Shown here: positions 1 through 48,874 of the stretch, in pieces
Layout: every line of letters begins with the position of its first letter
How positions within the stretch are numbered: position 1 is the stretch's first letter
IMG/VR virus record: IMGVR_UViG_3300037119_010699
Coordinates: 1 to 48,874 of that record
Length of the DNA stretch: 48,874 nt
Source of the DNA: a virus
Direction: 5' to 3' (one strand)
Program-made: the position numbers and the translations under genes
The notes under the pieces: model-generated
Databases searched by the model: none
Told to the model about the DNA's origin: nothing
What the model saw: the letters and a program-made list of their open reading frames with translations, nothing else

Positions 1-661
1 AAGCCGGCTGGCCGTACTTCTTGTGGAAGGCGTCGTCGGTGAGCTTCTCCACCTGTCCGGTGATCGTGATCGAACCGTCACCGGGGATGCCGTAGCTGAT
101 CCACACGCCGGGGGCGAGTTGGAACAGGGCGAACACACCGGCCGAGTTCTGCACCAAACGGGCGTCCGACGGCAGTGCCGTCGGGCCGAGCGAGGCGGTG
201 GCGGCGACGGTGCCGGTGGCGGCCGACGTCGTGGTTCCGGTGTTCCAGTCGGCGCCGAGTATCCCCTTGTTGGCTGCCGACTGGACCGACTGCTGGGCAG
301 CCCCCAAGTTGGTGTTCGACATCGGGTTGCCACTGATCGCCCACGGTTGCAACCCGGTCTGCTGGTACAGGTACAGCGCCGCTTTGGCGTTCGTGCCCGC
401 GTCGAACAGGTCCGACGCCTGCTTGATGATGCCGGCGTTGATGAGCGTCTGATGGTTGGTGTAGTTGATCTGCCACAGACCGAGGTCGCCGCTCAGGCGT
501 TCACGGGGGGAGTCGGTGCGGTGCGCGGCGATGTTGCCACCCGACTCCCGCATGGCGATGGCGACCATCTGCGACAGCGCCTCGCCGCGGAACCCGGCCT
601 GGTAGGCGACCTGGGCCAACTGCTCCCGGTCGAGTGTCACCGGACCGTAGTAACTGGCCAT
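1..661 (-). CDS. Virion lytic transglycosylase-like protein, N-terminal part (gene wraps around the window ends)
   Basis: The ATG is at 661, after a GAGGAG Shine-Dalgarno at a good distance. The frame is open to base 1 and continues in register at the right end, stopping at 47820, for a total of about 528 aa. The N-terminal 110 residues look like a lysozyme/SLT domain: MRESGGN with the probable catalytic Glu39, then GDLGLWQIN at about 58-66 and an alpha-helical segment ending QPWAISG. In podovirus-like particles such proteins sit in the virion and open peptidoglycan during DNA injection. It is the fourth gene of a run of large virion-type proteins downstream of the portal. The rest of the protein is helical and not recognised. 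A structural or ejection role is inferred from the domain and position. Confidence 0.8.
   Translation of the reverse strand, partial: MASYYGPVTLDREQLAQVAYQAGFRGEALSQMVAIAMRESGGNIAAHRTDSPRERLSGDLGLWQINYTNHQTLINAGIIKQASDLFDAGTNAKAALYLYQQTGLQPWAISGNPMSNTNLGAAQQSVQSAANKGILGADWNTGTTTSAATGTVAATASLGPTALPSDARLVQNSAGVFALFQLAPGVWISYGIPGDGSITITGQVEKLTDDAFHKKYGQPA
4..129. repeat. Left copy of 126-bp terminal direct repeat
   Basis: Identical to 48749-48874. Bases 1-3 (AAG) do not match the corresponding right-end bases (CCA), so the exact match starts at base 4. A minus-strand reading frame stays open through the join when the copies are superimposed, which is what a circular assembly with a k-mer overlap would give. 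A true short terminal repeat is the alternative, but genome ends inside a gene would be unusual. Confidence 0.9.
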
Positions 662-672
662 CTACCCGCTCC

Positions 673-2862
673 TCATGAGAACTTGTCCAACGTCTGTTTG
701 GCCGTCGCCCAGCGGCCGAGCAGCCGGCTGTTCTGGCCTTTCATCCCGCCGATGGCGGCAACACCGACGGCGGACTGGTAGTCGCCCGAACGCAGCCCGG
801 AGCGCACGGCGTCGATGTCGGCTTCGGCACCCAAGATGTCCTGCACCCCGCCGACGAACTGGGACTGGTACTCGGACTCGTTCATGCCGCCGGGCTTTTT
901 GCCGTAGAGCTCGGAGTACTCGGGGCGGCCCTGCACCCAGTTCAAGATGCGGGCGCTGACATCGAAGCTCATCCCCGGGTCGGCCTTGTCGAGTTGACCT
1001 TGCAGCATTCCGGTGACCGAGTTGACGACGTCGTCGGGGATGTCGCCGAGCATGAAGTCGCCGAACTGCTTCTGCAACTGCTCCTTGACCGACACCGGGT
1101 CGAGGACACGGCGCTGCGGCCCGGCCCCCCCGCCGCCGCCGCCGCCACCGCCGGAACCGGGGCCGAAGTCGAAGTAGTTGAGGTACTTCAACACGTTGTC
1201 GCCGATCGAGCCGCCGATCTGCTCGAACGCCGTGTTGCCCCCGGGGGCGAGCCCGCCCCGGCGCAGGATGCTCAACGCCGCTGCATTGTCGGCGCCGGTC
1301 ATCTTCTCCGGGTCGCCACCGGAGGCGGCGATGCGCTGGGCGAGCGAAGGGTCGATCGCCGAGATGAAAGCGAGCGCCTGATCCCCGCCGTAGGTTTCGA
1401 GGCCACGGTTGTAGCTGCCCTGGGCCAGCATCACCCCGGGGGCTCTGCCCTGGCCCTGGATCGTCTCTCGGACCCCCAACATGGCGTCGATCTGCTTAAT
1501 CGCCGCCAGGTGAGCCGCCGCCTCGGAACCCCCCGAACCCATCGCCACACCGGTCGTCATCTGGGTTTGCAGACTCGCACGCAGCGCCCGGCGCTCCGCG
1601 ACGCTCATCGCCTGGTACTCGCCGGGATCCAACCCGGCCTGCTGCTCGAGGCGTTCGATCTCCTGGCCGGTCTGGTTGTAGGTGCCGAGCTCCGGACCAG
1701 CGCCGTAGTAGCTCATCAGAGCGGCAGTCCCCCAGATCGGCAGGGTGTCGCCGTTGGGGCCGGGTTCGATGGCGTCGACGCCGGCGTTGATGCCGGCCAG
1801 GCGGACGATGCGAGTGATGGCGTCATCACCGAATCCCATCTCCCGCAGACCTTGTATCTGCTGCTCGGTGTAGTTGACCCGTCGGGATCCGTTGGCGAAC
1901 GGGATGTCGATCGAACGGGAGATCACCGGCTCCTGGTCGGCGATGACCGAGGAGACAAAGTGCTCCATCGCCTCGGTCTGACCGGTCGCTTCCATCAACG
2001 GGGCGACCTGGGAGAAGTCGGTGAACGACGTGCCCTGCTGATCGTTCCAGTAGTCGACGAACCGGTCCTTCTCGATCTCGGTCAGCGGCCGGCCGAGCGA
2101 GCGGAGGATCCAGACCGGGGTGTCCGGGTCGCTGATGAGGCCGCCCATCCGGTCCTCGATGAGCCGGGCACGGTCCTCCTCGGACATCTCGGGGTTCTGG
2201 GTGGCGAGTTGGTCGTTGAGGTTCTCCCGGTACTGGGCTTCGCCCTGCTCCTGTGCCTGGGCGATCCACTGGTCCAGTGGCGCACCACTCAACCCGGGGG
2301 GGGCATAGGTGGCGATGTCGTCGAAGTTGGGGACACCGCCGTCGGGGGTGTTCTCGTACTGTCCGACGACATAGTCGACGGCCTCGTCAAGTACCTGCTG
2401 CTGCGCGAAATCAGTTTGGGAAGCAGCGGTGTCAGCGGCGGCGGTCGTCGTCGGAAGCGCCGCAGCCCAACCCGAATCCTCGGGTTGCCCGGCGACCCAG
2501 GCGTCGAGATCGTCAATGACGTGTTCGTTGAGATCCTCGGCGTGTGCGTCCAGCCAAGCCCTGCCGTCTTGCGGCCCCAGCTCTTGCAGATACTCGATGA
2601 TGTCGGCGGAACTGCCGAGTTCGGGAGGGGGCAGACCTTCGGCTTCAGTGCCGTAGCCGGCACCGAATGCCACTTGCGTTGCCGCCTGCACGTCACGGTC
2701 AGTTCGTCTCAGCCAATCGGCGACGGACGCCTGCTCGTTCGCCGGCAGGTTCCAATAGTGCGATCGGACCCAGGCGTTGACCTCGTCGTCGGACATGTCG
2801 TTGAGCAAGTCGTAGTAATGCTCGAGGTCCAGACCGTCAGGCGGGGTCGGGGTGTCGCTCAT
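673..2862 (-). CDS. Large virion-associated protein, 729 aa, function unknown
   Basis: The start is ATG 2862 (MSDTPTPP), overlapping the stop of the upstream 2078-aa gene by ATGA. The protein is acidic and largely helical, with an N-terminal section of short helices (DLEHYYDLLNDMSDDEVNAW) and a Gly-only tract near residue 575 that looks like a flexible linker. No catalytic motif was recognised. It lies between the giant protein and the transglycosylase-like protein in the late operon, the place where T7-like phages keep internal (ejection) proteins. The role as an internal virion or injection-channel protein is inference from size and context only. Confidence 0.65.
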   Translation of the reverse strand: MSDTPTPPDGLDLEHYYDLLNDMSDDEVNAWVRSHYWNLPANEQASVADWLRRTDRDVQAATQVAFGAGYGTEAEGLPPPELGSSADIIEYLQELGPQDGRAWLDAHAEDLNEHVIDDLDAWVAGQPEDSGWAAALPTTTAAADTAASQTDFAQQQVLDEAVDYVVGQYENTPDGGVPNFDDIATYAPPGLSGAPLDQWIAQAQEQGEAQYRENLNDQLATQNPEMSEEDRARLIEDRMGGLISDPDTPVWILRSLGRPLTEIEKDRFVDYWNDQQGTSFTDFSQVAPLMEATGQTEAMEHFVSSVIADQEPVISRSIDIPFANGSRRVNYTEQQIQGLREMGFGDDAITRIVRLAGINAGVDAIEPGPNGDTLPIWGTAALMSYYGAGPELGTYNQTGQEIERLEQQAGLDPGEYQAMSVAERRALRASLQTQMTTGVAMGSGGSEAAAHLAAIKQIDAMLGVRETIQGQGRAPGVMLAQGSYNRGLETYGGDQALAFISAIDPSLAQRIAASGGDPEKMTGADNAAALSILRRGGLAPGGNTAFEQIGGSIGDNVLKYLNYFDFGPGSGGGGGGGGGAGPQRRVLDPVSVKEQLQKQFGDFMLGDIPDDVVNSVTGMLQGQLDKADPGMSFDVSARILNWVQGRPEYSELYGKKPGGMNESEYQSQFVGGVQDILGAEADIDAVRSGLRSGDYQSAVGVAAIGGMKGQNSRLLGRWATAKQTLDKFS

Positions 2863-5800
2863 CGCAGTTGCATCGCACTTTCGATCAGGCCCCACTCACG
2901 CCGCCAGAACTTGTTCCAGAGGCTCGTGAAGCCGGGGTTGACACGGGCGTACTCGACGGCGCGGCGGTGGACCTCGTCGAACACCTCGGCCGGGGCGTCC
3001 TCGATCTGGCCGTTGCCGGTGGTCAGTCCGACCATCTCCATCGTGTCGTCGATGAACTGCTGCATCTCGGCGACCTGCTGGTTGTCGGGCGACACCGGGG
3101 AGCCGTCAGGGTTGCCGTAGGTGGCGTTGGCAATGCGGGCCGACTTCTCCATGTTGAGCGCCTCGATGTTGCCCGGCGCCTCCATCCGTGACTGCCACCA
3201 CGCCGGGTAGCGCTGTTGCAGCTCGAGCTTCTTGCGTTCGTACTGGGCGCGGAGCGGGGCCATGAAATCGATGAAGGCGTCGTTGAACACGTCGTTCATC
3301 GTGAAGCCCTCTTCTTGGAGCTTGGTCTCGAAGTCCCGTTTGAACGAGTACCAGTCGTCGTAGCCGTCGTCGATCTGCGCCCGATACGACTCGGCGGCCA
3401 TCGGCGTGGCCAGACCGGTGATGTTGGGGACGGCGACCTCGGCGAAGTCACGGGTCATCCAGTTGATGTCGTTCCACACCGGCAGCATCCCCCCGGCGAT
3501 GCCGCCGAGCCGACCGGACTTGCGCTGCTGCGGGGTGCCGATCAGCTCGTCGACGACCGAGACGTCCTTGATGTTGGTGGCGAACGGGATGAAGGCGTTC
3601 CACGCCACCTTGCCGACGCCTTCGAACAGTTGCGAGTTGATGCCGCCGAAGCGGCCGGCGGAGATGCCGTAGGCGAACAGGTTGAGCCGGGAGAGCTGGG
3701 TGAGCCAAGGGATGTGGTCACGCCACAGTTCGTCGAGGTTGTGCTCCTCGTCGAGGCGCTCGTAGGTCTTGAGGGCGTCGTGGAGGATGATCGAGCGGCC
3801 GAGGTCGTCGTTCAACCACTTGGCCATGTGGCCGAGCGCCTTCTTCTGGAAGGAGAACGGGAACATGATGAAGTTGGCCGACATCTCCGCCGCCGAGCGT
3901 CCCCGGGTGCCGTAGTTGTACATGCTCTTGGCCGCCTCGTACGCCTCGTCGATCCCCAACCCCTGGTTGCGCAGGTTGACGAACGCCGTGCCCATCCAGT
4001 CGGTCGGTGAGAACCCAAGAATGCCGACCTGGCGGAACGCCTTGGTGATCGGTTCGATCGACCCGGCGTCGACGTCGCCACCGCGACGGGCCGCCGCGGT
4101 GAACTCGCCGATACGGGACTCGTAGATGTCATGCGCCATCCGGTTGGCCGCCTCGGCCGTCTCACCCTTCGCCTCGAGCCCTTTAGCGATGCTGCGGCGC
4201 AGCGCCCGGGGCGACATGTTGCCGGGGATGACAATACGCTCGCCGGCCCGGTGGGCCACGCCGGCGGCATCGACGGTGTCCTCCAGGTAGCGGGTGGGTG
4301 CCGCGGTCTGGGCGAGGAACAGACCCTCGGTGTAGCGGGACAGGTCGAAGAACGGTGACAGGGTGAAGCGCATCGAGTCACGCAGCCGGGCGTAGGAGTC
4401 GCCGAGATAGGCGTGCTTCCAGCTCTCGGTGCGCTGGATGATGTCCTTCCCAATGAACGGCAACCCATGGATGTCCGCAGCGTTGACCCCGGCGGCCAGA
4501 CCGCCGGCGACACCGGCACCGACCGCAGCACCGGTGAGAGCCGACTTCAACCGGTCCTGGAAGCTCGAGTCCCGATCAGCGGCAAGAGCGCCTCCGACGG
4601 CGCCGATGCCGGCGCCGGTCAACGCCTGGCCGCCGACCCGGCCCCACACCCGTTCGCCGTAGCGGGTGCCGCCCAACGTCTTCAAGAAGCTGGCCGGCAC
4701 GTTCTGCTTGCGCAGATAGGCCTCGATGCCGTAGAGGCCCATGTCCTGGAACTCGGAGTTGCGGAACTGCTGGGTGGCCTTCCAGATCGCCATCGCCTCG
4801 TCGCCTTCGATGCCGGCGTCGGCCAGCGAGCGGAGCACACCTTTCTGCAACTTGGGTGACAGGTCGTCGATGCGGATCGGGGTGAACGCCGAGCCGAGCC
4901 GGTCGAAGGTGCGCTTGATGCGGGTCCGCTCGTGGGCGGTGGCCATCAGCTTGCCGACGTCGTCCTGTTCGGCCCGCAGCCACCGCTCGAGCACGCCCAG
5001 GATGTTGTCGACCTCGGCGTGGTCGGGGGTGACGTCTTTGCCGACCTTGGCCAGTTCGTTGACGATGGCGAGGCGGCGGCGGCGGTCGTCCAGGATGGCC
5101 CGTTCGATCGGGTGGCGCCGGGAGAAGAAGTTGCCCATCGTCACCGAGTTGAGGTGGCGGCGGGTGACGTCGTTCATGATCGGGGTGTGGAAGGCGATGT
5201 CCTCGGGCATCAAGAACTCGGCGCCGTGGACGAGCTTGTAACCCCGTTCGTCCATGCCGGTCTTGAGTTGACGGAGCCGCTCGGACGTGGAGAGAACCTC
5301 GGGGGCCGTGCCGTGGCCGATGTTGTCCATCGCTGCTTCGGCTGCCGCGGCAGCACCGGGAGGAACACCCCTGGGTTGCGCCGTGAAATCGGCGTCGGGT
5401 CGGACGACGGCCTCCCACTGCGACTCAGGTCCGAACAGCGAGTCCGACGGCCGACCGACACGAACCTGGTTGATGTTGGCGCCAGGTTCCAGGTCGCCCT
5501 TGCGCACCTTGACCTCGAGGACGACACCGTCAGACCCGGCGTACTTGCGTGCCTCCGACGGAGACCACGACACGGCGAGCCCGTCGGCCTTGGCGATGGG
5601 TGGCTCGACTCCGTGAAGGAACCTCTCCCGCGCTTCGATCGACTCCATCGACCCGGATGGACGTACTTCACGACGGCCGGCGGCGTAGCGGCCTTCGGCG
5701 GTGAGTTGGTCGGCGAGCTCACGGGTGGTGCCGTGGTAGAGGGTGACGATGTCGTCGTCGCCGAGCGCCTCGAACTTGACGGCAGCCGCTCGCATCCCCT

Positions 5801-8800
5801 CCTCGAACTCGGGGGAGATCACGTCCAGGTCGTCAAGGTGGCTGAAACTGTGCGCGGCCGTCGAAGTGGCAGCAGCCTTCTCGGCCGTCTCGAGCGCCGT
5901 ATGGTGGGCGATGAGGGCGTCGACGTCGACCTCAGCGGCGGTGTACGGGATGCGTTCCCGCAGATCCTTCAACCGGCGTTGCAGGGCGTCGACCCCGCCC
6001 ATCGGCCGGCCGGCCTCGTCGAACACGGCCGATTTCATCCCCCACTGCTCCCACTCCTTGGCCAGAGCGAGCTCGTCGGCCATGCGGCGCAGCTCGGCGT
6101 CGACCCGTCCCAGTTGGATGCCGTGGTGGTCGGCGAAGGCGAGCAGCTTGCGCATCGCCTTCTTGTTGACCCCCTTCTCGGCGGCGGCTTTGGCCATCAC
6201 GACGATCTGACGGTCGGTCAACGGGTTGTCGCCCACCTTGGCGGCCCGGATCGCCTCATCGATCTCGTTGAGGTCGACGAGGGCGGCGAAGTTCTTGGCC
6301 TGCATGTCCCGGACCAGTTCGGTCGTCTCGACGACGTCGGCGACCTGCTCGGCCATGTTCTCCAACATCTGCTTGGTCGGCGACTCGGCCCGCATCAGCG
6401 TCATCCGGCCCGGCTGGGAGGCGCCGGCCAGGGCGTCGAGGCCGAGGATGCGGGTGACGTCGACGTTCGGCTGGACGAGCATGTTGTTGAGCTCGGTGTT
6501 GACCCGGGCGACCTGCGGGTCGATCTTGCGGGTCTGGCGGAACGGGTTGACGAGCTTGCCGCGCCGCGTGGTGACCGGTTTGAGTTGGGCGGCGTCGAAC
6601 ACGTCGTCGAGGCGGAGCAGGCGGACGTCGTTGAGCGACGCCGTGTACTTGTCCCAACTGCCGATCGAGTCGAAGTAGTTGGGGACGTAGTCGGCGAACA
6701 GCTCGCCCCGTGATTTCATCGGCGTCGTCGCCCACTTGGAGCCGAGCACGTTGCGTGGCCCCTGGGCGGCGCCGGACATGTCGAGCTGCGGTTTGGGGAA
6801 GTTGCGCTGGTCGAACATCTGCAAGATGGTGTCGCCGGCCAGTTTGTTGTGGGTCTCGGCGATGTCGATCACCTTGGACTCGGGCCCGGCCCGCAGTTTC
6901 TCGGCGATCTCGTCGGCCCGGGCCCGGATCTCGACGAGGGTGGCGCCGGCGCCGCCCTTCTCGGCGTAGGCCATCCCGGCGGCCACCTCGTCGATCAAAT
7001 CTTCGATCGGGCGTTCAAGGTTGATCGGACGGAGCTGTTGGATGATCGTGTTGCGGGCGACGTGGTAGGCGTCCATCTGACCGACGATGCCGGTCACCGT
7101 GGCCGCCTGGGCGGCAGCGATGTGGTCGGCGGCGAACGAGGCGTAGCCGAAGGCGATGGACGCTGCGGCGGCGTTCTCGTCGATGCCGTGGTGCTTGGCG
7201 AGGGCGCCGATCACGCCGAGCGTCGACACGTTGTTGTCCCACTCAGCGAGCTTGTCGGGGTCGGTGAGGAGACGGCGGCGGAAGCCGGTGTTGAACCCGG
7301 CCATCACCTCCTGATCGGCGGCGATCAGTTGGAAGTTGGTGCGCACCATCTGGTGGCCGACGCCGCGCAGCAGTTTGTTGAGGCCGTTGACGCCGGCCTG
7401 TTGGTAGAAGCGGCGGCGCACCGAGTTGGGCATGACCAGCCCCATCCCGACGCCGGCCATCGCCCCGAGGGCGATGTCTTCGGGTGAGTCGCCGAGCAGC
7501 GCCCCGCCGGCAGCGCCGATGAGCGCCCCGGTGAGCCCCTGGTGGACCCGTTCCACTTCGGTGATCCGACCCAGGTAGGGCAGGGCGGCGCCGGCGGCGG
7601 CGCCGATCGCCGCACCCTTGGCGATGTCGCCGGCGTCGTCGCCGACCATCGTGCCGATCGCCACCCCGGCCGCGGCGCCGGCCACGGCCCGCCCGGGGAT
7701 CGTGCCCAGAGCGCCGTGGACGCCGCGCAGGGCGCCCGACACGGCGCCGACGCCGAGGGCGTCGTGGCGGAAGAAGGTGCCGGGCGAGAACACGTTGTAG
7801 GGGGCGAACATCAACTCCAACGGCATCCAGCCCGGGTGGTATTTGACGTGTTCCAGGAAGTCGCCCGCTGCGCCGACACCGGGAATCGACGACAACTGCA
7901 CGCCGGTGGCGTTCTCGTAGCCGGGCATCTTGGACTCGAGCACACCGGCGAAACCGAGGCGCATCCCCTGCTGCACGACCGACTTGGTGGCCACCACCGG
8001 CGTCGAAGCCCGCCAGGCGGCGAGGGCGTCACCGGCGGCGCCGCCGGCCCGGGTCAACATCCCCATCTCGGTGCCGGCCTCCCGGGCGACGACAGCGCCT
8101 TTGCGCAGACGGTTGGCGATCATCGAGGCGTTGCCGAGCTCCTCGAGGTTGCGGCCGGCGACGCCGACGAGGGACTCGGCGAAACGGCCGATCCGCCCGC
8201 CCTCCCACAACCGGGAGAAGATCCCGGCCGACTGGGCGAGACGGGCACCCTCCCAGCCGACCCGGGCGAAGTTGGCGATCTCGCCGACCCCGACGAACAT
8301 CAGCCCGACGTTGATGATCGGGAAGACGATGTCGTCGATCGGCCCCGTCGCCGCGTCGATCAGCTTGCCGGCCCAGTCCAACGGGTTCTTGGCGTGGCTC
8401 AACGCCCGCCACTTGTCGCCCCACGACGAGATCTCGTTGCCGATCTGACCGAAGTCCCAGAAGAAGTCGAGCTCGGTGGCCATCGACAGCAGCCCCGACG
8501 GCGACGTGAAGTCGCCCAGCAGGCGCATCGCCGTCGACAGCGACGTGGCCAGCGGCCGGTTGCCACGCAGCTGGCTGTTGTAGTCGTCGAACGCCATCTC
8601 GCCGCGCATCCGGTTGAACTCGGGTGACCACGAGTTGTCGACCCGGCGGGGATCCATGTCCAACATGCCACGTTGGATGGCCCGCAGCTTGAACGCCTTG
8701 ACCGAGTTCTCCGACAGTTGCGTCGGCGGCGGGTTCGACGTCATCGACGCCAAGATGATACGGGACTGGTCGAGACCCGACTGCTGGGGGACGAGACCCT

Positions 8801-9095
8801 GCTGGGCTGGCAGCGGGACCTGCTGGGGTGGCGGCTCGGGGGTGGTGTTGCGGCCGAACACGTCGTCGAGACCGAAGAGAAACTCGGTGAGCGAATCCTC
8901 ATCCGCGCCGGGCATCCCGATCAGATCCGTCTTGACCATGTCGGGGATCTGGGGCAACTGCCACGACTGCTCGACCTGGGACACCCGACGGAAGTTGCGG
9001 TCCATCCGCTCCAAGTCGGGGGCGAGGGCCACCGCGGCCGGGGCGACCAGCTGCGAAGCCGGGGCGACGAGCTGGGAGGCGCCGTAGTCGCTCAT
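2859..9095 (-). CDS. Giant virion protein (2078 aa) with internal ADP-ribosyltransferase-like domain
   Basis: The start is ATG 9095 with an ATGA overlap to the upstream gene. It is the longest gene, about 13% of the genome. Glycine-zipper hydrophobic segments (AAAGVAIG, KGAAIGAAAGAALPYLG) lie at about 470-555, with a second set near 1490-1540; both could insert into membrane. A domain at about 1110-1235 has the layout of an ADP-ribosyltransferase: LYHGTT with His1121, a strand ending SWSPSEARKYAG with Tyr1185, and ESQWEAVV with Glu1228, matching an H-Y-E type triad. The C-terminal 500 residues are helical. Family knowledge: T4 Alt and MuF-linked ARTs are delivered from virions. An ejected protein that spans the envelope and modifies host targets is inference. 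Confidence 0.75.
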   Translation of the reverse strand: MSDYGASQLVAPASQLVAPAAVALAPDLERMDRNFRRVSQVEQSWQLPQIPDMVKTDLIGMPGADEDSLTEFLFGLDDVFGRNTTPEPPPQQVPLPAQQGLVPQQSGLDQSRIILASMTSNPPPTQLSENSVKAFKLRAIQRGMLDMDPRRVDNSWSPEFNRMRGEMAFDDYNSQLRGNRPLATSLSTAMRLLGDFTSPSGLLSMATELDFFWDFGQIGNEISSWGDKWRALSHAKNPLDWAGKLIDAATGPIDDIVFPIINVGLMFVGVGEIANFARVGWEGARLAQSAGIFSRLWEGGRIGRFAESLVGVAGRNLEELGNASMIANRLRKGAVVAREAGTEMGMLTRAGGAAGDALAAWRASTPVVATKSVVQQGMRLGFAGVLESKMPGYENATGVQLSSIPGVGAAGDFLEHVKYHPGWMPLELMFAPYNVFSPGTFFRHDALGVGAVSGALRGVHGALGTIPGRAVAGAAAGVAIGTMVGDDAGDIAKGAAIGAAAGAALPYLGRITEVERVHQGLTGALIGAAGGALLGDSPEDIALGAMAGVGMGLVMPNSVRRRFYQQAGVNGLNKLLRGVGHQMVRTNFQLIAADQEVMAGFNTGFRRRLLTDPDKLAEWDNNVSTLGVIGALAKHHGIDENAAAASIAFGYASFAADHIAAAQAATVTGIVGQMDAYHVARNTIIQQLRPINLERPIEDLIDEVAAGMAYAEKGGAGATLVEIRARADEIAEKLRAGPESKVIDIAETHNKLAGDTILQMFDQRNFPKPQLDMSGAAQGPRNVLGSKWATTPMKSRGELFADYVPNYFDSIGSWDKYTASLNDVRLLRLDDVFDAAQLKPVTTRRGKLVNPFRQTRKIDPQVARVNTELNNMLVQPNVDVTRILGLDALAGASQPGRMTLMRAESPTKQMLENMAEQVADVVETTELVRDMQAKNFAALVDLNEIDEAIRAAKVGDNPLTDRQIVVMAKAAAEKGVNKKAMRKLLAFADHHGIQLGRVDAELRRMADELALAKEWEQWGMKSAVFDEAGRPMGGVDALQRRLKDLRERIPYTAAEVDVDALIAHHTALETAEKAAATSTAAHSFSHLDDLDVISPEFEEGMRAAAVKFEALGDDDIVTLYHGTTRELADQLTAEGRYAAGRREVRPSGSMESIEARERFLHGVEPPIAKADGLAVSWSPSEARKYAGSDGVVLEVKVRKGDLEPGANINQVRVGRPSDSLFGPESQWEAVVRPDADFTAQPRGVPPGAAAAAEAAMDNIGHGTAPEVLSTSERLRQLKTGMDERGYKLVHGAEFLMPEDIAFHTPIMNDVTRRHLNSVTMGNFFSRRHPIERAILDDRRRRLAIVNELAKVGKDVTPDHAEVDNILGVLERWLRAEQDDVGKLMATAHERTRIKRTFDRLGSAFTPIRIDDLSPKLQKGVLRSLADAGIEGDEAMAIWKATQQFRNSEFQDMGLYGIEAYLRKQNVPASFLKTLGGTRYGERVWGRVGGQALTGAGIGAVGGALAADRDSSFQDRLKSALTGAAVGAGVAGGLAAGVNAADIHGLPFIGKDIIQRTESWKHAYLGDSYARLRDSMRFTLSPFFDLSRYTEGLFLAQTAAPTRYLEDTVDAAGVAHRAGERIVIPGNMSPRALRRSIAKGLEAKGETAEAANRMAHDIYESRIGEFTAAARRGGDVDAGSIEPITKAFRQVGILGFSPTDWMGTAFVNLRNQGLGIDEAYEAAKSMYNYGTRGRSAAEMSANFIMFPFSFQKKALGHMAKWLNDDLGRSIILHDALKTYERLDEEHNLDELWRDHIPWLTQLSRLNLFAYGISAGRFGGINSQLFEGVGKVAWNAFIPFATNIKDVSVVDELIGTPQQRKSGRLGGIAGGMLPVWNDINWMTRDFAEVAVPNITGLATPMAAESYRAQIDDGYDDWYSFKRDFETKLQEEGFTMNDVFNDAFIDFMAPLRAQYERKKLELQQRYPAWWQSRMEAPGNIEALNMEKSARIANATYGNPDGSPVSPDNQQVAEMQQFIDDTMEMVGLTTGNGQIEDAPAEVFDEVHRRAVEYARVNPGFTSLWNKFWRREWGLIESAMQLR

Positions 9096-11059
9096 CGGGC
9101 CTTCACCAACTGGATCGGGCCGTCGTCGCCGACGAGCTCGACGGCGTCGTAGCCGTACTTGCCGGCCAGGGCGTGGGCCTGGCGGATCTTGGAGCCGATG
9201 TCATCCTCCCCACGGGCGTCGATCCGCCAGCGGCCGCCGACCTTCCGGGCCGTCATCTCCTCGGGGATCGTGTCGATGGCGTCGCCGGGGATCTGCAACC
9301 ACTTGCGGGGCAGCTCGTCGGCCCGGCGCACCCACACCGGCAGGCCGTTGGGGTCGCCGATCACCGGGTCGGCGGTTCGGGCAACCGTGTAGCCCGAACC
9401 GCCGTCCCCGTAGACGTGTTCGCGCACCCGCTCGAACCCGTCGACCTGGGGCGTGGACAGATACGCCCTCAGGTTGGCCGCCCCGACCGTCTCGAAGTGG
9501 TCGGCCAACCCCTGCACGTAGGGGCGGGCCCGTTCGTCGATCGGCATGTGCCAGCGGTCCACCGGCTTGGAACGTCGTTCGACGATCAGCGGCGACTCCT
9601 CCAAGTTGGACCCGAGGCGCACGATGTCGCCGTCGGCGGTGGTGAACGTCCAGTCCGTCTCATCGCCCTCCATCTCGGCGTCGACGATGTCGTCGTAGTC
9701 GTCGTTTCTCGTGGCGATGCCGTCGTTGACGAAGGCGTAGGCCGACACCTCGGCCGCCTCGGCCGGAGTGATGCCGAACACCAGGACCCCGGTGCGGCTG
9801 CCCGAGGTGACCGGGATCCGGTCGTAACGGGCGTTGAGTTTGGCGTCGCCGGGGAAGACGGCCCACATCGTCTCGTCGAGGAACTTGTTGGCCGCCGACA
9901 CGTCGATCAGGTCGGTTCCGGTCACCGGGCGCGGCGACAGCTTCGGCCCCTGGGCGATGCCCCGGCCGAGGCGGGTCGCCCCCAACTGCTGGATCCGCTG
10001 GTTGGGCTGGTCCATGTCGAACACCAGCGAGTCGTACGGCAGCAGACCGGGGTAGACGCCGAGATGGACGTCGACCTGCGCCGTCGGGTTGCGGGTGGCG
10101 GCGGCCTGCACCGAGGCGGGGTCCCTGACGATGACCGGGCGCACCGACATCCACCGGGCGCCCCGCTCACCCTCGACGGCGGGGAAGCCACGCCGGTAGA
10201 AGTCGTCGATCCTGTCGACCTTGCCGATGACGACGGCGTCGGTCTCACCGACATACAGGTCCAAGTCGTCACCCCTCGGCCCGGCCCCCTTCAACGCCGA
10301 CTGGGGCATCCAGTCGCCGGGCAGGGCGGCCAGGGCGCCGGGGGCCGACACCGGCTCACCGTCGTCGCCGGGGGCGTAGCGGACGTGGAGACGGACGTCG
10401 GGGTCGACGTCGACGCCGACCAGTTTGCCGTTGCGGCCGATCGAGAAGTCGTCGTCGAAGCTGTCCAACGCCCTCGCCACCTTGGTCACCGTCGAGTCGA
10501 GCTCACCGGATTGCAAATCACCCAGACGGCCGGCTTTCAGGTCGCCGTAGAGCTTGCCGACCCGCTCCGAACCAGCCTTGACGAGCCCCTCGGACGCCAA
10601 CCGGTCGAACCGGGCGACGTCGACGGGGGCGGCGAGACGGTTGTTCGACTCGTAACGGTCGATCCACGCCCCGACGGCCGACGCCACGCCGTCATCGGCG
10701 CCGCCGGCGAGGATCCGACCCTGTTCCATCTTGTCGTCAGCGGTGTCGAGCAACTTCTGCTGTTTGGTCGAGATCCCGGCCCGCTGCAACGGCATCGGCG
10801 ACTGTTCCATCCGCTTTTCCGAGCGCCACACCTCGTAGGCGTCGAGATCGGCACCGGGCTTGCCGGCGTGCACCGCAGCGCCGGTCAACAGGCGGTCCCG
10901 GGGCCCGATCTGGGGGTCGACGACCGGTGAGGCGAACTCGGCGGTCGCCTTACGTCTCGTCTCGCCCATCGCAGCGAGCAAATCCTGCTCCGACGGCGCC
11001 GGCGCCGGGTAGAGCTCGTTGCCCTGCGGCCCCGGCGTGGCGACGTCGACGCTGGTCAC
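9092..11059 (-). CDS. Virion-associated protein, 655 aa, function unknown
   Basis: GTG at 11059 is chosen because it overlaps the upstream stop as GTGA. The frame stays open upstream, but that stretch lies inside the previous gene. The N-terminal 150 residues are polar and helical. The middle is beta-rich (VDVHLGVYPGLLPYDSLVFDMDQ), and the end has an ADELPRKWLQIPGDAIDTIPEE segment followed by a basic/acidic tail ending LVKAR. No motif was recognised. It is translationally coupled to both neighbours and sits just before the giant ART-bearing protein, so it is probably a packaged or head-to-tail protein. Confidence 0.6.
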   Translation of the reverse strand: MTSVDVATPGPQGNELYPAPAPSEQDLLAAMGETRRKATAEFASPVVDPQIGPRDRLLTGAAVHAGKPGADLDAYEVWRSEKRMEQSPMPLQRAGISTKQQKLLDTADDKMEQGRILAGGADDGVASAVGAWIDRYESNNRLAAPVDVARFDRLASEGLVKAGSERVGKLYGDLKAGRLGDLQSGELDSTVTKVARALDSFDDDFSIGRNGKLVGVDVDPDVRLHVRYAPGDDGEPVSAPGALAALPGDWMPQSALKGAGPRGDDLDLYVGETDAVVIGKVDRIDDFYRRGFPAVEGERGARWMSVRPVIVRDPASVQAAATRNPTAQVDVHLGVYPGLLPYDSLVFDMDQPNQRIQQLGATRLGRGIAQGPKLSPRPVTGTDLIDVSAANKFLDETMWAVFPGDAKLNARYDRIPVTSGSRTGVLVFGITPAEAAEVSAYAFVNDGIATRNDDYDDIVDAEMEGDETDWTFTTADGDIVRLGSNLEESPLIVERRSKPVDRWHMPIDERARPYVQGLADHFETVGAANLRAYLSTPQVDGFERVREHVYGDGGSGYTVARTADPVIGDPNGLPVWVRRADELPRKWLQIPGDAIDTIPEEMTARKVGGRWRIDARGEDDIGSKIRQAHALAGKYGYDAVELVGDDGPIQLVKAR

Positions 11060-11460
11060 CTGACCATGCCTTCGAGCATCGTGGTCGCCCACTCCCGGGT
11101 CATCTGCGACACACCCGGGTTCTTGGCCAACGCCTCCAACGTTTGGATCGTCTGCTCCAGCGTCGACGCCGCCATCGGCGCCGGCATCGACAGCGGCGTC
11201 CCCACCGGCTCGTCGGGTCGCCGGGTCGGCGAGGTGAGCATCGACGACGGCAGACCGCCACCGGGGGCCGGTTCGGGCATCGGACCGGGCATCGGCGCCG
11301 TCGGGGTGGCCATCCCCGGGCCCGTGCCCGCCGGCGTCGTCGCCGGCAGTTCACGCTTCAACTGCTCGGCCTGCGCCTTCTCCCCGTACGTCCCCGAATC
11401 AGGGGCGCCGACCCGCCCCGAAGCAGGCGCCATCGTGGCGATGTCGGGCACGTCGGCCAC
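11056..11460 (-). CDS. Pro/Met-rich small protein after portal, 134 aa
   Basis: The GTG start at 11460 lies 3 bp after the portal stop, and the stop overlaps the next gene by GTGA. The central 60 residues are Pro/Gly/Met-rich and probably disordered; the last 35 (TLEQTIQTLEALAKNPG) form a helix. It resembles the low-complexity tail of the portal just upstream, so it may be a portal-associated or scaffold-like accessory protein. No homologous family was recognised. Confidence 0.6.
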   Translation of the reverse strand: MADVPDIATMAPASGRVGAPDSGTYGEKAQAEQLKRELPATTPAGTGPGMATPTAPMPGPMPEPAPGGGLPSSMLTSPTRRPDEPVGTPLSMPAPMAASTLEQTIQTLEALAKNPGVSQMTREWATTMLEGMVR

Positions 11461-11463
11461 CGC

Positions 11464-13383
11464 TCAGCCGCCCATCTGCGAACCGGCGAACGACCCGCCG
11501 CCCATCGGCACCGACAACCGGTTGATCGGCGACGGACCACCCTCGGCGCCACCGCCGGCACCGGCACCGCCCAAAATGCCGGCCATCACCTGCCGGGGAT
11601 CAGGCGCCGTCGGCGGCGCGGGACCACCGACACCGCCTTCAGCGCCTCCCGGAGGGGGACCGGGCATCAACTGCGAGCCGTCCAGCCCCGAGGTCAACAT
11701 CTGCTCTTTCTGCGCCTGCTGCGGCTTCAACACGTACTTCTCGAACACGTCGACCAACAGGTCGCCCTTGGCGACGTCACGCATCATGTCGACATGGGCC
11801 TGACCGTCGATCTGGCCCTGTTCGATCATCATCATCAACTTGGCCATCAACTGCATCCCCAACTGCTCGTTGAGAATGCGGGAACGTGTCCTGGCGACGT
11901 CGGTGATCCCCGGATAGTTCTCCTGGGCGTCCTCGAGGCTGATCATCCCGCCGCCGTGCAACTGCAAAGCGAGCACCGCCGACTGGGTGACGTCCCGACC
12001 GAACCCCAACCCGTACTCGACGGTCACCTTGGCCGCCAGGTCGATGTCTTTGCGCCGGAACTCCAACTGGAACTGCTGGTTGCGCATCGTGCCGGCCACG
12101 GTGCGCTCGGGACCCTCGACGGCGTCCAAAGCGAACGCCACCCGCTGCGCCTGGGCGGCCATCCGCTCGAACAGGGTGTGATGGGTGGCGATCACGGCGT
12201 TCTGCACGCCCAGAGTGCTCTCCACGAACTTCGAGGACGCCTGGGACTGCTGCACGTCGCCGGGCCGGTTCTTCGGCCAGCGGGCCCCGACGTGCACGGC
12301 GTCCAACAACCTCTGCGTCTCCTCGAAGAAGCTGAACCCGACACTGGCCGGCGGCAGGCGGAACGCCTTGCCGTTGGGGCCGAGCTCGATCACGGCGTCA
12401 GGGCCCATCGGAATGTCGCCGATCGGATCGACGACAACGAGCTCGTTGTACACCGCCTGATGGGCGTGCTCCATCGCCGCGGCGACGAGGCGGATGTGGG
12501 CGTGGAGCACCGGGATCACCTGGTCGTACTGGCCCCTCGGGTAGCCGTCGAGGCTGGGGATCTGCCCGTAGATGCCGCGGCACATCTTCGCTGCGTTCGG
12601 GTAGTCGTCGACGATCACCGACACCCACTTGGCCTGCCCGTACATCGCCCTCGAGATGTCACCGCCGGTAGGGATCGTCGCCGCGTCGTACGACACGCCG
12701 ACGGTCACCCGCTCGCAGTCCGAGTACTCGATGAGCGTGATCCCGTGGTTGTCGAAATGCTCCCACTCCCACTCCTGCTCCATGCAGTGGGCGAAGAACA
12801 CGTCGCGGTAGTGCTCGGGGAGCTGGCTCAGGTACATCTCCCGGGCGAAGAACACCCGGTCGGCCACCCCGAGCGTGCCGATGTCAGGCTCGGGGTAGCA
12901 CGACATCGGGTCACGCCACTCCAGACGGCTGCCCGAACGCCCGTAGGGGCCGTCGTTGACCACGTTCCAGCAGGCGAACCCGTAGGCCCCGGCGCCGATC
13001 GACGAGCTCTGGAAGAACAGCTTGCCGCCGGCCTTGTCCAAGTAGCTGGCGCCGAGCTGCTCCATCTTCGCCGCACACTTCTTGGAGCGCTCACTGCTCG
13101 GATCAGACGGCGCCACCCTCACCGTCGGGATCATCGCCGCGGCCGCCGCGGTGTCCTCCAAACCGACCTGGATGATGTTCGGGCTCTTCGACCACAACTG
13201 CCGGTCGTCGGCGTCGACCACCGACCAGTCGCCCCTGACCACCCGGGCGATCAGGTCCATCCGCTCGTCACGCTCGATCTGACGCTCCACGAACCGCTGC
13301 CACAACCGGGTGAACTGTTGGGGATCCCACGCCTCCAGGCCGGAGTACTCGTCGAACACACCTGACCCGTAGATGCTTCTCAC
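11464..13383 (-). CDS. Portal protein
   Basis: GTG 13383 is chosen because it overlaps the upstream stop by GTGA, giving 639 aa. The order terminase-portal, the size, and the succession of an alpha/beta wing (VIVDDYPNAAKMCRGI) and long helices (FEETQRLLDAVHVGAR; LAALQL-type stem) are typical of dodecameric portals that form the DNA entry channel. Residues 130-160 (SSSIGAGAYGFACWNVVND) also have a portal look. The C-terminal 70 residues are Gly/Pro/Met-rich and low complexity, as in many T7- and actinophage portals. The call rests on position and general sequence character, not on a catalytic motif. Confidence 0.75.
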   Translation of the reverse strand: MRSIYGSGVFDEYSGLEAWDPQQFTRLWQRFVERQIERDERMDLIARVVRGDWSVVDADDRQLWSKSPNIIQVGLEDTAAAAAMIPTVRVAPSDPSSERSKKCAAKMEQLGASYLDKAGGKLFFQSSSIGAGAYGFACWNVVNDGPYGRSGSRLEWRDPMSCYPEPDIGTLGVADRVFFAREMYLSQLPEHYRDVFFAHCMEQEWEWEHFDNHGITLIEYSDCERVTVGVSYDAATIPTGGDISRAMYGQAKWVSVIVDDYPNAAKMCRGIYGQIPSLDGYPRGQYDQVIPVLHAHIRLVAAAMEHAHQAVYNELVVVDPIGDIPMGPDAVIELGPNGKAFRLPPASVGFSFFEETQRLLDAVHVGARWPKNRPGDVQQSQASSKFVESTLGVQNAVIATHHTLFERMAAQAQRVAFALDAVEGPERTVAGTMRNQQFQLEFRRKDIDLAAKVTVEYGLGFGRDVTQSAVLALQLHGGGMISLEDAQENYPGITDVARTRSRILNEQLGMQLMAKLMMMIEQGQIDGQAHVDMMRDVAKGDLLVDVFEKYVLKPQQAQKEQMLTSGLDGSQLMPGPPPGGAEGGVGGPAPPTAPDPRQVMAGILGGAGAGGGAEGGPSPINRLSVPMGGGSFAGSQMGG

Positions 13384-13607
13384 TTGCCCACCTCCTTGAC
13401 CGCCTCCTGCCCGACCAGCCACCAGTAGCCGCCGAGGAACTCACGGATCGGCTGGCTCACCGTCCCCGTCGCCGTCGGCACCTGGACATAGGCCGGCACC
13501 ACCCCGTACACCACCCGGTCGTGCCCGGTCACCACGGCGATCACCACCTCACCGACACCACAAGCGGCGACAGCCTCAGCCCTCGACCCGCACTCAAGGG
13601 CCCGCAC
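13380..13607 (-). CDS. Small protein between terminase and portal, 75 aa
   Basis: The most likely start is GTG 13607, which overlaps the end of terminase by 14 bp. The stop is shared with the portal start (GTGA). The sequence has strands (EVVIAVVTGHDRVVYGVVPAYVQVP) followed by an amphipathic helix (IREFLGGYWWLVGQEAVKEVG). There is no recognised family. The tight coupling on both sides supports a real gene in the packaging module. A head-closure or packaging cofactor is possible but unproven. Confidence 0.6.
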   Translation of the reverse strand: MRALECGSRAEAVAACGVGEVVIAVVTGHDRVVYGVVPAYVQVPTATGTVSQPIREFLGGYWWLVGQEAVKEVGK

Positions 13608-15633
13608 CGAACATCCCCTCCAACTCGACCTGCGACACATCCATGTTGGCCAGACGGCGCGGCACCGGCGTCGTGTGCGTGAACCCGAAATCGGCCGCCG
13701 TCGGCGAGCGCTCCCCACCCTTGGAATGCACCCGACGCCTGCGGGCCAGATGGGCCGGGATCGGCTCGGCGTGCTGGCGGACCCCGAACTTTCTCGCCAA
13801 CCCCCGCTCGAACTGCAACCGGCAGCCCGTCTCGGCGATCCAATACGCCATCATCAGATCGGTCGGCGCCCCCTCCATCGGGAAACGCATCAACTGCTCC
13901 TCCAGCTCCCCCACCCGGCGCCTCGTCTCACGGTCCCCCCACGGCAGCGAGACCATGCCGTTGTGGAACGACGTCGACATCGTCTCGATCCCCCAGAACG
14001 GATCCCACTTGCCGGCGATCCCCGACTTGGCGTTCGTGTTGTGCCGGTCCATCCGGGCCCCGCACGCCGTGATGTGGTTGCGGTACTCCGCCGTCTCGAA
14101 GATCTGGGACTGCAAGGCGACCGTCTCATACCGCACACTGGCCACCCGGTAGCGGGCCGTCCAGTCGAAGATCTGGGCCTGCATCTGAGGCTGGGACATG
14201 GAGCGGACGTTGACCAGGTCGATCAGATAGCGCATCCCCGACGCCCGGTCGATCCCCAACAACACCATCGCCGTGAAGCCGGCCTGCTTGCCGTGACCGG
14301 CCGGGTCCACACCCAACACGACCGCCAGGTTCAACCCCCGCGGCAACTGCCCCAGGATCCTCGACTCATCGTGCGCCCGGTCCACATGGTCCTTGGTGAA
14401 AGACGCCCCCTCGGCCATCACATCAGAGTTCTGATACATCAGCTCGAACAGCTCGGCCGTGGTCCGTCCCTTGCGGCGCATCGCCTCGGCGAAGTCGATG
14501 TGGTCGGGCCACAACGTCGTCTCATCCTCATAGCTCAAAATGCACGGATGTCTGAGCACCGTGTAGTCACTGAGCTCCAACAGCCTCGAGTAGACGTCGG
14601 CCGGCGCCACCCTCGTCCCCACGACGTGCAGCCGGCCGTTGCCCCCGACACGGGAGTCCAGAGTGCTCGTCACCTTCTTGAACATCTTGGACACCTTGTC
14701 CGGCGTGTCGTTGTTGTCGACGTCGGCGATGTCGTCGCAGATGATCCGGTGGATGCGGCGCCCGTAGATCTTCGAAGCGATCCCGAACGCCCGCATCGTC
14801 GGCTCCTTCTCGGCACTTCTTCTGGACGCCACCTCGAACTGCTTCTGCGTCCACGACCCCTCGCCACGGAACGGACCGGCATCGGCGATCAGATTGCGGG
14901 CACTGCCCTCGTACACCTCGGGGTTCTCCAAGAACATCTGGATCTGGCCGACGATGTCCTTGGCCAGATCCTCCCCAGCCGAGATCACCGCCATCTGGAT
15001 GTTCGGGTTGCGGGCGATGTCGAACAGGCTGGTGAACACCGTGCCGTTCGTCGTCTTGGAATGCTCCGGAGGGACGTTGACCAACAACCTCTTCTCCGCC
15101 GGATCGGTCATCCTCGACATGATCTCGTCGTGGAACGCCGGGATCTCATGACGCACCGGCTCCCCCTCCAACGTGAGACAGTTCCAGCACTTGAGACCGC
15201 CGAAATACGTGCGCACGAACGTGCCGATGTCTTTGGGCAGCCGACGGTGCTCGTTCAACCCCAGCACCGGGGCCAGACCGGCATTCGCCCTGACGATGTC
15301 CTTGTTGACCTCCCGGGCCCGCTCTTCGGCCACCGCCAGCTCGGCACGGACCCCCTTGAGCTTCACGCAGATCGTCGACGGATGAATCCCGTAGTAGCGG
15401 GCCGCCTCGGCCTGACCCCACCCGTCGTCGAGCACCTTGGCGATCGCCGCCTGCACCCGCCGCGTCGGCGACCAGCCTTTCGTGTTGTTCGCCTGATACC
15501 GCTTCGACAGCGTCGAACGAGGCCTCGCACCCGGGGCAAGGCCGACCTTCCCCGCCCTGGTGAGCTCACGAGCCACGAACCAGGACTGTACAGCCTGTGT
15601 GGTCTGAGACCGGAGATACCCGTACTCAACCAC
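13594..15633 (-). CDS. terL: Terminase large subunit with N-terminal HTH
   Basis: This is a packaging ATPase/nuclease of up to 679 aa. The N-terminal 95 residues include a helix-turn-helix (GWGQAEAARYYGIHPSTICVK), resembling a small-terminase DNA-binding domain. An ATPase core follows: LVNVPPEHSKTT, a Walker A variant found in T7/T4-type terminases, then HRIICDDIADVDN as Walker B. The C-terminal RNase H-fold nuclease starts with LGVDPAGHGKQAGF. No separate small terminase was recognised next to it. The start is uncertain: GTG 15633 has only a poor ribosome site, and a GTG about 60 bp further in is also possible. First gene of the late operon. Confidence 0.88.
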   Translation of the reverse strand: MVEYGYLRSQTTQAVQSWFVARELTRAGKVGLAPGARPRSTLSKRYQANNTKGWSPTRRVQAAIAKVLDDGWGQAEAARYYGIHPSTICVKLKGVRAELAVAEERAREVNKDIVRANAGLAPVLGLNEHRRLPKDIGTFVRTYFGGLKCWNCLTLEGEPVRHEIPAFHDEIMSRMTDPAEKRLLVNVPPEHSKTTNGTVFTSLFDIARNPNIQMAVISAGEDLAKDIVGQIQMFLENPEVYEGSARNLIADAGPFRGEGSWTQKQFEVASRRSAEKEPTMRAFGIASKIYGRRIHRIICDDIADVDNNDTPDKVSKMFKKVTSTLDSRVGGNGRLHVVGTRVAPADVYSRLLELSDYTVLRHPCILSYEDETTLWPDHIDFAEAMRRKGRTTAELFELMYQNSDVMAEGASFTKDHVDRAHDESRILGQLPRGLNLAVVLGVDPAGHGKQAGFTAMVLLGIDRASGMRYLIDLVNVRSMSQPQMQAQIFDWTARYRVASVRYETVALQSQIFETAEYRNHITACGARMDRHNTNAKSGIAGKWDPFWGIETMSTSFHNGMVSLPWGDRETRRRVGELEEQLMRFPMEGAPTDLMMAYWIAETGCRLQFERGLARKFGVRQHAEPIPAHLARRRRVHSKGGERSPTAADFGFTHTTPVPRRLANMDVSQVELEGMFGAGP

Positions 15634-15845
15634 TTCTCAAAGCGAAGACAGAAGCTTCCGCCCCCCTCCACCCCCCGGGAACTTGCCCGGAGGGCGTCAG
15701 ACGGGGGCTCGCCTGTCAAAGCGCGGGTGTTAGGACTCTGGAGATGTTTGTAGGGTCCCCCCGCCCCTAGAAAACTTTTTCAATCTCCCCTTAAGGGGTA
15801 CAAAGAACCGTACTCCCTTCAAAAAGAGAAGAACTCCTGGTCAGA

Positions 15846-15888
15846 ACCCCAAAAAAATGCGGCTCTTTGCAGTTCGGGACCCCAAAAA
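15846..15888. repeat. Direct repeat pair ACCCCAAAAA, iteron-like
   Basis: Copies at 15846-15855 and 15879-15888 start 33 bp apart, about three helical turns, which puts them on the same face of the DNA. They lie just upstream of the DnaA box. Two copies only, so an iteron role is tentative. Confidence 0.35.
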
Positions 15889-15933
15889 CGACCCCGGCGA
15901 GGTTCTGTGAGGTGTTCAACCCGACGAAACGGC

Positions 15934-15942
15934 TGTGGACAA
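15934..15942 (-). promoter_or_regulatory. DnaA box
   Basis: TTGTCCACA on the minus strand is a perfect match to the DnaA box favoured by Actinobacteria. Only one copy was seen in this region. Its position in the largest intergenic gap, next to A/T runs and short repeats, fits a replication origin used with the host initiator. Confidence 0.55.
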
Positions 15943-16273
15943 CTTTGAGGTGCGCCGCTGGTCCCGCCATTGGCCGAGTTTTGTCGGCCACCTTCCACGT
16001 AGTGGATCGACGCTCATAAATGGACCCCCATCGACCCTCGAGCGCTCGGCGACGTCTCCCCTGGTGGCGCTCGAGCCCGGATCGGAGCGAGCGCCAGCGT
16101 GGTGCACGATCCACGACATGGGGCACTGTCGCTGTCGACCCCGCCCCGCCCCTGATCTACATAGATTCGGGGCGCTCGAGCTCGTCGCCGATCGTTACTA
16201 ATGGCTAACGAGTGTCCCATTGAGTGAGACGATGGGGCCTAGTGGCCAGGGTGCTCGAGGCTACGTCAGGGTG

Positions 16274-16295
16274 GTGCTAAGCGATGGCTTAGCAC
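16274..16295. promoter_or_regulatory. Palindrome O1 upstream of rightward promoter
   Basis: Perfect 9-bp inverted repeat GTGCTAAGC-GATG-GCTTAGCAC. It is the outermost of three palindromes in front of the promoter at 16369. A 20-of-22 copy lies at 17776-17797 inside the same operon. A repressor or activator site is likely; the binding protein is unknown. Confidence 0.5.
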
Positions 16296-16297
16296 TA

Positions 16298-16316
16298 ACG
16301 GACGATCATCGTCCGT
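16298..16316. promoter_or_regulatory. Palindrome O2 upstream of rightward promoter
   Basis: Perfect 9-1-9 inverted repeat ACGGACGAT-C-ATCGTCCGT, two bases after palindrome O1. It differs in sequence from the flanking palindromes, so it probably binds a different protein or forms a cruciform. Confidence 0.45.
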
Positions 16317-16323
16317 AACTGCT

Positions 16324-16370
16324 AAGGGATATCTATACACCTCATGACGCATAGTGTGTAGATATCCCTT
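16324..16370. promoter_or_regulatory. Operator-like palindrome overlapping the -35 box
   Basis: 17-bp arms (16324-16340 and 16354-16370) with one mismatch and a 13-bp spacer. The right arm ends in the first two T of the TTGACA box, so a bound protein would block RNA polymerase. This is the expected place for a lysogeny-type operator controlling the rightward operon. Confidence 0.6.
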
Positions 16371-16398
16371 GACAGGGTATGGTTCGGTATGGTAGGGT
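16369..16398 (+). promoter_or_regulatory. Rightward early promoter
   Basis: TTGACA (16369-16374), an 18-bp spacer, and TAGGGT (16393-16398), matching the actinobacterial TANNNT pattern. The expected start of RNA, 7-8 bp downstream, coincides with the GTG at 16406, so the first gene is probably read from a leaderless message. The -35 overlaps a palindromic operator. Confidence 0.65.
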
Positions 16399-16405
16399 GG
16401 GGTCC

Positions 16406-16630
16406 GTGAGCACCTATACCACCACCACTGCCAACCTTGTCGCCGGTGACGTTCTCGACTGGGACGGATCGTCGACGTACGTCGACCACGTCCGCAGTGT
16501 CGAATGGCCGACACCGCCGGCGGTCGTCGCCAAGGTGAACGTCTATCGCAAGTACGACGACGGTCGCATCGTGTGGACGTTCTTCTGGTCGGGGATCGAC
16601 GCCGTGCACAGCGTCGCCTATTCGGTCTGA
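16406..16630 (+). CDS. Small early protein, 74 aa, unknown
   Basis: The GTG at 16406 is preferred over an upstream ATG at 16379, because that ATG lies between the -35 and -10 boxes and would not be in the message. No Shine-Dalgarno fits, in line with leaderless translation. The protein begins with a Thr tract (MSTYTTTTANLVAGDVLDW), then strands such as VNVYRKYDDGRIVWTFFW, and looks like a small beta protein. Family not recognised. First gene of the rightward operon and so probably made early. Confidence 0.55.
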   Translation: MSTYTTTTANLVAGDVLDWDGSSTYVDHVRSVEWPTPPAVVAKVNVYRKYDDGRIVWTFFWSGIDAVHSVAYSV

Positions 16631-16728
16631 CCGCGTCGTCGGCGCCTAGTGGCGCTCTGCTCACGTGCGATCCGTGGGGCCGACACTGCCATCCGTCCGG
16701 ATGGCTGCTACTGGGAAGGGATTCCATC

Positions 16729-17187
16729 ATGACCACATATTCCGACTACTTCGTCACGGGCACCCGTGACGACGGTACGTCGTTCGTCTCACTGCGTGAC
16801 GACCGGCCCGACTGGCTACAGCAGGCGGTGTACGACGCGCATGACGACGAGATGCCGAACGACTGGCGCTATGCGATGTGCGAGCGCATCGTCTCGGCGA
16901 TCGACGATGGCGTTACCGGCGTCGACGAGCTGGTCGACAGTCTGGTCGACACGTGGACGGCCGACCGTCTCGCATGGTTGTCAGACAACATCGGCCGAGT
17001 GTCCTACGTGGACGATGCGATCGATGACGGTCTCGTCGACTGTTCGGCCGGTCTGGTCGCCATGATCGGCGTAGGCCAGTACGTGACCATCTCCCAGATG
17101 GTCGACGTCATCGTTTCGGCGATCGACGATGCGGAGCATGACCCCACGGGCGACGTCGACGACGAGGACGACGAGGTGACGTCATGA
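16729..17187 (+). CDS. Highly acidic early protein, 152 aa (DNA-mimic candidate)
   Basis: The ATG at 16729 follows a strong GGAAGGG site. Asp is by far the commonest residue, with clusters such as HDDEMPNDW, AIDDG (twice) and a tail GDVDDEDDEVTS. The predicted isoelectric point is very low. Residues 20-50 (DRPDWLQQAVYDAHDDEMPNDWRYAMCERI) resemble a motif in uncharacterised actinobacterial phage and plasmid proteins. Acidic early phage proteins often mimic DNA to block restriction or other host DNA-binding proteins; that role here is inference. The stop overlaps the next gene by ATGA. Confidence 0.6.
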   Translation: MTTYSDYFVTGTRDDGTSFVSLRDDRPDWLQQAVYDAHDDEMPNDWRYAMCERIVSAIDDGVTGVDELVDSLVDTWTADRLAWLSDNIGRVSYVDDAIDDGLVDCSAGLVAMIGVGQYVTISQMVDVIVSAIDDAEHDPTGDVDDEDDEVTS

Positions 17188-17399
17188 TTCTGCTCACCTC
17201 TGCCAACGTTCCCGAGTCGTGGTTCACGCCGGATCCACCCGCGAACGGACGTCGGCGCACAACGTTCCGTGCCCGTGGCTACTACTACGGGCAGGGATGG
17301 CGGACGCAACACTGGGCGACGCTCGCATCCGGTCATCGCATCTGCGTTCGTTGCACGTTCGGCACTGGTCACGTGACCGGTCGGATGGTTCGGCGATGA
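17184..17399 (+). CDS. Small basic protein, 71 aa, unknown
   Basis: Coupled to both neighbours by ATGA overlaps. Rich in Arg, Gly and aromatic residues (RARGYYYGQGWRTQHW) with a single ICVRC pair of cysteines near residue 55. It could bind metal or nucleic acid, but no family was recognised. Confidence 0.5.
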   Translation: MILLTSANVPESWFTPDPPANGRRRTTFRARGYYYGQGWRTQHWATLASGHRICVRCTFGTGHVTGRMVRR

Positions 17400-17569
17400 A
17401 CGCTCGCACACTCCACCCGGGCACGGTCGTCACCGTGCCCGGGCTTGGCCCGGTCACAGTCGTAACGGTCAGCCGACGCTATTTCGTCGGCGTGACCGCT
17501 GACGGCACCATTGTCGCCGAGACAGGTATCGGCATCGCCACCCTCGAGCGTCTGGGGTCTACGCCGTGA
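17396..17569 (+). CDS. Small beta-rich protein, 57 aa, unknown
   Basis: ATG 17396 overlaps the previous stop by ATGA; the stop overlaps the next GTG start. Strand-rich sequence (HPGTVVTVPGLGPVTVVTVSRRYFVGVT) suggests an SH3-like or KOW-like small barrel. Family not recognised. Confidence 0.5.
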   Translation: MNARTLHPGTVVTVPGLGPVTVVTVSRRYFVGVTADGTIVAETGIGIATLERLGSTP

Positions 17570-18627
17570 GCAGTCTGCTCACGGCGTACGCCGAAGCAGC
17601 AGAGGCGTACGTGGCGGCTGAAGCACGGGTGAAACGTGCGGCCGATGCTCGAGCGCTGGCGGTCTGGGCTCTGGCTCGTGACGGGTGGTCGCTACGGCGC
17701 ATCGGCGACGAGCTGGGGGTGACACGTGCCCGTGTCGCCCAGCTCATCGGCCGTGCTCGAGCGCTGCCCGACGTGGTGCTCAGCGATGGGTTAGCACCTG
17801 TCGGTGCGGTGCGGCCGTGGCCATGGCAGATCGCTGCGGCCCGCGATGCTCTGCCCGGGTTGCGTAGGCGTGTACGTGACGAGGCGGCGGCCGCCCGGGC
17901 CGACTCGTTGCGCATTCTGGGCAACGCCGATGCGCTCAGCGTCACCCGTCCTACCGACCGTGCCATCGGCGAATGGGACTGGACACGCGGGCTCATGCCG
18001 GCGGAGCTGGACAGGTTGGGCCGGGTTCGTGAGCTCGGCGACGGCACAGGTTCGTGGTGGTCGTCATCGGTCGGCAACAGGGTGGACGACGTCGCCGAGC
18101 GATTGCGGGCGGCGATGCCGGCATTCCACAATCTCGGCGTAGACGAGTTGATGGGCCGTGTGTGGCTCTACCACACTCGCATCGTCGATGCCGGCAGTCT
18201 GGTCGCTCGAGGCAAGCTGCCGGTAGCTAAGCGCTACAGCGGTGCTGTCGACGTGGCCAACCTGGCGCCGATGGTGACCGCCGACGGCTACTCCGTGCAA
18301 GCGCTGCTCGGCGACGACGATTCGGCAGTCCGCCACATCGCGGCCGTGGACGCTGTTCGTGATGCCGACGAGGCGTATCGGATGCTCGGCGACACTGTGA
18401 TGTGCCAGCACGGTCCGGCACCGTGGCGGATGTCTGCCGAGTCGTACACGGCCGAGCTTCTGTCCATCGCGGCGATGCTCGACGGCACCGACGAGATGTC
18501 CGGTAGCGAAGCAGATGTGCGGGCACGGCGTGACGAGCTCGTGCCCAAACTGCTCGATGCCGGCCAGGACTGGCCCACGTTGCACGCCGTCATTGTCGAC
18601 ACTGCCCGTACGGCAGGTGTGGCGTGA
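17566..18627 (+). CDS. HTH protein, 353 aa
   Basis: GTG 17566 overlaps the preceding stop by GTGA. Residues 1-70 form helices followed by a helix-turn-helix resembling sigma region 4 (RDGWSLRRIGDELGVTRARVAQLIGRARAL). The remaining 280 residues are helical and not recognised. The N-terminal domain closely resembles the whole of the 82-aa protein encoded convergently at 18974-19222 (same YxxAxxxYxxAE start, AADA.ALA, DGW...ELxVTxxRxxQL). A regulatory role is likely, with the large C-terminal part perhaps for oligomer or ligand binding. It contains a near-copy of palindrome O1 (17776-17797). Confidence 0.6.
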   Translation: MSSLLTAYAEAAEAYVAAEARVKRAADARALAVWALARDGWSLRRIGDELGVTRARVAQLIGRARALPDVVLSDGLAPVGAVRPWPWQIAAARDALPGLRRRVRDEAAAARADSLRILGNADALSVTRPTDRAIGEWDWTRGLMPAELDRLGRVRELGDGTGSWWSSSVGNRVDDVAERLRAAMPAFHNLGVDELMGRVWLYHTRIVDAGSLVARGKLPVAKRYSGAVDVANLAPMVTADGYSVQALLGDDDSAVRHIAAVDAVRDADEAYRMLGDTVMCQHGPAPWRMSAESYTAELLSIAAMLDGTDEMSGSEADVRARRDELVPKLLDAGQDWPTLHAVIVDTARTAGVA

Positions 18628-18776
18628 GCGGCGGGCAGGGTGCGTTCGATCTCTGGGACGACGTGCCGCTGACGTTAGCCGACGACCCCGAGCTCGACTT
18701 GAAGGATCTGCTCACAGTGCGGCCGATCGGCCGGCAGGAACCAACCGACACAGACAAGGGAGAACAGGGATCATGA
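18624..18776 (+). CDS. Small acidic protein, 50 aa, unknown
   Basis: GTG 18624 overlaps the previous stop (GTGA); its stop overlaps the next start (ATGA). The sequence FDLWDDVPLTLADDPELDLKDLL is acidic and helical. No family was recognised. The last codons carry the AGGGAGAACAGGG ribosome site for the following gene. Confidence 0.5.
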   Translation: MSGGQGAFDLWDDVPLTLADDPELDLKDLLTVRPIGRQEPTDTDKGEQGS

Positions 18777-18964
18777 CTGGTATCACTCACGAGCAAGCCG
18801 CGATGTCAGTGTGGCGTTCGGGATTCTTCAAGGATCCGAACAAGGTACGGCAAGCCGCGAAAGAGAATATGCGCCGGCTCATCGCCAGCGATCTGGTGGG
18901 GATGTTCGTTCAGAGCGATCCCGACTTTGACCGTGACGCATTCTTGAAGGCTTGCGGAATCTAG
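18773..18964 (+). CDS. Small protein, 63 aa, unknown
   Basis: ATG 18773 follows a purine-rich site inside the preceding gene. The sequence (THEQAAMSVWRSGFFKDPNKVRQAAKENMRR) is helical and moderately basic at the start, acidic at the end. Last gene of the rightward operon, ending just before a bidirectional hairpin terminator. Function unknown. Confidence 0.55.
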   Translation: MTGITHEQAAMSVWRSGFFKDPNKVRQAAKENMRRLIASDLVGMFVQSDPDFDRDAFLKACGI

Positions 18965-18973
18965 CCTGCCAAC

Positions 18974-19222
18974 TCAGTGAGTGCCCCGGTCGTCGGCCGG
19001 GGCACTTGCGCGTACGGCCCGACCCCTGATCGCCAACTGTTGAATGCGGCTGGCGGTGACGTCGAGCTCGGCGGCCAGGGTGCGCACAGTCCATCCGTCG
19101 TCGAGCGCCTCGGCGATGGCCAGCGCTTTGGCGTCGGCGGCGATCGTGACGTCCATCTCGGCGTTGTGGTAGCGCACCACGGCCCGCCGGTAGCGCTCGA
19201 GGTGCTGTTCGGGTGCAGTCAT
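18974..19222 (-). CDS. Small HTH protein, 82 aa
   Basis: ATG 19222, last gene of the leftward replication operon. The whole protein is helical, with a helix-turn-helix DDGWTVRTLAAELDVTASRIQQL at about 41-63. It aligns with the N-terminal 70 residues of the 353-aa protein at 17566-18627 and looks like a stand-alone copy of that domain, so the two may bind the same sites or form mixed dimers. The C-terminal tail is basic and disordered. Confidence 0.65.
   Translation of the reverse strand: MTAPEQHLERYRRAVVRYHNAEMDVTIAADAKALAIAEALDDGWTVRTLAAELDVTASRIQQLAIRGRAVRASAPADDRGTH
18981..19005. terminator. Bidirectional hairpin terminator between convergent operons
   Basis: A perfect 9-bp GC-rich stem GTGCCCCGG / CCGGGGCAC with a 7-base loop. 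It lies 16 bp after the rightward operon's last stop and inside the last codons of the convergent leftward gene. There is no strong U-tract, which is common in high-GC Actinobacteria. Confidence 0.55.
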
Positions 19223-19233
19223 CGCTTGACAGC

Positions 19234-20898
19234 CTAGAACACGGGGAAGTCGCCGAGCTCGGTGCTCTCGGTCTCGGGATGTGCTGGCACGGCGTCGCCG
19301 TTTCCGTCGTTGCCAGTGCTGTCAGCCTGCGGATCTGCCGGCACGGCGTCGGAGCGTTTCGTCAGACTGTAGACCGACACGTTGCGCCGGTCCTTGGGGA
19401 GCTCGACCAGGTGCAGCCCGCCGTCACCGTAGTAACGGCCGATCCGCTTGCGCAGGGCGATGCCCAAGCGGCGGGAGAAGCCCGGGTGCTCCCAGTAGCC
19501 CGACAGGTCCTCGGGGATCGTGTCTTTCAACATGGCGCCGGCGCTCGAGCCTGACCCCATCGCCCCGATGAGCTGGGCGACGGTCATCGGATCCTCCCCG
19601 TACTGGTCGTGCCACACCTCCAAGAACCCCTGCCATTGTCGGGATTCGTGGTCGGCGGCGGCGTGGAACTCGGCGAGGTTGCCCAAGAACCCGCCGATGC
19701 CGGCGTGGTCGAGGATGCCGCCGACGATGCGCACCCATGTCGTGTAGCCGCCCATCGCCGCGATGTCGGCGGCCAGTGGACGGCCGGCCACCCACCACGA
19801 CCGCACGATGGTGCACAGCGCACCGAGCAGCCGACCGCGCTGGTCTGCTACCCACCCCTCGAGCGGGTCATGCCTCCACCCGTTGCGTTCGTACGGCCGG
19901 GCCTGTTTGGCGTCGATGCGCACCCGGTAGCAGCGCCGTGCCAGGTCGCCGCCGACGTCGATGTTGTTGCCCGTGGCCATCCACGTCGCCCGGTTGTTGA
20001 CGTTGACCATCTCGGAGCGTCCGAGCATCCGTCCCTGCCAGGTGTCGGCGGTGAGCACGGCGGCCAGGGTGGACGAGCGGATCATGTGCTCGACGTTGTC
20101 GAACACGACGGTGGTCTGACCGGCCATGAGGGCGGCGGTGACCTTCTTTTCGAGTTCCTCGTCGGTCGCCGGCCACGACATCAGCCCCGAGATGCGCCCC
20201 GTGGCCAGGATCGTGGCGACAGAGACCAACAAGCCTTTGCCGGTGCCGGCGTCGGGGGCGTCGATCAGGCACATCGGCACCTGATTGACGATGGCCCGCA
20301 CCAGCGGTGTGAGCAGCAGCCCCCACATGTTGGCCCGGTCCGCTGTCGTCTCCCAGGGGAAGTCGCAGAGCATCTCGTCGACCGCCTCGACGGCGGCGGC
20401 CAGCTCGATCAGGCTGGGCGACTGGGGGATCGTCGGGTAGGTGACACCGGGTGTGTGCCAGTGGTACAGGCGGGTCGCCGGGTCGTAGCCGTGGGCGAGG
20501 TGGAACATGCCGTCGGGTCTGAGCACGGGCAGCTCGACCACGCCGATCAGGGTGGGCAGATTCCAGGTGGTGGTGGCCAGCACACCGGAGCACACCTCGA
20601 GCGGCGGGAAGATGGCGAGGTGCGAACCATCCTTGAGGGCCCGCCACCATGTGGCCGATTCGGCGAGGGTGAGGCGGACGTGGTCGAGGCGCATGGCTTC
20701 GATCAGCGGCCGGCCGATCTCGTCGGATCTGAGGCGGACCAACTGCCCGCCCCGTACGAACAGCACGGGCGGCTGATTGGCCGCTACGAGGGCGCTACAG
20801 GCTTCCACCACGACGTCGTCGAGCTGTCGGGCGTTGTGGATGATGCTCGGGCGTAGACGGGCGTCTGGCGGTCCGTCGAACCCGTCGGATGCGGTCAC
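19234..20898 (-). CDS. AAA+ replicative helicase / primase-helicase-like ATPase
   Basis: GTG 20898 overlaps the upstream stop by GTGA, giving 554 aa. The ATPase core contains Walker A APDAGTGKG (Lys221), Walker B TTVVFDNVE (Asp267), a sensor WMATGNNI and an arginine-finger region DLARRCYRVRID, as in superfamily 3/AAA+ helicases of phage and plasmid primase-helicases. The N-terminal 200 residues resemble the region that precedes the helicase in such proteins, but no Toprim or zinc primase motif was seen, so primer synthesis is not supported. The C-terminal 50 residues are disordered. Probably unwinds DNA at the phage origin. Confidence 0.75.
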   Translation of the reverse strand: MTASDGFDGPPDARLRPSIIHNARQLDDVVVEACSALVAANQPPVLFVRGGQLVRLRSDEIGRPLIEAMRLDHVRLTLAESATWWRALKDGSHLAIFPPLEVCSGVLATTTWNLPTLIGVVELPVLRPDGMFHLAHGYDPATRLYHWHTPGVTYPTIPQSPSLIELAAAVEAVDEMLCDFPWETTADRANMWGLLLTPLVRAIVNQVPMCLIDAPDAGTGKGLLVSVATILATGRISGLMSWPATDEELEKKVTAALMAGQTTVVFDNVEHMIRSSTLAAVLTADTWQGRMLGRSEMVNVNNRATWMATGNNIDVGGDLARRCYRVRIDAKQARPYERNGWRHDPLEGWVADQRGRLLGALCTIVRSWWVAGRPLAADIAAMGGYTTWVRIVGGILDHAGIGGFLGNLAEFHAAADHESRQWQGFLEVWHDQYGEDPMTVAQLIGAMGSGSSAGAMLKDTIPEDLSGYWEHPGFSRRLGIALRKRIGRYYGDGGLHLVELPKDRRNVSVYSLTKRSDAVPADPQADSTGNDGNGDAVPAHPETESTELGDFPVF

Positions 20899-21419
20899 GG
20901 TCCGGCATCCCATAGCGTGAGTTGGTCATCGCTGGGAAGTGTCACGGCGTCAGGCATGTCGTTCGGGAGCATCTGGAATGCGAACAACCCGCCTTTGGTC
21001 ATGCCGACGTGACGGAACCCGGCCATGCGGTAGCAGTAGCCAGGATCACGCTTTGGACGGGTCTTGCCGGCGTCGACAAAAGAGATCATCCCCAGTTCTG
21101 GCACGTCGGGCCAGCGGCCCCGAGTGAGGGCAACGGCCTCAAGGATCAGCTCCGACGAGAGCCGGTCCGATTCGTTGCGGAACAGGCTGTTGACCCAGGC
21201 TCCACCCCAGGCGTGACGCACGTACTCGGCGAAAGGCCACGACGTGGTCCACAGGGCGTCGTCATCGTGTCGTAAAACGAAGCTGCGGCCAGGTGGCACG
21301 AACTGCGGTGAGCCAACCTTGCGTCGGTTGTAGTGGCGGTCGGCGATGAGACACGACCGAGGGTCGAACTTGTGTGAAACGGTCCACCAACCGTCGGTCA
21401 TGCACGGGACGGTAGTCAT
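20895..21419 (-). CDS. GNAT-fold-like protein, Mom-like candidate, 174 aa
   Basis: ATG 21419 overlaps the upstream stop by ATGA. It belongs to a type common in actinophages, beginning SHKFDPRSC.IADRHYNRRKVGSPQFVPPG. The second half has the GNAT order: a long helix (SSELILEAVALTRG), a strand GMISFVD, then YCYRMAGFRHVGMT, which resembles the YxxxGF signature near the end of N-acetyltransferases. Phage Mu Mom, a DNA-modifying enzyme, also has this fold and an early HY motif. DNA modification is therefore possible, but inference. It sits between a zinc protein and the helicase. Confidence 0.45.
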   Translation of the reverse strand: MTTVPCMTDGWWTVSHKFDPRSCLIADRHYNRRKVGSPQFVPPGRSFVLRHDDDALWTTSWPFAEYVRHAWGGAWVNSLFRNESDRLSSELILEAVALTRGRWPDVPELGMISFVDAGKTRPKRDPGYCYRMAGFRHVGMTKGGLFAFQMLPNDMPDAVTLPSDDQLTLWDAGP

Positions 21420-21796
21420 GCGGCCCGTTCCCATCGGGTGACACGGCGCAGCGCCTCGTCGGCCTGACGCATCGTGATCAGCCCACAGTCGACGGCGCGG
21501 CGGAGGCGTTCCCCGTAGAAGGTGATCGCCCCGTCACCACGTCTCGGGATGCCCCGGGTGGCGTCCCAGATCTTCTGGTCGGCCGGTGACATCTGGTAGT
21601 AGCGGCCGTCTCGTGGTTGGGCCCAGTCGGGCCAGAGCAGGGCGTGGCGTTGGTCCTCGAGCAGGCGGGCGTTGCCCTCGGCGCACCAACGACACTCGTC
21701 CATCTCGTCGTGGGTCCACGTCGCCCCGCACATGGCACAGCACTCGTAGGTGGCGTCGTACGCCTTGATGGCGGCGGCGAGGAGGTCGAGCCTCAC
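21416..21796 (-). CDS. Zinc-finger protein, 126 aa
   Basis: GTG 21796 overlaps the upstream stop (GTGA). One zinc site is evident: CAMC (Cys20/23) and CRWC (Cys35/38). Downstream are helices, including a segment ITFYGERLRRAVDCGLITMRQADEALR. Probably a nucleic-acid-binding accessory factor in the replication operon; no enzyme motif seen. Confidence 0.6.
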   Translation of the reverse strand: MRLDLLAAAIKAYDATYECCAMCGATWTHDEMDECRWCAEGNARLLEDQRHALLWPDWAQPRDGRYYQMSPADQKIWDATRGIPRRGDGAITFYGERLRRAVDCGLITMRQADEALRRVTRWERAA

Positions 21797-22128
21797 CCGG
21801 TCGCCTCCCGCCACATGGTGCAGAACTGCGGCACCGTCATCACGGCGATCCAGCCGAGCCGGGGCCGTTTGACGAAAGCGACGGCGAACGAGTTGTACGT
21901 GTTGGCGTGCTCCCGTTCGAGGTCTCGCAGGGCGTTGGAGATCGCCCGGGCAGTGTCCTGGTACGCCTTGACTTCGACGGTGGTGTTCATCAGCCCGTCG
22001 ATGTCACCCTCGTCGTCGAAGCGGCCGGCGCCGAGCTTGCGGCGCACCCGGACGCCGAGCTCGAGGGCCAACAGCTTGGCGATCTCGAGCTCGGCGTTGT
22101 CCCCCTTGCGCTTTGACGAGGTGGTCAC
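21793..22128 (-). CDS. Holliday-junction-resolvase-like PD-(D/E)XK nuclease
   Basis: GTG 22128, 111 aa. The residues fit the archaeal-type Hjc / PDDEXK pattern: an early helix RKGDNAELEIAKLL with Glu13, then DEGDIDG with Asp42, and VEVKAYQD with Glu52 and Lys54 as the E-x-K motif. The size fits single-domain resolvases. Such enzymes cut branched DNA made during recombination or before packaging. It follows the SSB-like gene by 3 bp. Confidence 0.65.
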   Translation of the reverse strand: MTTSSKRKGDNAELEIAKLLALELGVRVRRKLGAGRFDDEGDIDGLMNTTVEVKAYQDTARAISNALRDLEREHANTYNSFAVAFVKRPRLGWIAVMTVPQFCTMWREATG

Positions 22129-22131
22129 CGC

Positions 22132-22857
22132 TCAGAACGGTGCTTCATCGTCGTCGTAGGCGCTCGACCCGGCGGCGGCGTGCTCGGTGTCCGGTCCCGA
22201 GACTGGCTCGGCTTTCCACGGCGCCGAGTCCCACAGTTCGTCGGCCATGTCGGCCCACTGCTTCTCGGAGTCCATATCCGCCCGTCGCACGGTGATGTCG
22301 ATGTCCTTGGCCAGGTTGATGTTGCCGCCCTGTTTGCGCAGCATCGAGATCGCCCGGTCGGCTTCCTCCTCGGTGCGCAGCACGATGCGCCCGGCCTCGA
22401 CGGTGAACCCGGCCTTGACGGCACCCTCGGGGTTCTTGGTCTCCTTCGACCAGCCGGCCAGGGTGATCGTGTACACGTCCGATGACGCCTCCCGACCCTT
22501 GCGCACCCCGTAGTTGCCGAGGGCGGGCAGACCTTTGCGGGCTTCGATCACGTTGTGCCACTTGAACCCGGCGAAGCTGAACCTGACCACGTCTCCCTCG
22601 GCGACGTCGCCGTAGCCGTCGTCGGCGGTGCCGGTCTTCGCTGTCGTGCCGGGCATGGCGACGAACCAGTTCACCTCTTCGAGCAGCGGCACCCGCTCCA
22701 GGTCGGGGCCGGGCTGGTCCTTCCACTTGGGGTCGCCGGACTCGTAGTCCCGTTGCTGTTTGCGTTGCGCTCCGCCCCAGGCGCCGATGAGGGTGTCGCC
22801 GAGGTTGACGAGTTTGGCGAACGGGGCGCCGGTGGTCTCTTGAGCCTGTCGTGGCAT
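22132..22857 (-). CDS. Single-stranded DNA-binding-like protein, 241 aa
   Basis: ATG 22857 follows an AGGAG site. The middle has beta-strand-rich sequence compatible with an OB fold (GDVVRFSFAGFKWHNVI; SDVYTITLAGW). The tail is acidic and ends DDDEAPF, very close to the DDDIPF tip by which bacterial SSB proteins recruit replication and recombination enzymes. Neighbours are a resolvase-like and a Cas4-like nuclease and a helicase. No close family was recognised, so the SSB call rests on the tail, strand pattern and context. Confidence 0.55.
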   Translation of the reverse strand: MPRQAQETTGAPFAKLVNLGDTLIGAWGGAQRKQQRDYESGDPKWKDQPGPDLERVPLLEEVNWFVAMPGTTAKTGTADDGYGDVAEGDVVRFSFAGFKWHNVIEARKGLPALGNYGVRKGREASSDVYTITLAGWSKETKNPEGAVKAGFTVEAGRIVLRTEEEADRAISMLRKQGGNINLAKDIDITVRRADMDSEKQWADMADELWDSAPWKAEPVSGPDTEHAAAGSSAYDDDEAPF

Positions 22858-22900
22858 GGTGGTTCTCCTGGTGTCGTGCCCCTCGGGGCTTGGGTGAGAT

Positions 22901-24019
22901 CTAGACGGTGACGAGCTGGTCGACGAGCAGGGCGAACCGGGCGGCGCCGGCGGCGTCGAGCGAGCCGAGGGCGTGGCCGGCGGTGACGTTGGCGAAGAGC
23001 ACGGCGTCGTCGCCGGTGACGTCGTGGACCAGGTTGCGCAGCACCTCGTCGGCCTGGTCGGGGTCCTTCACGGCGTAGTGGGCGAGGTTGATCAACCCCC
23101 GGTAGAGCTCGTAGCGGCGCACGGTGCGGTGCTCCTGGATGCGGAAGTCGACCCCGGCGGTGTTGGCCGCCTTGACCACCGACCGGGCCCACAGGTCGGC
23201 GTCGGGTGACAGGTCGGCCCAGCGGTTCTGCAACGGGGCGATATCGATCAGCGACACCGGGCCACCCTCGGGGTCAACCGTGTCCCGTTTGCGATGGCTG
23301 TCGGCATTGGGGCAGGTGGCGAAGTGCGAGACGTAATACTGCTGGTCGAAGTCGGTGGCGTCGCCCGGTTCATGCACGTAAGCGATGCCGTCTTGCACCA
23401 GTAGGTTGCCGTTGGGGCGCGGCTCGGGATCGAGCGGGATGCGTTTACCGGCCTCGGTCTTCGCCCAGCGGATCGGCGCTCCGCACGACTTGCACCAGAC
23501 GCCGTTGTTGCGCTCGGCGTCGTCGGCCATGCGCTGGCGGGCCTGGTCGACGAAGGTGGGCAGGTTCTCCAACCGGTCGAGCTCGGCGGCGATCGCTGTG
23601 AGGTCGTCGGGCGGGATGTTGAGGTCGCGGAACGCCTTGCGGTCCCATTCGGGCAGCGCCCGGTAGCGCAGGCGTAGGGCGTCGACATCGAGCTCACCCC
23701 CCGTCGAGGCGGGATCAACCTCAACGGGGGGCACCGGCGCGGCCGCAGGAACCGGCGGGGTCTCCTGGTCCTGCGCTGGTTCCTCCGACGGGGAAGTGCC
23801 GGAGGTGACTGGTGGTAACACTAAGACCGACACCGTCAGGTCCTCGGTCGGGATCGAGAACACGTCACGCCGTTTCTCCCAGTCCCGGGCGGCGACGCAC
23901 AGGTCGCCGGCGTAGCGGCCGGCCTCCAAGTCGACGAGCACCAGCCGGCATTTGGCTTCGCCGTCGAGGGCTGATAGGACGTCGAGGTGGGCGATGATGC
24001 CGTATTGCTGGTCGATCAC
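22901..24019 (-). CDS. Zinc-binding protein of replication operon, 372 aa
   Basis: GTG 24019 overlaps the upstream stop by GTGA. A zinc-finger-like block in the middle starts WCKSCGAPIRWAKTEAGKR, continues IPLDPEP and closes with HFATCPNADSHRKR; this layout recurs in actinophage proteins of unknown function. Before it is a Pro-rich disordered linker (about residues 75-110). The C-terminal 110 residues are helical with a DPDQADEVLRNLVHDV segment. DNA-binding is plausible, but no enzymatic motif was seen. Confidence 0.55.
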   Translation of the reverse strand: MIDQQYGIIAHLDVLSALDGEAKCRLVLVDLEAGRYAGDLCVAARDWEKRRDVFSIPTEDLTVSVLVLPPVTSGTSPSEEPAQDQETPPVPAAAPVPPVEVDPASTGGELDVDALRLRYRALPEWDRKAFRDLNIPPDDLTAIAAELDRLENLPTFVDQARQRMADDAERNNGVWCKSCGAPIRWAKTEAGKRIPLDPEPRPNGNLLVQDGIAYVHEPGDATDFDQQYYVSHFATCPNADSHRKRDTVDPEGGPVSLIDIAPLQNRWADLSPDADLWARSVVKAANTAGVDFRIQEHRTVRRYELYRGLINLAHYAVKDPDQADEVLRNLVHDVTGDDAVLFANVTAGHALGSLDAAGAARFALLVDQLVTV

Positions 24020-24231
24020 GATGTGACCTCTGATTGCCGTCGACGGTTGTAATTCCGTTGCCATTCACGCTTGGCGGCACGACACAGGTCGCATCGACAG
24101 CCATTGTGATATGTGCTCACGTATCCGTGCGATTTACCGACACCATGTGCTCCGCCTCTTTTCTTTGGGGGTGGAGGCACAAGACGTCGCCCCGTGCCAC
24201 CGCAATGCGGGCATGGCTCGGTACCGCTCAC
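24016..24231 (-). CDS. Small zinc-finger protein, 71 aa
   Basis: GTG 24231 overlaps the Cas4-like gene's stop by GTGA. It has two cysteine pairs: CPHC near the start and GCRCDLCRAAKREWQRNY near the end, preceded by HGYVSTYHN. This HG..Y..GCRC..C..A pattern is typical of small actinobacterial and phage DNA-associated proteins. Basic overall. Confidence 0.6.
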   Translation of the reverse strand: MSGTEPCPHCGGTGRRLVPPPPKKRGGAHGVGKSHGYVSTYHNGCRCDLCRAAKREWQRNYNRRRQSEVTS

Positions 24232-25169
24232 GACGCCAGCACCTCCTCCCACGTCGACCGGGTATCGGTGTCGGGGTCGTACGGGACGGACTGGGCGTAG
24301 GAGGCGAGCTGCACGGCGTAGCCGTGCCAGTAGGACACGAACCCGGAGTCGTCGAGGCGCAGTTTGCCGGTCTTGATGTCCAGGATGCCAACCCAGCCGG
24401 CGGGCAGGGTGACGGTCTCGGCGGTGGCGGTGACGAAGAAGAGCGGCCTGGTGAGCCGACAGATCCGGTCGAGGGTGCCGGCCTGGCGCCAGCGGTCGTC
24501 GACGCACGTGGCTTCGGTGGCGAGGATCTCGATGCCGAACTCGCCGAGCATCTTGGCCCAGGCGGCGACGAGGGCGTACTGCACGTCATCGGACAGTCCG
24601 AGTTGTTCACCTCGGGTGATGCGTTCGATCGGGTCGCCGGCGGTGTCGTGGTCCTCGGTGAGCCCGTGGGTGTGGGTGCCCCGGTCGGCGGCGAGGGCGG
24701 CCTGGGCGACGTTCTTGGCCTTGACGGCGATGCCGTCGAGGATGTCCCGGGCTTCGGGATCGTCGAGGTTGATCTGCTCGGACGGCAGGGCACCGAGATC
24801 AACGAACGGATCCTCGTGCGTCATGTCGGCGAGGAACAGCCCGAGCCCGACAGCCCGCTCGGCGTGCTTCATCAGGTTGGTCATGTTCTCGACCTGCTTG
24901 CCCAGAGCCGACGGCCGCCCGTAGGGGACCATCTTGGGGCAGGGGCCGAGCAGGCGTTGCAGGTCGGCCACCTTGGCGCCGGCCGGCACCGGGATACCCC
25001 GGGCGTTGCACAACACGATGAGCGACGCCTTGTTCCCCGGCCACCCGCCTTTGCGGGTTTCGGTGGGGTGGGCGACCCAGGGCGCCCCCGACCCCGGGTG
25101 ACGGGCGAACTGGCCAGGCAAACGCTCAGCCGGCGGCTCGTCCCAAGGGTCGGGGGCGGCGTTGGGCAC
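24228..25169 (-). CDS. Cas4/RecB-like PD-(D/E)XK exonuclease
   Basis: GTG 25169 overlaps the previous stop by one base (TAGTG), giving 313 aa. The nuclease core is in the C-terminal half: AGTLDRICRL, then WVGILDIKTGK with Asp264 and Lys266 as the D-x-K, then WHGYAVQLASYA, the Q-x3-Y motif of RecB-family nucleases. Cas4's four iron-sulphur cysteines are not evident, so it is closer to phage RecB-like exonucleases. Likely makes 3' overhangs for recombination with the SSB-like and resolvase-like partners in this operon. Confidence 0.75.
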   Translation of the reverse strand: MPNAAPDPWDEPPAERLPGQFARHPGSGAPWVAHPTETRKGGWPGNKASLIVLCNARGIPVPAGAKVADLQRLLGPCPKMVPYGRPSALGKQVENMTNLMKHAERAVGLGLFLADMTHEDPFVDLGALPSEQINLDDPEARDILDGIAVKAKNVAQAALAADRGTHTHGLTEDHDTAGDPIERITRGEQLGLSDDVQYALVAAWAKMLGEFGIEILATEATCVDDRWRQAGTLDRICRLTRPLFFVTATAETVTLPAGWVGILDIKTGKLRLDDSGFVSYWHGYAVQLASYAQSVPYDPDTDTRSTWEEVLAS

Positions 25170-25612
25170 TATTCCACGCCCTCGAAGGTGTCGATCCAAG
25201 CGTCCCAGTCGAATGATTCGTCGTGGTCGTCGATCGGTGGTTCCGGTCCGATCACGATCCCCCTGTTATCGTACACCAGTTCGGGCGAAGAATCTTTGAC
25301 TGGTTGATGGTCAGCGAGAAAGTTGCGGGCCCACAACTGGCCGGCTTCGGTGCCGTGCCAAATCTGTTCTATGCTGTTCCGACGACTGGGAGAAGTCGAC
25401 CGTCGACACGCCCCTGTCTTGAAGATCAACTGCTTGCCGCCTGCCTGCGCAAAGATCCGGGCAATGTCGTTGTGATGCCCTTTCGGAACGTTGTCAGAAT
25501 CGTGGGTCAGGGTGCCATCGAGGGTGACGTCACTCGCCGAGAAGTCGACATCGTCGAGGATCAAGCAGGCAAGTTGTGTCCATAGACGAGCTTGTGCGGG
25601 GGTTACTTTCAT
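25169..25612 (-). CDS. Conserved-looking protein of unknown function, 147 aa
   Basis: ATG 25612 overlaps the upstream stop by ATGA. The middle (LTHDSDNVPKGHHNDIARIFAQAGGKQLIFKTGACRR) is mixed alpha/beta; the tail is acidic with two Trp (FDWDAWIDTFEGVE). Codon use resembles the neighbours. No family was recognised. Position just before the Cas4-like nuclease suggests a nuclease or recombination partner. Confidence 0.5.
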   Translation of the reverse strand: MKVTPAQARLWTQLACLILDDVDFSASDVTLDGTLTHDSDNVPKGHHNDIARIFAQAGGKQLIFKTGACRRSTSPSRRNSIEQIWHGTEAGQLWARNFLADHQPVKDSSPELVYDNRGIVIGPEPPIDDHDESFDWDAWIDTFEGVE

Positions 25613-25764
25613 GGCCGTACCTCGTTTCTTTTGACCACCTCGTCGAGCTGCCTGCCCCGGAGATAGGTCATCGGCCGCCGAGGTCGCACCTCCGGCCAGC
25701 AGTCAGCCATGAACACGTAGACGCTGAAAACAACGCCAAGAACGATGAACGCCAACAGCAACAT
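25609..25764 (-). CDS. Small membrane protein, 51 aa
   Basis: The ATG at 25764 is fused to the previous stop (TGATG); the stop overlaps the next start (ATGA). Residues 1-19 (MLLLAFIVLGVVFSVYVFM) form one transmembrane helix, followed by a basic cytoplasmic tail. It directly follows the exported Thr-rich protein and may anchor or partner it. Confidence 0.55.
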   Translation of the reverse strand: MLLLAFIVLGVVFSVYVFMADCWPEVRPRRPMTYLRGRQLDEVVKRNEVRP

Positions 25765-26672
25765 CAGCGTGTCGCCGGAAGTGTGGGTGTCGCCGGCGGG
25801 AACGGACCTTCGGGTGAGTCACACGCCGCGGTGGCCGGCGGGTAGGTCACCGTGGTCGTCGCCGTCGGGTTGATCGTGGCGACCACGGTGAGCCCCTGCC
25901 TGAGCACGGCGTCGCTCTCGTCGACCACCCAGAAGCCGTCGTCGTTCAGCAGCCATCCGGGCCAGTCGGTGGCGTTGCCGGCGGCGTCGACGGTGGCGCC
26001 CGGGTAGAGCAACCTGACTGTCGCCCCGGCCTCGTACACCAGTTCGGTGGAAGAAATGAAGGTGCCGTTGACGTCGAAGAACGAGATCGTGCCGGTGAGT
26101 CCGTTGAGCTCGGGCTGGTTGCCGAAGGTGATGTCGACGAACGGGACGTCCCTCGAGCAGACGACCGACGCCGCGCCGATGTCGAGGACGTCAGGCAGCG
26201 TCGTCGTCGACGTGGTGGACGTGGTCGACGAGGTTGCGGGCGGCGTCGTAGACGAAGCAGGACTGGTCGTTGAGGTACTTCTCGTGGTCGTCGAGGGCGG
26301 TGACGAGCTGGTCGTAGTCGACGCGGCGGATGTAGACGTGGTCGTGGGGGTCGAGGTCGAGGTGGTAGCGGGGGACGTCGTCGATGGTGGGGATGTTGGA
26401 GGAAGTGTGGGCGGGAGGGTCGTTGAGGAAGTACTTGATGTCGTCACCTCGGTCGTGGTGGTGGTGGTGGGCAGGGTGTTGGGGTTGGTGCCGCAGGGCT
26501 CGAGCGGACACTGGGGCAGCGTGGTGGTGGGTGCGGTTGTAGTGGTTGCGGCCGTGGTGGTGGTGTACGCCGGATGGGTGGTGGTGGTGGTGCCGTACCC
26601 GCCGGCGGCCACGGCAAAAGGGACGGCGACCGCGGCGACGAGGGCGGCGGGGATGAGCAGCCGGCGGATCAC
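25764..26672 (-). CDS. Exported Thr-rich (mucin-like) protein, 302 aa
   Basis: GTG 26672 is chosen for its GTGA overlap with the previous stop; the protein then opens MIRRLLIPAALVAAVAVPFA, a classic signal peptide or anchor. Residues about 25-160 are almost entirely Thr/Ser/Pro, a stalk of the kind O-mannosylated in Actinobacteria. The C-terminal 140 residues are a beta-rich domain (VPFVDITFGNQPELNGLTG) with a pair of possible disulphide cysteines. It is made from the early operon rather than with the virion genes, so a host cell-surface role such as superinfection exclusion or envelope change is likelier than a structural one. Inference. Confidence 0.65.
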   Translation of the reverse strand: MIRRLLIPAALVAAVAVPFAVAAGGYGTTTTTHPAYTTTTAATTTTAPTTTLPQCPLEPCGTNPNTLPTTTTTTEVTTSSTSSTTLPPTLPPTSPPSTTSPATTSTSTPTTTSTSAASTTTSSSPPSTTTRSTSTTSPASSTTPPATSSTTSTTSTTTLPDVLDIGAASVVCSRDVPFVDITFGNQPELNGLTGTISFFDVNGTFISSTELVYEAGATVRLLYPGATVDAAGNATDWPGWLLNDDGFWVVDESDAVLRQGLTVVATINPTATTTVTYPPATAACDSPEGPFPPATPTLPATR

Positions 26673-26857
26673 GACGGCGACCGCAGCCCACGGATCGACG
26701 GGTGCCGGGCCCGAGAGCACCACAGCGCACGGTCACGCTGGATGCCGTGCGGCGGCGTCCAATCCACCTCGCACTCGCACTCGTCGAGCAGGTAGCCGCA
26801 GGTCGGGCACTCCTGGGCGAACGCCGGGGCAGCACCGAAATGGTCGTCTGGTCGCAT
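26669..26857 (-). CDS. Small zinc protein, 62 aa, first gene of leftward operon
   Basis: The ATG at 26857 has a strong GGGAGGG site. Cysteines 17, 20, 27 and 29 (CPTCGYLLDECEC) form a compact zinc site; the remainder is basic. Leading position behind the consensus leftward promoter means strong early expression. Function unknown, possibly regulatory. Confidence 0.55.
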   Translation of the reverse strand: MRPDDHFGAAPAFAQECPTCGYLLDECECEVDWTPPHGIQRDRALWCSRARHPSIRGLRSPS

Positions 26858-26907
26858 GATCCCTCCCATGGACCCATCCTCTCACGAGGGTGTGTCTTGA
26901 GTATGGG

Positions 26908-26936
26908 ATACTATGCGTTCAAGGCAAGGGTGTCAA
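26908..26936 (-). promoter_or_regulatory. Leftward early promoter
   Basis: On the minus strand: TTGACA (26936-26931), a 17-bp spacer, TAGTAT (26913-26908). This is the closest match to the bacterial consensus in the window. Predicted RNA starts near 26901, giving a 44-base leader before the ATG at 26857. The TGA stop of an upstream minus-strand gene lies inside the TTGACA box. Confidence 0.75.
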
Positions 26937-27154
26937 GCGGCGGCGTGACCGAGGGCGACGAGCCACCGGTTCACCTCTACGTCGCTCGCCCGACCCGGCA
27001 GCGCTCGGATCCTGGCCAGGTCAACGTGGGGAAACTCGGCTTGCAGCCGCTCGAGGATCGTCGGTTCGTCATCGATTCGACCGGATCCAGCGACAGTCAT
27101 CTTGAGTCCCTTCCCCAGTACGGCGACAACCAGGAACAAGAATGACGGTACCAT
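26933..27154 (-). CDS. Small membrane-anchored protein, 73 aa (or 55 aa)
   Basis: Two starts are possible. ATG 27154 gives an N-terminal hydrophobic stretch (MVPSFLFLVVAVLG) and lies 6 bp after a TAGGGT -10-like box (27165-27160), so it could be leaderless. ATG 27100 has a good GGAAGGG site and gives a soluble 55-aa protein. The C-terminal part, ILERLQAEFPHVDLARIRAL, is protein-like. The stop overlaps the -35 of the leftward promoter, so transcription through this gene could interfere with that promoter. Confidence 0.45.
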   Translation of the reverse strand: MVPSFLFLVVAVLGKGLKMTVAGSGRIDDEPTILERLQAEFPHVDLARIRALPGRASDVEVNRWLVALGHAAA

Positions 27155-27189
27155 ATTGAACCCTACTCTCCAAGTACGATGTTCGGGGA

Positions 27190-27405
27190 ATGAACACCAG
27201 TTGCACTCGATGCGGTGGGCCCCAACAACCTGCTCGCATGTTCTGTCCGGGATGCGGTCTGATCCAGGACCGCTCGACGCTCGGGATGAGGATCTCGACC
27301 GACGAGACACGGGGCCGGGCGCTCGAAGACCTCGACCGTCAGGTCGGGTTGTACGACTCGGATGATCTGGCCGAGGCGAAGGCGAGGGAGTTCTCCGACG
27401 CCTGA
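27190..27405 (+). CDS. Zinc-ribbon protein, 71 aa
   Basis: ATG 27190. Four cysteines (5, 8, 19, 22; CTRC and CPGC) make a classic zinc ribbon, followed by a helical acidic tail (ALEDLDRQVGLYDSDDLAEAKA). It is divergent from the leftward operon. A promoter was not clearly found; a TACGAT at 27175-27180 could be a -10 but lacks a -35. Confidence 0.55.
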   Translation: MNTSCTRCGGPQQPARMFCPGCGLIQDRSTLGMRISTDETRGRALEDLDRQVGLYDSDDLAEAKAREFSDA

Positions 27406-27483
27406 CCTGGTCGGTCCGAGCGCTCTCTTGATCCCGATTGGCACACTTTTCACCCTCGCAACGTGATCCGCAAGAGTCCGGGA

Positions 27484-27506
27484 CGAATATTCCTCTGGAA
27501 CATTCG
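27484..27506. promoter_or_regulatory. Inverted repeat upstream of repressor-like gene
   Basis: CGAATATTCC-TCT-GGAACATTCG, 10-bp arms with one mismatch, 55 bp before the likely start of the HTH protein. Site, A/T content and location fit an autoregulatory operator. A convincing promoter could not be placed. Confidence 0.4.
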
Positions 27507-27560
27507 AACCATCTCACACCCGATTGGAATTCTTTGGTATCAACTGCGAGCAGGTTTGCG

Positions 27561-28052
27561 ATGGTGACAACGCTCAGCGATGGGTTCACAATGTCCGGTG
27601 ACGAACGTGGTCGAGCGGAAGGGGCTTCCATACTGTTGGACGACGTGGCGGAGAACCTTGCCGAGGAAGTCGCTCGAGCCGCCGGTGAGATGACCAACAC
27701 CGCCCTCGCCAAGCTCGCCGGCATCTCGACCCGCACGTTGCGTGACATCCTTGACAAGACGACGACCCGTCGGTTCGGACGGTCCACACTGAGCAAGCTC
27801 GATGTGGCGTTCGGCTGGTCGTCGGGCCGGGCCCTGCACCTCCACCAGTCCCGGACGCTCGACACCGTCGACGACCGCCTGACGATGCTCGTTGCCGACG
27901 TCGCCACACTCACCCAGCGTGTCGACGTCTTGGAGCGCCGTCCCGACTGGGAGGTCGAGTTGATCGACGCCTGCGAACCGCTCAGTCCTGGCGATCGAGC
28001 GACCGTACTGGCCTTGGCTCGCCGCCTCAGAAATTCACCGAAGGAATACTAG
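27561..28052 (+). CDS. Repressor-like HTH protein, 163 aa
   Basis: ATG 27561 is preferred; ATG 27591 is possible, and the open frame back to 27438 has A/T-rich, non-coding character. The HTH is NTALAKLAGISTRTLRDIL (about residues 65-83), in the style of Cro/CI and XRE proteins, followed by TLSKLDVAFGW. A heptad segment (VDDRLTMLVADVATLTQRVDVLERR) suggests dimerisation, and the C-terminus is helical. It lies between the leftward operon and the integrase gene block, where an immunity repressor is expected. No autocleavage (S24) domain seen. Confidence 0.6.
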   Translation: MVTTLSDGFTMSGDERGRAEGASILLDDVAENLAEEVARAAGEMTNTALAKLAGISTRTLRDILDKTTTRRFGRSTLSKLDVAFGWSSGRALHLHQSRTLDTVDDRLTMLVADVATLTQRVDVLERRPDWEVELIDACEPLSPGDRATVLALARRLRNSPKEY

Positions 28053-28078
28053 ACAGAACCACAGTCTGGCTGTATGGT
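28050..28078 (+). promoter_or_regulatory. Promoter before coiled-coil protein
   Basis: TAGACA (28050-28055), a 17-bp spacer, TATGGT (28073-28078). The -35 overlaps the TAG stop of the repressor-like gene. It would give a leader of about 55 bases before the ATG at 28142, which carries AGAGAGG. Confidence 0.5.
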
Positions 28079-28141
28079 AAGTCTGGTGCTGCAAACTACA
28101 GAGCAGTAACACCCCAGGTCAGAGGCAGGAAAAGAGAGGTC

Positions 28142-28564
28142 ATGCCCGTTCGCAGACTGAATCCCGAGCAGGTCGAAGAGCTGCGCCAGGGTGACATCGA
28201 ACTGATGAGAGACAAGATCATCCGACGGCGTGACGACAACGGGAACGTGCTCACCATCACCACCATCGAGCAGCTCGCCGCCTGGAAGGGCATCAAGCCG
28301 GCCCGCTACCACGAGTTGAAGCGCACCGGCTGGAAGCTCAAGCGAGGCGTGCCCGCAGCAGAACCGGTGGAGACGGTGCCGGCCGACGTGTTCAACCGAC
28401 ACTACGAGATGACCCGAGAGTCGGCGGTGAAGGACGGCATCCACATCAAGGAGCTGGAGACCGAGAACCTGCAACTCAAGGTCCGTGCCTCCCAGCTCGA
28501 AGACCAGGTCGCCGAGCTCGAGGACAGGGTGAGGGAGTTGTTGAAGCTGGTGGTGACGCAATGA
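28142..28564 (+). CDS. DNA-binding candidate with C-terminal coiled coil, 140 aa
   Basis: ATG 28142 has an AGAGAGG site. Residues about 40-62 (TTIEQLAAWKGIKPARYHELK) look like a helix-turn-helix or MerR-type winged helix, and the following segment is basic. The last 40 residues (IKELETENLQLKVRASQLEDQ onward) form a regular leucine-zipper coiled coil. Likely a dimeric regulator; an excisionase role is possible from its place in the integrase block, but not shown. The stop overlaps the next gene (ATGA). Confidence 0.55.
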   Translation: MPVRRLNPEQVEELRQGDIELMRDKIIRRRDDNGNVLTITTIEQLAAWKGIKPARYHELKRTGWKLKRGVPAAEPVETVPADVFNRHYEMTRESAVKDGIHIKELETENLQLKVRASQLEDQVAELEDRVRELLKLVVTQ

Positions 28565-29142
28565 CTGTCATCGCCTTGCCCTCGGGCCACGACTACCTGG
28601 CCGCCGCCCTGCTACGGGACCTCGGCTTCGTCCGGGTGCACGTCGACGAGCCGATCCGCCGACTGGCGTTGAAGATCGACCCGTTCGTCGAGGCCGGGGT
28701 GGTGCTGGCCAACATGGGCCGCTCCCCCCGCCTGTCGTCACGGCTGGAGTCGAACAAGGGTGACTGGCGGGCGGCGCAGCAGCGGGCGCCGGAGATCACC
28801 CGGATCCTCGACGTGCTGCGGGAGAACGTGCAGCCCCCCCACGAGCTCGACGGCGATGTCGTCATCGTCGGGGTCGACTCGGCCAAGGAGCACGAGTACT
28901 TGGAGCGGGCGTTCGACGGCGAGGTGTCGACGGTGGCGGTCGCCGGTCGGGACAACTGGCACGACTACGAACCCGACCATCTGATCGCCGAGGGTCCGGT
29001 GGTGGAGCAGGAGATGGGGATCGTCGACTTCGCCCGTTCGCTGATGGGTGTCGGCAAGCCGGTGACGGTGGCGGCGGGGCCGAGCCGGCGGGCGGCGGCC
29101 GAGGCGCTCCTCGACGACGACGACGAGCCCGACCCGTTCTAG
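28561..29142 (+). CDS. Degenerate dNMP-kinase-like protein with SSB-like acidic tail, 193 aa
   Basis: ATG 28561, coupled by ATGA. The N-terminus follows the plan of phage deoxynucleoside monophosphate kinases: a strand MTVIAL, a helix, then LGFVRVHVDEPIRRLALKIDP, where kinases have GFxRxxFADPLRExAxxxDP. The P-loop, normally GxxGxGKDT, reads PSGHDYLA, so the Walker A lysine is missing. A later strand GDVVIVGV and NWHDYEPDH follow. The protein ends DDDDEPDPF, like an SSB tip. Probably not an active kinase; it may bind nucleotides or replisome partners. Confidence 0.55.
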   Translation: MTVIALPSGHDYLAAALLRDLGFVRVHVDEPIRRLALKIDPFVEAGVVLANMGRSPRLSSRLESNKGDWRAAQQRAPEITRILDVLRENVQPPHELDGDVVIVGVDSAKEHEYLERAFDGEVSTVAVAGRDNWHDYEPDHLIAEGPVVEQEMGIVDFARSLMGVGKPVTVAAGPSRRAAAEALLDDDDEPDPF

Positions 29143-29185
29143 TTCACGACCGGGGTTTCCGCCTTCCCCCGTCGCAGAGGCGGCG

Positions 29186-29208
29186 AGCCAGTGTTGCCAG
29201 CACTGGCT
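29186..29208. terminator. Hairpin after dNMP-kinase-like gene
   Basis: An 8-bp stem AGCCAGTG / CACTGGCT with a 7-base loop, extendable by a G-U and a C-G pair, about 45 bp after the stop. There is no long U-tract. Probable intrinsic terminator separating this operon from the next promoter. Confidence 0.45.
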
Positions 29209-29229
29209 TGTCGTCGCCCAAATTCACTG

Positions 29230-29259
29230 TTGCCAACCAACAATCGTGTGCGGTAGTGT
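29230..29259 (+). promoter_or_regulatory. Promoter of parB-like operon
   Basis: TTGCCA (29230-29235), an 18-bp spacer, TAGTGT (29254-29259); the same spacing and TAGNGT -10 style as the rightward early promoter. It leaves a leader of about 70 bases that folds into a strong hairpin. Confidence 0.55.
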
Positions 29260-29275
29260 CTTGTTCAGTAAGCGA

Positions 29276-29306
29276 CCCCCGACCGGTAGTCAGGACCGGC
29301 CGGGGG
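29276..29306 (+). promoter_or_regulatory. Leader hairpin upstream of parB-like gene
   Basis: A 12-bp stem CCCCCGACCGGT / ACCGGCCGGGGG with one G-T mismatch and a 7-base loop, in the untranslated leader, 20 bp before the AGGAG site. It could act as an attenuator or a protein-binding stem, or as an operator at the DNA level. Confidence 0.4.
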
Positions 29307-29335
29307 CCTAGATCACCAACCTGACTAGGAGATTG

Positions 29336-30295
29336 ATGACCATGAGCTACGAAGCTATCCAGTGGATCCAGGCGGAATCCCTCTTTATCGACTGGGAAGT
29401 CCCCTACGAACTCGTCGGTGACCTGCCCCTCGAGTCGATCAAGACCGAGCAGTACAGCCAGGTCCGCCTCGAAAAGCACCGGGCCCCGGCCGACAACGTC
29501 GAGCGGTACACACTGATGATGCGCAACGGCGCCAAGTTCCCACCGATCGTCGTGGCGGCCAATGACAAATCCGTCATCGACGGCAACACCCGTATCGCCG
29601 CCGCCCGTCGACTCGACTACGAGACGATCGCCGCCTACGTCGTCAAGCCGGCCTACGCCTCGACCGCCCGGCGCATCGGCGCCGCCCTCAACCAGTTGAG
29701 TGGGGCGACGCTGACCGACGAGGAGTTGCAAGCGGTCGCCCGTGACTTCCTCGAGGACCAGGTGCCCGACACCGAGATCGCCCGCCGGCTCGGCCGAACC
29801 CCGGAGTGGGCCCGCAAGTTCCGTCGCCGTGAAGAGTTCACCACCAGGGCCGGATCGCACCCCAACTTCAAGTCGATCCCCAAAGCGGCGGCCGAGAAGC
29901 TGGTCGACATCCCGCTTGACGCCCCGCTGCTCAAGGTGCTCGACCAGGCCGACAAGGTGAAGATCGACCGGGGCTGGGCGACCAAGCTGGCCGACGCGGC
30001 GACGTCACAGCGTTCCGAGGCGGCGTCGGTCCAAGCCGTCGAGGCGGTGCTCGCTGAGATCGCCCCGGTGCAGCAAGGCGGCACCCGCAAGCCGACCGTC
30101 GTGCAGGACCGGCTGCGCAGTGTGGTCGGCAAGTTGGAGGTGATCACGCACGGTCTCGACAGTCTCGACGTGCCGCTGGTGCAGCCCAACGCCGGTGAAT
30201 ACCGTGATCGTCTCACCGCCTGCCGTACGGCGATCGACGCCTTGATCGCCCGGCTGCCGGTCGACGAGCCCGTCGTGGAGGACGTGGCGTCATGA
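29336..30295 (+). CDS. ParB-like nuclease/partition-domain protein, 319 aa
   Basis: ATG 29336; AGGAG lies only 4 bases upstream, so ATG 29342 (317 aa) is also possible. The N-terminal 110 residues form a ParB/sulfiredoxin-type domain: KHRAPADNVERYTLMM, then FPPIVVAANDKSVIDGNTRIAAARRL, whose GNTRxxAA corresponds to the nucleotide-binding GxxRxxA box of ParB. A helix-turn-helix follows (DTEIARRLGRTPEWARKFRRR), as in ParB. The rest is helical with a probable dimerisation end. No ParA was found. Partition, copy control or transcription control of the prophage are all possible. Confidence 0.75.
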   Translation: MTMSYEAIQWIQAESLFIDWEVPYELVGDLPLESIKTEQYSQVRLEKHRAPADNVERYTLMMRNGAKFPPIVVAANDKSVIDGNTRIAAARRLDYETIAAYVVKPAYASTARRIGAALNQLSGATLTDEELQAVARDFLEDQVPDTEIARRLGRTPEWARKFRRREEFTTRAGSHPNFKSIPKAAAEKLVDIPLDAPLLKVLDQADKVKIDRGWATKLADAATSQRSEAASVQAVEAVLAEIAPVQQGGTRKPTVVQDRLRSVVGKLEVITHGLDSLDVPLVQPNAGEYRDRLTACRTAIDALIARLPVDEPVVEDVAS

Positions 30296-31014
30296 GTCGG
30301 GGCGGCTATGCGGGGTACATGACCCAGCTCATCGTCGAACGCATGGCCGCCCTCGACGGGCTGGCGACGGTGGACGAGATCGTCGACGCCATCGCCGATG
30401 GTGCCGGCGTGCCGTGGAACTACATCTTCCAGCGGTACCAGCAGTACCTCTGCCAAGCTCACCAAAGGTCCGGTGTTACCATTAACGAGTCAATGGTAAC
30501 ACCGGACCCGCAGTTGGGTTGGGTGGCACCCGACTTCGACCCCAGCAACCCGACGCATCGTCGCAACGCACTTAGATATGTGGTCAACCGACGACTCCAG
30601 TTGCACAGTGAGCCCGGCGTCTATCACCGTCGTGCCTGGGCGGTCCGTGTAGGAGATGGTAAACACCCTCGTTACCAGTTGAACCCCGACCAGTCGCAGA
30701 TGCCCCGCATCGTCGAGATGAACGGACGTACGGCGACGTTCGACGCCACCACCAGGGCCGAGATCGGCGCCGGCAAAGCGGCCCAGGTCGCCGTCATCGT
30801 CCGCAACTCGGACCGTCGCACCTTCGACCTGCTCAACCCGACCCAGCAGGCGACGTTGCTGCGCTGGCTCACCTACCGACTCGAGTCCTCCGATCACCGT
30901 AATAGGAGCTCGGGTACGGTCCGCACCGTCCTCGCCGACTGGAAGCGTCGGGACTTCGACCATCAGGCCGCCTTGGACAAGCTGCGGGATCTGCTCTGCC
31001 GCGACGCTGACTAG
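30292..31014 (+). CDS. Partner of ParB-like protein, 240 aa, unknown
   Basis: ATG 30292 overlaps the parB-like stop (ATGA). The N-terminal 45 residues (VERMAALDGLATVDEIVDAI) look like a winged-helix module. The C-terminal part is helical and basic. Between codons 59 and 73 the gene contains a perfect 17-bp inverted repeat, which encodes an ordinary hydrophilic loop. Family not recognised. The coupling implies a shared job with the ParB-like protein. Confidence 0.6.
   Translation: MSRGGYAGYMTQLIVERMAALDGLATVDEIVDAIADGAGVPWNYIFQRYQQYLCQAHQRSGVTINESMVTPDPQLGWVAPDFDPSNPTHRRNALRYVVNRRLQLHSEPGVYHRRAWAVRVGDGKHPRYQLNPDQSQMPRIVEMNGRTATFDATTRAEIGAGKAAQVAVIVRNSDRRTFDLLNPTQQATLLRWLTYRLESSDHRNRSSGTVRTVLADWKRRDFDHQAALDKLRDLLCRDAD
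30467..30508. repeat. Perfect 17-bp inverted repeat inside coding sequence
   Basis: GGTCCGGTGTTACCATT at 30467-30483 and its exact complement at 30492-30508, separated by AACGAGTC. Such perfection in a coding sequence is not expected by chance or codon need. Candidate centromere-like (parS-type) or operator site for the adjacent ParB-like protein; an RNA hairpin limiting expression is the alternative. Confidence 0.75.
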
Positions 31015-31328
31015 CTGTCGTTCGCTCCATGGAGAGGATGTGGTTCCCAATGATTCAGTCTGTTTCGACCACCCGAATCACACCACCGTCATTCGATCGA
31101 ACACCAGTTCAGAAATGTGTATCTACCAGGGAAATAGTGAGAAACAGTGAGCCAAACTGTATGAAAATTATTACCTCCAAAACACCTGGTAGATTCACAC
31201 AACGTGACATCGCATCATTCTACAGTTGACTATTGCTATGTATCCGTAGTAAACCAGAGTCAACCGAGGTCAAACGACTAACGGTTCCGGACTCAACCGG
31301 AGCCGACCAAACAAGGGGAGGGATACCC
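31015..31328. other. A/T-rich intergenic region, attP candidate
   Basis: 315 bp in front of the integrase with clearly lower GC than the rest. It contains the perfect inverted repeat ATCTACCAGG (31121-31130) / CCTGGTAGAT (31185-31194) and several GTCAAC/GTCAAA motifs near 31259-31275. This is the expected layout of a phage attachment site with integrase arm sites. A 66-codon frame across it looks non-coding. No tRNA fragment was recognised, so the core cannot be fixed. The end carries GGGGAGGG, the integrase ribosome site. Confidence 0.45.
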
Positions 31329-32288
31329 GTGAAGCTATTGGAAGCAACCGAGCTCTACGTCACGACGAGCGGCCGCATCAACACCGACCAGTCCCGCACG
31401 AGGGTGCGGGCCACGGCCCGCCAGCTCGCCCACTACTGCGGCAACCGGCTGATGACCGCCTACACCGTCGACGATCTGACCGGGTTCTGCCTCGGCCACG
31501 GCGGCCGGGGCACGGCACCGAACTCGATCGGCTCGAGGGTGTCGATCATCCGCCCGCTGTTCGACTGGTGCACCTGGCAGAAGATCATCCGCACCAACCC
31601 GGCGTCGTCGCTCAAGTACACCGTCAAGGTCAAGCGGGCCAACGTCCGTGAGCACACCTGGCTCACCGAGGGCGAGGTGATCGACATCGGCCGGTCGTTC
31701 AACCTCGAGGATCCGTTCCAGCACCGCGACTACATCGTGTTCCGCACCACGGTGATGCTCGGCATCCGCCGCTCCGAGGTGGCGCAGTTCCGCTGGGACT
31801 CGTTCCGCCGCGGCATGACCGAGGTGAGCTTCATCGGCAAGGGCGGCAAGCCGGCGACACTGCCGATCCTGCCCGGGCTGCGGGCCGACCTCGAAACCTG
31901 GCGTCGGATGCAGCCGCCCGACTCGGTGCCGTGGCCGGCGTTCCACTGCAAGCTGGTCAAAGGTCTGGTGATCGACCCCGCGGCGAAGGCCACCCCGATG
32001 GGCCGCAAGAACCTGCACCACGAGATGACGATCCGCTGGGCCAAACCGCTCGCCGCCGACGGCATCTACGAGCTCGTCAAGCGCATCGCCAACGCCCACG
32101 GGGTGACGTCGCTCGCCCCCCACGACCTGCGCCGCTCGTTCGCCGGCATCCTCGAAGCCAAGGGTGTCGAGTTGCGTGAGATCCAGGCGTTGATGCGTCA
32201 CGAGCAGTTGGCGACCACCGACCGCTACATGGAACGCAACCCCGCTAGGTTGGCCAAGGCGATCGAGGGGATCACATGGGGGAAGTAG
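31329..32288 (+). CDS. int: Tyrosine-type integrase
   Basis: GTG 31329 follows GGGGAGGG at good spacing, giving 319 aa. The N-terminal 90 residues are the helical core-binding domain (ATARQLAHYCGNR). The catalytic domain has the full set: Arg147 in LGIRRSEVAQFRW, Lys171 in GKGGKP, His265 and Arg268 in HDLRRSFAG, His291 in MRHEQLATTDRYM, and Tyr300 as nucleophile. Length is typical for a phage integrase lacking a long arm-binding domain. It directs recombination between attP, probably just upstream, and the host chromosome, showing the phage is temperate. Confidence 0.92.
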   Translation: MKLLEATELYVTTSGRINTDQSRTRVRATARQLAHYCGNRLMTAYTVDDLTGFCLGHGGRGTAPNSIGSRVSIIRPLFDWCTWQKIIRTNPASSLKYTVKVKRANVREHTWLTEGEVIDIGRSFNLEDPFQHRDYIVFRTTVMLGIRRSEVAQFRWDSFRRGMTEVSFIGKGGKPATLPILPGLRADLETWRRMQPPDSVPWPAFHCKLVKGLVIDPAAKATPMGRKNLHHEMTIRWAKPLAADGIYELVKRIANAHGVTSLAPHDLRRSFAGILEAKGVELREIQALMRHEQLATTDRYMERNPARLAKAIEGITWGK

Positions 32289-32340
32289 CCCGCACCTTGG
32301 GTACCCCCCCGACTTACGTCATGACAGAAAGGGATCGATC

Positions 32341-32571
32341 ATGATCACGATGTGGCAGGCATTTCTCATCCTCGCCGGCCTCCTCGGCCTCTGGCTGCTG
32401 TGGGATCTTCGCCCGTCCAAGCACCGCCAGCGGGAAGGCGACCGTCTGTGGCGTGAGGAGCGTGAGCGCACCACCCCGCCGCCGCCGGACCCCGAGACGT
32501 ACAAGGAGCGCCTCGAGTACATCACGAAACCCCTCACCCCCAACGACCCCGAGTACTGGCACCGGCGCTAG
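32341..32571 (+). CDS. Small membrane protein, 76 aa
   Basis: ATG 32341 with an upstream AAAGGG. Residues 5-22 form a transmembrane helix (WQAFLILAGLLGLWLLW), followed by a charged tail with a Pro run. It lies downstream of the integrase. Its TAG stop overlaps the TAG of the convergent tail gene within a single CTAG. It may be made in the lysogen; function unknown. Confidence 0.55.
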   Translation: MITMWQAFLILAGLLGLWLLWDLRPSKHRQREGDRLWREERERTTPPPPDPETYKERLEYITKPLTPNDPEYWHRR

Positions 32572-34805
32572 GACAACGGACGGCGCAGCGTGACCACGCA
32601 CACGGCGTGGTCGGCCCGCCAGTTCTTGTTGCGGTCGTAGGCGCCGACCAGCTTCGACTCGGTCGACACCACCTGGAACGTCTTGGTGGTGCGGGTCTTG
32701 GGCCAGTTGACGTCCTGCAACGTCACCTGCTGGCCGACGAGCGCCTCGAGCAGTTGCAGTCGCTCGATGCCGGCGCCCGGGTGGGAGTCGGCGATGATCG
32801 TCACCGCGTTGAGCCCGGCGATCGTGTCACCGCAGTTGACCGGGAACACCCGCACCTGGTCGGCGATGGACCGGGGGTGCACCTTGGCGGCGATGCGTTT
32901 GAGGATCGGCCCGACATCGTCGTTCGGGGTGAGCTCGACACGGAACCCGAACGACGTGCCCAGGGCGTTGGCCGGGAACTCGACCGTCGTCGACCCGGCC
33001 GCGGCCATCGTGCCGAGCAGGAGGAACGTCGTGTTCGTGTCGATGCTGTAGGACGTGTCGATCGACCCGGCGAGCGGCTTGGTGGTGAGCGACACCGAGT
33101 CGAGCACCTCGGCGAGATTGGATCCGAGGTCGGTGACTGACGTCTCGAGCATCCCGGCGTGGAGCTCGGCGTCGGGGTCGGCGCCGTAGAACCCGCCGTC
33201 GGAGGCGCCGGTCGACAGGACGAACCCGAAGTCGCCGGCCCAGGTGACCACGGCCGTGACGGCACGGTTGGCCAGCCCGGCGGACTGCCAGCGGGCGTAG
33301 CCCGAGGTGGACAGGTCGACGAGGCCGATGCCCGACGTGTCGTCACGCATCATCGACGTCCAGGTGCAGGCGACGAACCGGTCCCGGCCGGCGAACGACG
33401 TGCGATAGGCCGCCGCGGTGCTGTTGCCGTCGATGGTCAGCACGAGCTGCGGGGTGAACTTGCCCTCGGTCGGCACGCACCGGTACACCTTGCGGTTGTA
33501 CGGGGTCTGGTTGACCGTGGTCGAGGCGAACACGTTGCCGAGGTAGAAGTACAGCGAGTCGACCGACTCGCCTTCGGGCAGGGTGAGGGCGATGAACGTG
33601 GAGCCGGCACCCGAGCCCACCTGCCAGGCCCGGATGTGGCCGGTGTCGACGTGGTTGACGCCGAACCAGATGTAGCCGTCGCCGCCGCACAGCCCGCGCA
33701 GCGTCGCCCCGGTGAAGGACTGCCAGCCGCCGGCGTTCTCCTCGGTGCCGTCGGGGGCGAGGGTCGTGAAGTTGGGTGGGACCGCCACCGTGTCGAGGCC
33801 GGCGATGCGGTCGGTGCACCAGGCGATCTCGGTGACCGCCACCGTCGACCAGACGGTGCCGGTGGCGGCGATGTTGTTGCGGTAGATGCGGGTGCCGTTG
33901 TCGGTGGCGTACCAGTAGTCGCCGTCGGACGCCAGACTGGTGATCGACCCGGCCGGCCCGGCGGAGAACACGACCGGTGAGGCACCCGGCGCGGTGAGCC
34001 CGGTGAGTTGGCTGTTGCCGGTCTGGACGTACAGGATGCCTGAGGCGACGACGGCGCCCGGATGCTCCCGGGCGGCGCCGGGGGTGAACGTCGAGGTGAT
34101 GTGGTGCAGCGGGGTGCGGTTGCACGACACCTCACCCGGCTCGAACGGGTTGACCCACTCGGAGTACCAGTAGCGGGACGGGTCCGACGTCGGCCGGTCG
34201 AGGTACAACTGGCCTTCGCCGGCGGTGAAGTCGGCGAACCCGACAAAGCTGTAACGGTCGAGGCGCTCGGAGAACGGGGCGTCCGAACCGGGCGGCTGCG
34301 GGTTGAGCAGGGCGGTGGTGCGCTCCACCGGCTGGTCGGGGTTGTCCTCGAGCATGTAGCCGACGCCGTTGATGGCGATCTCGTAGACCGATCCGACCGC
34401 GGTGTTGTCGACCGGTGGGGCCAGGACGAACTCGCCCGACACCGTCGTCGTGTCCCAGCCGCCCGAGGTGCCGATCGGATCCTCGCCGCCGGCGACGCCG
34501 TCGGAGGCGCCGACGTGGATCTTGTAGTTGATGAACGGGGTGAGGGCGAACCCGAGCTCGTAGGAAGTCGCTGTCCCCTCGAGGCGTCCGGTGTCGAAGG
34601 CGACGCCGCCGCCGACAATCTCGACGGCGATGCGATACCAGGCTTGGGGGCGGCCGGCGGCCGAGGTGTAGGTCCAGGTGACCGTCGGGTTCGGCTCGGT
34701 GATCGCCCCGGTCGGGGCGGTGATGACGACGACGGGCGGGTCGGTGATGACGGTGGAGGGCACCGCCACCGTGCCGACGGCGAAACCGCCGACGTAGCTA
34801 CTCAC
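32568..34805 (-). CDS. Tail protein with predicted beta-propeller, 745 aa
   Basis: GTG 34805. The N-terminal 130 residues resemble a fibronectin/Ig-like module (NPTVTWTYTSAAGRPQAWYRI; SYELGFALTPFINYKIHVG). Residues 230-560 contain repeated strand units of about 50 residues (SDGDYWYATDNGTRIYR, GDGYIWFGVNH, DRFVACTW), suggesting a propeller. The C-terminus is a compact domain ending VTLRRPLS. It is the last gene of the late operon, after lysis genes. Likely a tail fibre or receptor-binding component; a tail nozzle is the alternative. Confidence 0.6.
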   Translation of the reverse strand: MSSYVGGFAVGTVAVPSTVITDPPVVVITAPTGAITEPNPTVTWTYTSAAGRPQAWYRIAVEIVGGGVAFDTGRLEGTATSYELGFALTPFINYKIHVGASDGVAGGEDPIGTSGGWDTTTVSGEFVLAPPVDNTAVGSVYEIAINGVGYMLEDNPDQPVERTTALLNPQPPGSDAPFSERLDRYSFVGFADFTAGEGQLYLDRPTSDPSRYWYSEWVNPFEPGEVSCNRTPLHHITSTFTPGAAREHPGAVVASGILYVQTGNSQLTGLTAPGASPVVFSAGPAGSITSLASDGDYWYATDNGTRIYRNNIAATGTVWSTVAVTEIAWCTDRIAGLDTVAVPPNFTTLAPDGTEENAGGWQSFTGATLRGLCGGDGYIWFGVNHVDTGHIRAWQVGSGAGSTFIALTLPEGESVDSLYFYLGNVFASTTVNQTPYNRKVYRCVPTEGKFTPQLVLTIDGNSTAAAYRTSFAGRDRFVACTWTSMMRDDTSGIGLVDLSTSGYARWQSAGLANRAVTAVVTWAGDFGFVLSTGASDGGFYGADPDAELHAGMLETSVTDLGSNLAEVLDSVSLTTKPLAGSIDTSYSIDTNTTFLLLGTMAAAGSTTVEFPANALGTSFGFRVELTPNDDVGPILKRIAAKVHPRSIADQVRVFPVNCGDTIAGLNAVTIIADSHPGAGIERLQLLEALVGQQVTLQDVNWPKTRTTKTFQVVSTESKLVGAYDRNKNWRADHAVCVVTLRRPLS

Positions 34806-34808
34806 CGT

Positions 34809-34898
34809 CTAGACCCGGCGCAGCAGGATCAGGACGAGGATGATGATAAGGATGACGACGAGTACGCCGCCGCCGATGTACAGACCGTCAGCGAACAT
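34809..34898 (-). CDS. Tiny membrane protein, 29 aa
   Basis: The ATG at 34898 overlaps the previous stop as TGATG. After a short FADGLYIGGG start comes one very hydrophobic helix (VLVVILIIILVLILL) and RRV. Part of the lysis-region cluster of small membrane proteins; possible holin accessory or pinholin-like peptide. Confidence 0.5.
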   Translation of the reverse strand: MFADGLYIGGGVLVVILIIILVLILLRRV

Positions 34899-35092
34899 CA
34901 GTCCCCCGTCGTGAGTGCGAGCCAGCCGAGGGCGATGCAGGCGAACCCGGCGACCATCAGGGCCGACTCGTAGACCCAGCCGGGAGGCCGCATGATGCGG
35001 ATCACGAACTCGATGACGAACAAAATAAACGCCACTAAGAACATCACCTCCGCGAAGCTGTTGGCCGTCATGATCTCAGCGAAGACGCTCAT
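34898..35092 (-). CDS. Small two-helix membrane protein, 64 aa (holin candidate)
   Basis: ATG 35092 is chosen for its AAGGAG site. Two transmembrane helices: FAEVMFLVAFILFVIEFVI (about 13-31) and ALMVAGFACIALGWLAL (about 44-60). Placed just after the endolysin, basic protein and another two-helix protein. Holin or antiholin role inferred from size, topology and place. Confidence 0.55.
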   Translation of the reverse strand: MSVFAEIMTANSFAEVMFLVAFILFVIEFVIRIMRPPGWVYESALMVAGFACIALGWLALTTGD

Positions 35093-35300
35093 TCGATTCT
35101 CCTTCTGGTGGTGTTGTTCGCTGGCCGCCACGCCAGCTGAAGATGTTCTCGATCGGCAGCACGCCGACCATGACCATGCCGATCAGCAGTTGGGACACCC
35201 TCTCCTCCGGGTTGACGAGGGCGTTGCCGATGACCCAGCAGCCCAGTCCGAACACCACCAACCGCCGTACCAGCGAGAAGATGGCGTCGACGGTGTGCAC
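35076..35300 (-). CDS. Holin-like membrane protein, 74 aa
   Basis: GTG 35300, one base after the preceding stop. Two helices: RRLVVFGLGCWVIGNALV and QLLIGMVMVGVLPIENIF, then a charged hydrophilic tail (SWRGGQRTTPPEGESNERLR), the classic class II holin plan. Its last 17 bp overlap the start of the next holin-like gene. Confidence 0.6.
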   Translation of the reverse strand: MHTVDAIFSLVRRLVVFGLGCWVIGNALVNPEERVSQLLIGMVMVGVLPIENIFSWRGGQRTTPPEGESNERLR

Positions 35301-35301
35301 T

Positions 35302-35604
35302 TCACTTGGGCCTCTTGGTCTGCTTCTTCATGGGCCGCAGCGGTCCGGTCGGCGGCTTCGTGTTCGTCCTCGGGCTCTTGCCCGGCAACGAGCCGATCGG
35401 CCTGCTCGGCCGCAGCGGTCCGATCGGCGGCTTCGTGTTCGTCCTCGGGCTCTTGCCCGGCAACGAGCCGATCGGATTGATCGGCTTGGTGCCGAGGGTC
35501 GAAAGCAGCCCTTGTATGCGCTTGCGTTCGGCCGGCGTCTTGGCCCGAGCCAACTGAGCCTTGAGGTGTGCTGACTTTGATGTAGCGATGGGCACTTTGG
35601 CCAT
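35302..35604 (-). CDS. Basic repeat protein next to endolysin, 100 aa
   Basis: ATG 35604. The N-terminal 45 residues are a basic helix (SAHLKAQLARAKTPAERKRIQ). The rest is two copies of a 25-residue Pro/Lys/Arg repeat built on PIGSLPGKSPRTNTKP, followed by MKKQTKRPK. Strongly basic and probably disordered. It lies between endolysin and holin candidates. A cell-wall, nucleoid or lysis-timing role is conceivable; no family was recognised. Confidence 0.6.
   Translation of the reverse strand: MAKVPIATSKSAHLKAQLARAKTPAERKRIQGLLSTLGTKPINPIGSLPGKSPRTNTKPPIGPLRPSRPIGSLPGKSPRTNTKPPTGPLRPMKKQTKRPK
35335..35484 (-). repeat. 75-bp tandem duplication inside basic repeat protein
   Basis: Two units starting at 35335 and 35410; 66 bp match with a single G/A difference, so the duplication is recent. 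It keeps the reading frame (25 codons). Confidence 0.85.
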
Positions 35605-35612
35605 TGTCTTTC

Positions 35613-36488
35613 TCACTTTCCTGCTAGCGAGTTGTCCACCGCGGTGGCGGTGGCCTGGTCGTACTTGCCGGTGACCGGCAGGCCGGAGCTGCGTTGGATG
35701 GTCTTCAAGAATGCGATCAGCGCCCAGTCGTTCCACTTGTTCTGCACGGTTTCGGCGACGGGCGGGGCGTCGGTGACGCCGGCGACGGTGGAGGTGGTCG
35801 GGTTCCAGTTCACGGTGTCTGCTCCTGACGGTGGAGGCGTCGGTGTCGGCGTGGTCGGGGTGCCGGCACGCCTCGTGCATTCGGCACGGATGTCGTCGAG
35901 CGACCAGGTGCCTGACGAGTTGACCGAGCGTGGCTTCCACGGGCCGAGCACCGAGGCCGCCTTGGCCGGGTCGATTTTCCGGGTCGTCCACCCGAGAGTG
36001 TTGCCGGCTCCCTTGGCGTGGGTGAACACGTCGGTCGGCTTGTTCCCGAACCGGCGGTTGAGCTCGTTGGACGCTGCGAAGTAACTGTCGATGGTCACCT
36101 GGCTCCACGGCTCCCCTACCCCAGAGTTGGCGACCTCTATCGCCCACGTCCGGGTGTTCGCCCCGTCCTTGGGCACGGTGCCACGAGAGAGGGTGAGCGG
36201 ACCTCCGAGGCCGGCGGTGTTGGCGGCGCCGGCAGCGCCGATCCACACCTCGCCGTTGCGCATGATCGTCATGTTGCCGATCGGACGGACGTCGCTGTTG
36301 AAGTACTGCCAGTTGGTGTCGTTCGTCGGCGTGGTCTGGCTCGCCGTGTGGTGCCACTGCACGCCCAGGGGGGTGATCGGGAACCCGCCTGAGGAGCGGG
36401 CCCGTGTCTGCCAGCCCTTCACCTCGACGACGGTGAGGCCCACGCTCCTCAGCCAGTCGGCGGCGTCGACGTAATACATTCCGGCCAT
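35613..36488 (-). CDS. Endolysin, N-acetylmuramoyl-L-alanine amidase
   Basis: ATG 36488, fused to the upstream stop (TGATG), giving 291 aa; an upstream start would add nine residues. The amidase_2/PGRP-type domain (1-190) shows GVQWHHTAS with the zinc ligand His46, NTRTWAIEVANSG, and DVFTHAKGAG with His157 followed by LGWTTRKIDP. After a Thr/Pro linker (about 212-225) comes a C-terminal module with AFLKTIQRSSGLPVTGKYDQAT, which resembles the repeat of a peptidoglycan-binding domain. It cleaves the stem peptide from muramic acid at lysis. Holin candidates lie directly downstream. Confidence 0.85.
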   Translation of the reverse strand: MAGMYYVDAADWLRSVGLTVVEVKGWQTRARSSGGFPITPLGVQWHHTASQTTPTNDTNWQYFNSDVRPIGNMTIMRNGEVWIGAAGAANTAGLGGPLTLSRGTVPKDGANTRTWAIEVANSGVGEPWSQVTIDSYFAASNELNRRFGNKPTDVFTHAKGAGNTLGWTTRKIDPAKAASVLGPWKPRSVNSSGTWSLDDIRAECTRRAGTPTTPTPTPPPSGADTVNWNPTTSTVAGVTDAPPVAETVQNKWNDWALIAFLKTIQRSSGLPVTGKYDQATATAVDNSLAGK

Positions 36489-36877
36489 CAACGGGGCCCT
36501 TCGGTCTGGAGCCACAGCAGGATCAGGGTCATCAGCTCGATGCCGATCTGGCGTTCATCCGCGGTGAGGTCGGCCCACTCGGGAATGTCACCGCCGTCGA
36601 GGTGGCGGCGAGCGTTGTGGATCTTCTCGGCGGCACGGGCCGGGTTGTCGGGTTCGTGGGCGACGACGTAGTCGACGACGATGACGCCGATGGCGAGCCC
36701 GTCGTCACGGTCCCGGCGTGACAGGTCCTCCCATTCGCCGGCGTCACGGCCGGCGAGGAGCTCGACGGCGCGGCGCAGCTCGTACAGGCGCATCGCCACC
36801 TGCATCGGGTCGATGGTGGGGTCGGCGTCCCAAGCGTCGGCGAGCTCGATGTCACCGAACTCGAAGGAGTCGTTCAT
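36488..36877 (-). CDS. Acidic helical protein, 129 aa, unknown
   Basis: ATG 36877, coupled by ATGA. Acidic and helical (TIDPMQVAMRLYELRRAVELLAG; LTADERQIGIELMTLILLWLQTEG). It lies between the LamG-like protein and endolysin. Possibly a fibre chaperone or a lysis regulator; nothing specific is recognised. Confidence 0.55.
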   Translation of the reverse strand: MNDSFEFGDIELADAWDADPTIDPMQVAMRLYELRRAVELLAGRDAGEWEDLSRRDRDDGLAIGVIVVDYVVAHEPDNPARAAEKIHNARRHLDGGDIPEWADLTADERQIGIELMTLILLWLQTEGPR

Positions 36878-37572
36878 GTGATCGGCGGTCCTGACGAGTC
36901 GAGGGCGGGGCTGCCCCCGCCGGCGGTGAGGGTCTTACCCAACCCGGAGTCGTCGGTCGTCGACGGCCCGGCGTTGAACTTGTAGTTGGCCCACAGTCCC
37001 GAGGTCTTCACCGCGGCGTACGTGTCACGCTCGGCCTGGAGCTCGCCGACGGTGAGCACGGCGTTCCAAATCTTGACGGCGGCGATCGAGCCGTTGAACC
37101 AGTTGGAGAACCCAGAGCTGCCGATGTAGAGGGTGTTGGCGTCGGCCGGGCCGGTGATCGTCACCCCGGCGCCGAGGGCCACCGTCGACCACGACCCGCC
37201 GGCCGGATGCCAGCCGAAGATGTCGGTACCCGCTCCGGTGTCGTTGACGGTGGCGACGAATACCCAGGTGCCGACCACCATGTCGTAGGCACTGTTCGCA
37301 CTGCCGCCCGAGGTCGAGTCACGGCCCAGGACGGTGCCGTTCGCACCCAACTGCACCTGGTAGTAGTTGGACCCGGCGTTGTCCTGGCCGATCATGATCG
37401 AGTAGGTGTCACGGTCGACGCCGAGCTTGGCCCAGAACGTCCAACTCTGGTTGCCCGACAGACCTGACGCCGAGCGTGTGTAACGGTGGTTGGAGGCGCT
37501 GAAGCGCACCGCTCCGCCGCCAGCAGCGGCAGCAGCTTTCGACGAGGCGACGGCGCCGATCGTCATCGTCAT
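36874..37572 (-). CDS. LamG/concanavalin-like lectin protein, 232 aa
   Basis: ATG 37572 (MTMTIGAV), overlapping the upstream stop by ATGA. The pattern is that of a LamG/laminin-type jelly roll: FSASNHRYTRSASGL, QSWTFWAKLGVDRDTYSIM, WVFVATVNDTGAGTDIFGW, LYIGSSGFSNWFNGSIAAVKIWN, ending ANYKFNAG. Such domains bind sugars and are found at the tips of phage fibres. Third of three consecutive adhesin-type genes. Confidence 0.75.
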   Translation of the reverse strand: MTMTIGAVASSKAAAAAGGGAVRFSASNHRYTRSASGLSGNQSWTFWAKLGVDRDTYSIMIGQDNAGSNYYQVQLGANGTVLGRDSTSGGSANSAYDMVVGTWVFVATVNDTGAGTDIFGWHPAGGSWSTVALGAGVTITGPADANTLYIGSSGFSNWFNGSIAAVKIWNAVLTVGELQAERDTYAAVKTSGLWANYKFNAGPSTTDDSGLGKTLTAGGGSPALDSSGPPIT

Positions 37573-39056
37573 GCGAGGTCTCCGAGCAGGTACCACTGGT
37601 CGGTGCCGGTCTTGACGAGGGTGGCGCCGGAGTAGCGGGCGCGGAACACCAGCGACGGGGTGGCGTTGACGGTGACACCGGCGCCCTGGGCCACGGTGAC
37701 GATGCCGACACCGATGCCGATGATCGTGATCTGGGTGCCGGTGGGGAAGGCGACCGTCGAGTTGGGTGGGACCGTCAACGTGACGGCCGAGGCGTTGGAG
37801 CAGGTGATGACCTTGGAGGCGTCGGTCAGCACCAAGGTGTAGGTGGTGCCGGTCTGGGCGTTGACCGTCAGGTTGATCTTCGGGTCGGTCAGCGTCTTGT
37901 TGGTCAGCGTCGACGTCGCCGCGTCCTTGGTGGCGTCGGACGTGTTGTCGACGTTGGCCAGGCCGACGGTCGTCTTGGTCGGTGCCGTCCATCCCTGGGC
38001 ACCGTTGAGCCACGTCGAGGCGCCGGCACCGTTGGCGCCGGGAGCCAGGCCCTTGGCTGTCGTCGTGGTCGAGAACAGGTTGCCCGCCTGCGCTGACGAC
38101 AAGGTCTGCAAGGCGACCTTGCCTGCCGGGATCGTGCCCGCCGACGAGGCGAGAGCGACCGTCACCTCCCAGTAGCCACCGCTATCGGTGGCATCGGCGG
38201 TGACGTTGAACACGGCGTAGACGGCGGCGTTGTCGTAGTCCTGGATGTAGACCTGGAATCCAGCCTTGATTCGCCCCAGTCCGACCGTGACATCGAGGCC
38301 ATCGACGGTGACCTCCATGATCCACAACTTGGTCGACGACGAGAACGTCGCGTTGTTGCCTCTGATCTGGCTGCCGGTCGGTGGTTCGGTGGTGGTGCCC
38401 GACAGCATGAACGGGAACACGCCACCGGCACCACTGATCACTGATGCCGGCGAGTCCCAGGTGCCGTCGTCCTTGAGGAAGCGACCGCTGCTGCTGACCG
38501 GACTGGGCACGGCTCCCCTGGTCGAGGAGGTGAAGTCGGAGATGGCCAACGTCCGGTTGGCGGCCAGGCTCCCACCCCCGGTCAAAGGCGCCGTCGGCGT
38601 GATCGTCGTCGCCGAGGCGGCTGCACCGAGGGTGGTGAGCATCGCCGCGGTGGTGGTGTCGTCGAGCACTGTCTTGGCCGCGGCCGTGACGACGCTCGAG
38701 TCGAGCAGCCACGACGTGCCCGAGCCCGACACGACGATGTCGCCCTTGTCGCCGTCGCTGACGCCGGAGCCGCCGCCGCCGGCCGGTGTCTGCCAGTTGG
38801 TGTTGTAGTTGGTGGAGTCGATCTTGGTGAGCACCTGGCCGACGGTGCCGCCGGCGGCGACACCGGGACCGGCCGCCCCGGGCAGACCGGGTGCGCCGTT
38901 TGCTCCGTCTGCTCCGTCTGCTCCGTCGGCACCGGGAGCACCGTCGGCACCGTCGGCTCCGTCGTTGCCGGGCGGCCCGGCCGGCCCGGCCGAGCCGGAA
39001 CCGGTCGCCGGGAACGTCTGGGTGGTGCCGATGTAGGTCTTGACGACGCCGCTCAT
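37569..39056 (-). CDS. Tail fibre with collagen-like segment, 495 aa
   Basis: ATG 39056 overlaps the upstream stop by ATGA. Residues about 20-65 are Gly-X-Y triplets (GPAGPPGNDGADGADGAPG...), forming a collagen-like triple helix. Then come fibre motifs: GQVLTKIDSTNYNTNWQTP, a phage-fibre signature, GRFLKDDGTWDSP, NKTLTDPKINL and a C-terminal strand region ending TDQWYLLGDLA. Trimeric host-recognition fibre. Confidence 0.85.
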   Translation of the reverse strand: MSGVVKTYIGTTQTFPATGSGSAGPAGPPGNDGADGADGAPGADGADGADGANGAPGLPGAAGPGVAAGGTVGQVLTKIDSTNYNTNWQTPAGGGGSGVSDGDKGDIVVSGSGTSWLLDSSVVTAAAKTVLDDTTTAAMLTTLGAAASATTITPTAPLTGGGSLAANRTLAISDFTSSTRGAVPSPVSSSGRFLKDDGTWDSPASVISGAGGVFPFMLSGTTTEPPTGSQIRGNNATFSSSTKLWIMEVTVDGLDVTVGLGRIKAGFQVYIQDYDNAAVYAVFNVTADATDSGGYWEVTVALASSAGTIPAGKVALQTLSSAQAGNLFSTTTTAKGLAPGANGAGASTWLNGAQGWTAPTKTTVGLANVDNTSDATKDAATSTLTNKTLTDPKINLTVNAQTGTTYTLVLTDASKVITCSNASAVTLTVPPNSTVAFPTGTQITIIGIGVGIVTVAQGAGVTVNATPSLVFRARYSGATLVKTGTDQWYLLGDLA

Positions 39057-42000
39057 GAGAACTCCGTGAGTAGGACCCCGGCGACGGCAGCGCCGACGCC
39101 GAGATCGCCGATGGTCATCGTGGTGCCGGTGAAGTTGTTGCGCCAGTACGTCGCCCCGGTGACCATCGGACTGCCGGCGGTGAACGTCGTCGACTGCACT
39201 CCGATCTTCGTCCACCCGGTCACGTCGCCGAACGGCAGGCTGGACGCCGGGGCGACCTCGGCACTGGCCGCGGCGAAGGCGATGCACAGGTTGCCCGATG
39301 TCGCCGCCCCCGACAGTGCCCCCGACGTGATCGTGTCGATCGCCCCGTGGCTGGTCGCCACCGACGAGTGCACCAGTGTCAGCCCGGTGTCGTTGGGCAC
39401 CTCGAACACCCAGAAGGTGAACCAGGCCGCGGCGGTCGTCGGATAGGGATCGACGACGATGTGCTGGAACGAGGTGGTCGATCCGGTGACCGCCTTGTAG
39501 AGCCACAGCTTCATCCCGTAGATCGTCCCCGCGGCGTGCGGCTCGAGCGAGGACTCGAGGATCTTGGAGAACACCTGCGGGTACTGGCCGACGGCGGTGA
39601 CCGTCGGATCCTGGGTCGAGGTGTGGGCGGCGTTCTGCACGGCGGCGAACACGAACAGCGTCGAGTTCGGTGTCGGCACGAACTCGTAGGTCTGCTGGCT
39701 GTCCAGGAAGCCGCCGCCCAGCTCGTTGTAACGGAGCTTGAGCAGCCTCGGCACACCGGTCACCGCGGGTTGACCGTCGTCCATCAGGATCGGGGTGCCG
39801 TCGAGCAGCCGGTTGCCGTGGCTCTGGGTGAAGTACGCCATGTCCGATGCCAGCCCGACCAGGGCGGGCACCATGATGTTGCCGTTCAGCTCACGCCGGT
39901 AGCCGTTCGACAACAGATTCCAGTTGTTCGGCGGGCGGGACGGGAAGTTGACGCAGTAGTCGGCGTTGGATGTCAGCAGGATGTTCTCGTTCACCTCGAA
40001 CTCGGTGAACGGGGTGCTGTCGGCGTACAGCGACACGGCCGAGGAGTTTCCGTCGGTCAGTAGGTTGCGGTAGAAGGTGGTGTTGTCACCGCGGATCGAC
40101 GCCGACGTGTTGTGCGAGTCAGCGAAGATGTAGAGGTCGTGCACCCAGCAGTACTCGATGGTCGTGCCGAAGAAGGAGAGGAACCCGGCGCGGTAGGCGG
40201 TGGCCTCGGTGTAGCGGACGATCATCCCGTCAGCCGAGTGGTCGGCCGTGTTGTAGTAGTTGATGGCGTCACCGAATCCGGCCGGGTCACCGGTTCCGAA
40301 GTTGCCGTTGAGCGTGCAGTGGTCGACGATGATGCCTGAGAATCCGTCGACGACGTACACGCCGTAGAGGTTCATCGTGCCCGGCCGGTCGGCGTAGCAG
40401 TGGCTGAACGTGATGTCATCGTGGGCGACGATGATCTGCTGGGCGTGCAGCCCGGTGATCGTCCAGCGCCCAGCCGACAGCACGACGTTGGCTCCGGCGT
40501 TGGCGGTGAGCCAGGCGGCGTTGACCGTGACCTCGTCGGTCTGGCCCGGTCCCCACAGGGAGCCCGACGTGAACCCTTCGGAGTCGTAGCCGGTGTTGGC
40601 GTCGTACCAGGAGGTGATCGTGGTCAGGTTGTTGGTGGCGATGGCGTCGGCCCACGCGGAGGGCGGAGGCCCGGCCGGGGTGGTCGGCACAGCGTTGACG
40701 ATCGTGGATGCCGGGCCGGTCCCGATCCCATTCAACGCGGTCACCCGGAAGTAGTAGGTGGTGCCGCCGGTCAGCCCGGTCGACAGGAACGAATGCGCCG
40801 AGGACGCCGTGACCGTGCCGATCGTGACGAATCCCGAGGCGGGAAGCGTCGAACGCTCCACGTTGTAACTGGTGATCGCCGAGCCGCCGTTGGATGCCGG
40901 CACCGCCCAGGTCACCGTCACCGCCAGGTCGCTCGGCGTGGCCACGACACTGAGCGGGGCGCCCGGCACGGTGGCACCGGCCGTCGGGATGGCGTTGACC
41001 ACCGCCGTCGTGGCGCCGTCGCCGACGGCGTTGGTGGCGTACACCCGGAAGTAGTAGGTGGTGCCGTTGGTCAGTCCGGTCGACAGGTGCGAGAACGTCG
41101 ACCCCGACACGGTCTGCACCGTGGCGAACCCGGTGGTGGCGCTCGTCGAGCGTTGCACCGTGTAGGCGGTGATCGGCGAGTTGCCGTTCGACGTCGGGGC
41201 CAGCCAGTTCACCGTGACCGTGCCAGGTCCGGCGATGGCGACGGTGTTGGTGGGCACACCGGGCACCGTCGGCGCCGTGCCCACGGGGACGACGCTGACC
41301 ACGGTGGACGCGGCGCCGGCACCGACGCTGTTGGTGGCGATCACCTGGAAGTAGTAGGTGGTGCCGTTGGTCAGCGGTGTCGACAGGTACGACAGGGTGG
41401 TCGCCGGCAGTGTGGCGATGGTGGTGAACCCGCTGCTCGACACGGTGGAGCGTTGCACGAGGTAGTCGGTGGGTGGCGACCCGACGGCCGGGGCCTGCCA
41501 GTTGACCGTCACCGAGGTGTCGCCGGCGAGCGCCGTCACGTTGAGCGGCGGGCCCGGCACCGTGGTCGCCGGGCCGACGTCGTCGGCGAAGATGGCGTAG
41601 AGGGTGTCGTCGTCCCACACGCCGAGGGCGTCGTACTGGGCTTGGGTGCCCTCCCAGTGCAGCCACACGTCGCCGGTGGTGCCACCGCTGCCGCCGCCGC
41701 TGACGACGACCGTCGTCGGCATGACGCCGACCGACATCGCCGTCGGCACGACGGTGGCCAGGTCGACGGTCGCCCCGGCCGGCACGGCGATGTCGAACGT
41801 GGTCACGGCCTGGCCCTGGAGGGAGATGGTCACCCCCCACGTCCAGTCGGCCGGGCCGATCTCAGGGTTGTCGGTGGCGATCAGGGCGACGCTCTTGTTG
41901 CCGTCGGCGTCGGCGAGGTCGCCGTCGATGTCGAGGTCGTAGATCAGCGGGTCCAAGTCGATGACGGTGTAGGGGTCCGAACCGAGGTTGCGCAGCCGGC

Positions 42001-42118
42001 GGGGGGCGGGCAGGAACCGCACCTTGCCGGCGGCGATGACGTCGGCGCCGTCAGGGCCGTCGACGACGAACCGGCCGGTGACGTACCCGTAAGTGACGTT
42101 GTCAGGAAGGATGGTCAT
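39053..42118 (-). CDS. Tailspike-like protein with FN3 and beta-helix domains, 1021 aa
   Basis: ATG 42118. Residues 1-170 are the probable virion-attachment region. Three fibronectin type III domains follow at about 185-280, 285-380 and 385-476, each with VTVNW/VTVTW and NGTTYYF(Q/R)V strands. A region at about 490-760 has short-rung repeats (DDITFSHCYADRPG, SGIIVDHCTLNG, GTTIEYCWVHD, DNTTFYRNLLTDG) typical of right-handed parallel beta-helices of tailspike depolymerases. The last 200 residues form a beta-rich domain. Likely binds, and perhaps cleaves, cell-surface polysaccharide; catalytic residues cannot be assigned. Confidence 0.8.
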   Translation of the reverse strand: MTILPDNVTYGYVTGRFVVDGPDGADVIAAGKVRFLPAPRRLRNLGSDPYTVIDLDPLIYDLDIDGDLADADGNKSVALIATDNPEIGPADWTWGVTISLQGQAVTTFDIAVPAGATVDLATVVPTAMSVGVMPTTVVVSGGGSGGTTGDVWLHWEGTQAQYDALGVWDDDTLYAIFADDVGPATTVPGPPLNVTALAGDTSVTVNWQAPAVGSPPTDYLVQRSTVSSSGFTTIATLPATTLSYLSTPLTNGTTYYFQVIATNSVGAGAASTVVSVVPVGTAPTVPGVPTNTVAIAGPGTVTVNWLAPTSNGNSPITAYTVQRSTSATTGFATVQTVSGSTFSHLSTGLTNGTTYYFRVYATNAVGDGATTAVVNAIPTAGATVPGAPLSVVATPSDLAVTVTWAVPASNGGSAITSYNVERSTLPASGFVTIGTVTASSAHSFLSTGLTGGTTYYFRVTALNGIGTGPASTIVNAVPTTPAGPPPSAWADAIATNNLTTITSWYDANTGYDSEGFTSGSLWGPGQTDEVTVNAAWLTANAGANVVLSAGRWTITGLHAQQIIVAHDDITFSHCYADRPGTMNLYGVYVVDGFSGIIVDHCTLNGNFGTGDPAGFGDAINYYNTADHSADGMIVRYTEATAYRAGFLSFFGTTIEYCWVHDLYIFADSHNTSASIRGDNTTFYRNLLTDGNSSAVSLYADSTPFTEFEVNENILLTSNADYCVNFPSRPPNNWNLLSNGYRRELNGNIMVPALVGLASDMAYFTQSHGNRLLDGTPILMDDGQPAVTGVPRLLKLRYNELGGGFLDSQQTYEFVPTPNSTLFVFAAVQNAAHTSTQDPTVTAVGQYPQVFSKILESSLEPHAAGTIYGMKLWLYKAVTGSTTSFQHIVVDPYPTTAAAWFTFWVFEVPNDTGLTLVHSSVATSHGAIDTITSGALSGAATSGNLCIAFAAASAEVAPASSLPFGDVTGWTKIGVQSTTFTAGSPMVTGATYWRNNFTGTTMTIGDLGVGAAVAGVLLTEFS

Positions 42119-42121
42119 GGC

Positions 42122-43237
42122 TCACGTCTTGATCGCTACGTTGATCCGCAGGTTGAGCGGGGTGTGGTCGACGGCGGTGCCCGAACCGGTGCTGCCCGAC
42201 GGCCCGGTGTGGATCGGCAGGTCGACGGTGTGGGTGTGGGCGGTGGCCGACGCCGCGCCGGAAGCACCGGCGTAGTTCGGCATGTCGACGGCGTGGGTGT
42301 GTGACGCCGACTGTGTTCCCGACGTGCCGGTGTAGGCCGGCAGGTTGACGGCGTGCTCGTGGGTCTCTCCGACGTCTTCGCCCGACGTGTTGATCGTTGT
42401 CGCCGTACCGCTCGAGCTGGCGATCATCACCTGTCCGGTAGCGCCCGCCGTCGAGTTGTTCACCGCGTTCAACGTGTGGTTGTGGGTGCTGGTCTGCGAT
42501 CCCGACGTCACCGACCCGTGGTCGTGGTTGATCGTGTGGGTGTGGCTGGCGCTCTGCGCCGCCGAGGTGACCGTCCCGTGGTTGTGGTCGATGGCGTGGG
42601 TGTGGGCGACGCCGCTCGACGCCGACGTCGCCGTCCCGTGGTTGTGGTCGAGGGCGTGGGTGTGGGCCGGCAGGTTCGCCGTGGCCAGCGTGTGCAGGTT
42701 GGCCCCACCGACCGAGCCGAGGGTGCCGGAGCCGCCCATCAGCACCCGGCCGTCCATGTTGGGCAGGTTGAGCGTCGTGCCCGTCTTCCACGCCGCCGGC
42801 ACCACCGCCCACAGGGCCGGGTAGGTGACGTCGGCCCCGGAGATCGACTGGCCCATCAGCAGCCAGCCGTCGGGCGGCGACGACCAGATGCCGGCCTTGA
42901 GGTCGCCGGGGTCGCCGGCGACACGGTTGAGGTCGAGGGCCGTGGCGGCGAGCACCCACTTCGTGGCCGCAGCGTGGGCCCGGGCGACGTTGCCGCCGAG
43001 GCTGGTCTGCTGGCCGCGGATCGCCGTCACCTGTGTCGTCCCGGCCGCATGGGCGGTGACGACGACGATCTCGGGTGGGCCGTCGTCGGCAAGCGGGTCC
43101 AGCACGATCGACACCGTGTGCGGGGCGGCGATCGGGGGCAGGACGGTGGCGAACGCAGCCGAGTTGATCTGGGTCGCCCCGACCGTCAGGGGATTGTCGG
43201 TGATCGTTCCCGAGGCGAAGTTGACGAACTCGGCCAT
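42122..43237 (-). CDS. Tail collar/short-fibre protein with His-x-His repeats, 371 aa
   Basis: ATG 43237. The middle matches the phage tail collar domain: PPDGWLLMGQSIS, YPALWAVV, LNLPNMDGRVLMG. After NLPAHTH come at least six units spaced about 20 residues containing HTH/HNH pairs (HTHALDHNHGT, HTHAIDHNHGT, HTHTINHDHGS, HNHTLNAV, HEHAVNLP, HTHAVDMP, HTHTVDLP). In T4 gp12 and related fibres, similar HxH pairs bind metal ions along the trimer axis. Predicted metal-stabilised receptor-binding fibre. Confidence 0.85.
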   Translation of the reverse strand: MAEFVNFASGTITDNPLTVGATQINSAAFATVLPPIAAPHTVSIVLDPLADDGPPEIVVVTAHAAGTTQVTAIRGQQTSLGGNVARAHAAATKWVLAATALDLNRVAGDPGDLKAGIWSSPPDGWLLMGQSISGADVTYPALWAVVPAAWKTGTTLNLPNMDGRVLMGGSGTLGSVGGANLHTLATANLPAHTHALDHNHGTATSASSGVAHTHAIDHNHGTVTSAAQSASHTHTINHDHGSVTSGSQTSTHNHTLNAVNNSTAGATGQVMIASSSGTATTINTSGEDVGETHEHAVNLPAYTGTSGTQSASHTHAVDMPNYAGASGAASATAHTHTVDLPIHTGPSGSTGSGTAVDHTPLNLRINVAIKT

Positions 43238-43246
43238 GTCTCGCTT

Positions 43247-44185
43247 TCAGGAGTAGAAGGATCGCCAGGACATGCCGGTGAACACGGGGTTGGACACGAG
43301 CGGCCGGTACTTGTTCGGCATCTCGGCGGCGACAGCCGCCTTGGCCGCCTGGAACGCCCCGTAGAACTCCTCACGCTTGAGGCGCACCAGTGTCGGTCCG
43401 GTGTCACGTTGGCCCGACGTCCACTCCTCGGAGCGGTCGACCTGGGAGCGGGACACCTCACGGTCCGACGTCAGCTTCCACGCCGCGTACTGGGCGGGGA
43501 GGAACTCGGCGCCTTCGGGCATCTCGATCGTGGAGGACTCGGTCACCGGGTCGTCGGACCAGCGGTACGGCATCTGGTAGACGATCGAGTAGGGGCCGTC
43601 GAAGATGCGCAGATGGCGGGGCAGGCGGACCACCCGGCTGTCGGGGTACTCGCCTTCGGGCAGACCCGAGATCGGCCGCCAGTTGGCGATGTCGTTCATC
43701 CCGGCCCGCACGTTGTAGACGCGGCGGGCCCCTTCGGGGACGGGCAGCAGCGTCGTCCAATGGTCGTACGGGTCGACATAGGGGACGACCATCGGGTCGG
43801 TCTTCACGAGCGGCAGACCGTCGGCCTCGAGGAACGTGAACGACTCCCGCACGACGGTGGCCACCCGTTTGCGTGACCACCGCGGGTTGAGCGTGCCGAC
43901 CTGGTTGGCCGCATGGGTGCGGGGGACGGTGCCGTAGTAGCCGCGGATCACCGACACGACCGCCGACGCCGAGTCATCCGACTTCTTGGTGACGAACATC
44001 AGTTCGTCGGCGAACTCGATGATGTCGGTGACGGCGACGATGGTGGCGTCGGCGAGCGTGAAGCCGCCGTCGCCGGTGCCGAGTGCGTCGTTGCGGACCA
44101 CCAGCCGGCCGACCTCGGGCGGGGACTGCACCCCTTCCAAGGCGTGGTCGACGAGCTGACCGAGTGTGACAGTGGTCAGGTTCAT
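43247..44185 (-). CDS. Head-tail adaptor/tail-tubular-like protein, 312 aa
   Basis: ATG 44185, no strong ribosome site. The opening MNLTTVTLGQLVDHALEG, a central VVSVIRGYYGTVPRTHAANQ, the DLLPLVKTD-type segment and late AAWKLTSDREVSRSQVD helices resemble connector or tail-tubular proteins that follow the capsid gene. Position between the decoration-like protein and collar fibre supports it. No motif is decisive. Confidence 0.5.
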   Translation of the reverse strand: MNLTTVTLGQLVDHALEGVQSPPEVGRLVVRNDALGTGDGGFTLADATIVAVTDIIEFADELMFVTKKSDDSASAVVSVIRGYYGTVPRTHAANQVGTLNPRWSRKRVATVVRESFTFLEADGLPLVKTDPMVVPYVDPYDHWTTLLPVPEGARRVYNVRAGMNDIANWRPISGLPEGEYPDSRVVRLPRHLRIFDGPYSIVYQMPYRWSDDPVTESSTIEMPEGAEFLPAQYAAWKLTSDREVSRSQVDRSEEWTSGQRDTGPTLVRLKREEFYGAFQAAKAAVAAEMPNKYRPLVSNPVFTGMSWRSFYS

Positions 44186-44199
44186 GATGCGTCACCGCA

Positions 44200-44239
44200 G
44201 TGGGTGCCGGCCACATCGGCGGTCGTGGCCGGCACCCAC
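44200..44239 (-). terminator. Perfect 15-bp hairpin between capsid and tail genes
   Basis: GTGGGTGCCGGCCAC at 44200-44214 and its exact complement at 44225-44239, with a 10-base loop, 7 bp after the decoration-like gene. There is no U-tract. Probably a partial terminator or 3' stabiliser that keeps capsid mRNA higher than that of the tail genes. Confidence 0.65.
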
Positions 44240-44246
44240 CGACGGT

Positions 44247-44657
44247 CTAGGCGAGGGCGCCGGCCGAGTTCGTCTTGTCGTGCAGGTAGAACTTCGGCTG
44301 CATCTTGAGGGTCGAACCGGTGTACACCGGCGTCGTCCCACCGAGCAGGACCACGGCCCGCACGTACTTGGAGTCGCAGTACACGTTGAGCTCGTGGGTG
44401 GCGCTCGACTCGGAGCCGACCGAGGAGAACGCCCCGAGCTTGCGGGTCGTCGTCCCGGAGAAGTCCGACGTCTCGTCGCCTTCGAGGGTGATCGACATGG
44501 TCGGCGACGACCCGGTGACCGTGCTGGTCGTCAGGATCAGCTTGACGTCCTGGGGCCAGTCAACTTCGACGATGGTGCCGTTGGTCGTGCCGGCGGCGTT
44601 GAGTGTCGCCCCGGTGAGCAGATTGGTCTGGTTGGCGTCGGCGAGATAGGTACCCAT
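44247..44657 (-). CDS. Capsid decoration/head protein candidate, 136 aa
   Basis: ATG 44657 with AAGGAG formed from the end of the capsid gene. Beta-rich and Thr/Ser-rich throughout (NGTIVEVDWPQDVKLILTTS; SPTMSITLEGDE; KYVRAVVLLGGTTPVYTG), fitting a beta-barrel decoration protein. It follows the major capsid gene by 10 bp and precedes a strong hairpin, so it is probably made in similarly high amount. Confidence 0.6.
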   Translation of the reverse strand: MGTYLADANQTNLLTGATLNAAGTTNGTIVEVDWPQDVKLILTTSTVTGSSPTMSITLEGDETSDFSGTTTRKLGAFSSVGSESSATHELNVYCDSKYVRAVVLLGGTTPVYTGSTLKMQPKFYLHDKTNSAGALA

Positions 44658-44667
44658 GGGTTACTCC

Positions 44668-45630
44668 TTAGGCGTTGGTGAGCCGGGCGATCCGGACGAC
44701 GGACGTGGGATCGAGGACGGCGATGCCCGGGTAGAACTCGAGGCGGCCGATCTCGTAGGGGCCTTCGGTCGACTCCTGGAGGTTGCGCATCACCATCGAC
44801 CCGGAGTTGCCGAGCAGGCCGGTGAGTCCGTCGCTGCCGTAGTGCACGGCGTAGATCGAGCTCGTCGCACCGCCGGTGAGGGAGGTGAGCCCGTTCTCGG
44901 TGAACGGTAGGCACTGGGCGGTGACGTTGGAGGCGTTGCGGCCTCGGCGCACGATGCCGAAGTTGATGCCGTTGTACCGCTTGACCGGCCGGCCGAGCGC
45001 ATCGGTGCCGATGTCGATGAGCGGCATCGACGTGTAGGCCCGGGCCTTCTGGCTGAACCGGAGGGCGAGCTCCTTGTTCATCAGCAGCATGTCGGCGTCG
45101 TTGTTCTCCATCAGGATGAGCGCCTCGTCGAGCTTGTCGAAGTTCAACGCAGCGTCGGAACCCGGGTCGTAGACGGTGCCGGCACCATCGGCGCAGAGCT
45201 GGAACAGCCCCTTGAAGCCCTTGGTGGAGGCGACACCGGAGCCGTTGAACGCCTCCCACGAGTAGCGCATGCCGGCGGCCTTGGCGTGCTTGGCGTACTG
45301 GTCGGAACGGAACTTGGCGGCGTCCTCGACGACGCCGGAGTTGAGCACGGCGATGTCGACCCGCAGCTCGCCTCCGAGGATCGTGGTGCCCCACCAGGTC
45401 GACTCGTTCTCGCCTGACGAGGCGGTGTACGTCTCGTTGACGTTGCGGAACCCGACGTTGGGCAGGGTGCCTTCCATCTCCTGCTCCCACACCCGGCCGG
45501 CGACCCGCAGATGGGGAAGCCGCTCGAGCATCGGGACGCCGGCGATGATGGTCTGGATCCAGCCCTTGGACTTGAGATCCTTGCCCCACTTGAGGGCGGT
45601 GAGGAGGGGTACTCCCGCGAATGTTGCCAT
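44668..45630 (-). CDS. Major capsid protein
   Basis: ATG 45630 is chosen for AGGAGG eight bases upstream, giving 320 aa. The layout fits an HK97-fold capsid of the gp7/phage-coat type: an N-terminal arm followed by an E-loop-like section (EGTLPNVGFRNVNETYTASSGENES), a long spine helix (VEDAAKFRSDQYAKHAKAAG), and a late (NRNLQESTEGPYEIGRLEFYPGIAVLDPTS) P-domain/A-domain region. It follows a scaffold-like gene and a predicted promoter. No catalytic motif is expected. Confidence 0.8.
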   Translation of the reverse strand: MATFAGVPLLTALKWGKDLKSKGWIQTIIAGVPMLERLPHLRVAGRVWEQEMEGTLPNVGFRNVNETYTASSGENESTWWGTTILGGELRVDIAVLNSGVVEDAAKFRSDQYAKHAKAAGMRYSWEAFNGSGVASTKGFKGLFQLCADGAGTVYDPGSDAALNFDKLDEALILMENNDADMLLMNKELALRFSQKARAYTSMPLIDIGTDALGRPVKRYNGINFGIVRRGRNASNVTAQCLPFTENGLTSLTGGATSSIYAVHYGSDGLTGLLGNSGSMVMRNLQESTEGPYEIGRLEFYPGIAVLDPTSVVRIARLTNA

Positions 45631-45690
45631 GGCCGCCACCTCCTGGGCGGGGCGCTCGGCCCCTCACCGCCGGTGGCGGAACGTTCGGGG

Positions 45691-46119
45691 TCAGCGTTTC
45701 TGCTGGGCCTCTTGGGCCAGCGTGGCCTCGATCAGGTCGGCACCCCACAGTCCCCGGTCCTCGTCTCCACGAGGGTCGAAGGCGGCGGGCCGTCCTCCCA
45801 AAGCTCCGAGGTTGGCGGTTCTGGCCTGCGGCGTCTCCTCGACGGCTTCGGGTGAGAGTTCACCCTTGGCCCGAGCAAGCGCTGCGGGCAGTTCGTCGAC
45901 GGTGACCCCGAGCTCCTCGGCCAGCATCGACATGCGCTGCTGCTTGAGCCCGGTGGCGTGGGCGACAAACTGGTCAGGATCGACCCCGTTGAAGTCGTTC
46001 GACTTGAGTCCCGGGTTGGCCTGGATCAACAGATCCAAAGCGAGCTTGCGGGCAGACTCGAACTTCTCTCGGAGCGGACCACCCGAACCTGGCTCGCCTG
46101 CCGGCGTCTCGTCGGGCAT
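45691..46119 (-). CDS. Scaffold-like protein, 142 aa
   Basis: ATG 46119 is chosen for its AGGAGG site. Acidic, Glu/Ala/Gln-rich and helical (REKFESARKLALDLLIQAN; LKQQRMSMLAEELGVTVDELPAALARAKGEL) with a disordered start. Location directly before the capsid gene is where scaffolding proteins lie. The inference is from composition and place. Confidence 0.65.
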   Translation of the reverse strand: MPDETPAGEPGSGGPLREKFESARKLALDLLIQANPGLKSNDFNGVDPDQFVAHATGLKQQRMSMLAEELGVTVDELPAALARAKGELSPEAVEETPQARTANLGALGGRPAAFDPRGDEDRGLWGADLIEATLAQEAQQKR

Positions 46120-46191
46120 CGTCAACCTCCTGCTGCCACCCCTGCACTCCGGAGCGTTCCATCAGGGGGCGACGGAACCGGGATGGGGCGC

Positions 46192-46221
46192 AGTGTAGTC
46201 ATATGTGGCTGTATATAGCAA
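46192..46221 (-). promoter_or_regulatory. Predicted promoter for scaffold/capsid genes
   Basis: On the minus strand: TTGCTA (46221-46216), an 18-bp spacer, TACACT (46197-46192), inside an unusually A/T-rich patch (CTATATACAGCCACATATGAC). It would boost scaffold and capsid expression within the late operon. Confidence 0.45.
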
Positions 46222-46227
46222 GGATGG

Positions 46228-46311
46228 CTACTTGACCAGAGTGGACAACACTGCGATGAGGGTGGTGGCGACGATGGCGACGCCGTAGAAGACGAGCGCC
46301 CGCTCGGCCAC
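46228..46311 (-). CDS. Tiny membrane peptide, 27 aa
   Basis: GTG 46311, just after the 84-aa gene's stop. The upstream purine tract (AAGAAGAAG) could serve as a weak ribosome site. One helix, ALVFYGVAIVATTLIAVL, spans most of it. Small size makes it tentative. Confidence 0.4.
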   Translation of the reverse strand: MAERALVFYGVAIVATTLIAVLSTLVK

Positions 46312-46313
46312 CG

Positions 46314-46568
46314 CTACTTCTTCTTGTCGTCCTTGTGGGCCGCCTTGTGCGGCTTCTCCTCGAGCGCCTCGGTCTCGTCGAGCAGGGCGGCGACGGCGTC
46401 GACGCCGAGACCGACGTGGGTGTCGTCGGACCAGGTCTGGCCGGAGTCGTCAGAGGTGAGCTCGACGTTGTGGCCGTTGACGAACTCGACGTTGATCGTC
46501 TGAGTGCCGTCGTCGGCGATCTCGATGTTGACCGGGCGGGTACCGAAGTAGCCGGTGTCTGCTGTCAT
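46314..46568 (-). CDS. Small acidic/basic-tailed protein, 84 aa
   Basis: ATG 46568 with an AGGAG site. The first 55 residues are beta-strand-like (VNIEIADDGTQTINVEFVNGHNVEL), then an acidic helix and a strongly basic Lys tail (KPHKAAHKDDKKK). Possible DNA-contacting head protein; family not recognised. Confidence 0.6.
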   Translation of the reverse strand: MTADTGYFGTRPVNIEIADDGTQTINVEFVNGHNVELTSDDSGQTWSDDTHVGLGVDAVAALLDETEALEEKPHKAAHKDDKKK

Positions 46569-46577
46569 GGTGTGCTC

Positions 46578-46724
46578 CTATCGCTTTTTCTTGAGGACGC
46601 CGTTGGCCTGGCGGATGGCCGAGCCGGGACTGGCCCCCCGCCTCTTGGCCGACTGGTAGACATGTTCCCACTGGCGTTTCTTCTTAGGCGTGGTCGCCTT
46701 GCGGGTGAACCGTTGGGCGGGCAT
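46578..46724 (-). CDS. Small basic protein, 48 aa
   Basis: The ATG at 46724 is joined to the 364-aa gene's stop (TGATG). Lys/Arg-rich with KATTPKKKRQWEHVYQSAKR and a SPGSAIRQANGVLKKKR end, resembling short basic ChaB-like or head proteins. Binds DNA perhaps. Supported by its tight fit between two genes. Confidence 0.6.
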   Translation of the reverse strand: MPAQRFTRKATTPKKKRQWEHVYQSAKRRGASPGSAIRQANGVLKKKR

Positions 46725-47818
46725 CAGTAGCTCGTGAACCCGGACTGGACGATGCGCTTGCCCTGCTCGCCGAAGCGGAACGTGCCCACGTCACGGCCGG
46801 CCGCCTCGATGTAGTTCTGCCCGGCGGCCAGATCGCCGGCGGCGGCGGCGTTGCCGAGGAACTGGGCCGACTCGAATTGGGTCTGGCCGAAGGTGGTGCC
46901 CCGGGCCCGTTGCACCGCAGCGGACAGCACGCCCTGGTTCTGGCCGAAGGCGGCGTAGCCGGCGATCATCTTCGCCTTGTCGACCCCGGCGGCACGGATC
47001 TCGGAGAGACGTTCCTTGGTCGGCAGCTCGAGGCCGGCCTCGGAAGCGGCGGCACCGACGGCCATGAACTCGAAGGCGTCGAGCAGTTCGTTGAGGCTGA
47101 GCGGCGTCGACGAGCCCGGTGTCGGGTCGCCGCCGTGGTAGATGGCGTCCATGATCTGACGGGCGAAGGTCGGGTCGACCTCGAGCACCTGCTGCACCGC
47201 GGCACCCTTGGTCTGGCCCTGCGTCTGGGCGTCCGACAGCACCTTGGCGACACGGGACAGACCGGCCTGGGTGGCCCGGGTGATCCAGTTCTTCCAAGCG
47301 TTGGGGCCCGACGCCTCGGCGGCGACCTTGGCGTTGTAGGCGTTGTAGAGCGCCTGCTCCTTGGCCGGGTCGACGGCAGCCTCGAACAGTGCGTCGTCGT
47401 CGGGCGTCATCCCGGCGTAGGTGTAGAAGGCTTCACGGACACGGGGCCCGGCCTGCTTGACCTGCTGCCACACCTGGAGCTCGTCACGCACCTCGTCGGG
47501 TGACTTCTCGGCTTCGAACAGTCCGACGAGCGACGCCGGGGTGGCGTACTCCTTGTCGACATCGATGCCGGCCTGGCGGAACAGGGTGCGGTACGCCTGC
47601 TCGGTCTGGAGGTACTCGGCCGGGGTCATCCGCTGTGAGCCGTCCTGGCGGTACAGACCGGTGAAACGGGAACGCCACGCCGGTTCGTTCTGGATCTTGG
47701 TCATCAGTTCGGACGCACCCGACGACGTGGCGACGAGTTGTTGGATGCGGGCCGGGGTGATCCCCACCGTCTTCAACCAGGGGAAGTCGGCGACCAGATC
47801 GGCGTACAGGTCGGCCAT
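46724..47818 (-). CDS. Virion-associated helical protein, 364 aa
   Basis: ATG 47818, one base after the transglycosylase stop. Mostly helical, with YLQTEQAYRTLFRQAGIDVD and ending FRFGEQGKRIVQSGFTSY. A C-terminal stretch of alanine-rich helices (AAVQRARGTTFGQTQFESAQFLGNAAAA) could line a channel. Similar in style to internal virion proteins; no family assigned. Confidence 0.6.
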   Translation of the reverse strand: MADLYADLVADFPWLKTVGITPARIQQLVATSSGASELMTKIQNEPAWRSRFTGLYRQDGSQRMTPAEYLQTEQAYRTLFRQAGIDVDKEYATPASLVGLFEAEKSPDEVRDELQVWQQVKQAGPRVREAFYTYAGMTPDDDALFEAAVDPAKEQALYNAYNAKVAAEASGPNAWKNWITRATQAGLSRVAKVLSDAQTQGQTKGAAVQQVLEVDPTFARQIMDAIYHGGDPTPGSSTPLSLNELLDAFEFMAVGAAASEAGLELPTKERLSEIRAAGVDKAKMIAGYAAFGQNQGVLSAAVQRARGTTFGQTQFESAQFLGNAAAAGDLAAGQNYIEAAGRDVGTFRFGEQGKRIVQSGFTSY

Positions 47819-47819
47819 G

Positions 47820-48874
47820 TCAGAACCCCATGTCCTGACCCAACTGCGCCACTGCCGTGTACATCTCGTCCTGACCGTTCTTGGTGGTCGTCCACGCCTT
47901 GGTGCCCTTGAGCTCCTGCTCGAACGTCCACGGGTCCTTGCCGGCGAGCAACACTTGTTTGATCTCCTTGGTCTGCAACGACCCGGTTCGTTCCATCGTC
48001 CGGTTGTACGTGTCGATCCACGGTGAGGCGGCGACGACCGTCTCGACGTCGGGGTCCTTCCACGGGTACAGCGCCTTGGCCTGGGCTTTGACGATCTTGG
48101 TGAAGTCGTCGTCGGACATCGTCTTCTCGACGAGTTGGGTGGCGTACTTGAGCAACGACTTCTCGTCGAACGTCACCCCCCACCGGTCGATGACACCGCG
48201 GAGCTGGCTGACGGTGTTCTCGATCTCGTTGCCCCGGGACCGTTGGTCCTCTTTCTCGTCACGCAACTGGCGGTTCCACGGCGACTCGGGGATCGCCAAC
48301 GCCCGCGGCTTGAGGTAGCCCTCAGTCCACTGGCCGAACCCCATCTTCCCCGAGGCGACGTCCTCGAGGGACTGTTGGATGCGCTTGTCGCCCGTCGAGA
48401 TCGTCTGGCCGGTGTACTGCAACCATGCCTGCGCCATGCGGGCCGCCATGTCCTGGCGTTGCATGCCCTTCTCGGCTTCGGACAGGTCGTTCCAAGCAAG
48501 TTGACCCTCGGTGCGAGTCTGGTAGTACTGCGTCCCTTTGAGCAGGTTCTCGAACTCGGCGTCGGTCATGTCGGGCCGGCCGGCCCGGGTGGCGACGATG
48601 CGCAGGATCTCGGTGTCGTTGCGCCGGGGGTCGCCGACCGGGAACAACTGGTTCATGATGTCGGTGGCGTACGCCCCGTACGACCCGTAGGTGGTGGTGA
48701 TCTCACGGAGCTCCTCGGCCGACTCGGCACCGGACCGTGAGCCGGCCACCGGCTGGCCGTACTTCTTGTGGAAGGCGTCGTCGGTGAGCTTCTCCACCTG
48801 TCCGGTGATCGTGATCGAACCGTCACCGGGGATGCCGTAGCTGATCCACACGCCGGGGGCGAGTTGGAACAGGG
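47820..48874 (-). CDS. Virion lytic transglycosylase-like protein, C-terminal part (continues at window start)
   Basis: Continuation of the gene beginning at base 661; the frame passes through the repeat. This part starts at about residue 185 and is a helical region of about 340 residues with many Gln/Glu, including YYQTRTEGQLAWNDLSEAE, QSLEDVASGKMGFGQWTEGYLKP and a YPWKDPDVE loop. The stop lies one base before the next start. It holds no recognised domain; it probably forms the structural body that carries the N-terminal enzyme. Confidence 0.75.
   Translation of the reverse strand, partial: LFQLAPGVWISYGIPGDGSITITGQVEKLTDDAFHKKYGQPVAGSRSGAESAEELREITTTYGSYGAYATDIMNQLFPVGDPRRNDTEILRIVATRAGRPDMTDAEFENLLKGTQYYQTRTEGQLAWNDLSEAEKGMQRQDMAARMAQAWLQYTGQTISTGDKRIQQSLEDVASGKMGFGQWTEGYLKPRALAIPESPWNRQLRDEKEDQRSRGNEIENTVSQLRGVIDRWGVTFDEKSLLKYATQLVEKTMSDDDFTKIVKAQAKALYPWKDPDVETVVAASPWIDTYNRTMERTGSLQTKEIKQVLLAGKDPWTFEQELKGTKAWTTTKNGQDEMYTAVAQLGQDMGF
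48749..48874. repeat. Right copy of 126-bp terminal direct repeat
   Basis: Identical to 4-129 (offset 48,745). Lies inside the transglycosylase-like gene. Best explained as assembly overlap of a circular or permuted genome. Confidence 0.9.

What the first reader, a model, noticed from the sequence alone, without database searches (positions are those of the whole stretch)
5380..5770. ADP-ribosyltransferase-like domain embedded in a 2078-aa virion protein
Residues about 1110-1235 read LYHGTT (His1121), WSPSEARKYAG (Tyr1185) and SQWEAVV (Glu1228), in the order and spacing of an H-Y-E type ADP-ribosyltransferase. The rest of the protein has glycine-zipper membrane segments on both sides. Known virion ARTs (T4 Alt, MuF-linked) are separate or terminal; a domain in the middle of a giant ejection-type protein would be a new design for delivering an enzyme with the DNA.
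Basis: partly seen in the sequence, partly recalled or inferred. Interest (0 to 1): 0.78.

Follow-up and report, generated by a model that had tools for sequence, protein, structure and literature searches.

The report
ADP-ribosyltransferase inserted in giant phage protein
A phage from a metagenome carries an enzyme-like domain (of the family that sticks ADP-ribose onto other molecules) spliced as a self-contained 200-residue block into a giant, probably virion-packaged protein whose relatives lack it; the general idea is known from other phages, but this carrier protein and this insertion are new.

Summary
In detail: the 2078-aa protein (2859-9095, minus strand) reads LYHGTT (H1121), SPSEARKYAG (Y1185) and QWEAVV (E1228). 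Direct Pfam, PHROGs and PDB sequence searches miss the domain, but relatives found by scans tie it to the ADP-ribosyltransferase (ART) superfamily. A profile built without it scores it 46 bits; several relatives hit ART-PolyVal, KptA or PARP themselves; 13 of 14 PDB profile hits are ARTs; and a seven-sequence AlphaFold model (pLDDT 62) retrieves almost only ART structures. The block is a clean 200-aa insertion (1068-1267): 32 homologous giants have 3-21 residues there, and its GC3 (0.785) is the lowest in the gene. A relative, L108, carries a related ART-like domain at a different site that is empty in all others, so this scaffold acquired ART-like domains at least twice. Delivery with the DNA is inferred from the gene's place beside portal and terminase. 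The proposed 'new design' is not new in kind: virion-packaged polyvalent proteins with embedded ARTs were published in 2017. New here are the unrecognised ART subfamily, the giant family that carries it, and the independent insertions. Catalysis, target and ejection are untested.

The parts
2859..9095 (-). giant 2078-aa protein; its N-terminal (about 27-447) and C-terminal (about 1276-2078) parts are conserved in a family of giants encoded near the portal gene
5295..5894 (-). 200-aa insertion, residues 1068-1267, absent from 32 homologous giants
   Evidence: GC3 dip
5376..5786 (-). ART-like domain core, residues about 1104-1240
   Evidence: profile hit 1107-1208, AlphaFold model m56238035819d, Foldseek
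5733..5735 (-). H1121, candidate strand-1 histidine (LYHGTT)
   Evidence: sequence; aligned over the LYHGT of Tpt1/KptA
5541..5543 (-). Y1185, candidate tyrosine (SPSEARKYAG)
   Evidence: sequence; end of modelled helix 80-87; Y in L162 and L167, F nearby in L166 and L108
5412..5414 (-). E1228, candidate catalytic glutamate (QWEAVV)
   Evidence: sequence; one residue before a modelled strand; aligned with E in several members, ambiguous
7347..7700 (-). glycine-zipper-like segment, residues 466-583, shared only with the nearest relatives L104, L105, L106, L143
4491..4643 (-). second glycine-rich hydrophobic segment, residues about 1485-1535
   Evidence: sequence
9092..11092 (-). 666-aa neighbour between portal and giant; in relatives this position is variable and can hold large polyvalent-type genes
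11464..13422 (-). portal protein (homologous to Streptomyces Beephvirinae portals, 24-26%)
13594..15633 (-). terminase large subunit
   Evidence: phrog_38, 3.9e-58
673..2895 (-). 740-aa protein downstream of the giant, conserved in synteny

Best explanation
Residues 1068-1267 are a horizontally acquired domain of the ADP-ribosyltransferase fold, of the H-Y-[E/D] kind, inserted between two conserved parts of a giant protein encoded next to portal and terminase. Shown here: the clean insertion, the sequence relationship to domains of the ART superfamily, and an ART-like predicted fold of moderate confidence. Inferred: the giant is a head or internal virion protein that enters the host with the DNA, so the insert rides along as cargo and, once inside, uses NAD+ to ADP-ribosylate a host macromolecule (most likely a protein, as T4 Alt does) early in infection.
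For: Insertion: 32 of 32 homologous giants have 3-21 residues over columns where this one has 218; the closest relative (L104, 37-42% identity) aligns up to 1067 and again from 1268. Composition: GC3 of the insert is 0.785 against a gene mean of 0.906 (SD 0.041), the minimum of the gene. ART relationship: a profile without the window sequence finds it at 45.7 bits, E 1.7e-12. The window-type domain of L167 hits ART-PolyVal (0.0018), KptA (0.0022) and DRAT (0.078); L165 and L170 hit PARP (3.4e-4, 0.0054); L166 carries the domain in tandem with three ART-PolyVal domains (2.3e-58). PDB profile search: 13 of 14 hits are Tpt1/KptA or exotoxin ARTs. Foldseek: nearly all of the top 50 PDB hits are ARTs (Tpt1, TreTu, PARPs; probability up to 0.98), and the viral hits include annotated phage ARTs. 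Context: homologs sit at the C-terminus of a lambda-type portal (L162) and right after terminase or after a portal gene (L163, L167). L108 has an independent ART-like insertion at another site of the same giant family.
Against: No curated family recognises the window domain directly. Without relatives the model was uninformative (pLDDT 39.7); the seven-sequence model is of moderate confidence (62) and leans on an alignment of ART relatives. Most relatives were retrieved by patterns containing YH[GS]TT, so conservation of H is partly ascertained. The third catalytic residue is uncertain in several members. There is no direct evidence for virion packaging, ejection or catalysis.
Confidence: 0.6

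Rival explanations
1. The insert keeps the ART fold but is inactive, or has a structural or binding role.
For: Y appears replaced by F in L166 and L108, and the acidic residue aligns ambiguously, so the family tolerates change at catalytic positions.
Against: H, Y and an E in the expected order are all present in the window copy; ART-like domains were acquired at least twice at different sites of the scaffold, as expected of a selectable activity.
Confidence: 0.15
2. It is an ART-superfamily enzyme acting on RNA, DNA or free nucleotides (Tpt1/KptA-like, DarT-like or an NADase, for example against NAD-based defence or for RNA repair) rather than modifying host proteins.
For: The closest matches among solved structures are Tpt1/KptA RNA 2'-phosphotransferases.
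Against: KptA-specific catalytic residues were not looked for or found; the tandem partners in L166 and L167 are ART-PolyVal domains, which the literature predicts to modify proteins (PMC5512222).
Confidence: 0.15
3. The giant is not a virion protein; the ART acts inside the cell after synthesis there.
For: No homolog of the giant is annotated as a virion protein; it is an unknown in PHROGs.
Against: Conserved synteny portal - variable gene - giant - 740-aa gene across relatives; size and glycine-zipper segments suit an internal virion protein; a homologous domain is fused to a portal.
Confidence: 0.07
4. The resemblance to ARTs is chance, or the insert is an assembly chimera.
For: Single-sequence searches fail; a near-identical contig (L005) ends at window 6001, about 100 nt before the insert.
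Against: Shuffle and masked-motif controls, consistent ART hits by profile and fold, an open reading frame throughout and intact homologous flanks.
Confidence: 0.03

Closest known systems
ART domains of phage polyvalent proteins (ART-PolyVal PF18760; Tox-ART-HYD2 clade; Iyer et al. 2017, PMC5512222)
   Same: ART domain inside a large multidomain phage protein encoded among packaging genes and predicted to be packaged and injected; L166 and L167 combine ART-PolyVal copies with the window-type domain in one protein.
   Different: The window domain does not match PF18760, carries E rather than D at the candidate acidic position, and is a single insert in a conserved giant scaffold rather than one unit of a mosaic.
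N4-like virion RNA polymerase with fused ART (Roseovarius Plymouth podovirus 1, described in PMC5512222)
   Same: ART inside a giant protein that is expected to enter the host with the DNA.
   Different: No relation of this giant to N4 RNA polymerase was found in the searches run (no such Pfam or PHROGs hit).
MuF- or portal-fused phage ARTs (PMC9503650)
   Same: ART tied to a head protein; homolog L162 is itself at the C-terminus of a lambda-family portal.
   Different: Here it is in the middle of a giant with no recognised MuF or portal domain.
T4 Alt
   Same: Working model: head-packaged ART injected with the DNA.
   Different: Separate R-S-E ART of another clade (PMC5512222).
Tpt1/KptA RNA 2'-phosphotransferases and PARPs
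   Same: Best solved-structure matches by profile and fold.
   Different: Sequence identity to the model is only 10-20%; mostly cellular enzymes in their own right.

Membership tests
ADP-ribosyltransferase superfamily | ART fold (split beta-sheet core) | tested here: inconclusive
   Model of moderate confidence (pLDDT 62, pTM 0.53); Foldseek top hits nearly all ARTs, but the best E-values are 0.057 in PDB and 0.005 in the viral library.
ADP-ribosyltransferase superfamily | sequence relationship to known ARTs | tested here: met
   Through intermediates. Direct search of the window domain alone finds none.
ADP-ribosyltransferase superfamily | H-Y-[E/D] residues in one NAD-binding cleft | tested here: inconclusive
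ADP-ribosyltransferase superfamily | NAD+-dependent transfer | not testable with these tools
   Needs biochemistry.
ART-PolyVal (PF18760) | match to the family profile | tested here: not met
   No match of the window genome at E<=10; none.
Polyvalent proteins (phage type) | large protein encoded with virion genes that combines several effector domains | tested here: inconclusive
   Large and beside portal and terminase; only one effector-like domain recognised, the rest is an uncharacterised scaffold.
Polyvalent proteins (phage type) | packaged in the virion and injected | not testable with these tools
   Inferred from gene context only.

The most novel reading that the evidence does not exclude
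A widespread family of giant portal-linked virion proteins serves as a delivery scaffold with permissive internal sites: different lineages have slotted ART-like enzymes into different sites (window 1068-1267, L108 631-751, possibly L081 about 707-1218), so that enzymes are carried into the host as internal inserts of one conserved ejected protein.
Probability: 0.42. Interest if true: 0.65.

Novelty: new variant of a known kind. Interest (0 to 1): 0.46.

Why it matters
It shows effector acquisition with matched before and after states: the same scaffold with and without the enzyme, at two sites, in a giant protein family that annotation libraries do not recognise. That gives natural empty and filled versions for asking how a phage moves a folded enzyme into its host as part of a large virion protein, and it points to an ART subfamily that Pfam misses.

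Tried and rejected
Single-sequence Pfam, PHROGs, PDB and phage or plasmid tblastn searches of the domain found nothing. Single-sequence AlphaFold (pLDDT 39.7) and Foldseek on it were uninformative. Homology of this giant to the syntenic ~1640-aa giants of Beephvirinae: no support by BLAST or direct profile comparison, only a weak C-terminal hit when many distant giants are pooled. My guess that the 666-aa neighbour holds an inorganic pyrophosphatase (InPase) domain was not supported (PF18823). The L136 upstream BLAST hit to the domain is off-frame low-complexity noise. The tblastn hits are noise. A first genome-contig scan with the two-sequence alignment confirmed nothing.

Full report
What is there. 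The window is a viral contig (IMG/VR record, 48,874 bases). On the minus strand it encodes a terminase large subunit (13594-15633, phrog_38 3.9e-58), a portal (11464-13422; 24-26% identical to portals of Streptomyces Beephvirinae), a 666-aa protein (9092-11092), the giant 2078-aa protein (2859-9095) and a 740-aa protein (673-2895). The finding's motifs are at the stated residues of the giant.

Direct searches are blank. Residues 1085-1260 match no ART family in Pfam or PHROGs and nothing in the PDB. The best PHROGs hit, phrog_6170 (unknown function, E 0.16), is also hit by the relative L170 over its ART-like segment (E 1.8e-4). A single-sequence AlphaFold model is uninformative.

The scaffold and the insertion. 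A portal alignment retrieved 80 viral loci; most of those long enough carry a giant ORF (about 1500-2460 aa) downstream of the portal. A C-terminal alignment of the closest giants then retrieved 58 loci. Both conserved ends of the window giant align to these, and the nearest relatives (L104, L105, L106, L143) align on both sides but skip about residues 1068-1267. In an alignment of 33 giants, all 32 relatives have 3-21 residues over columns 1058-1275, where the window protein has 218. A systematic scan for private insertions of 60 aa or more found a glycine-rich segment shared with the four nearest relatives, a 66-aa segment in L140, an N-terminal extension in L142, and two inserts that look like ARTs: this one (1068-1267) and residues 631-751 of L108. 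The L108 insert lies at a different site, over window residues 713-719, where all others have 0-14 residues. Third-position GC of the window insert is 0.785, the lowest of any 600-nt window of the gene (mean 0.906, SD 0.041), which fits a later acquisition.

Is it an ART? The L108 domain (VYHSTTPELAERML...GFYVGDDPDRLRFLFG...IIVRKGDL) was found by plain BLAST and phmmer among the new giants, not by pattern. Patterns from that pair then found L162, L163/L164, L165, L166, L167 and L170. A profile without the window sequence scores the window domain 45.7 bits (E 1.7e-12 among all ORFs of the fetched loci); a profile also without L108 still finds both (6e-11 and 2.7e-5). Because retrieval used the YH[GS]TT motif, I masked that stretch: the remainder still scores 12.5 bits against a maximum of 8.3 in 2000 shuffles. 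The relatives link to named ART families: L166 has three ART-PolyVal domains (2.3e-58) beside the window-type domain; the window-type domain of L167 itself hits ART-PolyVal (0.0018), KptA (0.0022) and DRAT (0.078); L165 and L170 hit PARP (3.4e-4 and 0.0054). The seven-sequence profile (A6) against the PDB gives 14 hits, 13 of them ARTs (Tpt1/KptA and exotoxin ARTs), best E 0.029. AlphaFold with A6 rises to pLDDT 62, pTM 0.53, with the order strand (H1121), helix, strand, helix (Y1185 at its end), strands, and E1228 just before the last strand. Foldseek then returns Tpt1, TreTu, PARPs and, in the viral library, annotated phage ARTs, PARPs and DarT. These E-values are modest; taken together I rate the ART-fold assignment at about 0.9 and the full functional story lower.

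How it probably works. In homologs the domain is tied to packaging and head genes: at the C-terminus of a lambda-type portal (L162, PF05136 7.4e-54) next to terminase, directly after terminase (L163), after a portal (L167), and in a glycine-zipper protein of a phage near a tail-fibre gene (L170). Relatives of the window phage carry further polyvalent-type genes between portal and giant: DUF7178 and ParB_N in L014, HExxH metallopeptidase-like motifs in L018 and L021 (sequence). By analogy with T4 Alt and the polyvalent proteins, I infer that the giant enters the cell with the DNA and that the ART modifies a host macromolecule early in infection. Packaging, injection, activity and target are all untested.

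Comparison with the literature. Iyer et al. 2017 (PMC5512222) describe ARTs as by far the commonest protein-modifying enzymatic domains in polyvalent proteins, including one fused to the N4-like virion RNA polymerase and a protein with 12 copies. The 2022 survey (PMC9503650) adds MuF fusions and places about 44% of phage ARTs in contexts that suggest head packaging. The novelty lies in the unrecognised ART subfamily and the clean, repeated insertion into an uncharacterised giant scaffold.

Limits. The third catalytic residue is aligned with confidence only in some members. Model coordinates could not be inspected, so the shared-cleft test stays open. Metagenome collections, which would hold more relatives, were not available for scanning.

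Noticed in passing
L081 11563-17676 (and L082), residues about 707-1218: A distant giant has a roughly 475-aa insertion relative to L046, containing LFHGTSRVINDL...STSQDIAERYA and a later STVLVDPEMV; it looks like a third ART-like insert but has no Pfam support.
   Followed up: partly
L014 8617-15552: 2312-aa gene between portal and giant with DUF7178, ParB_N and a VWRGGETLGQGRLMSTSKDQSTAEFFG stretch that resembles an R-S-E type ART.
   Followed up: partly
window 5894-6001; end of L005: An identical contig from a sister metagenome ends about 100 nt before the insert; chance, or population variation at the insertion site.
   Followed up: partly
L163 7497-9089, L166 5026-7692, L167 3201-5651: Tandem ART-like domains of two types in single phage or bacterial proteins.
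   Followed up: partly
PHROGs phrog_6170: Family of unknown function (118 positions) that may be an ART family: hit by L170 over its ART-like segment and weakly by the window domain.
   Followed up: no
window 46724-47818 and L104 14543-15628: Both match phrog_8424; in L104 this gene lies downstream of the giant, so the window contig is probably circularly permuted.
   Followed up: no
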